A stretch of DNA of 56,831 nucleotides from Deltaproteobacteria bacterium (GTDB lineage: Bacteria > Desulfobacterota > Dissulfuribacteria > Dissulfuribacterales > UBA3076), in the NCBI GenBank assembly GCA_003194485.1, contig PQXD01000010.1, positions 23,571-80,401 on the forward strand. Direction: 5' to 3'. This document shows, piece by piece, positions 1-56,831 of the stretch (position 1 is its first letter; each line of letters starts with the position of its first letter). Position numbers and translations under genes: made by a program. The notes under the pieces are model-generated. The model was given only the letters and a program-made list of their open reading frames with translations, ran no database searches and was not told the origin of the DNA.

Positions 1-119
1 GGAATAAGGCTCTTATGACAATGAATCTCAATAATCAGCATTTCCAGAAAGTCCAGAGGGGCATAAGGCCAAAATTTGGCCGAATCGAAATCTTCGGCTG
101 ATATGATTTACGGGACACG
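1..119. mobile_element. End of a foreign insertion (probable IS end) inside lonB
   Basis: Homology of the lonB product stops at about position 120, just after residues GEIQAIG. The remaining frame is unrelated and stops at 28. Reading on the minus strand, the inserted DNA begins near GTGTCCCGTAAATCA. It contains an inverted repeat (gccgaa at 79-84 with ttcggc at 93-98) and the perfect palindrome GGCCAAAATTTGGCC at 67-81. A sharp loss of homology followed by palindromes is what an insertion-sequence end looks like. No transposase is visible because the window ends, so the family is not identified. Confidence 0.5.
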
Positions 120-2226
120 CTCCTATGGCCTGGATCTCGCCTTTTTGATTGACAGAGCCTGTCACGGCAATGTCCTGCCGTATAGGAACACCGGATAAAC
201 TGGAGAGCAATGCATAGATCTCTGTGGAAGAGGCGCTGTCGCCTTCCACTCCGCTGTAAGACTGTTCAAAGGCAATGCTTGCGCTCACAGACAAGGGTTT
301 ATCCTGGGCATATTTCTTCCGCAGATACCCGCTCAAGACCAAAACGCCCTTGTTGTGGATATTACCGGACATATCTGCTTCACGCTCAATATTGATTATA
401 CCTTCCCGGCCCATGGAAGTGGATGCAGTAATTCTGGAAGGCTTTCCGAACATATAGTCGCCAAGATCATAAACGGCCAGGCCGTTGACTTGACCCACTA
501 CCTCGCCTTCCACGTCAATCATGAGGGTGCCGCGATCAATCATCTCCTGTATATGCTTCTCAATCTTGTTTGAGCGGTAAACCCTGGTCTCTATAGCCTT
601 ATCAACGTGTCTGTCCCGGACCTCGGCCTGACCGTCTTGAGCTGCCCAATAGTCTGCCTCCCGGATAAGATCCGCAATCTGCGGAAAGCTGGTGGAGATC
701 TTCTCCTGCCAGCCCGACATGCGTACGGACTCCTCCAGCAAGGCAGCTACTGCTGTCCTGTCAAAGGGCTTGAGTTTTTCATCCCCGGTCTTCATCTTGA
801 TAAACTCTGCAAATTTGCTGATTGTATCATCCGTCTTGTCCATAGTTGTTTCAAAGTCAGCCCGGACCTTGAAGATTTTTGCAACGTCATGATCGTAGTA
901 ATGGAGCATTTGATAAAGATGGGGCTCTGCCAAAACGATTACCTTGATGTCCATCTCGATGGGCTCGGGCTTTAGACCTGATGTTGTGAAGAGGTAAAAG
1001 GGATCGTATGTCTGGATCTCCATTTTCTTGGTCGTTAGCGCCCGCTTAAGCGCCGGCCAAACCCCCGGCTCCATTATGGCATCCATGAGATTTAACACCA
1101 GATAGCCTCCGTTGGCCTTAATAAAAGAACCGGACTTGATCTTGCTGAAATCCGTCCTCCAAACGCCGCTGCGATCCACTATACGTTCGATGCTCCCGAA
1201 CAGGTTGCGATACGTGGGGTAAGATTCAATAATGACGGGAGGTCCCTTTTGCCCGGAATTATCCACCAGCAGATTGATCTGATAAGACGCAAAGGGATCT
1301 CCTGCGGGGAACATGAGCAGACCCGGCCCTGTCTGCTGATCCCGTTTCAGAAAAAAACGCAGGTTCTCGGACATGTCCTCAATCACGGCCTGAAAATACT
1401 TATTAACTGAATCATTTTTATACTTATCAATTAACGGGTCGATTTGCTTAGATACCAGTTCATTGAACATCAACCTGTCAATCTGCCTTCCTTTTTCCTC
1501 AATCTCTTTTTGCAGGGCCCTGATCTCAAGAAATATCTGGTCGATCTCATGCCTGAGTTTATCGTACCTTTTTCTGATCTCTTCATACTCCTGTCTGGGA
1601 AATCTTCCCTTTTCAACCCTTGCCTCAAGTTCGAGAATGGGTACAGGCTCTCCGTCAACGATAGGCATAAGCTCAGGCCTTGTCTGTTGGCCGATCTGGA
1701 GATTGACAAGGGCGAATCCTGCTTCTTTTACCTTTTTTTCCAGGCCCATGAAAAAATTTCTGGTCTTTTTCTCATAGGTCTCCATGATCTCTTTTTTGCG
1801 GCTGATATAATCCTGGCTTTCGAAAAGCCCGGGTACCTCTGTCTTCAAGGTTTCAATCAGTTCGTGCAAATCCCTTTTGAGTTCGATGCCCAGCCCGGGC
1901 TTTAGACTGAGGAGTATTGGTGCCTCGGGATTCTTGAAATTGTTTACATAGCACAGGTCATTCGGCACCGTCTTATCTGTTGAGACCTCTTCAAGGACCT
2001 TTTTTACCGCTGCCATTCTGCCAGACCGTGGTAGCCCGGTGACAAATACATTGTAACCGGCCTTATCCATTCCCATGCCGAATCGCAGGGCCTCAACCCC
2101 CCTTTTCTGGCCGATAATTCCTTTAAGTGGTTTCAGGTCCTCAGTCGTCTTAAAGGCCAAAGTGGCCGGATCAAGGCTCCACCTGAGATTTTTTGCAGGG
2201 ACTTCAAAGGATTTTTGTTTAGCCAT
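28..2226 (-). CDS. LonB-type ATP-dependent protease (COG1067-like), 3' end lost
   Basis: Cytoplasmic AAA+ serine protease of the LonB-like, AAA_32 class that degrades misfolded or regulatory proteins. The N-terminal part has a degenerate P-loop (GLPRSGRM, near residue 64). A long coiled-coil insertion lies around residues 130-260, and the Lon protease domain starts near residue 560. The serine nucleophile is in EGDSASSTE. The catalytic lysine normally follows shortly after the GEIQAIG segment, but here the frame runs into 30 unrelated residues and stops, so the lysine is missing. The start is supported by AGGAGGA about 5 bases upstream. hsp20 lies just upstream on the same strand, suggesting a proteostasis operon. 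As it stands the product should bind ATP but not cleave proteins. Confidence 0.85.
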   Translation of the reverse strand: MAKQKSFEVPAKNLRWSLDPATLAFKTTEDLKPLKGIIGQKRGVEALRFGMGMDKAGYNVFVTGLPRSGRMAAVKKVLEEVSTDKTVPNDLCYVNNFKNPEAPILLSLKPGLGIELKRDLHELIETLKTEVPGLFESQDYISRKKEIMETYEKKTRNFFMGLEKKVKEAGFALVNLQIGQQTRPELMPIVDGEPVPILELEARVEKGRFPRQEYEEIRKRYDKLRHEIDQIFLEIRALQKEIEEKGRQIDRLMFNELVSKQIDPLIDKYKNDSVNKYFQAVIEDMSENLRFFLKRDQQTGPGLLMFPAGDPFASYQINLLVDNSGQKGPPVIIESYPTYRNLFGSIERIVDRSGVWRTDFSKIKSGSFIKANGGYLVLNLMDAIMEPGVWPALKRALTTKKMEIQTYDPFYLFTTSGLKPEPIEMDIKVIVLAEPHLYQMLHYYDHDVAKIFKVRADFETTMDKTDDTISKFAEFIKMKTGDEKLKPFDRTAVAALLEESVRMSGWQEKISTSFPQIADLIREADYWAAQDGQAEVRDRHVDKAIETRVYRSNKIEKHIQEMIDRGTLMIDVEGEVVGQVNGLAVYDLGDYMFGKPSRITASTSMGREGIINIEREADMSGNIHNKGVLVLSGYLRKKYAQDKPLSVSASIAFEQSYSGVEGDSASSTEIYALLSSLSGVPIRQDIAVTGSVNQKGEIQAIGACPVNHISRRFRFGQILALCPSGLSGNADY

Positions 2227-2271
2227 TATGTCCTCCTGAAAGGCTGCTTCTCAAAAAGAAACTCTTCTGTT

Positions 2272-2706
2272 CTATTTCTTAAGGATTTTTACAGGTAGAG
2301 AAACAGGGGACCTGTATTTAGGCAGAACGATCTCCAAAACTCCTTCTTTGTAACTTGCACGGATATTTTCAATCTTAACTCTGGAAGGCAGCCTAACTCT
2401 GCTGGAGAAAGACCTGCTGCGCTTAATTTCGTCTTTTTTATTGGATATTTTCTCTCTTTTTTCTCCCCTGATAATCAATTGATCATCAATGACAGAAACA
2501 TCCAAATCCTCAGGATCCAGGTCCGGAAGGTTTGCCCTGACCACAAAGCCATCCTTTTTCTCGACAATATCCACCAATGGTTCTTCTCTGAGCAAATCCA
2601 TGAATTTACTTATACCAAAATCGCGACACATGTGGTCGTAAAGAAAGTCTATGTCCCGTCTTAATTTCTTGATCTCTTGATTCGTCCACAAAGTTAATCC
2701 AGACAT
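2272..2706 (-). CDS. Small heat shock protein, Hsp20/alpha-crystallin family
   Basis: ATP-independent holdase chaperone of 144 residues. The alpha-crystallin domain occupies about residues 43-135, with the typical strands VDIVEKKDGFVVRANLPDL and LIIRGEKRE. The hallmark motif near the C-terminus is A-x-Y-K-x-G-V-L-E-I (ASYKEGVLEIVLPK). A short basic tail (VKILKK) replaces the common I-x-I anchor. AGGAGG sits 6 bases before the ATG. The gene ends 45 bases before lonB on the same strand, so both are probably cotranscribed as a stress-response pair. No CIRCE or clear heat-shock promoter was recognised upstream. Confidence 0.93.
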   Translation of the reverse strand: MSGLTLWTNQEIKKLRRDIDFLYDHMCRDFGISKFMDLLREEPLVDIVEKKDGFVVRANLPDLDPEDLDVSVIDDQLIIRGEKREKISNKKDEIKRSRSFSSRVRLPSRVKIENIRASYKEGVLEIVLPKYRSPVSLPVKILKK

Positions 2707-2968
2707 GGCGACCTCCTTAATGGTTAGGCATCTTTATAAAATTAACACAAAATGTCTCGGAAGAGAACGCTTACTATGCAGACCTTTTTTCTTAACCCGG
2801 CTCAGGCAGATTCTCGTGCTTGATGGCTTTGCTCTAATCGGGTCCGGCTTCTTTGTTGATTTCCAGCCTGTCTTATGATACAGTTATGTATCAAAACTAA
2901 ATATGAGACACTCTGAAATTTCCTGAGAGCACTGCAAAGATTTCAAGTATTCAGCCTGTTTTACCTGT
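2707..2968. other. Intergenic stretch upstream of hsp20
   Basis: These 260 bases lie between the hsp20 start and the left end of palindromic element copy A. They presumably hold the hsp20 promoter on the minus strand. An AT-rich TTAATTTTATAAAG run lies about 20-35 bases before the hsp20 start. No convincing ORF or RNA gene was seen. Confidence 0.4.
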
Positions 2969-3368
2969 GTAAATATTTGGTTGAACCCGTGGTCCACGTA
3001 ACCGTTCACGGGAGGGGATATTTCTTTTTCACTTCACACTTCAGCCCCCTGTTTTCTTAAGGTCTTTGACATGGGGGATGTCCTGCCCCCTCTGCATTCG
3101 CCTTACGCTGCGCTTAAGGCGATGCAGTTTCCCCCACAGCAAAAGCCGAGAAAACTACGGGGGCTTTCCGTTAAACTGCTCAAAGAAATATCCCCTGCCA
3201 GTGAACGGTTGCCATCCGTGCCCTGCCGCAGGAGCGGTTTACCTTTTGCAGGGTTTCGATCGCGGGCCGGATTGCACTGCCTCTCCGGTCTGCGATGGGT
3301 GAGCTTTGAAACCCGGAAAAAGGTAACCGCTTCAAGGCAGGATATAACGGGTTCATAAGAATATTTAC
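2969..3368 (+). mobile_element. Palindromic MITE-like element, copy A (400 bp, composite form)
   Basis: The left end reads gtaaatatttggttgaaccc and the right end is its inverse (gggttcataagaatatttac). Inside the outer element, at 3000-3210, sits a second palindromic module bounded by AACCGTTCACGGGAGGGGAT and a matching inverse ending GTGAACGGTT. The centre of that module is a hairpin (3093-3125) with the loop CGCTGCGCT. It encodes no protein, and short frames through it are spurious. The flanking bases (ttacctgt left, cgtatagg right) do not match, so no target duplication survives. It lies between the divergent hsp20 and ferritin-like genes. Confidence 0.8.
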
Positions 3369-3420
3369 CGTATAGGTATTGACATCTTAAAGTCATCAAA
3401 TCACTGCGAGGAGGTTGTTT

Positions 3421-4275
3421 ATGGAAAAACAGGCCTTGATTGACAAGTTGAACAGGGATCTTGCCGATGAGCATGCGGCCATCATACGCTATCTGGTTCA
3501 CGGCTATATGGAAGGAGAAGATACACCTTTGGGTGCGAGCCTTATTTCCATTTCCAGGGAGGAGATGTGGCATTTTCACTGGCTGGGGATGATCATAGGC
3601 AAATTGGGAGGAGAGCCCAATTTTACACCAGCACTATATCCTTACGATCCAACCAACCGGGCAACTATTCTCAGGTCTTACATCGAATATGAGGAGAGGT
3701 TGATCCCTCACTACAATGGAGAAGCGGAAAAGACGGATGATCCCCATATCAGGCGAGCACTTGAGAGAGAGGCCTGGGAATCGGCCATCCACGCCAGAAA
3801 GTTCCGGAGGAAACTGGACAAGTTGAGCTCTGAGGAGGCAGCAGGCCTTCCCGGGGGAGAGACAAGGTTGCCCGGGGAACTGCTGGACAGGTTGCAGGCA
3901 GAGGTCACAAGCAAGTATACAGAGATGCTGCAACATCTCCGCACTTCCTGGCTCTTCCAAAAAGATGGAACCATGGGCTGGAAGATCATGGATCAGGCCA
4001 TGGAAAAGATGAAACAGCTCGCTCACTTTGCTGAAGATATTGCGGAAGATGGTATTGCCCCGAAATTAAAACCTGGCGAGATAGACAGGAGCAATGCCAT
4101 TGGACAGGCCTTGAAAAAGGCATTGGAGGATGTCCGGACAGCCAGGGAGCGCCACCTGAAGTTAAGGGAAGACAGCGAAGTCAGGAAGCATTCGGGCCTT
4201 GTCATCAACCTAGACCTCACAGTCCAGCAGGAGGAATATCAAGGAGCAGAAATCGAGGGCTGGTTGCAAAAGTAA
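3421..4275 (+). CDS. Ferritin-like diiron protein, two-domain
   Basis: The N-terminal half (about residues 1-145) is a four-helix ferritin-like bundle. It shows paired iron-ligand motifs: E-x-x-H in EEMWHFHWL and again E-x-x-H in ESAIHARKF, plus acidic DEHAAI in helix 1. The C-terminal half (about 155-285) is helical and charged (TEMLQHLRTSW, MEKMKQLAHFAEDIAED) and looks like a degenerate second helical domain. The likely role is iron storage or oxidation, or a peroxide-linked function, but the substrate cannot be named. The start at ATG 3421 is chosen because GAGGAGG lies 5-6 bases upstream. The stop codon falls inside a weak inverted repeat (gtaaatat at 4272-4279, atatttac at 4318-4325). 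Confidence 0.75.
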   Translation: MEKQALIDKLNRDLADEHAAIIRYLVHGYMEGEDTPLGASLISISREEMWHFHWLGMIIGKLGGEPNFTPALYPYDPTNRATILRSYIEYEERLIPHYNGEAEKTDDPHIRRALEREAWESAIHARKFRRKLDKLSSEEAAGLPGGETRLPGELLDRLQAEVTSKYTEMLQHLRTSWLFQKDGTMGWKIMDQAMEKMKQLAHFAEDIAEDGIAPKLKPGEIDRSNAIGQALKKALEDVRTARERHLKLREDSEVRKHSGLVINLDLTVQQEEYQGAEIEGWLQK

Positions 4276-4505
4276 ATATCATAACCGGGTGAAACCTGCA
4301 TTCTATTGCGGCAGGATATATTTACATGGTGAACGGCTATTTATTTTCTATAACCGGAAACCAATGTATACTCTCAATAGAATTTTGAGATAAATCCCCT
4401 TTCAGCCGATCAGCTTGTTATGTCATATCAATACAAAAATATGCAATTGACAAAAAACTGCGTTGTCGGGATCAAAAAAATTGATCAGGCGGGACACGGT
4501 AGCTC

Positions 4506-6035
4506 ATGCTTGCTGTAGCGAAAAGCGGGGTTGTTATAGGGATAAAGGCCTTTCCTGTAGAGATTGAGATAGATGTTTCGCCAGGGCTACCTTCTTTCAA
4601 TATGGTCGGACTCCCGGAAGGAGCGGTTAAAGAAAGCAGGGAAAGGGTCAAAAGCGCTATTAAGAATTGTGGCTATCCATTTCCTACCCAGAGGATTACT
4701 GTAAACCTCGCACCTGCAGACATGAAAAAGGAAGGGTCGGCCCTGGATTTACCAATAGCCTGCGCCATTCTGTGCGCCACAGAGATAATTCCGCAGGAAG
4801 CGCTCAGTAAATACTGTATTGCGGGAGAATTGTCCCTTGACGGCACACTGAAGTCTTCAAGGGCCATGCTTCCTATTTCTCTGGCTGCCAGGAACTGGAA
4901 CCTTAACGGATTCATAGTTCCAAAAGCAAATGCCCCAGAGGCCGCTGTAGTAAGGGAAACTTCCGTACATCCAGCAAATCATCTTTCAGAGGTAGTGGAT
5001 TTTTTGCTGGCCAACACAAAGATCGAACCGTTGCACATTGATCTCAATAAATTATTTAAGGAATATAAATCCCCATACGGTGACTTTCAAGATGTAATCG
5101 GCCAGGAACATGCAAAAAGGGCCTTAGAGGTAGCTGCGGCCGGCGGTCACAATGTGCTTATGACAGGTCCGCCCGGATCTGGAAAAACGATGTTGGCTAA
5201 ACGCATTCCATCTATCCTGCCATCGCTCACTTTTGAAGAGGCCCTTGAGACAACGACTATATACAGCGTGGCAGGGCTTTTGCCTTCAGAAGAGCCGCTA
5301 ATTACTTCAAGACCTTTTTGTTCACCCCATCACACTATCTCGGATGCCGGATTAATTGGCGGAGGAACAGTGCCGAGGCCGGGCCAGGTGAGCCTCGCCC
5401 ACAACGGCGTACTCTTCCTGGATGAATTACCGGAATTCAAAAAGAATGTCCTGGAAAGCCTCAGGCAACCCATCGAAGATGGAGTCGTTACCATTTCAAG
5501 AGCATCTATTACACTCTCTTTTCCGGCAAGATTTACCCTTGTAGCTGCACAGAATCCCTGTCCTTGTGGACATTTGGGAGATTCAAGACACAAGTGCTCA
5601 TGTCTTCCGGGTCAGATAATTCGTTACCGCAACCGGATATCAGGACCATTGCTGGACCGGATAGATATTCAAATCGAAGTTCCTGCCGTACCTTACTCGG
5701 AACTCGGCCAGGCAAGGCGCGGTGAGAGCTCGGCAACAATCAAAAAGAGGGTGGTCAGGGCCAGAAAAATACAGGAACAGAGATTCAAAAAACTTTCAAT
5801 TCACTGTAATTCCCAAATGTCTTCAAAGGAGCTAAGGTTTTTATGTAAATTATCCAAAGAAAACAGATCGTTTCTGGAGACCGTGGCAAACAAGCTGGCC
5901 TTGAGCGCTCGGGCCTTTCACAGGATAATAAAAATAGGAAGGACTATCGCAGACCTTGATGAATCAACAGAAATAACCATGGCTCACCTGTCCGAGGCCG
6001 TACAATACAGGAGTCTTGATCGTGAAAACATATAA
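4506..6035 (+). CDS. YifB/ComM family Mg-chelatase-like AAA+ ATPase
   Basis: 509 residues, the full length of the family. The N-terminal domain (about 1-165) is the S5-like ChlI fold starting MLAVAKSGVVIGIKAFPVE. The AAA+ module follows, with Walker A GPPGSGKT near residue 219 and Walker B LFLDELPEF. The Cys-rich insert NPCPCGHLGDSRHKCSC is typical of the family. The C-terminal Mg-chelatase helical domain ends RSLDREN. ComM is known as a hexameric helicase that helps branch migration during natural transformation, so a role in integrating incoming DNA is inferred. No strong ribosome binding site precedes the ATG, but the N-terminus matches the family start. Confidence 0.93.
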   Translation: MLAVAKSGVVIGIKAFPVEIEIDVSPGLPSFNMVGLPEGAVKESRERVKSAIKNCGYPFPTQRITVNLAPADMKKEGSALDLPIACAILCATEIIPQEALSKYCIAGELSLDGTLKSSRAMLPISLAARNWNLNGFIVPKANAPEAAVVRETSVHPANHLSEVVDFLLANTKIEPLHIDLNKLFKEYKSPYGDFQDVIGQEHAKRALEVAAAGGHNVLMTGPPGSGKTMLAKRIPSILPSLTFEEALETTTIYSVAGLLPSEEPLITSRPFCSPHHTISDAGLIGGGTVPRPGQVSLAHNGVLFLDELPEFKKNVLESLRQPIEDGVVTISRASITLSFPARFTLVAAQNPCPCGHLGDSRHKCSCLPGQIIRYRNRISGPLLDRIDIQIEVPAVPYSELGQARRGESSATIKKRVVRARKIQEQRFKKLSIHCNSQMSSKELRFLCKLSKENRSFLETVANKLALSARAFHRIIKIGRTIADLDESTEITMAHLSEAVQYRSLDRENI

Positions 6036-6099
6036 ATTTAGTTTAATCCTGATAAGCCACGGAGAAACTGGATTCTTTAAGTAGTTCATTTTTGTTAAA

Positions 6100-6846
6100 A
6101 TGTTTGATCTTGTACTCGTTGGCACCGTACACCTTGATCCGGAGGGCAGAAAGAGTCTTTATAAAACAATTGAAAGGTTCAGCCCGGGTGTTTTAACCAT
6201 AGAAATAAGCAGTTTTTCCGTCAGATACCGTCTGTCCAACCAGGATGGGTGGCTGCATCGTCTTAAAGACCTGACATGCAGGCTTCCTGAAGAAAGAAGG
6301 TCTCACGCGGGCCTGAAGCTTCTTAATCTCCAGCTTCGCCTGCCCTTTGAATGGGATACGGCCTATAGATACAGTAAGATCCATAATATTCCTTGTCTTT
6401 CGATTGACAGCGGCGACCTTGCTCGAAAAGAACTACCTTTGTGGAAAAACAGACTTCTCTCGATGGAAAACCTCATAAAAATTACGGATGGTCCGGACTT
6501 TGATCTGGATGACCACTTTAAAAATTGTTACTCCCAGGCAAAAATCTTACTCAAAGACCCTTATGATTCAGTAAAATCCTTGAGCTGCCTTTCGCATCTT
6601 TCTGACAGGTCCTGGATAGAAAGAGAAAAAACTCTCGAAAACAGGATCAGGAGAATCCATAAAAACGGTTTGTTAAATGCGGGATATTCGAAGACAAAAA
6701 CAGACCACGTACATATTTGCGGCTGGATGCACTTGCTGACCGGGTATAAATGGAGAACCATGGCCGACTTGTTGTCGGATTTGACTCCGGTGCGCGTGCT
6801 GTTGAATAGAACAAAAAACGGGGAGCCTGACCACCTGATGGTTTGA
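6100..6846 (+). CDS. Conserved hypothetical protein, possibly TraB/PrgY-like
   Basis: 248 residues of unknown function. The N-terminus [15 protein letters not shown] resembles the opening GT-x-H motif of TraB/PrgY/GumN-type proteins. An [11 protein letters not shown] segment follows where that family carries an acidic residue. A second His-containing motif ([11 protein letters not shown]) lies near residue 208. There is no signal peptide or membrane segment. It sits between yifB and serS on the same strand and could be cotranscribed with either. A metal-dependent hydrolase-like fold is plausible from the paired motifs, but this is inference from short motifs only. Confidence 0.5.
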
Positions 6847-6903
6847 TTTCTCCTTATGTAATTGGTATATGGCATAACTTTATACGATTCGGCCGATCGA
6901 ACG

Positions 6904-6950
6904 CTTTGGAGTTGCCATCCGTGCCTTGCCGCAGAAGCGGTTTGTCTTTT
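6904..6950 (+). repeat. Fragment of the MITE-like repeat just before serS
   Basis: The stretch ggagttgccatccgtgcctt followed by gccgcagaagcggtttg matches the internal arm of the palindromic element (compare 3210-3245 and 53893-53935). Neither terminal repeat is present. It ends about 25 bases before the serS ATG and so lies in its leader. Confidence 0.6.
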
Positions 6951-6974
6951 GGAAATCCCGGTAAGGAAGTCTAT

Positions 6975-8252
6975 ATGTTAGAGATAAAATTTATCAGAGA
7001 AAATAAAAAATTGGTCAATAAGGCCCTTAAAGCCCGTGGTAATAATATGACTGTTGAGTCTCTTCTTGAGGTCGATTCCAAAAGAAGGAGATTGGTTCGA
7101 GAGGTAGAAGTCCTCAGGAATCTCAGAAATCAGGTATCAGAACAGATAGGAAGACAGAAAAAAGAAGGGGGGAATGCTGCTGAACTTATAACACAGATGA
7201 AAGAAGTCTCTTTCAGGATTAAAGAACTAGATAACCTCCGTAGAGAAAAAGAAATATCTCTCAAAAAACATCTTTTTTCAATACCCAATATACCCCATAC
7301 CTCTGTTCCGATTGGCAGAGACGAGACAGAAAATCCGGTTATAAGGACCTGGGGAGATATATCCGAATTCGAATTCGATCCGGTTCCACACTGGGAGTTG
7401 GGAGAAAGGCTGGGTATTTTGGATTTTGAGAGGGCTGCAAAGATAACGGGTACGAGGTTTGCGGTATACTACGGGACAGGAGCAAGACTTGAAATGGCAT
7501 TAATTAATTTTATGCTGGATCTGCACCGTAATTCTCATGGCTATACAGAAATACTTCCACCATTCATTGTAAATGATAAATCCCTCATCGGTACAGGCCA
7601 ACTACCCAAGTTTGCTGACGACCTGTTTAAACTTGAAAGCCGGAACTATTATCTTATACCGACCGCGGAAGTACCCCTCACTAACCTGCATCGCGATGAA
7701 ATACTCGATGAGGAATTATTGCCGATCAAATATATGGCATATACACCCTGTTTTCGATCAGAGGCGGGATCATATGGTAAAGACACCAGAGGAATAGTGA
7801 GACAACACCAGTTTAATAAGGTAGAGTTGGTTAAATTCTGTAAACCGGAAGACTCTTATAGTGAGTTGGAGTTATTACTCTTAGACGCTGAAGAAGTCCT
7901 TAAAAAACTCAATCTCCCGTTCAGGACTATCGAGTTGTGTACCGGAGATCTCGGTTTTTCAGCTTCAAAGACTTATGATATAGAGGTGTGGCTCCCTGGG
8001 CAAAACAGGTTTTGTGAAGTGTCTTCATGCAGTAATTTTGAGGCCTTCCAGGCAAGGCGAGCAAATATACGTTATCGACCCAAAGGACAGACAAGCACTA
8101 GGTTGTTACATACCTTAAACGGTTCAGGGTTGGCAGTGGGCAGGACGTTTGTAGCCATACTTGAAAATTACCAACAGGAAGATGGAAGTGTCATGATTCC
8201 TGATGCCCTGATTAAATATATGTGCGGTGTGAAAAGGATAACTAGACAATAA
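6975..8252 (+). CDS. serS: Seryl-tRNA synthetase
   Basis: Class II aminoacyl-tRNA synthetase charging tRNA-Ser (and tRNA-Sec) with serine. 425 residues, normal for the family. The N-terminal tRNA-binding coiled-coil arm covers about residues 25-105. The catalytic core has motif 2 ([19 protein letters not shown], then [10 protein letters not shown]) and motif 3 ([17 protein letters not shown]). The start at ATG 6975 ([14 protein letters not shown]) is chosen by family alignment and AAGGAAG upstream. The longer open frame from 6843 reads through a repeat fragment and is not real. It is noticeably more AT-rich than the genes after 14 kb. Confidence 0.96.
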
Positions 8253-8294
8253 TAGTAACCGTTCAGAGGTTCGGGGTTATCCGTGGATTACTTT

Positions 8295-8924
8295 CTAATC
8301 AGAAAGAATTGATTTTATCTGTTCAAAATGTTCCACGTGAAACATAGCTTTTAACTTATTGTTTTTATAGGCAATTAATGGAATTCCAGCTCTATAAGCG
8401 ACTATTTCATCTATAACAGAGTCTCCTATATAAACGGTTCGATCTTTCTCGACTCCTAATATATCTAATATCTTAAACATACCTTCTGGATCGGGTTTAG
8501 GACTACTCACATCAAGGGCGCAAACAACTATATCAAACCACCTGTCCAGGCCAAATATCTTAATAATCTTTGACATTGTTGTGCTGCGATTCGTGAACAC
8601 GGCAGTCAATAATGGAGGTCTGACAGACCTTATTGCGTCTTCTATGCCGGGCTCCATTGTCAAATAATCAAGAAAATAAGTATAATCTAATGTCCGGGCA
8701 TAAATTAGTGCATCCTTCTGTATTGCAATGTCATCTTTAAACAAGTATTCAACAGATTCCTCTGCTGTATGCATATGTACAAAAGAAAGTTCTTTATCAT
8801 TCATTAATCTACGTCCAAATCGCTCAAGTATTGTATTATAATAAGCCCTGTTTGCCTCCCTGGAATCCAGGATCACACCATCACAATCAAATATGACCAA
8901 ATCAAAACGACCCATTTCTCTCAA
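8295..8924 (-). CDS. HAD-superfamily hydrolase, phosphoglycolate phosphatase-like
   Basis: 209-residue cytoplasmic phosphatase of the haloacid dehalogenase superfamily, probably acting on a small phosphorylated metabolite. Motif I is FDCDGVILDS, motif II is TNRST, and motif III/IV is KPDPEGM...VYIGDSVIDEIVAY. The helical cap between motifs I and II fits the Gph/PGP class. The start overlaps the stop of the upstream methyltransferase gene by four bases (ATGA), so translation is probably coupled; an internal start at MGRFDL is an alternative. The last codons (MFHVEHF) overlap a parS-like site, a placement known for ParB-binding sites. Confidence 0.85.
   Translation of the reverse strand: MREMGRFDLVIFDCDGVILDSREANRAYYNTILERFGRRLMNDKELSFVHMHTAEESVEYLFKDDIAIQKDALIYARTLDYTYFLDYLTMEPGIEDAIRSVRPPLLTAVFTNRSTTMSKIIKIFGLDRWFDIVVCALDVSSPKPDPEGMFKILDILGVEKDRTVYIGDSVIDEIVAYRAGIPLIAYKNNKLKAMFHVEHFEQIKSILSD
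8329..8344. other. parS-like chromosome partition site
   Basis: TGTTCCACGTGAAACA matches the ParB-binding consensus TGTTNCACGTGAAACA at every defined position. It lies inside the 3' end of the HAD gene, about 2.2 kb from dnaN. parS sites cluster near the replication origin in most bacteria, so this supports an origin-proximal location. parAB themselves are not in the window. Confidence 0.85.
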
Positions 8925-10060
8925 AGCCTTTTCTTGATATTCTTTAATAAAAAACCTTTTAAAGCCAGATTAAAGGAAACATCTTTCCCTTGTATCATAA
9001 CCTTGTGAGACTCTCCCATCCCCTGTGGTAGTAATAGCATTTTTACCGCGGCCAATTCCGGAGAAAATGGATCAACCTCACCGCCATAAAGCTCTTTAAA
9101 GGTCTCTTCAAAATCAAGACTGGCTAAAAAAGCCCACTGAGGAGCATAACCCATGGTGCTAAAACCGACATCCTCTCCCCATCTATGTAAATCGCTAAAG
9201 TTAACATGGGCTGTCAAATCCTGTTCCCCAGGCCTATCATACAATTCCTCGCTTACACGGTGATTTTTATAAGCCAGCAGCGTACCTCTATTTCTTGCCG
9301 GATGAAAATATTCTTTTTTTGTATATCCATAATCTATTGTAACCACAAATCCCCTGGACATTATACCGGATATCTCCGAAATCCATGTCTTAATGCCAAG
9401 ATTTACTTCCGTACGGTAACCATCAGGAATATCAAAAGGAAATTCCTTTACATATTCAATTAATTGGATATTACTCAGCTCTCCCGGGACCTCCGCACAA
9501 TTATACCCGTCTTTAAAATCTAAATATATTTCCTTGAAACCTGAAGATTCTTTCTGAATAAGATGGACGGGAAAGGCATCTAAAAGTTCGTTTGAAATAA
9601 GACAACCTTTCACGGAATTTAAATCCGAAAGTCTTTTTACCCAACTTATTTTATTAATAAATGGTTTTAAAATTTCTTTTTGATACAAAGCTGTCTCGGA
9701 TTTATGCTCTACTATTATATAATTAATAAATTGGAAAATTTCCCTGCCTGACAAAAACGACAGTATATCTTTTGCAAGATAACCCGCCCCGGCTCCCATT
9801 TCTATAATAGTAAACATCCCGCGGCCCAATATGTTCCAGAATTCTTCTATCTGTCTCGCGTGTAATGCACCATAAATACGGTGTGTGTGTGGACTTGTAA
9901 TAAAATCTCCTTTTTTCCCGATAGGGATATATGACCTGGAATAATATCCATATCTCTCATAATAAAGGGCCATCTCCATGAAATCCTTGAATGTTATCGG
10001 CCCGCTTTTTTTTATTTTATCATAGATGATTTTGACTAATTCGTTGGAAAAATCCTTCAT
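8921..10060 (-). CDS. SAM-dependent methyltransferase, MidA/NDUFAF7 family
   Basis: 379 residues, the full length of the COG1565 (DUF185) family, whose eukaryotic member NDUFAF7 dimethylates an arginine of a complex I subunit. Visible features are the N-terminal ITFKDFMEMALYYERYGYY, the SAM-binding glycine-rich loop IIEMGAGAGYLAKDIL near residue 82, and SNELLDAFPVHL near 155. A later segment reads VVTIDYGYTKKEYFHP. The bacterial substrate is not known from the sequence. It is the first gene of a two-gene unit with the HAD gene (4-base overlap). GAAGGT precedes the ATG. Palindromic element copy B lies directly upstream, separating it from the divergent dnaN. Confidence 0.85.
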   Translation of the reverse strand: MKDFSNELVKIIYDKIKKSGPITFKDFMEMALYYERYGYYSRSYIPIGKKGDFITSPHTHRIYGALHARQIEEFWNILGRGMFTIIEMGAGAGYLAKDILSFLSGREIFQFINYIIVEHKSETALYQKEILKPFINKISWVKRLSDLNSVKGCLISNELLDAFPVHLIQKESSGFKEIYLDFKDGYNCAEVPGELSNIQLIEYVKEFPFDIPDGYRTEVNLGIKTWISEISGIMSRGFVVTIDYGYTKKEYFHPARNRGTLLAYKNHRVSEELYDRPGEQDLTAHVNFSDLHRWGEDVGFSTMGYAPQWAFLASLDFEETFKELYGGEVDPFSPELAAVKMLLLPQGMGESHKVMIQGKDVSFNLALKGFLLKNIKKRL

Positions 10061-10091
10061 TTTATGGTAACCTTCAAGATATTATTTTTAA

Positions 10092-10288
10092 GTAAATATT
10101 CGGTGAACCCGTTATATCCTGCCTTGAAGCGGTTTGCCTTTTTTCGGGTTTCAAAGCTTACTCATTGCAGACCGAAAGAGGCAGTGTAATCCGGCCCGCG
10201 GTTGAAACCCTGCAAAAGGCAAACCGCTCCTGCGGCAGGGCACGGATGGCAATTTCCACGGTGGACCACGGGTTCACCGAATATTTAC
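10092..10288 (-). mobile_element. Palindromic MITE-like element, copy B (197 bp)
   Basis: Short form of the family. The ends gtaaatattcggtgaacccg and cgggttcaccgaatatttac are perfect 20-base inverted repeats, and the whole body folds back as a long imperfect hairpin (AGCGGTTTGCC pairs with GGCAAACCGCT). It is flanked by a perfect 8-base direct repeat ATTTTTAA (10084-10091 and 10289-10296), the footprint of transposition. No coding capacity. Confidence 0.9.
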
Positions 10289-10296
10289 ATTTTTAA

Positions 10297-10517
10297 TACT
10301 GCTTATAAAGCATTTTTATCAGATATGCAAAGTACTGTTAATTCTTTGTTAAAAAATTGTTAGCTCTTAAATTATATATATTTTTTAATATATAATCCAA
10401 AACTATTTAAATATTATATCAACTATTGATTTGATATAATATCAATTAGTTAAAAACTTTTTAACTAAAATAACAATATCTATTATTTCTTACTTAAATT
10501 TTAAGGAATTAGTAATT
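10297..10517. promoter_or_regulatory. AT-rich intergenic region with palindromes before dnaN
   Basis: This is overwhelmingly A+T. It contains a perfect 12-base inverted repeat (ATATTATATCAA at 10411-10422, TTGATATAATAT at 10431-10442). A perfect 23-base palindrome at 10446-10468 has arms TTAGTTAAAAA around a central C. It must hold the dnaN promoter. Extreme AT content and palindromes next to dnaN and near parS would fit an origin-associated unwinding region, but no canonical DnaA box (TTATNCACA) was seen. Confidence 0.5.
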
Positions 10518-11657
10518 ATGATTAAATTTTCAGTCAAAAAAACAGATTTTTTAATTCCTCTTTCAAATATTCAGACTATTATAGATAAAAAATCTACAAT
10601 GACTATTATTAATAATATACTTATTTATACAAAAGAAGATAGTCTATTTATTGAAGCTACTGATTTAGAAGTAAGTTACAAAAGTAAAATTCCATCTTCT
10701 ATTATAGAGCAAGGAGCTATTACTATTAATGCACGAAAATTCTATGAAATAGTCAAAGAATTTCCATCAGAAACGATATATTTCGAAGAAGATGAAAATT
10801 CATGGTTAAAAATTGGGGCTGATGGAAAAACCGAATACAAAATCGGAGGATTATCTCCTGATAATTTTCCCAGGTTTAAACATATAGACAGCAAAAATAT
10901 AATTGATTTAGAAGTTTCAATTATAAAGGAAATGATCGAAAAGACTATATTTTCTTCATCTTACGATGATCGTAAATACAGTCTTTCAGGAATATTTTTT
11001 GAGGAAGAACATAATCAAAAAGGATCTAAAATACGCATGGTGAGTTCAGACGGTCACAGACTGAGTCTTATGGAAAAATATATTCCTGAAAAAGGACTAA
11101 ATCTTGAGTCAGGTATTATTATTCCCAGAAAAGGGGCACAAGAAATAAGAAAAATTATAGAAGGTCACGAAAGAATGTTTTGGGGTATTGATAATAATTT
11201 TTGTTTTGTTATATGTGGTAATGACATTCTGGTTATAAGAATTATTGATGGAAAATTTCCAGACTACCGAAATATAATACCTGAAAGTAAAAATCGTTAT
11301 TTAATTTTTGATAGATTGGAAATGTTTAATGCATTAAAACGTATATCAATTCTTTCTTCAGATACTACTTTCAGAGGAGTCAAAGCCAAAATTAAACCAA
11401 AATTAATTGAAATAGAGTCACTATATAAGGAAATTGGAGAAGCAAAGGAAGTTATTAATATAGATTATAATGCAGATCCATTTGAAATTGCTTTTAATGC
11501 AAAATATTTTATGGATGCCTTATATGTAATGGATTCAAACAAGATAGAATTAACAATTAATAATACGGAATCTCCATGTTTAATTAGAGGTAATAAAGAT
11601 ATAGGATTTTTAGCATTAATTATGCCTATGAATCTTGTAGAAGAAAAAAATAATTGA
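10518..11657 (+). CDS. dnaN: DNA polymerase III beta subunit (sliding clamp)
   Basis: Ring-shaped processivity clamp that tethers DNA polymerase III to DNA. 379 residues, near the usual 370, with three similar clamp domains. The start MIKFSVKKTDFLIPLSNIQTI is characteristic, and the third domain ends ALIMPMNL, matching the family P-x-R/M-L tail. The coding sequence is very AT-rich (mostly A/T third positions), unlike neighbours beyond 15 kb. It precedes gyrB by 12 bases in the same direction. dnaA, its usual upstream partner, is absent. AAGGA lies about 11 bases before the ATG. Confidence 0.95.
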   Translation: MIKFSVKKTDFLIPLSNIQTIIDKKSTMTIINNILIYTKEDSLFIEATDLEVSYKSKIPSSIIEQGAITINARKFYEIVKEFPSETIYFEEDENSWLKIGADGKTEYKIGGLSPDNFPRFKHIDSKNIIDLEVSIIKEMIEKTIFSSSYDDRKYSLSGIFFEEEHNQKGSKIRMVSSDGHRLSLMEKYIPEKGLNLESGIIIPRKGAQEIRKIIEGHERMFWGIDNNFCFVICGNDILVIRIIDGKFPDYRNIIPESKNRYLIFDRLEMFNALKRISILSSDTTFRGVKAKIKPKLIEIESLYKEIGEAKEVINIDYNADPFEIAFNAKYFMDALYVMDSNKIELTINNTESPCLIRGNKDIGFLALIMPMNLVEEKNN

Positions 11658-14081
<2,424 letters not shown>

Positions 14082-14111
14082 CTTATTAGGTTATTGAGGA
14101 GATATATTTTG

Positions 14112-14315
14112 ATGGAGTGTCAGAAAGAGGAAAACCTCAAAAGGTGTAACTGCACATATGAACCGTGTCCAAAAAAAGGTGTTTGTTGCGAGTGTATACG
14201 CCATCACCTAAAAATGCGCCAACTCCCAGCCTGCTGCTTTCCAGCTGAGGCAGAGCGTACTTATGACCGAAGCTTTGAGCTGTTCGCAAGGCTTGTACAG
14301 GAAGGGGTTATATAA
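14112..14315 (+). CDS. Small Cys-rich protein, DUF6485-like
   Basis: 67 residues with many cysteines: [21 protein letters not shown] in the first half and PACCFP later, followed by the conserved [15 protein letters not shown] tail. The pattern suggests a metal-binding (zinc or Fe-S) fold, and the family has no assigned function. The ATG at 14112 is chosen because GAGGAG lies about 10 bases upstream. It follows gyrB by 30 bases on the same strand. Its 3' end overlaps the convergent panD by about 55 bases. Confidence 0.75.
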
Positions 14316-14701
14316 TCTCGCTTACCAATAAGCTGCCAGGGCACCTCGGTTCGCTCTTTCAGCTGATTTTTTGCATCCACCCAGACCAAGATGCTTTTGC
14401 CTCCAACTATTTCGTCTTCAGAATACATACTATATGATGCTATAATAATCAGGTCGCCGGGCGATCCTTTTCTGGCAGCAGCCCCGTTCAGACATATAGA
14501 TCCCGATCTCCTATCTCCCTCTATAACATATGTCTCAAACCTGTTACCATTTGAAATATTATAGACCTTTATATGCTCAAACGGGAGAAGGTCGGCAGCG
14601 TCCATTAAGACACGGTCTATAGTAAGACTTCCTTCATAATCGAGATTTACCTCGGTGACCGTGGCCTTATGGATCTTTGATCTTAACATTGATCGTAACA
14701 T
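14261..14701 (-). CDS. panD: Aspartate 1-decarboxylase
   Basis: Makes beta-alanine from aspartate for pantothenate and CoA. It is a self-processing pyruvoyl enzyme; the cleavage site is the Gly-Ser of YEGS, which becomes the pyruvoyl group. Other family marks are [21 protein letters not shown]-type opening, the [16 protein letters not shown] block and the Y/H residues around it. The open frame continues upstream through a repeat element, but the ATG at 14701, behind AGAGGG, fits the family; ATG 14689 is also possible. The product is 146 residues, about 20 longer than usual at the C-terminus, where it overlaps the convergent gene. panC is upstream on the same strand with a repeat between them. 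Confidence 0.9.
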
Positions 14702-14740
14702 AATCTTTAACGTCCCTCTCGGGATGGTTGAAATCCTTTC

Positions 14741-14903
14741 GGAGTCGCCATCCGTGCTTTGTGCCTTGAAACGGTTTGCCTTTTGCAAGGTTTCAGCCGC
14801 GGGCCGGATTGCACCGCCTCTCCGGTCTGTAATGAGTAAGATTTGAAACCCGGAAAAAGGTAACCGTTTCAAGGCAGGATATAACGGGTTCACCGAATAT
14901 TTA
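14741..14903 (+). repeat. Truncated MITE-like element, copy C, between panC and panD
   Basis: The right half of the palindromic element is intact, ending acgggttcaccgaatattta. The left terminal repeat is missing, and the copy begins at ggagtcgccatccgtgc. No target duplication is evident. It lies in the panC-panD gap, and translating through it gives the spurious N-terminal extension of panD. Confidence 0.75.
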
Positions 14904-14919
14904 TGTTTTGTAATTTAAT

Positions 14920-15771
14920 TTACTCATTACTGTTTAGCAAGGTGTTGTCGATCAGACGGGTTTTCCCAACCCATACCGCCAAAGCGAGGAGGGTTTCGCC
15001 AACAATATCTTGTTTCTGTTTCAGTGTCTTGGGGTCTCCAAGAAAAACATAATCAATCTTTGTTTTGTTATAAGATTGGATGTGTTTTCTGACAGCCCTG
15101 ACGACTTCCGGGCCGGATCTGCAGCCTCTGGCCACCATTTCCTCAGCCAGCCTGAGGGCCTGAAAAAGGGAAAGGGCTGATTCGCGCTCCCTGGTATTAA
15201 GATATATGTTGCGGGAGCTCATGGCCAGACCGTCGGGTTCCCTGACGACAGGATGGGCTATTACATTGACCGGTATGTTCAGGTCAGATACCATGCGGCG
15301 AATGACCTGGAGTTGTTGAAAGTCCTTCTGGCCGAATATTGCTATGTCTGGCTGCACAATAATGAGGAGTTTGGCAACTATCGTGGCTACACCGCGGAAG
15401 TGTTCAGGTCTTGAGGCGCCACAAAGACCCTGACTCAGGCCTTCGACCCTGATCCATGTCTGGAAACCGGATGGGTACATATCCCTGGCATCCGGACAAA
15501 ACAGGCAGTCAACTCCTTCGTCTTCAGCCAGCCCTGCATCCCGCTCAAAATCCCTTGGATATCGGTTCAGGTCTTCATTGGGGCCGAACTGGGCAGGGTT
15601 TACAAACAGGCTTACCACAATACGGTCAACCTTGCTTCCAGCCGCTCTCATCAGGGCAAGGTGGCCTTCATGGAAAAAGCCCATAGTGGGAACCAGGGCA
15701 ACAGACAACCCCCTCCCCTTCCAGTTGAGAACGATTTTCCTTATATCGGATATGGAGCTGGTAATTTTCAT
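14920..15771 (-). CDS. panC: Pantothenate synthetase (pantoate--beta-alanine ligase)
   Basis: ATP-dependent condensation of pantoate with beta-alanine, the last step of pantothenate synthesis. 283 residues, normal length. The nucleotidyl-transferase fold shows VPTMGFFHEGHLALMR near residue 28 (the H-x-G-H ATP motif), VSLFVNPAQFGPNEDLNRYP, FGQKDFQQLQVIRRM and the KMSKS-like MSSRNIYL. The substrate beta-alanine would be supplied by panD just downstream on the same strand. The intervening repeat copy C raises the question of whether the two are still cotranscribed. Confidence 0.96.
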   Translation of the reverse strand: MKITSSISDIRKIVLNWKGRGLSVALVPTMGFFHEGHLALMRAAGSKVDRIVVSLFVNPAQFGPNEDLNRYPRDFERDAGLAEDEGVDCLFCPDARDMYPSGFQTWIRVEGLSQGLCGASRPEHFRGVATIVAKLLIIVQPDIAIFGQKDFQQLQVIRRMVSDLNIPVNVIAHPVVREPDGLAMSSRNIYLNTRERESALSLFQALRLAEEMVARGCRSGPEVVRAVRKHIQSYNKTKIDYVFLGDPKTLKQKQDIVGETLLALAVWVGKTRLIDNTLLNSNE

Positions 15772-15813
15772 TTAACAAAGGTTACCGCTGATCATTTCTT
15801 AAAACAGGTAAGC

Positions 15814-16722
15814 TTACCGGCAATCTTCATTTACAGAACACATACCATCTTCTTTTTCAAAAAAGTCCGGCAGGTTTCCATCCAATAGTGGTATTTCCCG
15901 GAAGCATTTGTTTTGAATATAGTTTATGATATTCTGTTCACCGCTAATAAAGGTCAGTCCATCATGATCTTTGGCAATCAGTACGGGAATGCTTTCAATA
16001 CCTAATATTTTCAGGGCGGCAGTATTTATTTCGGGCAGATATTTTTCATTAGGTCTTAATCCGGGAAGCAGGTCAGTATTTATTTTTTTTGTTGGATTGA
16101 AGTGAAATTCGCATCGCGTGCATCCTTTCAGCACCTCTATAACCTTGTGGCAGTGAGGACAGTCCTCTGAAAAGATCAGATAGAGTTGTTTCACCGGATC
16201 CGAGCATCTCCTTACGGCATATGTCCCGTTGTCCAGGGTGAGTCCGCGCAGCCGGTCTTCCGCGGATTCAAATCTCAACAGAGAAAACACAAACAACTGT
16301 ACCACAATTATTGTCAACCCCAGTGTTAATTGTCGAAAACCCATCAAGAAGTTCAATATTACGACCAAAAAAAAGATGAGCAGGCAGTAAGAGCAGAACG
16401 TGCGGGCAATAAAGACCTGGTATCCCAGTAATATCCCTTCGGCTGCAAGACCGGAAACAAGCAGGGTGCGGAGCAGGGGCTCCATGCCAGATCTGCCCTT
16501 TGCTATTATGGCCGTACAGAATACGGTAAAGAAATATACACAACCTAATAGATTGAAATAAAAGGGTGAAATAATGGTCAGACCTTCTATAACCTTACAC
16601 CCTTCATCAACGCAGAAGACCTCTCCCTTGATTATTATCAGCAGCGCCTGGGCAATTATGACAACACAGGCAAAGAAAGACAGGTATATCAGCCTCTGGA
16701 GTGATCCGTGCTTCATAGACAT
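15814..16722 (-). CDS. Vitamin K epoxide reductase family protein fused to a thioredoxin-like domain
   Basis: Inner-membrane disulfide-forming enzyme, likely passing electrons from exported proteins to quinones. The N-terminal part has about four or five membrane helices with the VKOR cysteines: FCVDEGC in the first loop and the CxxC motif FCSYC in a later helix. After a linker comes a thioredoxin-like domain with CPHC near residue 188 and a proline loop (IESIPVLIA). Extra cysteines (GCTRC, CSVNEDC) lie near the domain and at the C-terminus. The start at ATG 16722 (MSMKHGSLQRL) is preferred because an AGGA lies 10 bases before it; the frame is open to 16779. Partner proteins are not encoded next to it. 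Confidence 0.85.
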   Translation of the reverse strand: MSMKHGSLQRLIYLSFFACVVIIAQALLIIIKGEVFCVDEGCKVIEGLTIISPFYFNLLGCVYFFTVFCTAIIAKGRSGMEPLLRTLLVSGLAAEGILLGYQVFIARTFCSYCLLIFFLVVILNFLMGFRQLTLGLTIIVVQLFVFSLLRFESAEDRLRGLTLDNGTYAVRRCSDPVKQLYLIFSEDCPHCHKVIEVLKGCTRCEFHFNPTKKINTDLLPGLRPNEKYLPEINTAALKILGIESIPVLIAKDHDGLTFISGEQNIINYIQNKCFREIPLLDGNLPDFFEKEDGMCSVNEDCR

Positions 16723-16880
16723 CCTGATATTCCTATATGATGCGAGGGAGGACTTTGTTGACCAATCTGTTAGTGACAATCCTGGTCTAAAAGGATAAAA
16801 TTGTTGTTAGTACTCAGATTAACTTAATAACCCATGAAAACCATCTTGAAAACCCTTTGTGCCATCATTAGAGTTCTTTC

Positions 16881-18200
16881 ATGACCATAAAAGATCAAGC
16901 AAAACAAGGCATAATATCCCAACTTATTGAGCGCTGCGCCCTGGACGAGAACCTGGATCCCAAGATTCTGGTTCAGGCCGTTGGGGCAGGTGAAGTGGTT
17001 ATACCGCATAACAGGCATGTGCATCTTAGCCGTCCCATGGCAATAGGAAAAGGTATTTCCACCAAAGTTAATGCAAATATAGGCACTTCAAAGGATCATC
17101 CTGAGCTGAAACCCGAACTGGAGAAGCTCAAAGTGGCCCTGGATGCCGGAGCTCACACGATAATGGATCTCTCCACAGGAGGCCCGATAAAGGAAATACG
17201 CCAGGCTATCAGGGACGCCTGTCCCGTACCTCTGGGCACAGTTCCCATATATCAAGCTGCTGTTGAGACAGTGGAGCGGCGAAAGCGTTCGATATGCGAA
17301 ATGGAGGTAGACGACCTGTTGAGAGTAATTGAGGAGCATGGCCAGGAGGGGGTGGATTTCGTGACAATTCACTGTGGCCTGACACTCAAGGCTATGGAGC
17401 ACCTCCGGTTGAGGGAGCGCGTAATGGGGGTGGTCAGCAGGGGAGGTTCCTTTATCCTGGAGTGGATGACATACAACCAGAAGGAAAACCCACTCTTTGA
17501 GCGTTTTGATGATATCCTGGCAATAGCTCGGGAGCACGAACTCACATTGAGCCTTGGTGACGGTCTTAGGCCGGGGTGCCTGATGGATGCAACAGACGGT
17601 GCACAGGTGCATGAGTTGATAGTCTTGGGAGAGCTTACAGTGAGGGCATGGGATGCGGGTGTACAGGTGATAATTGAAGGGCCCGGCCACATGTCAATGG
17701 ACCAGATACCGGCCAACATCCTTCTGGAAAAGAAGCTCTGTCACGGAGCCCCCTTTTATGTACTTGGTCCCCTGGCAACAGATATCGCCCCCGGGTATGA
17801 TCATATTACCAGTGCCATCGGCGGGGCCATTGCAGCAGCAGCCGGGGCTGACTTTCTCTGTTACGTGACTCCTGCCGAACACCTGAAGCTACCGTCACTG
17901 GAAGATGTGAAAGAAGGGGTGATCGCCTCCCTTATTGCGGCTCACGCGGCTGATATAGTAAAGGAAGTTCCCGGTGCCATAGAAAAAGATCGAATGATGG
18001 CCGAGGCCAGGCGCCACCTTGATTGGAAGACACAGATAGAGCTTTCCATAGATCCTGAAAAGGCCCGCCTCTATCGTGAAGAAGGCGGAGAATACCATGG
18101 ACCGACCTGCACGATGTGCGGGGAATACTGCGCGATCAAGACCTACCAAAGGGCTATGAGAAGAGGCCGTAATGCCCTAAAGGGCAATGAGAGGAAATGA
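16881..18200 (+). CDS. thiC: Phosphomethylpyrimidine synthase (ThiC)
   Basis: Radical-SAM enzyme converting aminoimidazole ribotide to the pyrimidine (HMP-P) of thiamine. 439 residues, the short form without the extra N-terminal domain of enterobacterial ThiC. Core motifs include VNANIGTS, TIMDLSTGGPI, EGPGHMSMDQI and the C-terminal cluster motif CTMCGEYC. That motif has C-x2-C-x3-C spacing. The paralogous benzimidazole synthase BzaF is similar, but overlap with a thiDN gene argues for thiamine synthesis. The last four bases overlap the next start (ATGA). No TPP riboswitch was recognised in the roughly 100-base leader. Confidence 0.93.
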   Translation: MTIKDQAKQGIISQLIERCALDENLDPKILVQAVGAGEVVIPHNRHVHLSRPMAIGKGISTKVNANIGTSKDHPELKPELEKLKVALDAGAHTIMDLSTGGPIKEIRQAIRDACPVPLGTVPIYQAAVETVERRKRSICEMEVDDLLRVIEEHGQEGVDFVTIHCGLTLKAMEHLRLRERVMGVVSRGGSFILEWMTYNQKENPLFERFDDILAIAREHELTLSLGDGLRPGCLMDATDGAQVHELIVLGELTVRAWDAGVQVIIEGPGHMSMDQIPANILLEKKLCHGAPFYVLGPLATDIAPGYDHITSAIGGAIAAAAGADFLCYVTPAEHLKLPSLEDVKEGVIASLIAAHAADIVKEVPGAIEKDRMMAEARRHLDWKTQIELSIDPEKARLYREEGGEYHGPTCTMCGEYCAIKTYQRAMRRGRNALKGNERK

Positions 18201-19552
18201 ATCCGGGCCCAGTACTTACCGTTGCCGGTTCCGACTCTGGCGGTGGCGCCGGTCTTCAACAAGACCTGAAGGTCTTTACGGTTCTCGGAACCTATGGCTC
18301 AAGCGTTGTTACCGCAATTACTGTTCAGAATACCCTGGGAGTTCAGGCGGTTGAGCCTGTAGATCCGGATTTTGTGGTGAAGCAGCTCAATGCCGTACTT
18401 GAAGATATTCGCCCGGTAGCCGTCAAGACCGGTATGCTGGCTACTGCAGAAATTGTGGAGACCGTTGCGGATCGTCTGGGTCGATACGCCAACAAGGGTG
18501 CCGTAATAGTGGTGGACCCCGTCATGATTTCCAAGAGCGGGCATAGACTCCTGGATCAAGACGCCGTAGATGTCTTAAAGAATAAACTCCTTCCTGTTGC
18601 GGACGTATTTACACCCAATATTCCGGAGGCTGAAGCCCTTCTCGGCCGGCGTATTCAGACTCCGGAAGATATGCGATTTGCCGCCGCTGATCTCCTCGAG
18701 CTTGCGGATTGCCCTTCTGTCGTTCTGAAAGGAGGGCATCTCCATGCCCATGATCCAGTGGATATTCTGGCCTATAAAGAAGGTGTTGTTGAAATAACAG
18801 GCAACCGTATTTCCACAACACGACACACCCATGGAACCGGATGTACTTTTTCTGCCGCACTTTTAGTATTTCTGGCTCGTGGGTTGGGAATGGAAAAGGC
18901 CGTCCGCAAGGCCAAGGAATTTGTGACCCAGGCAATCAGGGGAGCAGTGCCTGTGGGCAAAGGAATAAGCCCAACCAATCCTTTGAGTATGATCGAAAAC
19001 GATATTGCTCGTTACCCTGTAATCGAGGCCCTTGAGAAGGCATGGAAGCACCTGTTGTCATTTCCTTGTCGCCCTCTGGTCCCAGAGGTCCAAATAAATC
19101 TTGGTTATGCCCTTCCGTGGGCAAGCTCTGTGCAGGATGTGGCTGCTTTTCCGGGGAGAATCGTGGCCCTGGAAGAAGGTGTGGCCAGGATAAGGGGTCC
19201 GGCCTATGGGGCATCAAGTCATGTGGCCAGGATAATATTGACCGCGATGGGTCATGATCGTACATGCAGGTCTGCCATGAATATCCGCTATGATCCCGGA
19301 TATCTTAAACGGGCACAGGACCTCGGTTACTTAATGGCCGGGTTCTCCAGAAAGGATGAACCTATAGAAGTAAAAGCCAGGGAGGGTTCTACCCTGGTAT
19401 GGGGGGTAAGAAGGGCCATTGAAGGAGCTGGTATGGTACCTGACATCATACATGATTCAGGGGATATAGGAAAAGAGCCGATAATTCGAATCCTGGGACA
19501 TGATCCTTTGGAGGCGGTGGACAAGGCCTTGAGATTGGCTGGTTTTTTGTAG
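18197..19552 (+). CDS. Bifunctional HMP-phosphate kinase / thiamine-phosphate synthase (ThiD-ThiN)
   Basis: 451-residue fusion. Residues 1 to about 265 are ThiD: it begins VLTVAGSDSGGGAGLQQDLK, has KTGMLAT and VVDPVMISKSG, and closes with the anion-hole motif HTHGTGCTFSAAL. It phosphorylates HMP and HMP-P. Residues about 280-451 are ThiN, the ThiE-independent thiamine-phosphate synthase domain (INLGYALPWASS, ARIILTAMGHD, ALRLAGFL). It overlaps thiC by four bases, so the pair supplies and couples the pyrimidine half. ThiD-ThiN fusions are known mainly from archaea and some anaerobic bacteria. Confidence 0.92.
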   Translation: MNPGPVLTVAGSDSGGGAGLQQDLKVFTVLGTYGSSVVTAITVQNTLGVQAVEPVDPDFVVKQLNAVLEDIRPVAVKTGMLATAEIVETVADRLGRYANKGAVIVVDPVMISKSGHRLLDQDAVDVLKNKLLPVADVFTPNIPEAEALLGRRIQTPEDMRFAAADLLELADCPSVVLKGGHLHAHDPVDILAYKEGVVEITGNRISTTRHTHGTGCTFSAALLVFLARGLGMEKAVRKAKEFVTQAIRGAVPVGKGISPTNPLSMIENDIARYPVIEALEKAWKHLLSFPCRPLVPEVQINLGYALPWASSVQDVAAFPGRIVALEEGVARIRGPAYGASSHVARIILTAMGHDRTCRSAMNIRYDPGYLKRAQDLGYLMAGFSRKDEPIEVKAREGSTLVWGVRRAIEGAGMVPDIIHDSGDIGKEPIIRILGHDPLEAVDKALRLAGFL

Positions 19553-19671
19553 TTTTTATACGGGCGGGGCCCCTTCCTTATACTTGCCATATTGTCGACA
19601 CCGGGTGCGCTCCGAATTTTGTTTCAGGTCAGATGATCGCGGAGGCATCAAGCCTCACTGGAAGAAAACAT

Positions 19672-20505
19672 ATGAAAAGAATTGAAAGCTGTATGACATG
19701 CTGCGGGCCGGAGTTGGCGAACATATTAAAAATAGCGGTAAGGGCTGCCCTAAAGGCCGGAAAGGCCTTAAGGGAATTATACGACAAGCCTCACCAGGTA
19801 AGCCATAAGGGTGATATAGACCTTGTTACTGAAGCCGACATGTCCTCAGAGAGAACTATATTTGCCGTGTTGCACAAGGCCCGACTCAATGCCGAAATCC
19901 TTACCGAAGAATCACACCCTGTCTATAACGAGATCCCGACCGGTCCGGTCTGGATCATTGATCCCCTTGACGGCACAACTAATTTTGTCCATGGTTTTCC
20001 ATGGTTTGCCGTATCCATTGCCTATGCCGAAGGGGACAGAAATCGGGTAGGAGTCATATATTGCCCTATGCAAAACGAACTCTTTTGCGGATGTGTCGAT
20101 GGCGGGGCCTGGCTCAACGGCAAGCCCATAAGTGTATCAAGGGTCCGGGTCTTAGATGAATCCCTCCTGGCAACAGGCTTTCCCTATGATGTCCGCCAGA
20201 AACCCTCTGAAGTCATGGATCTGCTTGAGGCGGTCTTGACCCGGGCACAGGGGATCCGCCGGGCAGGGGCGGCTGCCCTGGACCTGGCCTATGTGGCCTG
20301 CGGGCGGCTGGACGGCTTCTGGGAGATTAAACTCAAGCCCTGGGATACAGCCGCAGGCCAACTACTGCTGGAAGAAGCCGGAGGTAAAATATCAGACCTT
20401 CGGGGCGGCACCTATTCTCCGTTTATTCCTGAAATATTGGCAACTAACGGCCTGATCCATGAAGAATTGCTATCCGTGATCAAGGCCGTGCCAGACCATA
20501 TCTGA
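19672..20505 (+). CDS. Inositol monophosphatase family protein
   Basis: Mg-dependent, Li-sensitive-type phosphatase fold (SuhB/IMPase, FBPase or CysQ-like). About 277 residues. Metal-site motifs are DLVTEADMSSE, TEES, WIIDPLDGTTNFVHGFPWFA and the C-terminal KPWDTAAGQLLLEEAGG. The exact substrate (inositol-1-phosphate, fructose-1,6-bisphosphate or another) cannot be fixed from sequence alone. The start at 19672 is preferred because GGAAG lies 7 bases upstream; the frame is also open from ATG 19633. It follows thiDN by about 120 bases in the same direction. Confidence 0.9.
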   Translation: MKRIESCMTCCGPELANILKIAVRAALKAGKALRELYDKPHQVSHKGDIDLVTEADMSSERTIFAVLHKARLNAEILTEESHPVYNEIPTGPVWIIDPLDGTTNFVHGFPWFAVSIAYAEGDRNRVGVIYCPMQNELFCGCVDGGAWLNGKPISVSRVRVLDESLLATGFPYDVRQKPSEVMDLLEAVLTRAQGIRRAGAAALDLAYVACGRLDGFWEIKLKPWDTAAGQLLLEEAGGKISDLRGGTYSPFIPEILATNGLIHEELLSVIKAVPDHI

Positions 20506-20638
20506 TAGCTCTTTTAACTCTCTGTTAGTTTGTAAACATCCAATCATAATCTCGCTTCATCCCTGCCAAATTTCTGGTTTCAAATCCCAAGCTTCAAGCT
20601 GTGAACGGCTACGATAAAATATTTATTCCAGAAAGGTA

Positions 20639-20666
20639 TTGCATTCCAAAGCAGCATAATTATATT
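20639..20666 (+). promoter_or_regulatory. Likely sigma-70-type promoter of groESL
   Basis: TTGCAT (20639-20644) and TATATT (20661-20666) are separated by 16 bases and run straight into the CIRCE element, a common arrangement for HrcA-controlled groE operons. Prediction from sequence only. Confidence 0.55.
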
Positions 20667-20691
20667 AGCACTCGTCGCTGGTGAGTGCTAA
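20665..20691. promoter_or_regulatory. CIRCE operator (HrcA binding site)
   Basis: TTAGCACTC and GAGTGCTAA are separated by nine bases (gtcgctggt), a perfect match to the CIRCE consensus. HrcA binding here would repress groESL until heat shock. It lies about 175 bases before groES, giving a long leader. hrcA itself is not in the window. Confidence 0.96.
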
Positions 20692-20866
20692 TAAATATAG
20701 GATGGCCATCCTCTTAATTATTAATTAATTGTCGGCAAAAGGCATATACAGGCACTCTTTAAGGACTTATACAGGTCGCTCACCTATCTGCCCCGGGTTG
20801 GTTGGCGGCTTATTATTTTAATAACTTATTCTGAATAATTTTATAGCAAAAAGGAGAACAGGTGTT

Positions 20867-21157
20867 ATGAAAATTCGTCCTCTGCACGACCGCATTTTGG
20901 TAAAACGCTTACAGGAAGAAGAGAAGAGCAAGGGTGGAATCATCATCCCCGACACCGCAAAGGAAAAACCGGCCGAGGGAAGGGTAATCTCTGCCGGAAA
21001 CGGCAAGATCCTTGAAAACGGCGAGATCAAACCCCTGGATGTAAAGGAGGGAGACCGCATCCTGTTCGGAAAATACTCAGGCACGGAAGTAAAGGTCGGA
21101 GGAGAAGAGTACCTTATAATGAGGGAAGACGACGTCCTTGGTATCATCGAAGAATAG
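20867..21157 (+). CDS. groES: Co-chaperonin GroES
   Basis: 96-residue cap of the GroEL folding chamber. Typical start [14 protein letters not shown], the mobile-loop region ([19 protein letters not shown]) and the end [20 protein letters not shown] lies about 10 bases upstream. First gene of the groESL operon downstream of CIRCE; groEL follows after 50 bases. Confidence 0.98.
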
Positions 21158-21207
21158 TTGTTGCAATTTATCGCTCACAATAACCGAATAATGGAGGTTA
21201 AGTAACA

Positions 21208-22845
21208 ATGTCAGCCAAAGAAATCAAGTATAACATAAAGGCCAGAGAGGCCATGTTAGCAGGCATAGACTCCCTGTCCAATGCAGTCAAGGTCACACTT
21301 GGCCCCAAGGGCCGCAACGTCATTATCGAGAAATCCTTCGGCTCTCCTGTCATCACAAAGGATGGCGTTACAGTGGCCAAGGAAATCGAGCTTGAGAACA
21401 AGTTTGAAAACATGGGGGCACAGATGGTAAAGGAGGTGGCCTCCAAGACCAGTGACGTTGCCGGAGACGGTACCACCACCGCCACCATACTCGCCCAGGC
21501 CATATATACAGAAGGCTCAAAGCTTGTGGCTGCCGGAGTTAATCCCATGGCACTCAAGAGGGGAATTGACAAGGCAGTCGATACTATCGTAGAAGAGCTC
21601 AAAAAAATAAGCAAGCCCACCAAAGACCAGAAGGAGATCGCCCAGGTAGGTACGATATCCGCAAACAATGACCTTACCATTGGCAACATTATCGCCGAGG
21701 CCATGGATAAGGTCGGCAAGGAAGGGGTCATTACTGTAGAAGAGGCCAAGGCCATGGAGACCTCGCTTGACGTGGTGGAAGGCATGCAGTTTGACCGCGG
21801 TTACAGCTCTCCCTATTTTGCAACTGACCCCGAGAAAATGGAGTGCGTGCTGGAAGATCCCTATATCCTGATCCACGAGAAAAAGATCAGCAACATGAAA
21901 GACCTTCTGCCGATCCTTGAACAAATCGCAAAGATGGGCAAACCCCTCATGATCATATCCGAGGATGTTGAGGGCGAAGCCCTGGCTACACTGGTAGTAA
22001 ACAAGCTCAGGGGGACCCTCCAGGTCTGCGCAGTGAAGGCCCCGGGTTTCGGTGACAGGCGCAAGGCCATGATGGAGGATATCGCCATCCTGACAGGAGG
22101 CAATATGGTAGCAGAAGACCTGGGCATCAAGCTCGAAAACGTATCTGTCAATGACCTCGGATCGGCAAAGAGGGTTGTAGTCGACAAAGACAGCACCACC
22201 ATTATTGACGGCGCAGGCTCCAAGGACAAGATCGAGGGCCGCGTGAGGCAGATCCGCACACAGATCGACGAAACAACCTCTGACTATGACCGGGAAAAGC
22301 TGCAGGAGCGCCTGGCCAAACTCATCGGCGGAGTGGCTGTCATTAACGTCGGCGCAGCCACTGAGACCGAGATGAAGGAAAAGAAGGCAAGGGTGGAAGA
22401 TGCCCTTAACGCCACCAGGGCTGCGGTGGAAGAGGGAATAATCCCCGGCGGCGGTACTGCCTACCTGCGTTGCATGGATGCACTGAAAGATCTCAAGATA
22501 GATGACGAAGACGAAAAGCACGGGGTCAACATCGTCAACAGGGCCCTTGAGGAGCCTCTCCGGCAGATTGCCTGCAATGCAGGGCATGAAGGTTCCGTTG
22601 TTGTTGAACACGTCAAGTCCAAGACCGGAAACACCGGCTTCAATGCCGAAAAGGGAGAATATGAAGACCTTATGCAGTCCGGAATCATTGACCCGACAAA
22701 GGTCGCCCGCATAGCGCTTCAAAATGCAGCCAGCGTCTCCGCTCTGCTCATTACCACAGAGGCCATGGTCGCCGAGATTCCCAAGGAGGAGCCGGCAGGA
22801 GGAGGCATGCCTCACGGCGGAATGCCCTCAGGCGCCATGATGTGA
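21208..22845 (+). CDS. groEL: Chaperonin GroEL
   Basis: 545-residue subunit of the double-ring ATP-driven folding machine. ATP-binding motifs are [10 protein letters not shown] and [15 protein letters not shown], and the apical and intermediate domains are complete. The protein ends in the usual Gly-Met-rich tail ([15 protein letters not shown]). GGAGG lies about 9 bases before the ATG. Strong purine-C codon choice and clean GC-rich third positions suggest high expression. A rho-independent terminator follows at 22894-22928. Confidence 0.99.
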
Positions 22846-22893
22846 GATGAACAACAGGCCGCTGGACTATAATATCCGGCGACATTAAGTCAT

Positions 22894-22928
22894 AAAAGCC
22901 CTTCTTGTTTAACAGAAGGGCTTTTTTT
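22894..22928 (+). terminator. Rho-independent terminator after groEL
   Basis: A perfect 12-bp stem, AAAAGCCCTTCT pairing with AGAAGGGCTTTT, closes an 8-base loop and is followed by a run of T. It ends the groESL transcript. Confidence 0.93.
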
Positions 22929-22981
22929 ATTGCCTTTGCAAAGTCCGGTTTCATGGCGTTGACTGTTTTTAAATTTAGAGT

Positions 22982-23587
22982 CTATCGCCCATACCCCGAG
23001 CAGGGAATACACATATGGCTTTTGCCCACCACGCGCAGGTAAACCTTGGACACCAGTTCTCCGCAATTATCGCAGGGAACCAGGCCCATGATTTCACCGA
23101 AATCATCACCCCAAGGATAATCATCAACCGAACCGATTATCAGTACCTCGTCTTCCGGTGCGTCCCATACAATGTCAGCCATCTCCCAGGCTTCTTCTTC
23201 GGGTATTTTTGTCGGTGGAATGCCCTGGCCACGCTTGCGCATGAAAGCTGATTCGGCAATCGCTTTGTGACGCCCCGGCTTATAAGAAACGCGGACGGCC
23301 CTTTCCTTTTTTTTATCGATCAAGGTCAAGGCCAGCTTGCCCCAACCCGCTTTTTCAATGTTGCCCTTGCCGAGTGTACATCCTGTGGCGTACTGGACAC
23401 CGTCGGCAAAACACTGGGCACCGTGGTTCTCGCCGATTTCCAGAATGCAGTGCAATTCTCCCGATGTCCCGGTACGGCTGACACCCAATTGCCGCAGGGC
23501 GGCAAGGCCGGCCCGTACGCCGACGGCGCTGGCCCAACAAACGTGGCCATGAAAGAGAAACGCCTCTTTAAGAATACTCTTATCCAT
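22982..23587 (-). CDS. FmdE-family protein with C-terminal zinc ribbon
   Basis: 201 residues related to subunit E of formylmethanofuran dehydrogenase (FmdE/TraR-like zinc-binding family). The N-terminal FmdE domain has FLFHGHVCWASAVGVRAGL and LGKGNIEKAGWGKLAL. The C-terminal zinc ribbon is formed by PCDNCGE and CIPCSGYG. In non-methanogens the family is widespread in anaerobes, often near molybdenum or tungsten enzymes, with no firm function. No such enzyme gene is adjacent here. AAGGAGGA lies before the ATG. An ArsR-type regulator is immediately upstream in the same direction. Confidence 0.85.
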   Translation of the reverse strand: MDKSILKEAFLFHGHVCWASAVGVRAGLAALRQLGVSRTGTSGELHCILEIGENHGAQCFADGVQYATGCTLGKGNIEKAGWGKLALTLIDKKKERAVRVSYKPGRHKAIAESAFMRKRGQGIPPTKIPEEEAWEMADIVWDAPEDEVLIIGSVDDYPWGDDFGEIMGLVPCDNCGELVSKVYLRVVGKSHMCIPCSGYGR

Positions 23588-23624
23588 TTTCTGAGTCCTC
23601 CTTCAGGTCGGCCTTTTTTATAGC

Positions 23625-24035
23625 TCAGGACGAATACTCAGATCTTTCAGGCTGAGCTGAGACATGATCCTCTTTCACAGGAATGCTGCCGCATATCTCA
23701 GCCACGGTTACATCCAGGCGATCCCTCAATGTCTTGATCTCCTGATCATCTTCGTGCCACTCCTCCACCAGTCCCATGAGTTGCCTTACCATGGGCGGAG
23801 CATCATCTTCAGTAAGCACGTAATCCATTCGGAGCCCTCTGCGCTCAGACTCAACAAAACCCGCATCTTCCAGCACTCGCAGATGGCGTGAGACCGTGGG
23901 CTGGGCAAGACCCAGAACGCTGGTCAGCTCACATACACAAGAGGTACGATGCTGGAGAAGCTTAAGGATCTTTAACCTAGTCGGATCGGCAATGGCCTTG
24001 AGATACCTGGATGTCTTTTTCATCAATTTATTCAT
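23625..24035 (-). CDS. ArsR-family transcriptional regulator
   Basis: 136 residues with a winged helix-turn-helix: IADPTRLKILKLLQHRTSCVCELTSVLGLAQPTVSRHLRVLEDAGFV. The C-V-C pair in the recognition region is the position of the arsenic/antimony-sensing cysteines of ArsR, so thiol-based or metal sensing is plausible. The tail (about residues 95-136) is acidic and not conserved. A palindrome just upstream could be its own operator. Its likely partner is fmdE-like downstream, 37 bases away on the same strand, and possibly the TauE-type transporter beyond the gap. Confidence 0.9.
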   Translation of the reverse strand: MNKLMKKTSRYLKAIADPTRLKILKLLQHRTSCVCELTSVLGLAQPTVSRHLRVLEDAGFVESERRGLRMDYVLTEDDAPPMVRQLMGLVEEWHEDDQEIKTLRDRLDVTVAEICGSIPVKEDHVSAQPERSEYSS

Positions 24036-24042
24036 AATAAGT

Positions 24043-24056
24043 TATATAGCTATATA
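24043..24056. promoter_or_regulatory. Palindrome in the arsR upstream region
   Basis: TATATAGCTATATA is a perfect 14-base palindrome 8 bases before the arsR start, inside a run of TA-rich repeats. ArsR proteins bind imperfect inverted repeats at this position and autoregulate. Assignment as operator is inference. Confidence 0.4.
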
Positions 24057-24296
24057 TCTATATATTGTCAAGAGAAAATGAATCGTGACAGATGCTGAGA
24101 CCCGGGGATAAGCCGTCTGAAAAAGAGGAGTGAAAAAAGGCGCCACAGCAGCCAAGCGAGGTAGTCTGTGAAGAAGGCCTATTCATGCCTTCGGCAGGTA
24201 TAAAATGGTTATATGACCTTGTCAGGCTATGAGTATACAGCCAAACTGTTTCAAAAGGAACAAGAACCTTCTTCTGTTTTATCTTTTCCTATTCAT

Positions 24297-25199
24297 CTAC
24301 TTAAACGCCATATATCCCATCCAGAAGGCGATAAGAATCAGCAGATAGCCAAAGTATTTTTTATGACGCTTTTTATCGATCTTTACGCCGAGTCTCGCGC
24401 CGATCTGGGAGCCCGCAAGGACTGCTGCCCCCAAGGTCAAAGCAAGCTTCAGATCAAGGTGTCCGACTAGGGTATGTCCTAAAAGGCCTGTAAGTGCGGT
24501 AATGCCGATCATCAGGCTTGATGAGCCCACCGCAATCTTCATGGGCACACCGCCCAGGAGAACGAGAGCAGGCACCTTTACCAGGCCGCCGCCGACACCG
24601 AGCATACCGGCCACAAAGCCTGCGAGAATCATCATCGGGATAATGATCAGGAGATTCAACGAGTATGATTCGCTTCCAAAATTACGTCTTAGGCAGAACC
24701 AGTGCTCGTTTTTATCTGCTGACTCGATTTGCCTGTCTTTTATCGGCCTTATCATAAAATATGCGCCGATAAGGATAATGCAGGCAAAGGCAAGTTTGGA
24801 AAATGCAGCGGGGAAATAAGGCGAAAGGTATCCGCCTAAAAATGCCCCCAGGTTTGTCGGGGGCTCCACAATAAAGACAAGCGACCAGTCCAAAAGTCCG
24901 GCCTTCTGGAACACGATCAGGGCGGAGATCGTGGCCGCGAGAATCAACACCTGGCTTGTGGCGGCACACCTGTAGAGAGGAAGGCCGAAGGCAAGAAGCA
25001 TGGGGACATAAACCGCTCCGCCCCCCTGGCCGAACATCATAAATACAATTGAAACCAGGAAAAAAACGCAGAATAATACTATGATCTGTTCAAATCCGAA
25101 TGCCAACCTAATCCCCATAACCCGAGCATGAGATGCAGACCAGGGACCCATCGCCCTTACATGACGAGAGAATTTTGGTCTCTCAGGATCCGGAATCAC
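24297..25199 (-). CDS. TauE/SafE-family membrane transporter (sulfite exporter-like)
   Basis: Integral membrane protein of about 300 residues with roughly eight hydrophobic helices arranged as two similar halves (GQGGGAVYVPMLLAFGLPL in the first, LGVGGGLVKVPALVLLGGVP in the second). These G-rich helices mark the TauE/SafE family, which moves sulfur-containing or other small anions. The C-terminus is basic and cytoplasmic. The start is GTG 25199, overlapping the previous stop (GTGA); the ATG at MGIRLAFGFEQ 81 bases on is a reasonable alternative because it directly precedes the first helix. Substrate not determinable. Confidence 0.85.
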   Translation of the reverse strand: MIPDPERPKFSRHVRAMGPWSASHARVMGIRLAFGFEQIIVLFCVFFLVSIVFMMFGQGGGAVYVPMLLAFGLPLYRCAATSQVLILAATISALIVFQKAGLLDWSLVFIVEPPTNLGAFLGGYLSPYFPAAFSKLAFACIILIGAYFMIRPIKDRQIESADKNEHWFCLRRNFGSESYSLNLLIIIPMMILAGFVAGMLGVGGGLVKVPALVLLGGVPMKIAVGSSSLMIGITALTGLLGHTLVGHLDLKLALTLGAAVLAGSQIGARLGVKIDKKRHKKYFGYLLILIAFWMGYMAFK

Positions 25200-25999
25200 T
25201 CAACAATAAAGCTTGCATATCCAACGACCTGTCTGTAGTCTCCTGTCACATCGCCTGATGTGGCGTATCGAATGAGTTCAGCGGAACTTGCTCCCAGGGC
25301 CAGGGAGGCCGCCAGAGTTATGGTAGTCGGTATTACTCCGCACATCGATATATTATGGCCTCTTACGGTTTCCAAAAGACCCTGGGGATCCAAAGCCAGG
25401 ATCTTATCAATGGCCAGGCGGTCTTTGGCCTCGGCCTGCTCCCGGGATTCATAATGAGTCATATCGGTGCTGGCGACCAGCAATACAGGTCTTCCTGCCC
25501 GTCTCACCGCCTCTGCTATTGCAGAGCCTATCTCCTTACATACAGAAAAAGACAGGTCCTTAAGACAAACAGGAACTATGCTCAAATTGGACTGGCGGTA
25601 TTGCAGGAATGGTATCTGGACTTCCAGTGAATGTTCATACGTATGTGCCAGTGCATCATCTTCAAGATAATCGGAGAGTTCGACAATCCTGGCTGCAAGG
25701 TCTTCCGAGATAGGGACGGTGCCCATAGGCATGGACCATGCCCCACTGGTCATCACTGCTGCCGGAGATCCAACTCCTGTATGGCTCGGACCCAAAATGA
25801 CAACGGTTTCAGGCACCTCTGCCTGGGCATACGCTGCTCCGGCCACGGCTCCGGAATACATATAACCGGCATGAGGTGCAACTATAGCCTTTGCCGGTCT
25901 TGCTTCCCTTGCAGGACCTATTAATTTGCTGAGCTCATAATGAAGCCTGGTGGGATTTCCATCATAAAACTGGTCGGCTACTGCAGGTTGGCGTACCAT
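25196..25999 (-). CDS. amrB: AmmeMemoRadiSam system protein B (MEMO1 family)
   Basis: 267 residues of the MEMO1/dioxygenase-like fold. Motifs: RQPAVADQFYDGNP at the start, APHAGYMYSGAVAGAAYA, GPSHTGVGSPAAV and STDMTHYE, with the conserved His and Asp residues of a metal site. In many prokaryotes this protein occurs with an AMMECR1 protein and a radical-SAM enzyme, and its cellular function is unsettled. Those partners are not next to it here. The stop overlaps the TauE/SafE start, so the two are translationally coupled. Confidence 0.9.
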   Translation of the reverse strand: MVRQPAVADQFYDGNPTRLHYELSKLIGPAREARPAKAIVAPHAGYMYSGAVAGAAYAQAEVPETVVILGPSHTGVGSPAAVMTSGAWSMPMGTVPISEDLAARIVELSDYLEDDALAHTYEHSLEVQIPFLQYRQSNLSIVPVCLKDLSFSVCKEIGSAIAEAVRRAGRPVLLVASTDMTHYESREQAEAKDRLAIDKILALDPQGLLETVRGHNISMCGVIPTTITLAASLALGASSAELIRYATSGDVTGDYRQVVGYASFIVE

Positions 26000-26171
26000 G
26001 GTTTAATATCCTCCAAGAACCTAAAGTGATCGGTTCCAGGTTCAAAGGTTATAGTTTACTGATATCCTGAACTTTATAACACATTTTGCTGACAGCCAGT
26101 CAGGGATCTTCAACCGGGAACCGTGAACGTTGAACCGTTCAACCCAATTATGACATATTTAACTATGAATT

Positions 26172-27101
26172 GTGGCTAAACTTGTGTCAAGAAACACTCT
26201 ACGGTCCGAGGAGCTGAAAAGGCTCATCATGCATCATCAAAGCCGTGATTTTGTTATAAATACGGACCTGGACGCAGAGACAAGAGAAAAAATCCTGAGA
26301 AGGGCAGGGATTGTCGGCCGCGAGGTCTATCATTACACAAGTGCCGACAGGCTTATGTCCCTTGCAAGGCAAGCTATACTCCAGGCCGACGGCAACGGAA
26401 CCGATCTTCCATCCGGCTGCATCTGGTGGGCGGACTCTCTTGCCCGGGCCAGGGGCAGAATGGGACGGATCTGGTGGGCCCCCGAAGGCGGGCTGTATTT
26501 ATGCCTGGCCCTGTATCCATCACTTCTGACCCGGAACTGGTCATTTTACAATCTGGGAGCGGGAGTAGCTATTGCCCAGGTTCTGAGGGAAAGAGGGGTA
26601 TCGGCAAAGATCCGTTGGATTAATGATGTATTGATAAATGGACGCAAGGTGGCCGGCATCCTCACGGAAGTGGTAAGAGCGCCCAACTCAGGCCAGACAT
26701 ATCTCCTCTTTGGCATAGGGATCAATGTAAATATGGAGACCTTCCCTGAAGATCTCGTATTTGCCACATCTCTTTCCATAGCTACATGTAAACACTGGTC
26801 CATAAAAGAGCTTGCAGCCCAGATCCTGGCACGGATCGGCTGGCTCTTCGGGCTTATCCACCAGTGGGAATCAGACTGCCTGGATGCCGAACCTGTTTGC
26901 GTGCCGCAAAACCCTGTGATAAGGGCATGGAATCTTCTGAGCGACACCCCGGGGCGCAGGGTGGTCTACGGACTGAATGCCGAACTCGACCCGGAGCTTG
27001 AAGCATTTGCCCAGGGACTTGCACCTGACGGAAGCCTCAGGCTGATCCTGGATAATGGTGAAGAGGTCAGGGTTAACTCAGGAGAGATCCGCTACGTTTA
27101 G
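26172..27101 (+). CDS. Biotin--[acetyl-CoA-carboxylase] ligase-like protein
   Basis: 309 residues related to BirA-type biotin protein ligases, which attach biotin to carboxylase carrier domains. The ATP/biotin loop appears as ARGRMGRIWWAPEGGLYLCL (compare GRGRxGRxW in the family), and the catalytic lysine block as KIRWINDVLINGRKVAGILTE. A small C-terminal SH3-like domain ends NGEEVRVNSGEIRYV. The first 70 residues are not the HTH repressor domain of E. coli BirA, so it is probably not a regulator. The start is GTG 26172. It is convergent with prfB, overlapping by 4 bases. Confidence 0.85.
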   Translation: MAKLVSRNTLRSEELKRLIMHHQSRDFVINTDLDAETREKILRRAGIVGREVYHYTSADRLMSLARQAILQADGNGTDLPSGCIWWADSLARARGRMGRIWWAPEGGLYLCLALYPSLLTRNWSFYNLGAGVAIAQVLRERGVSAKIRWINDVLINGRKVAGILTEVVRAPNSGQTYLLFGIGINVNMETFPEDLVFATSLSIATCKHWSIKELAAQILARIGWLFGLIHQWESDCLDAEPVCVPQNPVIRAWNLLSDTPGRRVVYGLNAELDPELEAFAQGLAPDGSLRLILDNGEEVRVNSGEIRYV

Positions 27102-28220
27102 GCCTGTTCCTGCAAATACGCCTCGATCAACGGATCCAGATTTCCGTTCAGCACATCACCCACATTGCCTATCTCTACGCCTGTGCGATGGTCCTTGACC
27201 AGTTGATAGGGCTGAAGCACATAGGACCTGATCTGGCTTCCCCAGGCTATCTCCTTCTTCTTGTCATGTACCTGCTGCTTTTCCGCGTCCTTCTTCGCCT
27301 TTTCCCGTTCAAAGAGCCTGGCCTGCAATATCTTCATGGCAATGGCACGGTTTTTATGCTGGGACCTCTGATTCTGACACTGGACAACTATCCCGGTTGG
27401 CAGGTGAGTGATGCGGACAGCGGAACTGGTCTTGTTAACGTGTTGCCCGCCGGCTCCACTGGCCCGGTACGTATCTATGCGCAGATCCTTTTCATTAATG
27501 TCAACTTCTATGGTCTCATCAAGTTCCGGAGCTACAAATACAGAGGCAAAGGAGGTATGCCGCCTCCCCGAAGCATCAAAGGGCGAAATGCGGACAAGGC
27601 GGTGCACACCGGCCTCAGACTTCAGGTAGCCGTATGCATAAAGTCCCTTGGCAAGAAATGTCACGCTCTTTGTGCCTGCCTCATCTCCAGGCATGAGATC
27701 CAGCATCTCGACCATGATCCCCCGCCTGTCACACCAGCGGAGATACATTCTAAGCAACATATCGGCCCAGTCCTGGGCCTCGGTCCCTCCTGCACCGGCA
27801 TGAATTGTCACAATGGCATTATTGCGGTCGTGCGGATCTGAAAGGAGTCTTGAGAGTTCAAGCCTGCGTATCTCTTTATCAAGTCGTTTCGTTCCATCAC
27901 TTACATCCTCAAGGGCGGATAAATCCTCTTCCTCTTCTGCCATTTCAAGCAGTAAGTGAAACTCTTCATACTGCCCGGAAAGGCCGTCCAAATTATCTTT
28001 TTGCTCTATCAGCAAAGAGCGCTCCTTTAATAATTCCCTGGACTTAGGGTCTTCCCAGAAATCCCTGCGGAGCATCTCCTTGTCTATTTCAGCAAGACGT
28101 TTATCCAGTCCCTCCCGATCAAAGATAACCCCTCAGGAGCTCTAAACGTCCGCCAAGGTCCTGCAAGCGCTCCTTTAATTCCTGTATATTTATTGTTGTT
28201 TTATCTGTAGTTGTATTCAT
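27098..28220 (-). CDS. prfB: Peptide chain release factor 2, with programmed +1 frameshift
   Basis: Terminates translation at UGA and UAA. The short first frame runs from ATG 28220 for 33 codons (MNTTTDKTTI through ELLRGYL) to an in-frame UGA at 28119-28121. A +1 shift at CTT-TGA continues as LDREGLDKRLAEIDKEMLRR into the main frame, giving about 373 residues, the normal length. The main frame has the anticodon-like SPF tripeptide (RISPFDASG) and the peptidyl-hydrolysis GGQ (SGAGGQHVNKTSS). AAAGGAGG lies before the ATG, inside the tail of the upstream lnt gene, so the two are cotranscribed. Confidence 0.96.
28119..28133 (-). promoter_or_regulatory. RF2 programmed frameshift signal
   Basis: Read on the minus strand: an internal Shine-Dalgarno-like AGGGG, then TTAT, then CTTTGA. 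This is the classic autoregulatory cassette: low RF2 leaves the UGA unread and promotes a +1 slip at CTT. Without the shift only a 33-residue peptide is made. Confidence 0.95.
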
Positions 28221-28221
28221 T

Positions 28222-29835
28222 TTATACCTCCTTTGGAACTTTTCTCCAGAATGGAACTACGGCCCAAAATAGACAAAATAATAATAACCATATTTCTCCA
28301 TATTTTACATAAAAAGTATGACCTTTGCGAAGGTGAATCCGCCCTTCTATATGATCTGGCTCAAACAGGGAAGTTTTTGCCGTTCTCACGCCGCATGGGC
28401 CGATCAGGGAACTGATACCCGTATTGGCTGCCCGAACCACCCACCTGCGGGTCTCGACAGCCCGGAATACCGACATGATCTCATGCTGATAAGGTGTCCC
28501 CGTACGGCCAAACCAGGCATCATTTGTGAGAACGGCCAGGAAGTTGGCCCCTTCCAGCACGGTTTCTCTGCTTAGGCTCGGGAATATGCTCTCAAAACAT
28601 ATCAATACGCCGATACGAAGGTCCCCGCAGGACAGGGGCCTGGATGTTATTCCCGCACTGAATTGGCCTACCGCAGGAATAAGGTCCCGGGCCCACGAGG
28701 TCACCCATCCCCAGGGAAGATACTCCCCGAATGGGACAAGATGCCTCTTGTCATATCTCCCTGCAACGGCACCGTCAGAATCAAGGACATAGACGCTGTT
28801 CAAGTATTCTGCTTTCCCCGCGCCATTGAAACGGTACGCTGGGCTCCCGAACAACAGGACAATATCAAGATCCCTCGCCACGGACCGCACCTTTTCGCTT
28901 AATGGACTTGGAACCTGGAAATAAAAAGGAGTGGCGGTCTCCGGCCAGACAACCAGTCCGGAAGATACCTTGACTCCATTGTCACTGCTCGCTCCTGAGT
29001 CATCGAATCCTTCAGCGGCCTTTGAACTGAGCCCGGCATAAGTGTTGAGCGTCGAGACCTGAAAGGCCGGATCCCACTTTCTATCCTGTGGAATCGCACC
29101 CTGTATGGCAGCAACCGCGAGCTCAGGGAGTCGATCATCATTATGAGCAACCTCCACCATACGCCATTTGCCGAAAAACCACAAACACACCAGGCAGGCC
29201 AGAAACAGGCATAGTTGCGTCAGGCCTACACGCCTGCTCTGCGAAAAGGCCGAATCCTCTGTGCCTGCATTCAGAATGCACTTGCAAAACTTCCAGATCA
29301 GTACGTTCAGCAAAACAATCAAAAAAGTAAGCCCGTAAGGCCCCCAAATCTCTGCTGTCTGGATCATGGATGGAACAGGTTCCAGAGTGTAGGCCAGATA
29401 TCCCCATGGAAATCCGCTCAAGGCATGGCCCCTGGTCCATTCAAGCAGAGTCCAGGTTCCGGCAAGGGCAAGCGATGAAGGCAGGCGGGACCTGCCGGCA
29501 GTCCAATAACCTGTAAGGCCGGACCAGATGGCAGGATAAACAGCGAGATAGCACATCAGTAACCCGAACACTGGCCACGCAACCCAATCAGACAGATTCC
29601 CATATTGAGAAATGGTAGGCGATATCCACCACAGGAGTGTGCCGAAATGGACAATACCGGCCAGAAATCCCATCCGGCCCGCATAGCGCCATTCCCTGCC
29701 CCATACGGCCTCTATCAAGGGCGCAAGGGCAAATGCAGCTACAGGAAAACAGGAAAAAGGCGGAAAGCAGACACTCAACAGGAGACCTGAGAGTACGGCG
29801 GGAAACCAGGACACCTTGATTCCGACTATTTGCAT
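28222..29835 (-). CDS. lnt: Apolipoprotein N-acyltransferase
   Basis: Inner-membrane enzyme adding the third acyl chain to bacterial lipoproteins, implying a diderm envelope. 537 residues. About seven or eight hydrophobic helices fill roughly the first 200 residues and one more closes the C-terminus. Between them lies the periplasmic nitrilase-like domain with the Glu (VVWPETATPFY), Lys (YDKRHLVPFGEYLPW) and Cys (VLICFESIFP) catalytic triad, all present. The later NDAWFGRTGTPYQHE block is also conserved. It ends one base before the prfB start region, so the two form an operon. Confidence 0.96.
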   Translation of the reverse strand: MQIVGIKVSWFPAVLSGLLLSVCFPPFSCFPVAAFALAPLIEAVWGREWRYAGRMGFLAGIVHFGTLLWWISPTISQYGNLSDWVAWPVFGLLMCYLAVYPAIWSGLTGYWTAGRSRLPSSLALAGTWTLLEWTRGHALSGFPWGYLAYTLEPVPSMIQTAEIWGPYGLTFLIVLLNVLIWKFCKCILNAGTEDSAFSQSRRVGLTQLCLFLACLVCLWFFGKWRMVEVAHNDDRLPELAVAAIQGAIPQDRKWDPAFQVSTLNTYAGLSSKAAEGFDDSGASSDNGVKVSSGLVVWPETATPFYFQVPSPLSEKVRSVARDLDIVLLFGSPAYRFNGAGKAEYLNSVYVLDSDGAVAGRYDKRHLVPFGEYLPWGWVTSWARDLIPAVGQFSAGITSRPLSCGDLRIGVLICFESIFPSLSRETVLEGANFLAVLTNDAWFGRTGTPYQHEIMSVFRAVETRRWVVRAANTGISSLIGPCGVRTAKTSLFEPDHIEGRIHLRKGHTFYVKYGEIWLLLFCLFWAVVPFWRKVPKEV

Positions 29836-29839
29836 ATTA

Positions 29840-29857
29840 AGACGTCACCTGACGTCT
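29840..29857. promoter_or_regulatory. Palindrome upstream of lnt
   Basis: AGACGTCA and TGACGTCT flank a two-base centre just before the lnt start, in the gap to the upstream gene. It could be a regulator site or chance. The AGGTGA inside it (minus strand) may act as the lnt ribosome binding site. Confidence 0.3.
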
Positions 29858-29870
29858 CTAAACGGTTCTT

Positions 29871-30398
29871 TCACCCGTGTGTATCGTAGGAGTATAGAAT
29901 CTGACGTTCCACTGGTATGCGCTTTTCAGGGAGCTTTGGAGGAGGCCAGTCAGAAGTCATTTTAAGGAGCCTGGACCTGGAAGGTATTGCATCCCAGCCA
30001 TAGGCGACCGCCCTTTTCTTCCGGACATCCAGCAGGGCAGCTTCAAAAAGGCTGGCCTGGACCGCCCAGGGTATTATGTAATCAGGCTCAAGGAGCCGGG
30101 CTATCGCAATAGTACCCGATTCCCGGGTAACTACAGAACCCGGTCCGCCCCTGATAACCATGAGAAAGCGACCGTCAATATGCACCACCAGATCCGCAAG
30201 GGAGATTACTTTCCGGCTGTCTATCTCTAACAGGATCTCCCGGTCCAACTGGAAGTCAGAGATCCTGTAGCCGAGCTCCTCCGTCAGAAACGGGCCCATT
30301 TTCTGCCTGATCCTTTCCCTGTCCGTATCAAGCACGAGTTTTCCGGTAAAATAACATGGAATTTTTACGAATACCGAGGAATCGCAAGTAAGTGACAT
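29871..30398 (-). CDS. Conserved protein with HsdR N-terminal-like domain
   Basis: 175 residues. The central part (EELGYRISDFQLDREILLEI, then SLADLVVHIDGRFLMVIR) resembles the N-terminal domain of type I restriction HsdR subunits, a PD-(D/E)xK-type nuclease fold. The following GGPGSVVTRESGTIAIARLLE fits a helix after the fold. No HsdM or HsdS is nearby, so it is not part of a restriction system here. Such stand-alone proteins are known in deltaproteobacteria without assigned function. The catalytic D and E/K residues are only partly recognisable, so nuclease activity is uncertain. Confidence 0.6.
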   Translation of the reverse strand: MSLTCDSSVFVKIPCYFTGKLVLDTDRERIRQKMGPFLTEELGYRISDFQLDREILLEIDSRKVISLADLVVHIDGRFLMVIRGGPGSVVTRESGTIAIARLLEPDYIIPWAVQASLFEAALLDVRKKRAVAYGWDAIPSRSRLLKMTSDWPPPKLPEKRIPVERQILYSYDTHG

Positions 30399-30448
30399 TA
30401 TGTTTTACACCTCTTTTTACTCGATCTGTTCAAGCAGTTCTTCAGTTC

Positions 30449-30487
30449 GTACATATTCTGTGAACCACGGGTTCACCGAATATGTAC
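30449..30487 (+). mobile_element. Minimal palindromic element (39 bp) with target duplication
   Basis: Only the two terminal repeats are present: gtacatattctgtgaac and its near-inverse gttcaccgaatatgtac. It is flanked by a perfect 8-base direct repeat TTCAGTTC (30441-30448 and 30488-30495). It lies between the HsdR-N-like gene and glgB. It is either the smallest mobilised form of the family or an internal-deletion derivative. Confidence 0.8.
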
Positions 30488-30612
30488 TTCAGTTCCGGTA
30501 AAAACTTAACGCATCAAACGGATATTGTCCAATTCTGGCAGTACCATAGAAGTCAGTGTGTGGTGTCTGTGGGGCGCCTCTTCGGCCCGAATTGCAAAAA
30601 AGCGATTTCCTG

Positions 30613-32526
30613 TCAGTCATCGGCGGGATGAAACACAACGATTCCCAGGGGAGGCAGCGTGATGTTCAAGGAATGATAATGGCCGTGAGATGCCACGGGA
30701 CTGGCGGGGACCCTCTCCATATTCCCCTGCCCGCTTCCCCCGTAAAGGGGTGCGTCACTGTTGATGGCCTCCTTCCACCAGCCCCCCAGGGGTACTCCGA
30801 GCCGGTAGTTGTGCCTGGGTACAGGGGTGAAATTGCAGGCACAGACGATGATATCCCCTGGGTCCCGGCCCTGCCGGAGAAAACTCAGGACACTCTGCTG
30901 GCTGTCGTGGCAGTCGATCCAGGCAAATCCGGCCGGCTCGAAGTCCTGCTCGAACAGGGCCCGCTTGCCTCTGAGAAAGGTGTTGAGATCCCGAACCCAT
31001 CGCTGGAGTCCCTGGTGAGGGTCGTACTGGAGGAGATGCCACTCCAGGCTCGCATCGTAGTTCCATTCCGCCCACTGACCGAATTCGTCTCCCATAAAGA
31101 GGAGTTTCTTGCCGGGATGCAGATACATATAACCATAGAGGAGCCTCAGGTTCGCAAATTTCTGCCAGTCGTCTCCGGGCATCTTTCCGATCATGGACCC
31201 TTTGCCATGGACGACTTCATCATGGGAAAAGGGCAGGATGAAGTTTTCATTGAATGCGTAAAGGAGGCTGAAGGTGATGGTGTTGTGGTGATACTTCCGG
31301 TAGACCGGATCCTTTGAGAAATAGAGCAGGGTGTCGTGCATCCACCCCATGTTCCACTTAAACCCGAACCCAAGCCCTCCCAGATATGTCGGCCGGGATA
31401 CCATGGGCCATGAGGTCGATTCCTCGGCCACGGTGATCACGTCGGGATACCGCTCGTAGACGAGCTCGTTGAAGCGTTTGAGGAAGGCCACGGCTTCGAG
31501 GTTCTCCCGCCCGCCGTACTCGTTGGGGATCCACTCTCCCTCTTTCCGGGAATAGTCGAGATACAACATGGACGCCACGGCATCCACCCGAAGCCCGTCG
31601 ATATGATAGACCTCGAGCCAGAACAGGGCGTTCGTCAGGAGAAAGTTGCTTACCTCCCGGCGACCGTAGTTGAAGATGAACGTTCCCCAGTCCCGATGCT
31701 CTCCCTTGCGGGGGTCCGCATGCTCGTAAAGGTGCGTGCCGTCGAAGAATCCGAGGCCGTGCCCATCCCGGGGAAAATGGGCCGGAACCCAATCGAGGAT
31801 CACCCCAATCCCGTTCTGGTGGAAGACATCCACGAAATACATAAAATCCTGAGGGGTTCCGAAGCGGCTGGTGGGAGCAAAGTATCCGATTGTCTGGTAA
31901 CCCCAGGACGCATCCAGGGGATGTTCACTCACCGGGAGGAGTTCCACATGGGTAAACCCCATCTTTCTGACGTATTCTGCGAGTTTCGGGGCGAGTTCGC
32001 GATAGGTGAGCCAGCGGTTTCCCTCCTCTGGATTCCGCATCCAGGAACCGAGATGGACTTCATAGATTGCCATCGGCGCATCGAGCGCATGGCGGCGCCC
32101 CCGTTCCGCCAGCCAATCCTGATCGCCCCACTCGTATCCCGACAGATCCCATACCATGGAGGCGCTTTGCGGCCTTATCTCACACGCGAAGGCATAGGGA
32201 TCCGCCTTGTCGCCCCGATGCCCGTTGGCATTAGATGTAATCGCGTACTTATAGAGTGCCCCCTTGTCCACTCCGGGGATGAATCCCTCCCAGATGCCGG
32301 CGTCACCGCGACTCCTGAGGGGGTGCGTCCCTGCCTTCCAGCCGTTGAAGTCGCCGACGACGGAGACGTCTCGGGCATTGGGTGCCCATACCGCGAACCA
32401 GGTTCCTCTTTCGCCGTCCACTTCAGCAGGATGGGCACCGAGCTTCTCCCAGGCACGATAGTGCCTCCCTTCGATGAGGAGATGGAGGTCGTAGTCGGTG
32501 AGAAAATATCGTTGCTCTTCCTTCAT
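30613..32526 (-). CDS. glgB: 1,4-alpha-glucan branching enzyme
   Basis: Introduces alpha-1,6 branches into glycogen (GH13). About 637 residues. The N-terminal CBM48 module carries [21 protein letters not shown]. The TIM-barrel catalytic domain has the nucleophile Asp in [17 protein letters not shown], the acid Glu in VITVAEEST and the third Asp in [12 protein letters not shown]-terminal beta domain closes the protein ([12 protein letters not shown]). The start at ATG 32526 ([13 protein letters not shown]) is preferred because AGAGGA lies 8 bases before it; the frame is open to 32547. No other glycogen gene is adjacent. Confidence 0.96.
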
Positions 32527-32547
32527 ACGTTTTGTCCTCTCACACAT

Positions 32548-33176
32548 CCTCGATCAGGAGCAGGATTTTGGACCCGATGGCCCAGGAGCTTCCCGGGTCT
32601 CCCGGCGCGGCGCGCAGGGTACCCCCTCCCTTTCCTGTTGGTGATGCCGATATAGTTTATATTGTATCACGATGCCTTTCTCTATGATAGGCCTTAAGAT
32701 CTTCAAGGCATTCGACGCATTTTTCTGGTTCTTCGCTCCCGTGGCCACTGTGAGAGTTGCCATCCGTGCCCTGCCGCAGGAGCGGTTTGCCTTTTGCAGG
32801 GTTTTGGGTAGCGGGCCGGATTGCACTGTCTCTCCGGTCTGCGATGAGTGAGCTTTGAAACCCGTAAAAAGGTAACCGCTTCAAGGCAGGATATAACGGG
32901 TTCAGCAAGTATTTACAATTGTTAGATAAAAATATCTTTGATTTCAATTGTCCATCAGCTCCAACTTCCTGCCTTAAATTTTGGACGGTATAAAATTATT
33001 TTTTGGAACCAGATGGCTTTAATCGTCCGTAAAAAGCAGGAAAACGGATTTCTAATTCTATAAAAAAGGAGCATAGGTGCGGAATTAATTTATTGACTCT
33101 GTAACGAGAATTGTATAATCAAATTATAGCAAAAAAGGATTCCTTTCCACAGAATCAGGGACCATAGAGGTGAATC
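32548..33176. other. Intergenic region with repeat copy D and a possible gene remnant
   Basis: There is no complete gene. The middle is element copy D. On the minus strand, 32657-32750 reads as a short open stretch ending CVECLEDLKAYHRERHRDTI, whose 5' side runs into copy D. It could be the tail of a gene broken by the element or chance. The final 150 bases should hold the promoter of the two metallo-hydrolase genes. Confidence 0.4.
32751..32917 (+). repeat. Truncated MITE-like element, copy D
   Basis: Matches the right part of the family from gagttgccatccgtgccctg through the end gggttcagcaagtatttac. The left terminal repeat is missing, as in copy C, and both start at the same internal point (gagt-gccatcc), so there may be a recurrent truncated form. 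No target duplication is apparent. Confidence 0.75.
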
Positions 33177-33935
33177 ATGAGCCAGTACAAGATACATCCC
33201 ATTGTAATGGGAACAAAGATCTTTGATAAAGGTATGATGACCTATCAACATGGCTATGGACAACCTTATACCATACCTATCTATTGCTGGTATCTGGAAG
33301 GCGGCGACCGGAAGGTCCTGGTAGATACGGGAGAAATGAGTCCGCTGCAGACTGAGGATAGAGAAAGATCTATTGGAGGAAAGATCTATAAATTTGAGGA
33401 AGGTCTGGGCCTCTGGGGCCTGACTCCGGAGGCTATCGACATCGTTATCCATACCCATTTGCATAATGATCATTGCGAAAACGACTACAAGTGCACTAAC
33501 GCCACATTCTACGTACATGAGAAAGAACTGGAGCGGATACACAATCCCCATCCTTTGGATTTCCGATATCTGGAAGACTATATCCTGGACGTGGAAGAGG
33601 CCGGACAGATCAAAACGTTAACCGGAGATGAGGAAATCCTTCCGGGAATCCGTGTCATCCATACGCCGGCTCATACAGAGGGAGGGTTAACGGTACTGAT
33701 AGATACCTCTCAAGGGAAAGCGGCCATAACAGGATTCTGTATAATCATGGAAAACTTCTATCCCCCAAAAGAGATAACGGCAATGGAGATGGATGTTATC
33801 CCGCCCGGGACCCATGTCAATGTATACGAGGCATATGACATAGTGCTAAAAGTCAGAGATATGGCCGATATACTTCTGCCGCTTCATGAACCCAAATTCG
33901 CCTCTATTGACACAATACCGGAGGGAAAAGAGTGA
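33177..33935 (+). CDS. Metallo-beta-lactamase-fold hydrolase, AHL-lactonase-like
   Basis: 252 residues. The zinc site motif H-x-H-x-D-H appears as HTHLHNDHC near residue 94, followed by IHTPAHTEGG (third His) and a late Asp/His pair (LPLHEPKF). The N-terminus TIPIYCWYLEGGDRKVLVDTG matches N-acyl-homoserine-lactonase-type members, but these also include enzymes for other lactones and esters, so quorum quenching is not established. No signal peptide, so it is cytoplasmic. A second metallo-hydrolase gene follows after 60 bases. Confidence 0.8.
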   Translation: MSQYKIHPIVMGTKIFDKGMMTYQHGYGQPYTIPIYCWYLEGGDRKVLVDTGEMSPLQTEDRERSIGGKIYKFEEGLGLWGLTPEAIDIVIHTHLHNDHCENDYKCTNATFYVHEKELERIHNPHPLDFRYLEDYILDVEEAGQIKTLTGDEEILPGIRVIHTPAHTEGGLTVLIDTSQGKAAITGFCIIMENFYPPKEITAMEMDVIPPGTHVNVYEAYDIVLKVRDMADILLPLHEPKFASIDTIPEGKE

Positions 33936-33995
33936 TATCCATAAGGCTTAAGAGTGACTGTGTCACGGGTTTATTAGAGGCCTTCGGGGGGAATA

Positions 33996-34823
33996 GTGAT
34001 GAGTCTTTTGGAAACATCTATAATAATGGCAGGATCCGTACTGATTGGCACTACAGCCTGTTCAGGGCTTGAGGCCGCTGAAGGATATCCTTCTTATCGA
34101 CTCACTGTTGTCTTCAACAACATACCTTATGCCACAAACCTCCGGACCGGCTGGGGTTTTGCGTGCCTGATTGAAGGCTTCCAGCAGACTATCCTCTTTG
34201 ATACTGGCAGTGACGGGGATATTCTCCTTTCCAATATGAAAGGCTTGGGTATTGATCCAGGAACAGTCAGTGCAGTGGTCCTTTCTCACATCCATGCGGA
34301 TCACTGTGGTGGTCTGGAGAGATTTCTCCGGCGCAATCCAAAGGTTACAGTGTACCTGCCAGAGTCCTTTCCTGTTTCATTCATCCAGGCAATTCAGGAC
34401 ACCGGAGCGCATGTCAGAAAAGTGGGTAAACCGGCACAGCTTTTACCCCATGTTTACTCAACAGGGGAGATGGGCGAATGGATCAGAGAGCAGAGCCTGA
34501 TCCTGGAAACTCCAAAAAATCTTGTTATTATAACAGGTTGTGCGCATCCAGGCATAGTACACATAGTTGAGAAGGCGAAGGACCTGCTCAAAAAAGATAT
34601 TTACATGGTGGTTGGAGGATTTCATCTCGCCGGGACATCCACCACCCGAATTCGCGAAATCATCCAGGGACTGAAGGATCTCGGTGTAGAGAAGGTCGCT
34701 CCGAGCCACTGTACCGGAGAGGAAGCCATAGGCCTCTTCAAAAAGAGCTGGGGTAAGGACTTTGTTGAAGGTGGCTGTGGGGCTGTCATCCCTCTTGGCG
34801 CGGATTCCTTTGATTCCCTGTAA
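33996..34823 (+). CDS. Lipoprotein-like metallo-beta-lactamase-fold protein (MJ0936/pterin-synthase-like)
   Basis: 275 residues. An N-terminal hydrophobic signal segment (IIMAGSVLIGTTAC) ends in a plausible lipobox Cys near residue 22, suggesting an envelope lipoprotein. The mature part has zinc motifs LSHIHADHCGG near residue 90, GCAHPGIVHIVEKA and GGFHLAG, resembling the beta-RFA-P synthase-related MBL family found in many anaerobes. Its function is unknown there. ATG 33999 is an alternative start (MSLLETSII), one codon in. It follows the AHL-lactonase-like gene in the same direction. Confidence 0.75.
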   Translation: MMSLLETSIIMAGSVLIGTTACSGLEAAEGYPSYRLTVVFNNIPYATNLRTGWGFACLIEGFQQTILFDTGSDGDILLSNMKGLGIDPGTVSAVVLSHIHADHCGGLERFLRRNPKVTVYLPESFPVSFIQAIQDTGAHVRKVGKPAQLLPHVYSTGEMGEWIREQSLILETPKNLVIITGCAHPGIVHIVEKAKDLLKKDIYMVVGGFHLAGTSTTRIREIIQGLKDLGVEKVAPSHCTGEEAIGLFKKSWGKDFVEGGCGAVIPLGADSFDSL

Positions 34824-34899
34824 TATAAGTTTTATCCAGTTGACTAAAGAGGTATTTTGATCACCTCAATGGGTTCGACAAGGCCACCCAATTTTTTCT

Positions 34900-35294
34900 G
34901 TAAATACTCTTATGAACCCGTTATATCCTGCCTTGAACCGGTTACCTTTTTCCGGGTTTCAAAGCTAATTCGTTGCCCTTACCAGAGGCGGTGCAATCCG
35001 GCCCGCGATCGAAACCCTGCAAAAGGCAAACCGCTCCTGCGGCAGGGCACGGATGGCAACCGTTCACGGGAAGGGGATATTTCTTTGAACAGTTTAACGG
35101 AAGCCCCCGTAGTTTTCTTGGCTTTTGCTGTGGGGAAACCCCGGCTCCTGAGCGCAGCGAAGGAGAACGGGGAGGGGGCAAGACTCCCCCATGTCAAAAG
35201 CCTTAAGAAAACAAGGGGCTGAAGTGTGAAGTGAAAAGAAATATCCCCTTCCAGTGAACGGTTATGTAGGGTCACGGGTTCACCGGATATTTAC
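34900..35294 (-). mobile_element. Palindromic MITE-like element, copy E (395 bp, composite form)
   Basis: The outer ends gtaaatactcttatgaacccg and its inverse (cgggttcaccggatatttac) enclose the same nested module as copy A (35058-35263), in the same relative position and orientation. A perfect 8-base direct repeat TTTTTTCT flanks it (34892-34899 and 35295-35302), so the composite transposed as one unit. It fills most of the gap between the MBL gene and recA. Confidence 0.9.
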
Positions 35295-35452
35295 TTTTTT
35301 CTTGGCTTAAATCTTGCTTAATCAGCCATTTCGGTGATTATGCATGCGGAAATACTTATTGAACTTGATGAGGATGATGGACAGGCGCTGGTAAGTAAGT
35401 TATGATTCGTTTTGGTACTCGATTGCCAGATCATTTTCACCAGGAGGACAGT

Positions 35453-36493
35453 ATGTCTGAGCCGACCAGGAAAGATAAAGAAAGGGCGGTAGATATAGCC
35501 ATTACCCAAATACAGAAACAGTTTGGGAAAGGAGCCGTAATGAGGCTTGGGGACCGAGGAGGTGTGGAAGATATCGCTGTAATTCCAACGGGCTCCATTG
35601 CGATTGACCTGGCAACCGGTGTTGGAGGCATACCTCGGGGCAGGATAACAGAGGTATTCGGCCCTGAGTCTTCAGGAAAGACCACCCTGGCCCTGCACCT
35701 GATCGCCGAAGCCCAGAAGCAGGGTGGCATAGCTGCCTTTGTTGATGCAGAACATGCCATGGACCCGGTATATGCCGGCAAGCTTGGCGTAAATACCGAC
35801 GACCTCCTGATCTCTCAGCCGGATTATGGTGAGCAGGCGCTCGAAATAGTTGATGCCCTGGTGCGCAGTGGAGCAGTGGATATCATAGCAGTGGATTCCG
35901 TGGCTGCCCTGGTCCCAAAGGCGGAGATAGAAGGTGAAATGGGAGATCAGCATATGGGCCTTCAGGCCCGGCTGATGTCTCAGGCCCTCAGGAAACTCAC
36001 GGCCAATATCAATCGCACCAAGACCGCTCTGATCTTCATAAACCAGATCCGCATGAAAATAGGGGTGATGTTCGGCAGTCCCGAGACCACAACAGGTGGA
36101 AATGCCCTCAAGTTCTATTCAACCATGAGGATGGACATAAGGCGTATAGCTTCTATCAAGGAAGGGGCGGACCTTATCGGAAACCGGACCAGGGTAAAGA
36201 TAGTCAAAAACAAGATAGCTCCTCCGTTCAAAACCGCCGAGTTTGATATATTCTACGGTGAAGGAATTTCCAGGGAAGGCTCCCTGATCGACCTGGCCGC
36301 GGCAGTGGATATAATCGAAAAAAGCGGTGCATGGTATTCATACGATGGTGAAAGACTTGGGCAAGGTCGTGAAAATGTGCGGACCTTTCTGAAGGCCCAT
36401 CCGGATGTTGCAGACCGAATAGAGCAGCAGGTGAGGGAGGCATACGAGCTTAAAAAACCCGGGCTTCAGGAGCAGGTCGAGGAATCCGTCTGA
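35453..36493 (+). CDS. recA: Recombinase RecA
   Basis: DNA strand-exchange protein and SOS coprotease. 346 residues, normal size. Walker A is GPESSGKT near residue 66, loop and core motifs are complete ([40 protein letters not shown]), and the C-terminus is acidic. The start at ATG 35453 lies 6 bases behind AGGAGG; the frame is also open from 35402 but lacks support. No LexA box was recognised in the leader. A composite repeat element (copy E) lies 158 bases upstream. Confidence 0.98.
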
Positions 36494-36522
36494 TTTCTAT
36501 TGGATGGACTAATGAACAGCTA

Positions 36523-36755
36523 AAAGATGAACATCGAACATCGAACGTCCAACATCGAATGTTGAATGGGGGAAAAGACTTATGATCTGGAAGAAAGGCG
36601 GCTAATTATTGCAGGAGACCGTATATCAGTATACCTCAGCCTTTAACCTAAATGGCTAACATACAAAAATAGCCGTTGAATGTTCGGTATTGGATATTCG
36701 TTTTTCATTCGATGTTGGACGTTCGATGTTCGATGTTGGACGTTCATCTTTTTTT
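36523..36755. repeat. Inverted clusters of ACATCGA/CGTCCA short repeats
   Basis: Between recA and alaS, two clusters of the 7-9 base units aacatcgaac and gtccaacatcgaa face each other: one at about 36528-36570, its reverse complement at about 36698-36750. Translated, the second cluster gives the familiar spurious peptide ERPTSNIERPTSN seen in many environmental genomes. A further degenerate tract (ttcgtgttttcgtaccttcg) follows to about 36800. No gene is present between 36494 and 36851. Confidence 0.7.
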
Positions 36756-36851
36756 ATGTCTTGTTTCGTGTTTTCGTACCTTCGTGTTTTCGTGATTAAC
36801 TTTGAGTAGTTCTTGACCATACAGATCCAAAAATCTAAACAGGCTCTGCCC

Positions 36852-39509
36852 ATGAAGAAGTTGTCCGGTAAGCAGATTCGCAGTCTCTTTTTAGATTTCT
36901 TTTCAAGAAATGGCAGCGAGATAATCCCAAGTTCCCCGCTAATCCCGGCGGAAGACCCTTCACTCCTCTTCACGAATTCAGGCATGGTACAGTTCAAGAA
37001 GGTATTTCTTGGCGAAGAGACAAGGTCTTATACGCGCGCGGCCTCTTGCCAGAAATGCGTGAGGGCCGGAGGCAAACACAACGATCTTGAAAACGTTGGA
37101 TACACCGCCCGTCACCATACTTTTTTTGAAATGCTGGGAAATTTTTCCTTTGGGGACTACTTCAAAAGAGAGGCAATTTCCTTTGCCTGGGATTTCCTTA
37201 CAAAAGAAATCGAGCTGCCTGTAGAAGATCTGTGGGTCACGGTATTCCGGGAAGATGACGAAGCGGCAAAATTCTGGCCTGAGATAACCGGCATTTCCCC
37301 TGATCGTGTGGTTCGCCTCGGGGAAGAAGACAATTTCTGGGCCATGGGTGATACCGGGCCCTGTGGACCCTGCTCGGAGATACTCGTCGATCAGGGACCG
37401 GATGTAGGTTGTGGCAGGCCGGACTGCAAAGTGGGCTGTGACTGCGATCGCTTTCTTGAACTCTGGAACCTGGTGTTCATGCAGTTCTTCCGGGATGAAT
37501 CCGGCAGAATGACCCCCCTCCCAACTCCGTGTATCGATACCGGTCTGGGGCTTGAACGCATGGCCGCGATATGCCAGGGGAGGCAGAGTAATTACGATAC
37601 CGACATCTTCGCAGGCCTGATAGCATGCATAGAAGAGCTGTCAGGCCGGACCTACGGCAAAGACAGGCAATCAGACGTGGCGATTAAGGTCATAGCTGAC
37701 CATACAAGGGCCAGTACCTTTTTGATCGCGGATGGACTCATCCCCTCCAATGAGGGAAGGGGATATGTATTAAGGCGTATTATCCGCAGGGCAGTCCGAT
37801 ACGGAAAAGTCATCGGGCTTAAGGATCCCTTCATAAGTTCTGTGGCTGACGTCGTTGTCAGGGAAATGGGTGAGACCTATCCGGAACTGAAAAAGGCCTC
37901 GGCATTTCTGGGGAAGGTCATAGACCACGAGGAGTCCCGCTTTGCAGAGACACTTGAATTTGGGCTGCGCTTTCTTGACGAGGAGATAGCCAAACTCAAG
38001 AAGGAACACAAGACCCAAATCTCAGGGAATTTTGCCTTTAAGCTCCATGACACCTATGGCTTACCTGTAGATATACTCCTTGATGTGGCCAGGGAAGAGG
38101 ATATGGGGCTTGACCGGGATGGTTATGAACGAGCCCGGTCAGAGCAGAGGGAGCGGTCGAGAAAGGCGCGCCATGATACGGTTACTGAAGAATTGCCGCA
38201 GGTATACAGGGAGTTGTTGAGTTCAAATCTGGGTAACAGATTCATAGGGTATGATACCACATCCCACAAATCAGAGATTCTTGCCCTTTTAAAGCAGGGC
38301 CGGCCGATCCAGCGAGCTCCAGCCGGATGGTGCGGAGAGCTCATTGCCGCGGAAACGCCATTTTATGCGGAGTCAGGCGGCCAGGTAGGTGACAGGGGTT
38401 GGGTGGAAGGGCCTTCGGGCAGGGCCGAAGTAATAGACACCTTCCACAAGGGAGACCTCATAGTACACAGTATAGAGGTAAGACATGGTTATCTGGAGTC
38501 AGGAGATTCCATAAAGCTTGAGGTGTCAGAGAATCTCAGAAAAGATACTGCCCGCAACCACACCGCCACCCACCTTCTCCACAGTGCCCTCAGGCAAGTC
38601 CTTGGAGAACATGTGAAGCAGGCGGGCTCCATGGTAGCCCCGGACAGGCTGCGTTTTGATTTTACCCACTTTTCTGCCTTGACACCGGATGAGATCAGAG
38701 AGGTTGAAGACCTGGTAAATGAACAGATCAGAGAGGACAGAGAAGTCAAAACAGAGATCCTTTCCTATAAAGAGGCCATGGCCTGTGATGCAATGGCCCT
38801 GTTCGGGGAAAAGTACGGAGAGACTGTTCGCCTGGTGAGTGTCCCGGATTTCAGCAAGGAACTCTGTGGCGGTACCCACGTTTCCCGTACAGGGCAAATA
38901 GGTCTTTTCAAGATCATCAGCGAATCCAGTGTGGCTTCGGGAATGCGGAGGCTTGAGGCCTGTACCGCCCAAACCGCTTTGGACTTTGTGCATGAATTGG
39001 AAGAAGCGGTTTCCATCATCACCTTTCAACTGAAGTGCCCCAGATGGGAGGCTTCCAAAAAGGTTGCAAGACTCCTTGAGATGACAAAGGACCTGGAGAA
39101 GCAGCTCCAGCAGGCTAAAAAGGTCCGCGCCACGCAGGGGCTGGATAAGTTGTTATCCGGGACCCGGGAAATTAACCACATTAAGGTACTCTCTGCACGA
39201 GTTGAAGCAGAAAACGTCAGGTCCCTGAGGGACCTGGGAGACAGGCTCAGGGATAAGATTGGTTCGGGGGTCATAGTGATAGGATCGCGGGCCGACGGCA
39301 AGGCCCTGCTACTGGTCCTTGTAACCAAAGATCTCACTGACCGGCTGCATGCAGGAAATATGATCAAACAGGTAGCCCGGATAATCGGCGGAAGCGGAGG
39401 AGGGCGCCCTGAAATGGCGCAGGCAGGCGGCCCGAAACCGGAAAGGCTCGAAGAGGCCCTTGAGGCAGTCTATGATATCGTACACACAAAACTATCCCTG
39501 GATTATTGA
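36852..39509 (+). CDS. alaS: Alanyl-tRNA synthetase
   Basis: Charges tRNA-Ala and clears mischarged Ser/Gly. 885 residues. The class II catalytic core covers about 1-240 (LFTNSGMVQFKKVFLGEE, RHHTFFEMLGNFSFGDYFK). The tRNA-recognition region follows (VLRRIIRRAVRYGK). The editing domain has HTATHLLHSALRQVLGEHV and CGGTHVSRTGQIGLF. The C-Ala domain ends with the glycine-rich GGSGGGRPEMAQAGG. The start MKKLSGKQIRSLFLDFF at 36852 is the family start; the frame is open a further 39 bases upstream. Cysteines at CDRFLELWN-flanking CGRPDCKVGCDCD form a small metal-binding insertion. Confidence 0.98.
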   Translation: MKKLSGKQIRSLFLDFFSRNGSEIIPSSPLIPAEDPSLLFTNSGMVQFKKVFLGEETRSYTRAASCQKCVRAGGKHNDLENVGYTARHHTFFEMLGNFSFGDYFKREAISFAWDFLTKEIELPVEDLWVTVFREDDEAAKFWPEITGISPDRVVRLGEEDNFWAMGDTGPCGPCSEILVDQGPDVGCGRPDCKVGCDCDRFLELWNLVFMQFFRDESGRMTPLPTPCIDTGLGLERMAAICQGRQSNYDTDIFAGLIACIEELSGRTYGKDRQSDVAIKVIADHTRASTFLIADGLIPSNEGRGYVLRRIIRRAVRYGKVIGLKDPFISSVADVVVREMGETYPELKKASAFLGKVIDHEESRFAETLEFGLRFLDEEIAKLKKEHKTQISGNFAFKLHDTYGLPVDILLDVAREEDMGLDRDGYERARSEQRERSRKARHDTVTEELPQVYRELLSSNLGNRFIGYDTTSHKSEILALLKQGRPIQRAPAGWCGELIAAETPFYAESGGQVGDRGWVEGPSGRAEVIDTFHKGDLIVHSIEVRHGYLESGDSIKLEVSENLRKDTARNHTATHLLHSALRQVLGEHVKQAGSMVAPDRLRFDFTHFSALTPDEIREVEDLVNEQIREDREVKTEILSYKEAMACDAMALFGEKYGETVRLVSVPDFSKELCGGTHVSRTGQIGLFKIISESSVASGMRRLEACTAQTALDFVHELEEAVSIITFQLKCPRWEASKKVARLLEMTKDLEKQLQQAKKVRATQGLDKLLSGTREINHIKVLSARVEAENVRSLRDLGDRLRDKIGSGVIVIGSRADGKALLLVLVTKDLTDRLHAGNMIKQVARIIGGSGGGRPEMAQAGGPKPERLEEALEAVYDIVHTKLSLDY

Positions 39510-39699
39510 GAAGTTATGACATGTCCCCACAACTAGCTGAATTTACTATAGTTTGTCTCAAGCGCTGCAAAAGATCAGTCAAGTGCAGTTCTTGCAGTAA
39601 GCCCTTTTTGTTCAAATTGTTTGCTGGTTTCTCCAAGCAGGTAATCGGCCAATCCTATGCAGCCAATGTAGTTTCTAAAGTTACAGATGGTGGCCTCAT

Positions 39700-40365
39700 C
39701 TAGTCCGGTATCAGTTGCTTCAATATCCAGTCTGCAAAATTCCCCAAAAAGTCGGGCAGGAAAAAAGAGAGGAGAAGACCAAGGAGGATTCCAATAAGAA
39801 TAAACCCGATATACTGCCTGCTTTTCTTTTTGAAAACAGCCAGGGAGTGAGGCCCCATCCGTTTCTTTTCTGTCGGGCTGCCTGCTGTGGCCTGTCTGAA
39901 GAGCCAGAGGATGCCCTGTATAACAGGGAGTATCCACTGCACTTTTATGGCCCTGAGAATGGAAAAAAACTTACTTTTTGATTTTTGAATAATCACCTTT
40001 GATGAATGAAGAACTGCGTTAATGTCGGCAATTACTTTACCGGCAGGAAGGCTTTCGAGTTCCTTTTCATGGTCTTTCAGTATGTCTTTAGAGGTAAGGG
40101 AATACTCTTGATCAAAATTTCCCTCGGATTTGGATCGCCAATCTTCGTAATCCTTCCAGAAATCATCGGAAGGGATTACTTCGCATAATCTGCCTTTTAG
40201 CATCTCGCGGGTATTTATAAGACCCATCAAGTAGTCATGTTTCCGCCATCTCCTGTCAAGAAAGCCAGCAAAATTGGCAAGTTTTGCCCCGGCAAGCTCA
40301 CCATATTCTTTGATATCATTGTAGATTTTTATTACTTTTATTTTTCCATGCGCCAGGTCTAAAAC
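39700..40365 (-). pseudogene. C-terminal part of a patatin-related gene, separated by an IS200-type insertion
   Basis: Reading on the minus strand from just beyond the insertion gives VLDLAHGKIKVIKIYNDI and continues through GFLDRRWRKHDYLMGLINTR to a normal stop at 39700. The W-R-K-H-D-Y-L-M-G block is typical of the C-terminal region of patatin-related proteins. The tail has a hydrophobic helix (YIGFILIGILLGLLLSFF) that would anchor the protein to the membrane. It is the missing end of the gene at 40936-42612. An internal ATG (40230) gives a 176-codon frame, but nothing indicates it is used separately. Confidence 0.8.
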
Positions 40366-40935
40366 CTTCGCCTTTCAGGCGAAAGGCTTCAGCAGTTAAG
40401 GGATCGTGGTAAACTTGCTCATGGGAGGTTATCGCCATAAGCAAAGAATATCGCAAGGGGCCTCACACGATCTATGATATCCAGTATCATTTCGTATGGG
40501 TTACGAAATATCGTTATCATGTTTTGAAAGGAGAAGTGGCTTTTAGAACCAGGGAGATAATCCGTCAGACTTGTGAGGCCCGCAATATTACAATTCTTAA
40601 TGGTCATGTTAGCAGGGATCATGTTCATCTGCATGTTTCATGTCCTCCAGAACTTGCTCCGAGCAAGATAGTTCAATATGTGAAAGGACGAAGTTCTCGA
40701 CTGATTCAGCAAGAATTTCCGCATTTGCGTAAGAGATATTGGGGAAGGCATCTTTGGGCTCGCGGCTATTTTTGTGCAACAGTTGGGAATGTTACAGAAA
40801 AAATGATAGCCGCTTATATTGCAAGCCAAGAAAAGGCGAGCCCTAAAGAGGCCTTCACTATTGCTAATGACTAAAGATTGAACCATGTTAGACTTTCAGT
40901 CGTATAAGAAATCTACCTGCTTTCAGCAGGTAGTG
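40366..40935 (+). mobile_element. IS200/IS605-type element inserted in a patatin-like gene
   Basis: About 570 bp carrying one Y1 transposase gene. Each end has a hairpin of the type recognised as single-stranded DNA by HUH transposases: ccttcgcctttcaggcgaaagg at 40365-40386 (imperfect stem) and ctacctgctttcagcaggta at 40913-40933 (perfect 9-bp stem, TTC loop). Removing 40366-40935 rejoins the flanking patatin reading frame exactly. There is no target duplication, as expected for this family. End positions are uncertain by a few bases. Confidence 0.85.
40437..40874 (+). CDS. tnpA: IS200/IS605-family transposase TnpA (Y1, HUH)
   Basis: Tyrosine transposase that cuts and rejoins single-stranded DNA. 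The frame from 40437 encodes about 145 residues, the family length, with the opening SKEYRKGPHTIYDIQYHFVW, the HUH motif in DHVHLHVSC, the GRSSR segment and the catalytic Tyr in MIAAYIASQ. The family start would fall on ATA at 40437, 9 bases after GGGAGG. The first conventional start in frame is TTG 40524, which would drop 29 conserved residues. So either ATA is used or the start has mutated and the gene is dying. Confidence 0.85.
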   Translation: MSKEYRKGPHTIYDIQYHFVWVTKYRYHVLKGEVAFRTREIIRQTCEARNITILNGHVSRDHVHLHVSCPPELAPSKIVQYVKGRSSRLIQQEFPHLRKRYWGRHLWARGYFCATVGNVTEKMIAAYIASQEKASPKEAFTIAND

Positions 40936-42612
40936 GTTTAATCGTTCTCGGGTTTCCAGGCCGCCTGCAGCGTGAACTGCCTCATTGAGAAGGACATAAC
41001 ACTTGATCTTGGCCAAGATCTGGTCATCCTTGATGACCTCCTTCAGCCTTTTCATAAAATTCTGAAATGCCCCATTTGCCTTGCTCAAGGCCTTTTCAAG
41101 GGCTGCTTCCGATTCTTTAAACCTCTTCCATGTCCTATTAGATATTTTTTGGTCTTTCTTATGGTCGCGCTCCACCCAAAAGGCTATTTGCCTGAAGAGT
41201 AACTGGGCTTCTTTTATTGCTGCAGCTTTTTTATCAAAGTCTTTAAGGACCTTCCGGATCTCTTGGTCTTCTTTCAGTTGTTTGATCATATCGGACGAAA
41301 GAATTTTTTTGATCGTTTTATCATAGAGGCTGTCTGCGAATGTCCTTGGAAGGTCCAGGGGAGGGATTTCGGACAGAATAAGTTCCTGCTTTTCCTTAAG
41401 GCGATCTTTCTCTTCCTGAGAAAGGAGATTTTTCCTTATAAACAGGTAGCGGATCAGGGTGATACATTTTAGATAATCGGGCAAGAAGCGGTGAAGGCGC
41501 GAGGTTAGGACATTATCTTTGAAGGTTTCAAACAGGGAACCGGAAAGCCTGGAAGAATCGAGAAGTTCCCAGACATCTTCAAGAAGACGCTTGATCTGCA
41601 TAAGCTGATGGTTGATCTTCTGGATACGTCTGAGGTCATGATAGATCGTTTCCGCTCCCCGGGCCTCCAGCACTGCCATTACCGTCTCTGCCGGATCCGG
41701 AGGGGTGTCGGGGTCTGTTGCCCATTCCGGATGCCTTCTTTGATAGCTCTGGGGTTTGGGCTCCACAAAGAAGTACCACCAGTCTCCTTCATGGCGACTT
41801 GACTGCATGTGGTCAATGGCATGTCCGAGGGGTTTGTTATCCAAAACTCCGCCGTCGAAATACCAGAAGTGGAGAGGTTTATCCCTTCTCCCGGTTTCTT
41901 TATACCACTGGATGTTTTCTTTTGAAAAGCTCGGGCTCAGCGTAAATTGTGGAGGAAATGCAACAGGGAAGGTGGATGTGATTCGCGCAGCCTTGGCGAT
42001 CCTTTCCTGAACCTGCCGATCTTCGTCTTTTATGTCCTTTTCAGAAAAGACAAAAACCTCGGTATGTCTGGTGGTAGAGAATGCCCTTTCGGCAAATTTC
42101 TTGGTAGCTGTGAAGTCATGCTCCACAGGGACCGCATCAAAGAAACCCTGCATGTTGGTTGCGGTGATGAGTATCTTGAGGTCTTCAGACAATCCATTCT
42201 TACCTTCCTTGAGCTTAAGAAAACGGATGACCTCGTCCTCAAGAATATCATTATTCAGGAGAGAACGTACTTTCTGGCCTCGCCGGTACCGGATAGTGGA
42301 CAGGTCCGCCACATCGAACCATATCCTGCGCATTTCCCGGATATGGCGTGAAGGATCCTCCGAGTTTACCAGAGCGGAAGAGAGAAGTATCGCAGCCAGC
42401 CCGCCTGCTGATGTTCCAGAAATAACACGGACATTTATGTCCAGATTATTAAGGTCCTCGTGCTGGTGTCTTCTTTCCCTGCAGAATTGAAGAAAGCGAA
42501 GAAATTCCTCCGCCACTCCGGCCTCAAAAACGGCAAGAGAAACCCCTCCATAAAAGGTCATGGCCAAGTTGATCTTTTTCATTTCATTTTTTGTTTTTTC
42601 GATATTCATCAA
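40888..42612 (-). pseudogene. Patatin-related phospholipase, N-terminal part, interrupted
   Basis: Serine-Asp lipid acyl hydrolase of the patatin-related group. The catalytic Ser is in GTSAGGLAAILL near residue 65 and the Asp in the FDGGVLDNKPLGHAID motif. The N-terminal oxyanion region is MTFYGGVSLAVFEAGV. The original frame runs to codon N559 (ETRERLN); the last 15 residues of the present frame (HYLLKAGRFLIRLKV) are translated from the IS200 end hairpin. Joined to 39700-40365 the intact protein would be about 780 residues with a C-terminal membrane anchor. The catalytic domain is complete, so a truncated but active enzyme is possible. Confidence 0.82.
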
Positions 42613-43174
42613 GGTTCTCTTGGCAAGTTGTGCCTGACATCTCTATAAATAGTATCCAAAGCTATCAAGCCATGTCTCCAATACAACTCCTCTCTCTTCT
42701 GATCTTTCAAATCCAGTTACACGTTGCCGGACAAGCGGTTCATTTTCAGGATCAGGTATATGGTAAGCTTTTCAAAATCCGAATAACCGGGCCAGGGAAT
42801 ATCTATAGCCTCCACGGTACCATCACACTTGCACAAGGCACCTTTTGAAAAGTGTCAGGTTTCATCCCTAACAATTGATCAGACATGTTCATAATCTGTT
42901 CGGCTACTCTATCCGCTTCCTGCTCGTACTTGTCATTAGGCTGATCGATGGTTAGTTTGGGTTAGATTGACAGGCGCGCTACCATCCGAGGTTTCATCAA
43001 GTATTTGATAGCATACTAACAAGGTTAACGAAAGAAAGGTAGTCCCGAACGGTTCACCCTGTTAAACAAGGTTCCTTCGGGAAATTCAACAAGGTGAACT
43101 GTAAATATTCTGTGAACTCTGAACCTATGAACGCTTACGGACGACGTAACAAAAATTGTCATAAGGAGGAAAAT
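42613..43174. other. Intergenic region between patatin and redox cluster, no clear gene
   Basis: No supported gene. On the minus strand about 42720-42850 is open for some 45 codons (CDGTVEAIDIPWPGYSDFEK within it) and may be a decayed transposase fragment, not resolved. Positions 43022-43140 hold short repeats also found at 46835-46875 (aacgaaagaaaggta, then ctctgaacct and gaacgc-tacgga), plus a partial MITE end (gtaaatattctgtgaac at 43103). The promoter of the redox cluster must lie near its end. Confidence 0.4.
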
Positions 43175-43420
43175 ATGGAAAATAAAGAGAAAGAATGGGT
43201 GTGTGCTCATTGCGGTTATACAGCTTCAGGCAGATTCGCGGGAGACATCTGTCCTCAGTGCAACCAGACTTACTGGAAATGCTCAAGGTGCGGCTTTCTC
43301 ATTACAGCGGCAGTGCCGCCGGACATTTGTCCTTCATGCGGCGAGAAGTGCGATTTTGGGAATGTTACATGTTACACGCCGGAGTGCGGAGGACCAGGCC
43401 ACGTTGATACACGCCTGTAG
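43175..43420 (+). CDS. Rubredoxin-like double zinc-ribbon/iron protein
   Basis: 81 residues with two C-x-x-C pairs per module: WVCAHCGYTASGRFAGDICPQC and WKCSRCGFLITAAVPPDICPSC, each like the rubredoxin-type iron site of rubrerythrin. The C-terminal CYTPECGGPGHVDTRL is specific to a small family found beside rubrerythrin genes. A role as electron carrier to the downstream diiron protein is inferred. AAGGAGG lies 7 bases before the ATG. First gene of a same-strand redox cluster. Confidence 0.75.
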   Translation: MENKEKEWVCAHCGYTASGRFAGDICPQCNQTYWKCSRCGFLITAAVPPDICPSCGEKCDFGNVTCYTPECGGPGHVDTRL

Positions 43421-43526
43421 GTCATAAAGTCGTTAAGTGGTCGAGTCGTTAATTTGGGGTCGCAGGAACAAAAGTTCTGACCAAAGACGGAGTTTTGCAA
43501 AAGGCTCAAGAGGAATGGAGTATACT

Positions 43527-44045
43527 ATGAGTTACGATTTTAATGCAGATGAAGTATTTGAAATAGCGGAACAAATTGAAAGAAACGGGGTGAGATTTTA
43601 CCGCGAGGCGGCTGAAAATATATCAGATGCCTCAGTCCATTCCCTCTTTCTCGATCTCGCCGCCATGGAAGCCGAACATGAAAAGGTTTTTGCATCCATG
43701 AGGGCCGATCTGGCAGATGAGGAACGAGAACCTACAGTTTTCGATCCGGAAGGAGAAGCAGCTCTGTATCTGCGAGCGCTGGCGGATTTCCAGGTGTTTG
43801 GCAAGGAGGAAGAGGAGAATTTCATACTGTCCGGGGATTTGATTGAACAAGAAAAGATAAGAAAGATCCTTAAGGCAGCCATCGGTCTTGAAAAGGAATC
43901 GATCGTCTTTTACTTGGGAATGAAGGAATTGGTTCCGACAAAATTTGGAAAGGACAAAATCGACAAGATCATAAAAGAGGAAATGGGGCATATCAGATTT
44001 CTATCCGGGTTGCAGAAAAAACTCTTGGCAACTGGAGTGAAATGA
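43527..44045 (+). CDS. Rubrerythrin-type ferritin-like diiron protein
   Basis: 172 residues forming one four-helix bundle. The iron ligands appear as E-x-x-H pairs: AEQIERNGVRFYREAAE, AAMEAEHEKVF, AIGLEKESIVFY and EEMGHIRFLSGL. It lacks the C-terminal rubredoxin domain of classical rubrerythrin; the preceding gene encodes that kind of domain separately. The likely role is reduction of peroxide in an oxygen-sensitive cell. The start ATG 43527 follows a GGAG; the frame is open from 43437 but the extension is not conserved-looking. It overlaps the next frame region by a few bases. Confidence 0.85.
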   Translation: MSYDFNADEVFEIAEQIERNGVRFYREAAENISDASVHSLFLDLAAMEAEHEKVFASMRADLADEEREPTVFDPEGEAALYLRALADFQVFGKEEEENFILSGDLIEQEKIRKILKAAIGLEKESIVFYLGMKELVPTKFGKDKIDKIIKEEMGHIRFLSGLQKKLLATGVK

Positions 44046-44080
44046 CTCCTCGTTTCAGGTTGGTTAAAAAAGGAGTGATC

Positions 44081-44344
44081 ATGAATCAAGAAGTAAAGAT
44101 CTATTCGACCCCCGCATGCCCCTATTGCAAGATGGCGAAGGAGTTTCTTTCGAAAAAAGGAGTGCCGTTTACTGCTTATGATGTCAAAAGTGATAAGGAC
44201 GCCCTGAAGGAGATGAAGAAAATATCCGGCGGTGCTCTCAGGGTGCCTGTAATATTAGTGTGCAACGAAGTGATGGTTGGATTTGACCGCAGTCGCCTTG
44301 AGCAGGCCTTGAGCTGTCTTAAACAAAGTTCAAAGATTGAATAA
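44081..44344 (+). CDS. Glutaredoxin-like protein
   Basis: 87 residues with the thioredoxin fold and active site CPYC (STPACPYCKMAKEFL), the cis-Pro loop VPVIL and the end GFDRSRLEQAL. Dithiol reductase of the NrdH/glutaredoxin-3-like type, probably reduced by the neighbouring fused thioredoxin reductase rather than glutathione. AGGAG lies 6 bases before the ATG. Part of the redox cluster; the next gene starts 17 bases on. Confidence 0.9.
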   Translation: MNQEVKIYSTPACPYCKMAKEFLSKKGVPFTAYDVKSDKDALKEMKKISGGALRVPVILVCNEVMVGFDRSRLEQALSCLKQSSKIE

Positions 44345-44361
44345 GCAGCCAGGAGGTGATT

Positions 44362-45549
44362 ATGGCCAGCGTAACCATCTATACCACAGACGGTTGCCCT
44401 TTTTGCGCCAAGGCAAAGTCATTCCTGGCGGAAAAAGGGATCAGTTACGAAGAAATTGAGGTCCGGCCGGAGTCAAGTGACTGGAAGGAGATGAAAGAGA
44501 AGGCCGGCAGCGGCTCTCTCCCGCAGATCCTGATCGGAGATGAACCGGTCGGAGGATACAGTGATCTGGTTCACCTGGAGGCCAGCGGTGAGTTGAGCCA
44601 GAAACTTGGGCTGGCCGAGAAAGGGGAGGTTGCCCCCCTTTACGACGTGATCATTATTGGAGGCGGCCCGGCCGGCCTGAGTGCCGCAATATATGCTGCC
44701 AGAAAGGTCCTCAAGACCCTTCTCGTAAGCAGAGATATCGGGGGGCAGGTGGCCTGGACTTACGATGTAGATAACTACATGGGTTTCAGCCAGGTGGAGA
44801 CCGCCGATCTGATCGCAAAGTTTGAAGAGCACGTGGAGAAGTACAATGTGGAAAAACTCGTGGGGGTTGAGGTGAAGGCCCTGAAGTTGACCGGGAAGAT
44901 AAAAAAGGTCATCACAAACGACGGGAAGCAATATCTTGCCAAGACGGTGATCATCGCCGCAGGAAAGCGTCCCCGGCCGCTCAATGTGCCCGGGGAAAAG
45001 GAATTGATCGGCATGGGGGTAACCTACTGCTCCACTTGCGATGCCCCACTGTTTGCAGACCTTGACGTGGCGGTAATGGGCGGAGGGAACTCGGCCCTTG
45101 AGGCGGTCATTGACCTTATGAAAGTTGCCCGGAAGGTGTACATGGTCTCTCTGACGCCCATTACCGGTGATGAAATCATTCGAGACAAGGTTATGAGTTC
45201 GCCAAAGGTGGAGATCTTTACCAAATACAAGATACTCCGGGTTGAAGGTAAGTCGGCAGTTGAGGGGATTGAGATCGAGTCGCTGGAGACCGGAGAGAAA
45301 AAGAGGCTCAATGTACAGGGAGTCATTGTTGAAATTGGCCTGCTCCCCAACTCCGAGCTTGTAATGGATACTGTGGAAACCAATCGTATAGGAGAGATCG
45401 TGGTAGACTCAAAGTGTCACACTGGTGTTTCAGGGGTTTTTGCCTGCGGGGATGTGACTGACGTTCCTTACAAGCAGATCATTGTTGCAGCAGGTGAAGG
45501 GGCCAAGGCTGCCCTGTCGGCCTATGATTACATCATAAAGCAGAGATAG
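44362..45549 (+). CDS. Glutaredoxin-thioredoxin reductase fusion
   Basis: 395 residues. Residues 1-80 are a glutaredoxin-like domain with CPFC and a TLPQI-like cis-Pro (SGSLPQILIGDEPVGG). From about residue 93 follows a low-molecular-weight thioredoxin reductase: FAD motif DVIIIGGGPAGLSAAIYAAR, redox pair CSTC in GVTYCSTCDAPLF, NADPH motif MGGGNSALEA and FAD motif GVFACGDVTD. Having the disulfide donor and acceptor in one chain lets electrons pass directly to the Grx domain. The start ATG 44362 lies 5 bases after AGGAGG. Flanked by glutaredoxin and ferredoxin genes. Confidence 0.92.
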   Translation: MASVTIYTTDGCPFCAKAKSFLAEKGISYEEIEVRPESSDWKEMKEKAGSGSLPQILIGDEPVGGYSDLVHLEASGELSQKLGLAEKGEVAPLYDVIIIGGGPAGLSAAIYAARKVLKTLLVSRDIGGQVAWTYDVDNYMGFSQVETADLIAKFEEHVEKYNVEKLVGVEVKALKLTGKIKKVITNDGKQYLAKTVIIAAGKRPRPLNVPGEKELIGMGVTYCSTCDAPLFADLDVAVMGGGNSALEAVIDLMKVARKVYMVSLTPITGDEIIRDKVMSSPKVEIFTKYKILRVEGKSAVEGIEIESLETGEKKRLNVQGVIVEIGLLPNSELVMDTVETNRIGEIVVDSKCHTGVSGVFACGDVTDVPYKQIIVAAGEGAKAALSAYDYIIKQR

Positions 45550-45593
45550 GTGCGGGTTATGATTTTGGATTTTCAATCACGGGTTTTTGGATC

Positions 45594-45788
45594 ATGAAGA
45601 TACCGGTCATTGATCTTGGTGAATGTGAGGACTGTGAGGCATGTCTGGAGCTGTGTCCCACGGTCTTCAGAAGAAACGACGCAGCAGGCTACATAGAAGT
45701 GGTTGACCTGCCTGAATACCCGGAAGAAGAGATAGAGGAGATCATCAAGAACTGCCCTGGCCAATGTATCACATGGAAAGAAGATTGA
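45594..45788 (+). CDS. Small ferredoxin
   Basis: 64 residues with C-x2-C-x2-C-x3-C-P (CEDCEACLELCP) followed by a later CPGQC, the pattern of a one-cluster [4Fe-4S] or [3Fe-4S] ferredoxin. Acidic surface residues are abundant. It may supply electrons to the rubrerythrin system or to a separate oxidoreductase. It starts 45 bases after the reductase gene. Confidence 0.88.
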   Translation: MKIPVIDLGECEDCEACLELCPTVFRRNDAAGYIEVVDLPEYPEEEIEEIIKNCPGQCITWKED

Positions 45789-45844
45789 GACAGGCTATCC
45801 CAGCCTGGCCGGGACAGGACGAGTCTATTTTATGGGGAAAAGAA

Positions 45845-46087
45845 ATGGCTAAAACAATGTGCCCAGGGCAGGATACCACGTTTTGGAAGCCTGGCGATAT
45901 TTTTGAAATACCTTGCGTTAAATGCGGTTTCCTGGTGGAGTTTTTCAAAGACGACGCCAGGCGACGCTGCCCAAACTGTGGTCACACCATACAGAATCCC
46001 AGGCTCAACCAGGGGTGCGCCAACTGGTGCGAGCATGCTGGAGAGTGCCTGGGGTTCGATCCAAAGTTGGTAAAAAAGAAACACTAA
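45845..46087 (+). CDS. Small zinc-ribbon protein
   Basis: 80 residues. Cysteines: PCVKCGFLVEFF, RCPNCGHTI, then CANWCEHAGECLG, giving at least three potential metal-binding pairs. It contains no other known domain. The C-W-C-x-x-A-x-x-C pattern is shared with small proteins seen near redox genes in anaerobes, with no established function. Last gene of the redox cluster before the glycerophosphodiesterase gene. No clear Shine-Dalgarno beyond GGGGAAAAG. Confidence 0.65.
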   Translation: MAKTMCPGQDTTFWKPGDIFEIPCVKCGFLVEFFKDDARRRCPNCGHTIQNPRLNQGCANWCEHAGECLGFDPKLVKKKH

Positions 46088-46120
46088 AGCAACATCAGGA
46101 GATTTTCAGGGGATATTCAA

Positions 46121-46795
46121 ATGATTATAATAGGACATCGCGGGGCCGCGGCCCTGGAGCCGGAGAATACATTGCTTTCCATAAAGCGGGCCATCGATAT
46201 CGGGGTGGATGCGATCGAGATCGACGTCCATCTCAGCAAAGACAAAGAGCTGGTCGTGATACATGACGCGACCGTGGACCGGACCACAAATGGAACAGGG
46301 CCGGTCAGCGGTTATTCCGTACAGGAAATCAAGAGGCTGGATGCGGGCAAAGGTGAGGCAATACCTACTCTTCAGGAAGTCATCGACTTGATTGATAAAC
46401 GCGTGATGCTGATCATTGAGTTGAAGGAAGAGGGAACGGAAGGATCGGTCGTCGACTTGATAGTCAGGAACAACTTGTTCGATAAATCCTGTGTGATCTC
46501 ATTTTGGCACAGGCTCGTAAAGACTGTAAAAGCAATGGACAGCCGCATCAAAACAGGCGTGCTGCTTGTGGGATCTCCTGTGGATGCATGTGTTGCCACC
46601 CAGGCATCTGCAGACACACTGGTGATGAAATACACTTTTGTAGACAGGGAATTAGTCGAAATGGCCCACGAGAAAGGCCTCAAGGTGTTTATATGGAATA
46701 TTGATGACCGGGAGCTCCTGAGGCCTTATGTTGATATGGGTGTGGATGCCATAGGAACCAATGATCCTCGGGTCCTGGTTGAGTATTTCAGGTAA
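46121..46795 (+). CDS. Glycerophosphodiester phosphodiesterase
   Basis: 224 residues of the GDPD TIM-barrel family, hydrolysing glycerophosphodiesters to glycerol-3-phosphate and an alcohol. Catalytic blocks: GHRGAAALEPENTL, AIEIDVHLSKDKELVVIHD and IELKEEG, with the two His and acidic metal ligands present. It has no signal peptide, so it is cytoplasmic (UgpQ-type). GGAG and a longer purine stretch precede the ATG. It lies downstream of the redox cluster and upstream of a patatin-like phospholipase gene, consistent with phospholipid turnover. Confidence 0.92.
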   Translation: MIIIGHRGAAALEPENTLLSIKRAIDIGVDAIEIDVHLSKDKELVVIHDATVDRTTNGTGPVSGYSVQEIKRLDAGKGEAIPTLQEVIDLIDKRVMLIIELKEEGTEGSVVDLIVRNNLFDKSCVISFWHRLVKTVKAMDSRIKTGVLLVGSPVDACVATQASADTLVMKYTFVDRELVEMAHEKGLKVFIWNIDDRELLRPYVDMGVDAIGTNDPRVLVEYFR

Positions 46796-46995
46796 CCACG
46801 CTGTTCAGATCACTGGTTCAGAGGTTCAAGGGTCAACGAAAGAAAGGTAACTCTGAACCTGCGAACGCCTACGGAGTTTTTAACCATAACTACCTATTTT
46901 GGTATTGATTCTTGGACCTTGTGGGGTTTTCGGGAAAAGATGTCCCTCTTTTGCCTGAATAGGCAATTAACTCAATTTCTTCAGGAGGAAGAATC

Positions 46996-48120
46996 ATGCA
47001 ATATGATCTCGTTTTTGAAGGTGGCGGAGCAAAGGGCTCGGTGTTTGTCGGTGCGTTACAGGAATTTTTTGCTCGAGGACATACCGCAAGACGTTTCATC
47101 GGAACATCTGCAGGGGCAATAACTGCCACCCTCATGGCCGCGGGCTATGGACCCGAGGAAATGCTGGAAGCAGTTAATGAGAAACTGCCAAACGGAAAAC
47201 CCCGTTTTTCAACTTTCATGGATATCCCGAAGAAATTCGATGATCCGGATATTCATAACAGCCTTACCTATGCCATATTCAAAAAAGTTGACATCCCATT
47301 TATTCCCCAACTGGTGGAAGGAGTGGTAGATGACCGCATATTCGACGCTTTAATGAAAATCGATGCCTACCGGGAAATGTTCTCCTTTATCGAAAGAGGC
47401 GGCCTGTATGCAGGCGATGAATTTCTTAAATGGCTTACAGAGAAACTGAATGCAGGAGGTCGCAATCTCGGCCATACAACTCTGTCGGAATTCCAGGATT
47501 GTACTGAAAGTGACCTTTCGATGGTGGCTTCAGACACCGAGGCCAAGGAAATGCGGGTTTTGAACCACAGAACGGCCCCGGACTGCCCTGTTAAATGGGC
47601 CGTGCGGATGTCCATGAGTATTCCTTTTGTATGGCAGGAAGTCAGGTGGCAGGCACAGTGGGGACCATACCTTGGTGAAGACATAACAGGACATACGTTT
47701 GTGGACGGCGGAGTCCTTTCAAACTTTCCTATAGATTTGCTTACCTCGCGAGATGCTGAGGTAGTCAAAATTATGGGGGACACCGATCCGGACGAGGTGC
47801 CGAACCTCGGTTTTCTGATTGATGAAAAACTCCCTGTCGAAGGTTCCGGGGAGGCGGAAATTGAAGAAGGCTCAGAAAGTTTAGGAGACGGTTTACTCGA
47901 TAACATAAAGCGTCTTAAAACCATCCGGCGTATCAGGTGCCTTATAGACACCATGACCAGCGCGCATGACAGGCTTGCCATTGAAGCCCACGAAAAAGAA
48001 ATTTGCCGTCTTCCGGCAAAGTCCTATGGCACTACCGAGTTCGATATGAGCGATGCAAGACTGCAAGCACTTATTAATGCGGGCCGCAAGGCCATGAAAG
48101 AGTATTTTGACCATCAGTAG
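46996..48120 (+). CDS. Patatin-like phospholipase
   Basis: 374 residues. The N-terminus LVFEGGGAKGSVFVGAL is the oxyanion G-G-G-x-x-G motif, the Ser nucleophile is in FIGTSAGAITATLM near residue 38, and the Asp is in HTFVDGGVLSNFPI. All catalytic elements are intact, unlike the other patatin gene in this window. It is a cytoplasmic lipid acyl hydrolase without a signal peptide. AGGAGG lies 8 bases before the ATG. It is probably its own transcript, since a 200-base gap with short repeats precedes it. Confidence 0.9.
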   Translation: MQYDLVFEGGGAKGSVFVGALQEFFARGHTARRFIGTSAGAITATLMAAGYGPEEMLEAVNEKLPNGKPRFSTFMDIPKKFDDPDIHNSLTYAIFKKVDIPFIPQLVEGVVDDRIFDALMKIDAYREMFSFIERGGLYAGDEFLKWLTEKLNAGGRNLGHTTLSEFQDCTESDLSMVASDTEAKEMRVLNHRTAPDCPVKWAVRMSMSIPFVWQEVRWQAQWGPYLGEDITGHTFVDGGVLSNFPIDLLTSRDAEVVKIMGDTDPDEVPNLGFLIDEKLPVEGSGEAEIEEGSESLGDGLLDNIKRLKTIRRIRCLIDTMTSAHDRLAIEAHEKEICRLPAKSYGTTEFDMSDARLQALINAGRKAMKEYFDHQ

Positions 48121-48260
48121 CTGTCCTGTGAAAGGAAAGGCGTTGGGTCTTTCATGGAAGAGCTAAGGGCTTTTCATGATAAGAAAATTTGCAGGATGGA
48201 ACCACCACATGTTGACGTACATGCTGGCCCATTTTTTTCCTCTGACATCTGCAGGGTTAA

Positions 48261-49169
48261 TCAAGAACCAATATTCCCATAGGGAGTAAAAATACAATCC
48301 TCAAGAACTGTGCCTGAAGGGACATCGCTTCCCTCCCAGATCACCGTCCTGCAAAGAGTGACACCGGATCCCAGGCTCACTCTATGTCCTATAGAGACCC
48401 AGTCTTTCCACATGAGATCGTCAGGCAATTCGGTGCCCTTCCCAACCAGGCACATGTTATTTTCATTTGCGAGAAGCACTTTATGGACGGAAAGATACCT
48501 CCTGGGCGATCCGATATCCTCCCATATGTAGTGACCGGCAATTTGATCAGCTCTTAATGCCTGTAAACGACCGCCCTTATCAATTACTGCCTTAAATATA
48601 TCAATCAAAGAACCGGGACGATCTTCAGGAATAGTCCTTATAAATTCCGGTTCCAGTACGGAAATACCGGTAAAGGCCATGGCGTCCGGCCCGTTGTAAT
48701 TAAAACCCGAGACCCTTCCGTCCGGCACAACAGCCACGTTGTTCCACGGCTCCCTCTTGTGGACCACCAGCGATGCAACAGCCCCTTGGTGCCGGTGCAG
48801 ATTAATTACCCGGGCCAGATCCAGATCTGTTACCACATCTCCGTTTATAACCAGCAGGGGTTCATTTTTTGAGATATGAGGCAGGGCATTTCTGATCGCC
48901 CCGCCGGTTCCAAGCAGTGATGGTTCCATCAATGTAATAATTTCAGCCTTGCCTTTATAAGATCCTGCCATCTCCAACACCAGATGTGCAAGGTGAAAGC
49001 AGTTGATCACAACCTTCCTGAATCCCGCCTCCTCAAGCTGATAAAGTAATCTGTAGAGCAAAGGCCTGTTTAATACTGGAAATAAAGGCTTGGGTAAATA
49101 AAGTGAAATAGGCTGCAGGCGCGTACCCAGGCCTGCAGCCAGGATCATGGCTTGCGTAAAGAAAGGCAT
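48261..49169 (-). CDS. Sugar-phosphate nucleotidyltransferase
   Basis: About 302 residues. The nucleotide-binding signature is AMILAAGLGTRLQPI, followed by KPLFPVLNRPLLYRLL and the metal/sugar site VVTDLDLAR. The last 60 residues contain short hexapeptide-like turns (VSIGHRVSLGSGVTLC), as in mannose-1-phosphate guanylyltransferase-type enzymes. The sugar specificity cannot be told from the sequence. The start ATG 49169 is preferred (MPFFTQAMILAAG); no strong ribosome binding site is seen. tatA lies just upstream on the same strand. Confidence 0.88.
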   Translation of the reverse strand: MPFFTQAMILAAGLGTRLQPISLYLPKPLFPVLNRPLLYRLLYQLEEAGFRKVVINCFHLAHLVLEMAGSYKGKAEIITLMEPSLLGTGGAIRNALPHISKNEPLLVINGDVVTDLDLARVINLHRHQGAVASLVVHKREPWNNVAVVPDGRVSGFNYNGPDAMAFTGISVLEPEFIRTIPEDRPGSLIDIFKAVIDKGGRLQALRADQIAGHYIWEDIGSPRRYLSVHKVLLANENNMCLVGKGTELPDDLMWKDWVSIGHRVSLGSGVTLCRTVIWEGSDVPSGTVLEDCIFTPYGNIGS

Positions 49170-49202
49170 ATTACACGAGACCACGTATAATCCGTGGAGC
49201 CA

Positions 49203-49421
49203 CTAAACCTTTTTCTTGCCTTCTGTGTCCGATGAGCTGCTGGATTTGTCATCTAAAAGCTTTTCCGGATCGACCTCATTTTCAAGGTCCTTCAAACCGG
49301 ATTTGAAGGCCTTCAGGCCTTTTCCAAGCCCGGCCCCTATTTCCGGAAGCTTCTTGCCCCCAAAGACAAAAAAGGCGATCAGCAGGATGATTAACAGCTC
49401 TTGTGTTCCTAAGCCAAACAT
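49203..49421 (-). CDS. tatA: Twin-arginine translocase subunit TatA/E
   Basis: 72 residues: one N-terminal membrane helix (ELLIILLIAFFVF), then GGKKLPEIGAGLGKGLKAFKSGL, the amphipathic helix that lines the Tat pore, and a charged Ser-rich tail. With tatC (not in this window) it exports folded cofactor-containing proteins. A second copy lies at 51837-52025 on the other side of the cytochrome c genes. Confidence 0.95.
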   Translation of the reverse strand: MFGLGTQELLIILLIAFFVFGGKKLPEIGAGLGKGLKAFKSGLKDLENEVDPEKLLDDKSSSSSDTEGKKKV

Positions 49422-49556
49422 TTAAACCCCTTTATAGACAATGTCGAATTGTGAATGTTGAATGCTGAATTGGAGAAGAAGATTTAAGAGACATACACCT
49501 TAATTCAACATTATTTATTATTGTGCGCCGCAGATCGGGTTTTTTCAGCGGAATCA

Positions 49557-50405
49557 TTATTGTGATCCGTAACTATGCAGGCCTGAAAGCAGGAAATTCA
49601 CCCCGAAGTATGTAAACATCACTGAGACAAAACCTATTATCGATAAGTAGGCGATCCTGCGTCCGGCCCAGCCCCTGACGAACCTTGCATGCAGTGCCGT
49701 GGCATATACAAACCAGGTTATCAATGACCACGTCTCCTTTGGGTCCCAGCTCCAATACGTACCCCAGGCATCATTGGCCCAAACGGCTCCTGTAATTATG
49801 CCGAGGGTCAACCAGAGAAAACCAAAGATTATTGTCTGGTGCATCAACTCATCAAGGACTTTGCAATCAGGTATAATACCCATGATCCCCGTTGAATCCC
49901 CGCTGGATCTGTTTTTGAAAAGGTACATAATGCCGAGTCCGCAGGCAACAGCAAAAGAGGCGTATCCGAGGAAGCACGTAACGACGTGTGCAATGAGCCA
50001 ATTGCTTTTAAGAGCTGGGATAAGGGGCTGTATTTCATCTTCAATCTCAGGACTAAAGGATGCATAGGCCATGGCAAGGGATGCGAACGGAGTTGCGAAG
50101 GCCCCGATCACACGTCGCTTGACCCGCCATTCCATAACCAGGTAAACCAGGATCGTCATCCACGCAAAAAATACCAGGGACTCATAAAGGTTTGAGAGCG
50201 GGGCATGCCCGTATCCCAATTTGTAAGACTCTACCCATCTGAGGATTATTCCTGTTGTCTGAATGACAAGGCCTCCGGCCGTAACTATTGTAGCCAGTAA
50301 TCCCACCTTCTGTACCCTGAAGATCCAGTGTATCAAATAGAGCGCAGCGGCCCCCAGATATATAAAAGTGGTCAAACTTAAAAAATATGAACTGGAAAAG
50401 GTCAT
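49557..50405 (-). CDS. ccsB: System II cytochrome c assembly protein CcsB/CcsA
   Basis: 282-residue membrane protein with about eight helices. The WWD heme-handling motif appears as WGTYWSWDPKETWSL, and conserved His residues sit in membrane loops (LIAHVVTCFLGYASF, HARFVRGWAG). With ResB it carries heme across the membrane and attaches it to apocytochromes c. Its ATG overlaps the resB stop (TAATG), so translation is coupled. Confidence 0.94.
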   Translation of the reverse strand: MTFSSSYFLSLTTFIYLGAAALYLIHWIFRVQKVGLLATIVTAGGLVIQTTGIILRWVESYKLGYGHAPLSNLYESLVFFAWMTILVYLVMEWRVKRRVIGAFATPFASLAMAYASFSPEIEDEIQPLIPALKSNWLIAHVVTCFLGYASFAVACGLGIMYLFKNRSSGDSTGIMGIIPDCKVLDELMHQTIIFGFLWLTLGIITGAVWANDAWGTYWSWDPKETWSLITWFVYATALHARFVRGWAGRRIAYLSIIGFVSVMFTYFGVNFLLSGLHSYGSQ

Positions 50406-51766
50406 TACCGTGCTCCTAATCTGGAATCCAAGGCCTTTTCGATCTCTCTGATGTCTTTTTCAAACTGCAATTTATTCTTGCTGGTCTGACCGGACAAAAT
50501 TACAATAGTCTTGCCCTCCCGGCGACCTATCCAGAGCCACACGCGTCTGTGCGGGACCCAGAACACTACGGTAAAACCAATAATGAGGAACGCACAGCCC
50601 AACCATACTATCCATACCCCAGGGTCTTTCTTGATTTGCAGCCCGGTCAGATACCGTTGCCTGGCATTAACCAGGGAAATCCCATACGAGTTTTCCCCCT
50701 TTTTAAATTCCTTTTTATTTCCCTTCAGGAGCCATAAAGAACCTTCACGGCCTTCCCGGTCTCCGATCCATATCTGGGCTGCAGGCCTTCCATGGACGCT
50801 GGGCAGATACTGTATCAGGCCAAAGGTCAATTGTGCTTCCGGCCACAAGGTCTTTTGAAATGCGGAAATAGTGAGTAAGCGCTGTGTGCTCTCAGACTCC
50901 GCGACCCGAACGGTTACTTCAGGAATAGCCCGATAGCTTGCCTGATAAAAAGTGATACCCCTGTATTTTAAGGGATCATTAACAACGATGGACTTACGTA
51001 CGACTTCCTTATTGCCATTTAACACAGTCAGGTCGGATCGATACTCTTTTGGTGCGCCGTTATCGTAAAAGGAGATATCAAAACGATCACAACGGACGGA
51101 AAAACCAAGAGGTATTTGCTCTCCTGTCTGTTTATTCACAATATGATCTATTGTCTCCCCTTCCGGTAACATGACGCTGCCCTTGAACCCCATAAATAAC
51201 CCGACAAGGGCGCCAAGAAAAATAATCAGTATGCTGCCGTGCAGGCAATATATGCCCCAGTAGCTCCATTTTCCGCGCTCCTCCAAAAACAGCCTGCCCC
51301 CGTCTGCTGTATCCGGACGTTCGTGAAACTTGCCGACAACATCCTTAAATGCCGAGATAATCGACCGGATGGAATCATTATCCAGTTCCTCTTTTACTTC
51401 CCAGTCCTTTTTAAAAGGCATCCTTAACAGACGCCCGGAATCCATGGACAGGTTGTCTTTCCTGAAAAGCCTTAGGGTAAACGGCAAGCGCTTTAAGGTA
51501 CAGACTATCAGGTTAGTGCTGAAAAGTCCGAGCAAGGTCAGATACCACCAGGAATGATATGTATCGTACAAATGGAGAGATTTTATAATCCGAAAAAAGT
51601 TGGGGCCGTATGTTTCCAGATAGAATTGGAGTGATTCTCTCTGGGGTATTAAGGTACCGGCAATAGAGGTTACGGCAAGAGTGATTAAGAGAAATACTGC
51701 CAGACGGACCGACGAAAAAAAACGCCAGATTGGATTATCTTGATAGATTGAGGATGATGCCTTCAT
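50405..51766 (-). CDS. resB: System II cytochrome c assembly protein ResB
   Basis: 453 residues. Three membrane helices lie near the N-terminus (VRLAVFLLITLAVTSIAG; then around 75-95 and 165-185), followed by a large periplasmic domain (about 190-370). A last helix (VWLGCAFLIIGFTVVFWVP) precedes a cytoplasmic tail. The SIAGTLIPQ segment is characteristic. Partner of CcsB, which is translationally coupled downstream. The organism thus makes periplasmic c-type cytochromes. Confidence 0.92.
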   Translation of the reverse strand: MKASSSIYQDNPIWRFFSSVRLAVFLLITLAVTSIAGTLIPQRESLQFYLETYGPNFFRIIKSLHLYDTYHSWWYLTLLGLFSTNLIVCTLKRLPFTLRLFRKDNLSMDSGRLLRMPFKKDWEVKEELDNDSIRSIISAFKDVVGKFHERPDTADGGRLFLEERGKWSYWGIYCLHGSILIIFLGALVGLFMGFKGSVMLPEGETIDHIVNKQTGEQIPLGFSVRCDRFDISFYDNGAPKEYRSDLTVLNGNKEVVRKSIVVNDPLKYRGITFYQASYRAIPEVTVRVAESESTQRLLTISAFQKTLWPEAQLTFGLIQYLPSVHGRPAAQIWIGDREGREGSLWLLKGNKKEFKKGENSYGISLVNARQRYLTGLQIKKDPGVWIVWLGCAFLIIGFTVVFWVPHRRVWLWIGRREGKTIVILSGQTSKNKLQFEKDIREIEKALDSRLGAR

Positions 51767-51836
51767 GGAACGGATCGGGTATGGAAATCTGTTTCGGAGT
51801 TATTTTCAGCGTCCAGAAGCTAAGCTAATAACGGCC

Positions 51837-52025
51837 CTACGGCAATTTGTTTTTTTCATCCTGGCTGATATCGTCTCCGGCCTCTTTATTCTCCTTTAAA
51901 GACTTTTTGAAGTTGCTGATGCCCTTTCCAAGGCCCTCGCCGATTTGTGGCAGCTTACCGGCACCAAAAACGACGAGAATTATAACCAGAATTATCAGCA
52001 ACTCAGGCATCCCCAACCCAAACAT
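51837..52025 (-). CDS. tatA: Second TatA/E-type translocase subunit
   Basis: 62 residues with the same layout as the copy at 49203: a membrane helix ([19 protein letters not shown]), the [17 protein letters not shown] amphipathic helix and a charged tail. The two share the family signature but differ in most other positions, so they are paralogs rather than a recent duplication. It lies upstream of resB on the same strand, so the order is tatA-resB-ccsB-tatA. Confidence 0.93.
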
Positions 52026-52138
52026 CCTCTGTTTTCTCCTAACCGGATAAAGAATTATTGTATAATATATGACAGATCGAAAATTTTATCAAATGTACAG
52101 CCCTGCTCATCCTATGTCAATCAGCCTAATTATTCATT

Positions 52139-52404
52139 ATGGCTATTGAGTTAGCTCCGTTTCGATATATAGTCTTTGATTATTGGGTAATCATCCCTTG
52201 TCCCTCCAATGCTCTCGTCCCTTGTTTTCTGAGACTTTTGCAGCATGGGACCCTCCCTGTTCTCCTCCGCTGCGCTCCGGAGCCAGGGTTTCCCGTACTG
52301 CAAAAGCCAGGAAAACTATGGGACTTCCGCGAGTCGCTCCAAGGGATGATTACCCAATAATCCGTTACAATCAGCATATGATGCGGAGCTAACTCAATAG
52401 TCAT
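52139..52404. mobile_element. Nested palindromic element (266 bp) with 10-bp target duplication
   Basis: The outer ends are ATGGCTATTGAGTTAGCTCC and its near-inverse (one mismatch). Nested inside is a second, perfect 23-bp inverted repeat (52178-52200 with 52340-52362) enclosing the same hairpin core as copies A and E, with the loop CGCTGCGCT at 52268-52276. The whole is flanked by a perfect 10-base direct repeat ATTATTCATT (52129-52138 and 52405-52414). Its termini are unrelated to the GTAAATATTCGG family, so the core has been acquired by two kinds of element. Confidence 0.85.
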
Positions 52405-52450
52405 ATTATTCATTTCCTGCCGGATACAGCGAACGGTTGCGAGCTGGCCT

Positions 52451-53734
52451 TTATAGGCCCAATTTTTTCATTTTATTGAGAAGGGTCTTATAGCTGATCT
52501 TAAGGTCGCGGGCTGCAGCGGCCTTGTTCCCGCGAGCCGCTGCCAGGGCTGCGCCTATGAGTTCTTTTTCCTTTTTCAAGACGTGGCCCCTGCTTTCCGA
52601 CCAGAAATCACCAGGCACCGGCTCATCTTCAGGAGAAGGACTTAAAAAAGGTCTTAGGGAGTTGTCGGTAATTTTGCCTCCTGTCAGAACTGCGGTTCGA
52701 TCCAGTAAGTTAAAAAGTTCTCTTACATTACCTGGAAAATGATATCTCAGAAGAAGTTCTTTTGCGCTATCTGACAAACAGACGCTGCGGCCCAGCAGTT
52801 GCTCTATCCTTTCAGTATGATGGGCAGCCAGGGGAAAAATGTCGTCCCTTCTCTCTTTGAGGGACGGGATATGAATAGGAAAAGCTGAAAGGCGAAAGAG
52901 TAAGTCTTTCCTGAAAAGGCCATCCTTTACAGCCTTTTTCAGGTCCTTGTTTGTTGCTGCGATTATCCGGGCATCACTCCTTGATTCCTGGCTGCTGCCT
53001 AATGGCAGATAACAACCAGAGTCTAAAAATCTCAAGAGCTTAGGTTGAAGAGAAGGCGGCAACTCTCCGATCTCGTCCAAAAAAAGAGTACCCCCCTCGG
53101 CTACTGAAAGAAGGCCTCTGCGGTTCTCGATTGCCCCTGTAAAGCTGCCTTTCAAATGACCAAAAAGCATTGAATCGGCCAATTCCTGAGGCACGCTTGC
53201 ACAATTAAGCCCTATGAATTTCCCCCGGCCGCTGCGCTGATGAATATAACGGGCCAGCACCTCCTTTCCGGTCCCAGTCTCTCCTGTAATAAGAACCGGG
53301 AAGGGCGTGGAGGCTACACTGTCTGCTATTTGCAGGATCTCAAGCATTTTGGATGATTCAGCCACCAAGTCTTTGACTGCCCGCATGGGAAGCAGATCAT
53401 GAAAGCGTTGAACAAGGGCCTCGAGATCAACGGGCTTCTCCAGGAAGTCCGTGGCCCCCAATTTTAACGCCTCGACTGCTTTTTGGATGCTGCCATAAGC
53501 CGTAACCACAATTATCACACAGGAATAATTTATCCGCCGGGCCGGCTCTATAAGACTCAGCCCCTCGCCGTCGGGAAGCTGCAGATCCAATAAAAGGCCG
53601 TGGATACCTTTTAGGGAGTTCCTGGCCTTTTTCAAATTGAAAGCCAGACGTGTATTATACGCAGCACCCAATGCCTCTTGAAAAAGGCCTGCCAGTTTTT
53701 GATTGTCTTCAACTATCAGGATGTTATGTTTCAT
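52451..53734 (-). CDS. Sigma-54-dependent response regulator (NtrC family)
   Basis: 427 residues. An N-terminal receiver domain (phospho-acceptor Asp in LLLDLQLPDG near residue 51, VTAYGS, EKPVD) is followed by an AAA+ domain with Walker A GETGTGKE and Walker B GGTLFLDEIGEL. The sigma-54 contact loop is GSFTGA rather than the usual GAFTGA. The C-terminal Fis-type HTH is AAAARDLKISYKTLLNKMKK. No sensor kinase is encoded in the window, so it is an orphan here. It should drive a sigma-54 regulon once phosphorylated. Confidence 0.94.
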   Translation of the reverse strand: MKHNILIVEDNQKLAGLFQEALGAAYNTRLAFNLKKARNSLKGIHGLLLDLQLPDGEGLSLIEPARRINYSCVIIVVTAYGSIQKAVEALKLGATDFLEKPVDLEALVQRFHDLLPMRAVKDLVAESSKMLEILQIADSVASTPFPVLITGETGTGKEVLARYIHQRSGRGKFIGLNCASVPQELADSMLFGHLKGSFTGAIENRRGLLSVAEGGTLFLDEIGELPPSLQPKLLRFLDSGCYLPLGSSQESRSDARIIAATNKDLKKAVKDGLFRKDLLFRLSAFPIHIPSLKERRDDIFPLAAHHTERIEQLLGRSVCLSDSAKELLLRYHFPGNVRELFNLLDRTAVLTGGKITDNSLRPFLSPSPEDEPVPGDFWSESRGHVLKKEKELIGAALAAARGNKAAAARDLKISYKTLLNKMKKLGL

Positions 53735-53848
53735 AAATAAGGTCTATTGAGCCTTTTAAAATTACTCTTCCGTGCCGGACGCTTCATTAGACTTTACGGA
53801 CAGTAGAATCATTTTCATAAGCTCCATTACGAACTCTTACCCCAACAG

Positions 53849-54052
53849 GTAAATATTCGGTGAAACCGTCCGTGTTCCACTGCGCCTTGGAGTTGCTATC
53901 TGCTCCTTGCCGCAGAAGCGGTTTGCCTTTTGCAGGGTTTCTGGTCGCGGGCCGGATTGCACTGCCTCTCCGGTCTGCAATGAGTGAGCTTTGAAACCCG
54001 GAAAAAGGTAACCGCTTCAAGGCAGGATATAACGGATTTACCGAATATTTAC
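53849..54052 (+). mobile_element. Palindromic MITE-like element, copy F (204 bp)
   Basis: Short form with ends gtaaatattcggtgaaaccg and its near-inverse (ggatttaccgaatatttac). It is flanked by a perfect 8-base direct repeat CCCAACAG (53841-53848 and 54053-54060); including the shared TTAC of its own end, 12 bases match. It lies between the sigma-54 regulator and ppx. Confidence 0.92.
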
Positions 54053-54142
54053 CCCAACAGTGAAAAAATTCTTATAATCAGCTATGATTACAGATTACGG
54101 AATCCTTGAAAAATATTATTCTGCTCGAAATGACCGCCTGCA

Positions 54143-54167
54143 CTGCCTGTGCCGGCACGACAGGCAG
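54143..54167. repeat. Small palindrome upstream of ppx
   Basis: CTGCCTGTGCCGGCACGACA continuing to CAGGCAG: an inverted repeat with the perfect inner palindrome GTGCCGGCAC. Reading through it gives the spurious N-terminal peptide MPARQAGWNAE. Such short palindromes recur in environmental genomes; no function assigned. Confidence 0.6.
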
Positions 54168-54193
54168 GCTGGAATGCTGAGGCTTTCCTGAAT

Positions 54194-56603
<2,410 letters not shown>

Positions 56604-56653
56604 AGCTTTTATTGCTATCAGCGCATACGTACCTGAGATCCCAGCCTTAAAGC

Positions 56654-56831
56654 GTAAATATTCGGTGAATCCATGGATCACTGGCAGCCGGTCACACAGG
56701 GGAACTCCTTCTTCCAACATGCTCTCGCCCCTTGTTTTCTTAAGGCCTTTGCAGCATGGGAGACCCTCCCCCGTTCTCCTCCGCTGCGCTCCGGAGCCGG
56801 GGGTTTCCCATGCTGCGAAGACCAAGAAAAC
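56654..56831 (+). mobile_element. Palindromic MITE-like element, copy G, cut by window end
   Basis: The left end gtaaatattcggtgaatcca matches the family. Inside it is the shared hairpin core: GCAGCATGGGA (from 56751) pairs perfectly with TCCCATGCTGC, with an inner CCCCCG/CGGGGG stem and the loop CGCTGCGCT at 56782-56790. The right end lies outside the window, so size and target duplication cannot be seen. Confidence 0.75.

Follow-up and report, generated by a model that had tools for sequence, protein, structure and literature searches.

A palindromic hairpin core common to several nested MITEs in a deltaproteobacterial genome, and the paired changes in its stems

Multi-copy, intergenic, imperfect palindromes of about 100–400 bp that form stable stem-loops have been described in bacteria as palindromic repeats or MITEs such as Chunjie, QMITE, RPE and REP (PMC10969869). 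The repeats examined here are of this kind but differ in their layered nesting, in having one core in several unrelated MITEs, and in their 8-bp TSDs. Also close are IS66-family MITEs and IS66 elements with TnpC and DruA; the ends of IS66 begin with GTAA and are accompanied by 8-bp duplications (PMC11946415). The third related system is a process, quasi-palindrome or template-switch mutation, in which clusters of changes make the arms of imperfect inverted repeats match (PMC8794818, PMC8604942). Template switching of this arm-copying kind is established (PMC8794818, PMC8604942), and it creates and maintains paired stems and compensatory clusters (PMC8794818). Similar clusters are found here, but the process is inferred from dispersed MITE copies, including an apparent conversion of an 8-bp direct repeat to an inverted one.

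The window, i.e. the whole stretch of 56,831 nt that was analysed, belongs to an assembly of 2.55 Mb in 87 contigs (97.4 % complete), which was also searched. The host is probably a member of the Thermodesulfobacteriota, in a genus that appears to include a MAG labelled SeepSRB2. An initial annotation had pointed to one hairpin with a fixed loop but different stems in four elements, here called A, E, the 52-kb element and G. These and the related features in the window are as follows.

2969..3368 (+), element A, an outer MITE with an alpha-type palindromic unit; TIR GTAAATATTTGG...AATATTTAC
2998..3212 (+), alpha unit of A, which bears the hairpin core; arms GTAACCGTTCACGGG... and ...CAGTGAACGGTTGC; 45 genome matches (a count that overlaps those of other types, see below)
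3092..3127 (+), tip hairpin of A; CTGCAT-T-CGCCTTA, loop CGCTGCGCT, TAAGGCGATGCAG
10092..10288 (−), empty outer MITE of 197 bp, no core; 8-bp TSD ATTTTTAA
14742..14904 (+), right-hand part of a truncated outer MITE, without core
32754..32916 (+), right-hand part of a truncated outer MITE, without core
34892–34899 and 35295–35302, 8-bp TSD of E, TTTTTTCT
34900..35294 (−), element E, an outer MITE with an alpha unit bearing a beta-type tip
35139..35172 (−), tip hairpin of E; CCCCG-TT-CTCCT, TCGCTGCGCTC, AGGAG-C-CGGGG
52130–52137 and 52406–52413, 8-bp TSD of the 52-kb element, TTATTCAT
52138..52405 (+), 52-kb element, a delta MITE; TIR TATG[A/G]CTATTGAGTTAGCTC
52187..52194 (+), left copy of the 8-bp delta loop, GTAATCAT
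52195..52345 (+), 151-bp core in the loop of the delta palindrome, CCCTTGTCCC...GCTCCAAGGG; tip loop 52268–52276
52346..52353 (+), right copy of the 8-bp delta loop, inverted in the window, ATGATTAC; it lengthens the stem
53849..54052 (+), empty outer MITE of 204 bp, no core; 8-bp TSD CCCAACAG
56654..56831 (+), element G, an outer MITE with a beta-type unit, cut at the window end by an assembly gap (N run)

All four core-bearing elements are intergenic. The neighbours of A are Hsp20 and ferritin-like genes, those of E are a metallo-beta-lactamase-fold gene and recA, and those of the 52-kb element are ResB and a sigma-54 response regulator; G lies downstream of an IMP dehydrogenase gene. No clear TSD was found at the copy A (2969..3368). 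The window also contains a 47-bp inverted repeat pair (36515–36561 and 36706–36752, 85 % complementary, 144 nt apart), which is built of GAACATCGAACRTC-like repeats and is unrelated to the hairpin core.

The four hairpins are real, and their loops, CGCTGCGCT, lie where they had been placed, at 3106–3114 (+), 35151–35159 (−), 52268–52276 (+) and 56782–56790 (+). This sequence occurs six times in the window against 0.19 expected, a number reached in 0 of 100 shuffles, and the remaining two occurrences, at 50341 (−) and 53230 (+), are within coding ORFs and not in hairpin elements. The loop is the same in all four window hairpins, as had been claimed, but it is not invariant genome-wide, with CGCTGCGCT present in 74 of 95 scored tips, CGCTTCGCT in 12 and other variants in nine, of which three represent the same tip with its register off by one step. 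The stems were likewise as reported, with two corrections. Firstly, the tip of G and the 52-kb element is CTCCTC-CGCTGCGCT-CCGGAG and that of E is CTCCTT-CGCTGCGCT-CAGGAG, and CTCCG/CGGAG is a shifted register rather than an in-register base-pair swap; at the homologous stem position E has T-A, most beta copies have T.C, and G and the 52-kb element have C.C. Secondly, the tips of A and E do form a true compensatory set, once the longer stem is aligned (CTGCAT-CGCC/GGCG-ATGCAG versus CCCCG-CTCC/GGAG-CGGGG). The hairpin extends far beyond the tip. Each unit is a long imperfect palindrome in which about 41 Watson–Crick pairs form across about 125 bases, and the tip is its end; the repeat as a whole is about 150–200 bases long.

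This palindromic repeat is present in about 100 copies in the window's own genome. At least 99 distinct core hits were assembled in 279 kb of that genome, and the counts are lower bounds because only these sampled stretches are covered. When the whole assembly was searched, the A-type core gave 45 matches, the 52-kb element 61 and the beta type 72, numbers that overlap one another and include reverse-strand self-matches. The four core types, alpha, beta, gamma and delta, have the inner palindrome in common and differ in their outer arms. The core was found in three contexts: in beta units with IS66-like ends GTAACCGRTCACAGGG, which stand alone or lie inside the outer MITE at GTCCACTG; in alpha units within the outer IS66-type MITE (GTAAATAYYCGGTGAACCCG); and, in a third MITE called delta, as a 151-bp unit within the 8-bp loop. 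Alpha units also form tandem arrays, spaced about 220 bp apart within one outer MITE (in the own genome, G000, on contigs C3:11399-11965, C26:25-395 and C1:132279-132650), and some of these arrays come after a beta unit. The core was found in one family only, in four of 99 relatives and four of 46 genomes of the class, the own genome included. Plasmid and phage collections contained no match to the core, and the exact core pattern run over genome contigs also had none.

Elements A, E and G lie within an outer MITE of 195 bp with the TIR GTAAATAYYCGGTGAACCCG and ends GTAAATATTCGGTGAACCCG. It is short and non-coding with TIRs of about 20 bp, as expected of a MITE, and empty copies are 195–204 bp long, while the filled versions A and E are 395–400 bp. 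In the genome, its TIR pattern was matched 117 times in forward and 134 times in reverse orientation (about 250 ends), while a reversed control gave no match. Flanking repeats of 8 bp are exact at 24 of 55 paired ends and have at most one mismatch at 32 of 55, compared to 0.66 for shuffled pairs, and no signal comparable to that at 8 bp was found for flank repeats of 4–7 or 9–12 bp. Beta units of about 193 bp (GTAACC...GGTTAC) are also flanked by 8-bp duplications when they stand alone (e.g. AAATGATC, on C7), with 6 of 20 having at most one mismatch where 0.5 is expected. No TSD was found around the alpha unit inside the outer MITE. Both the outer MITE and the delta MITE exist in empty and filled versions, and the mobility of this nested system of MITEs is well supported.

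The outer MITE has ends that start with GTAA, and the 8-bp duplications, both as in the IS66 family; however, it shares only the GTAA with the published IS66 consensus, GTAAGCG (PMC11946415). A complete IS66 and DruA insertion sequence with the ends of the outer MITE is present in a sister species of the same genus (genome G003, contig C194 1887-4623). It is 2.74 kb long, has the TIRs GTAAATATTCGGTAAACC and ATAAATATTCGGTGAACC and the ends [G/A]TAAATATTCGGTRAACC, and encodes an IS66 DDE transposase (PF03050, E 2.6e-58) and DruA (PF14236, E 3.2e-46). The outer TIR was found in many bacteria, in 83 stretches, several of them on 2.7-kb elements, and the two 2.7-kb elements examined in other bacteria have genes for an IS66 transposase and for a protein with a DruA domain. 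In the unrelated Elusimicrobia, 136-bp MITEs have the same ends as here, GTAAATAT[C/T]CGGTGAACCC, and perfect 8-bp duplications.

Thus, the outer MITE resembles IS66-family MITEs in its GTAA... TIRs of about 20 bp and its 8-bp duplications, and an IS66-DruA element that shares its ends occurs in the genus. It differs from them in the shared palindromic core, which is unrelated to the insertion sequence, and in that a search of the window's own genome yielded no transposase that matches the outer MITE. As only two fragments of a different IS66 are there, the source element has been lost or is unassembled in this genome; the fragments themselves were rejected as the source as their ends do not match. 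An IS66-type gene in the own genome is split over two contigs (C59 and C34) with an overlapping end, and this contig-end overlap suggests that another repeat interrupts the gene. No autonomous element with beta or delta ends was found, and no cores were found at IS66 loci.

The hairpin had also been suggested to be a single-stranded DNA structure read by a transposase or recombinase, which here would be a Y1/HUH transposase of the IS200/IS605 or REP/REPIN type or an integron-type recombinase. The genome has 13 Y1_Tnp matches, of which ten share one and the same score, and high-copy palindromic repeats do resemble REP elements. One of the ten genes with identical Pfam scores, a Y1 (IS200-type) transposase gene, lies in the window at 40470–40829 (C10:64040-64399). 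However, DDE transposition makes target duplications and HUH/Y1 transposition does not, and the 8-bp TSDs and terminal inverted repeats found here contradict a Y1 mechanism. In addition, no cores were present within the fetched flanks of five Y1 transposase copies, and this reading is hardly credible.

The 52-kb element belongs to a different MITE, delta, with the TIR TATGACTATTGAGTTAGCTC and empty copies of 98–109 bp. The delta ends gave 25 + 25 matches, against none for the control, and among those listed the ends in the own genome are mostly paired at MITE spacing. Duplications of 8 bp lie just outside TATGAC...GTCATA, and the flanks read as TSDs in most copies. The empty 109-bp delta is palindromic at its centre, GATTATTGG-[RTAATCAT]-CCAATAATC, where the loop has 8 bases, and in filled copies the 151-bp core (CCCTTGTCCC...GCTCCAAGGG) lies exactly within this loop. 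In two copies (C3:96623 and C23:16821), the core is between direct copies of ATAATCAT, an exact duplication of the 8-bp loop, which is the pattern expected of an 8-bp target duplication. In seven others (on C10, which is the window, C8, C7:5360, C2, C33, C9 and C1), the core is between GTAATCAT and its perfect inverse, ATGATTAC, and four (C7:25364, C37, C4 and C6) are intermediate between the direct and the inverted loop duplication.

The simplest history would run from direct to inverted repeat: the core would have inserted with an 8-bp duplication of the loop, one loop copy would then have been replaced by the complement of the other via template switching between the arms, and the product would have been amplified through delta transposition. 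The delta pattern points to a DNA-level origin of the pairing. The exact position of the core in the 8-bp loop of the delta palindrome also recalls loop targeting by known elements. Some insertion sequences target palindrome loops, e.g. IS1397 in the palindromic units of E. coli. It is conceivable, if rather doubtful, that the core is itself a mobile unit that enters the loops of existing palindromes, and that template switching then makes the direct duplication into stem. Unlike IS1397, the core is without a known transposase, and there is a single clear insertion event here.

Covariation, which the initial annotation had proposed as a check, was assessed on 32 non-redundant units, which include units from three other genomes, using a structure of 34 pairs. 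Paired cells made up 92.5 % compared to 84.2 % in shuffles, double changes were found in 15 of the 34 pairs compared to 10.5 in shuffles, and the covariation score was 0.243 against 0.107 for shuffled and no more than 0.062 for slid controls. A summed helix-level score, added as a second look at the same data after the first tree-null run gave no significant single pair, was 188.7, whereas the tree null had a mean of 3.9 (sd 16.5; the maximum of 200 nulls was 54.6). The structure-wide covariation thus exceeds by about 11 sd a null in which the tree and the substitutions on each branch are retained, though this null is a home-made R-scape-type procedure that assumes a tree, which is violated by recombination between copies. 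Of the pairs taken singly, one passed the family-wise threshold of the tree null with the 32 sequences, and with 80 sequences no pair did so. About 15 double changes were counted on the tree, versus about 61 branch changes with an unpaired state. Hence, the paired change is real in aggregate and is carried by a few old subfamily events.

These last figures could be taken to mean that the repeat is purely neutral and that its paired change only mirrors a few old subfamilies with no arm-matching process, as double changes are far outnumbered by changes with an unpaired state and single pairs are mostly not significant. This seems quite improbable, as the structure-wide excess was obtained against a null that retains the tree, and arm pairs are matched across subfamilies and species.

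The same covariation could instead reflect an RNA, either non-coding and structured or a regulatory element, that the MITEs have spread and whose stems are kept by selection on the transcript. The double changes, the proportion of paired cells (far above the slid controls) and the summed score are all in its favour, as are DNA fold z-scores of −4.1 for E and the 52-kb element and −8.0 for one beta copy (A, −1.9). However, no preference for G-U over A-C was seen on either strand, with Watson–Crick pairs changing to G-U or to A-C in 13 versus 24, 11 versus 18 and 20 versus 27 events on the tree (p 0.10, 0.26 and 0.38). The raw count of cells, 50 A-C and 16 G-U, was set aside since cells are not independent and the tree-counted events were not significant. 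At two hypervariable positions in the alpha arms, the arms match in 6 of 31 copies against 4.6 expected, i.e. they vary independently, and mosaic copies that fuse the left and right halves of different subfamilies, with pairing lost (e.g. C1:132279 and C5:73421), persist. Rfam gave no matches over the window, the core is absent from most relatives in the class, and almost no single pair exceeded the family-wise null. An RNA is therefore an unlikely explanation. For the same reasons (no G-U preference, independently varying arm positions and mosaics that break the pairing), and because the same 8 bases are paired arms in some copies and a direct duplication in others, the rule that paired change with a fixed loop marks a selected structure is not supported here.

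What stands is that one hairpin core is common to otherwise unrelated elements, with paired change that is statistically real, and that this core is a mobile DNA element. We consider it likely that the hairpin is the palindromic core of non-coding MITEs moved in trans, with arms matched mainly at the DNA level. The hairpin is common to these elements because one palindromic core sits in several MITEs. Transposases of autonomous elements would move the MITEs in trans, the core would hitch-hike on their transposition, and template switching or gene conversion, acting between arms as well as between copies, would keep the arms complementary mainly at the DNA level. If the arms are homogenised in this way, paired changes arise even if the hairpin has no function of its own. 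Transposition together with template-switch homogenisation is therefore, by inference, the favoured origin of the paired stem changes; selection on the hairpin may also contribute, given a summed covariation far above the tree null.

Dispersed palindromic MITEs of this type are a trap for covariation-based discovery of RNAs, as they can give strong structure-wide covariation without any sign of an RNA. If the core does insert into loops, repeated rounds would produce nested hairpins with one tip on many stems, and compensatory change would be a by-product of mobility. The delta copies appear to capture the passage from a direct target duplication to a perfectly paired stem, and through them DNA-level homogenisation of arms in bacterial palindromes becomes testable. 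For the organism itself, the finding reveals a heavy MITE load, as one family contributes about 250 ends to its 2.5-Mb genome.
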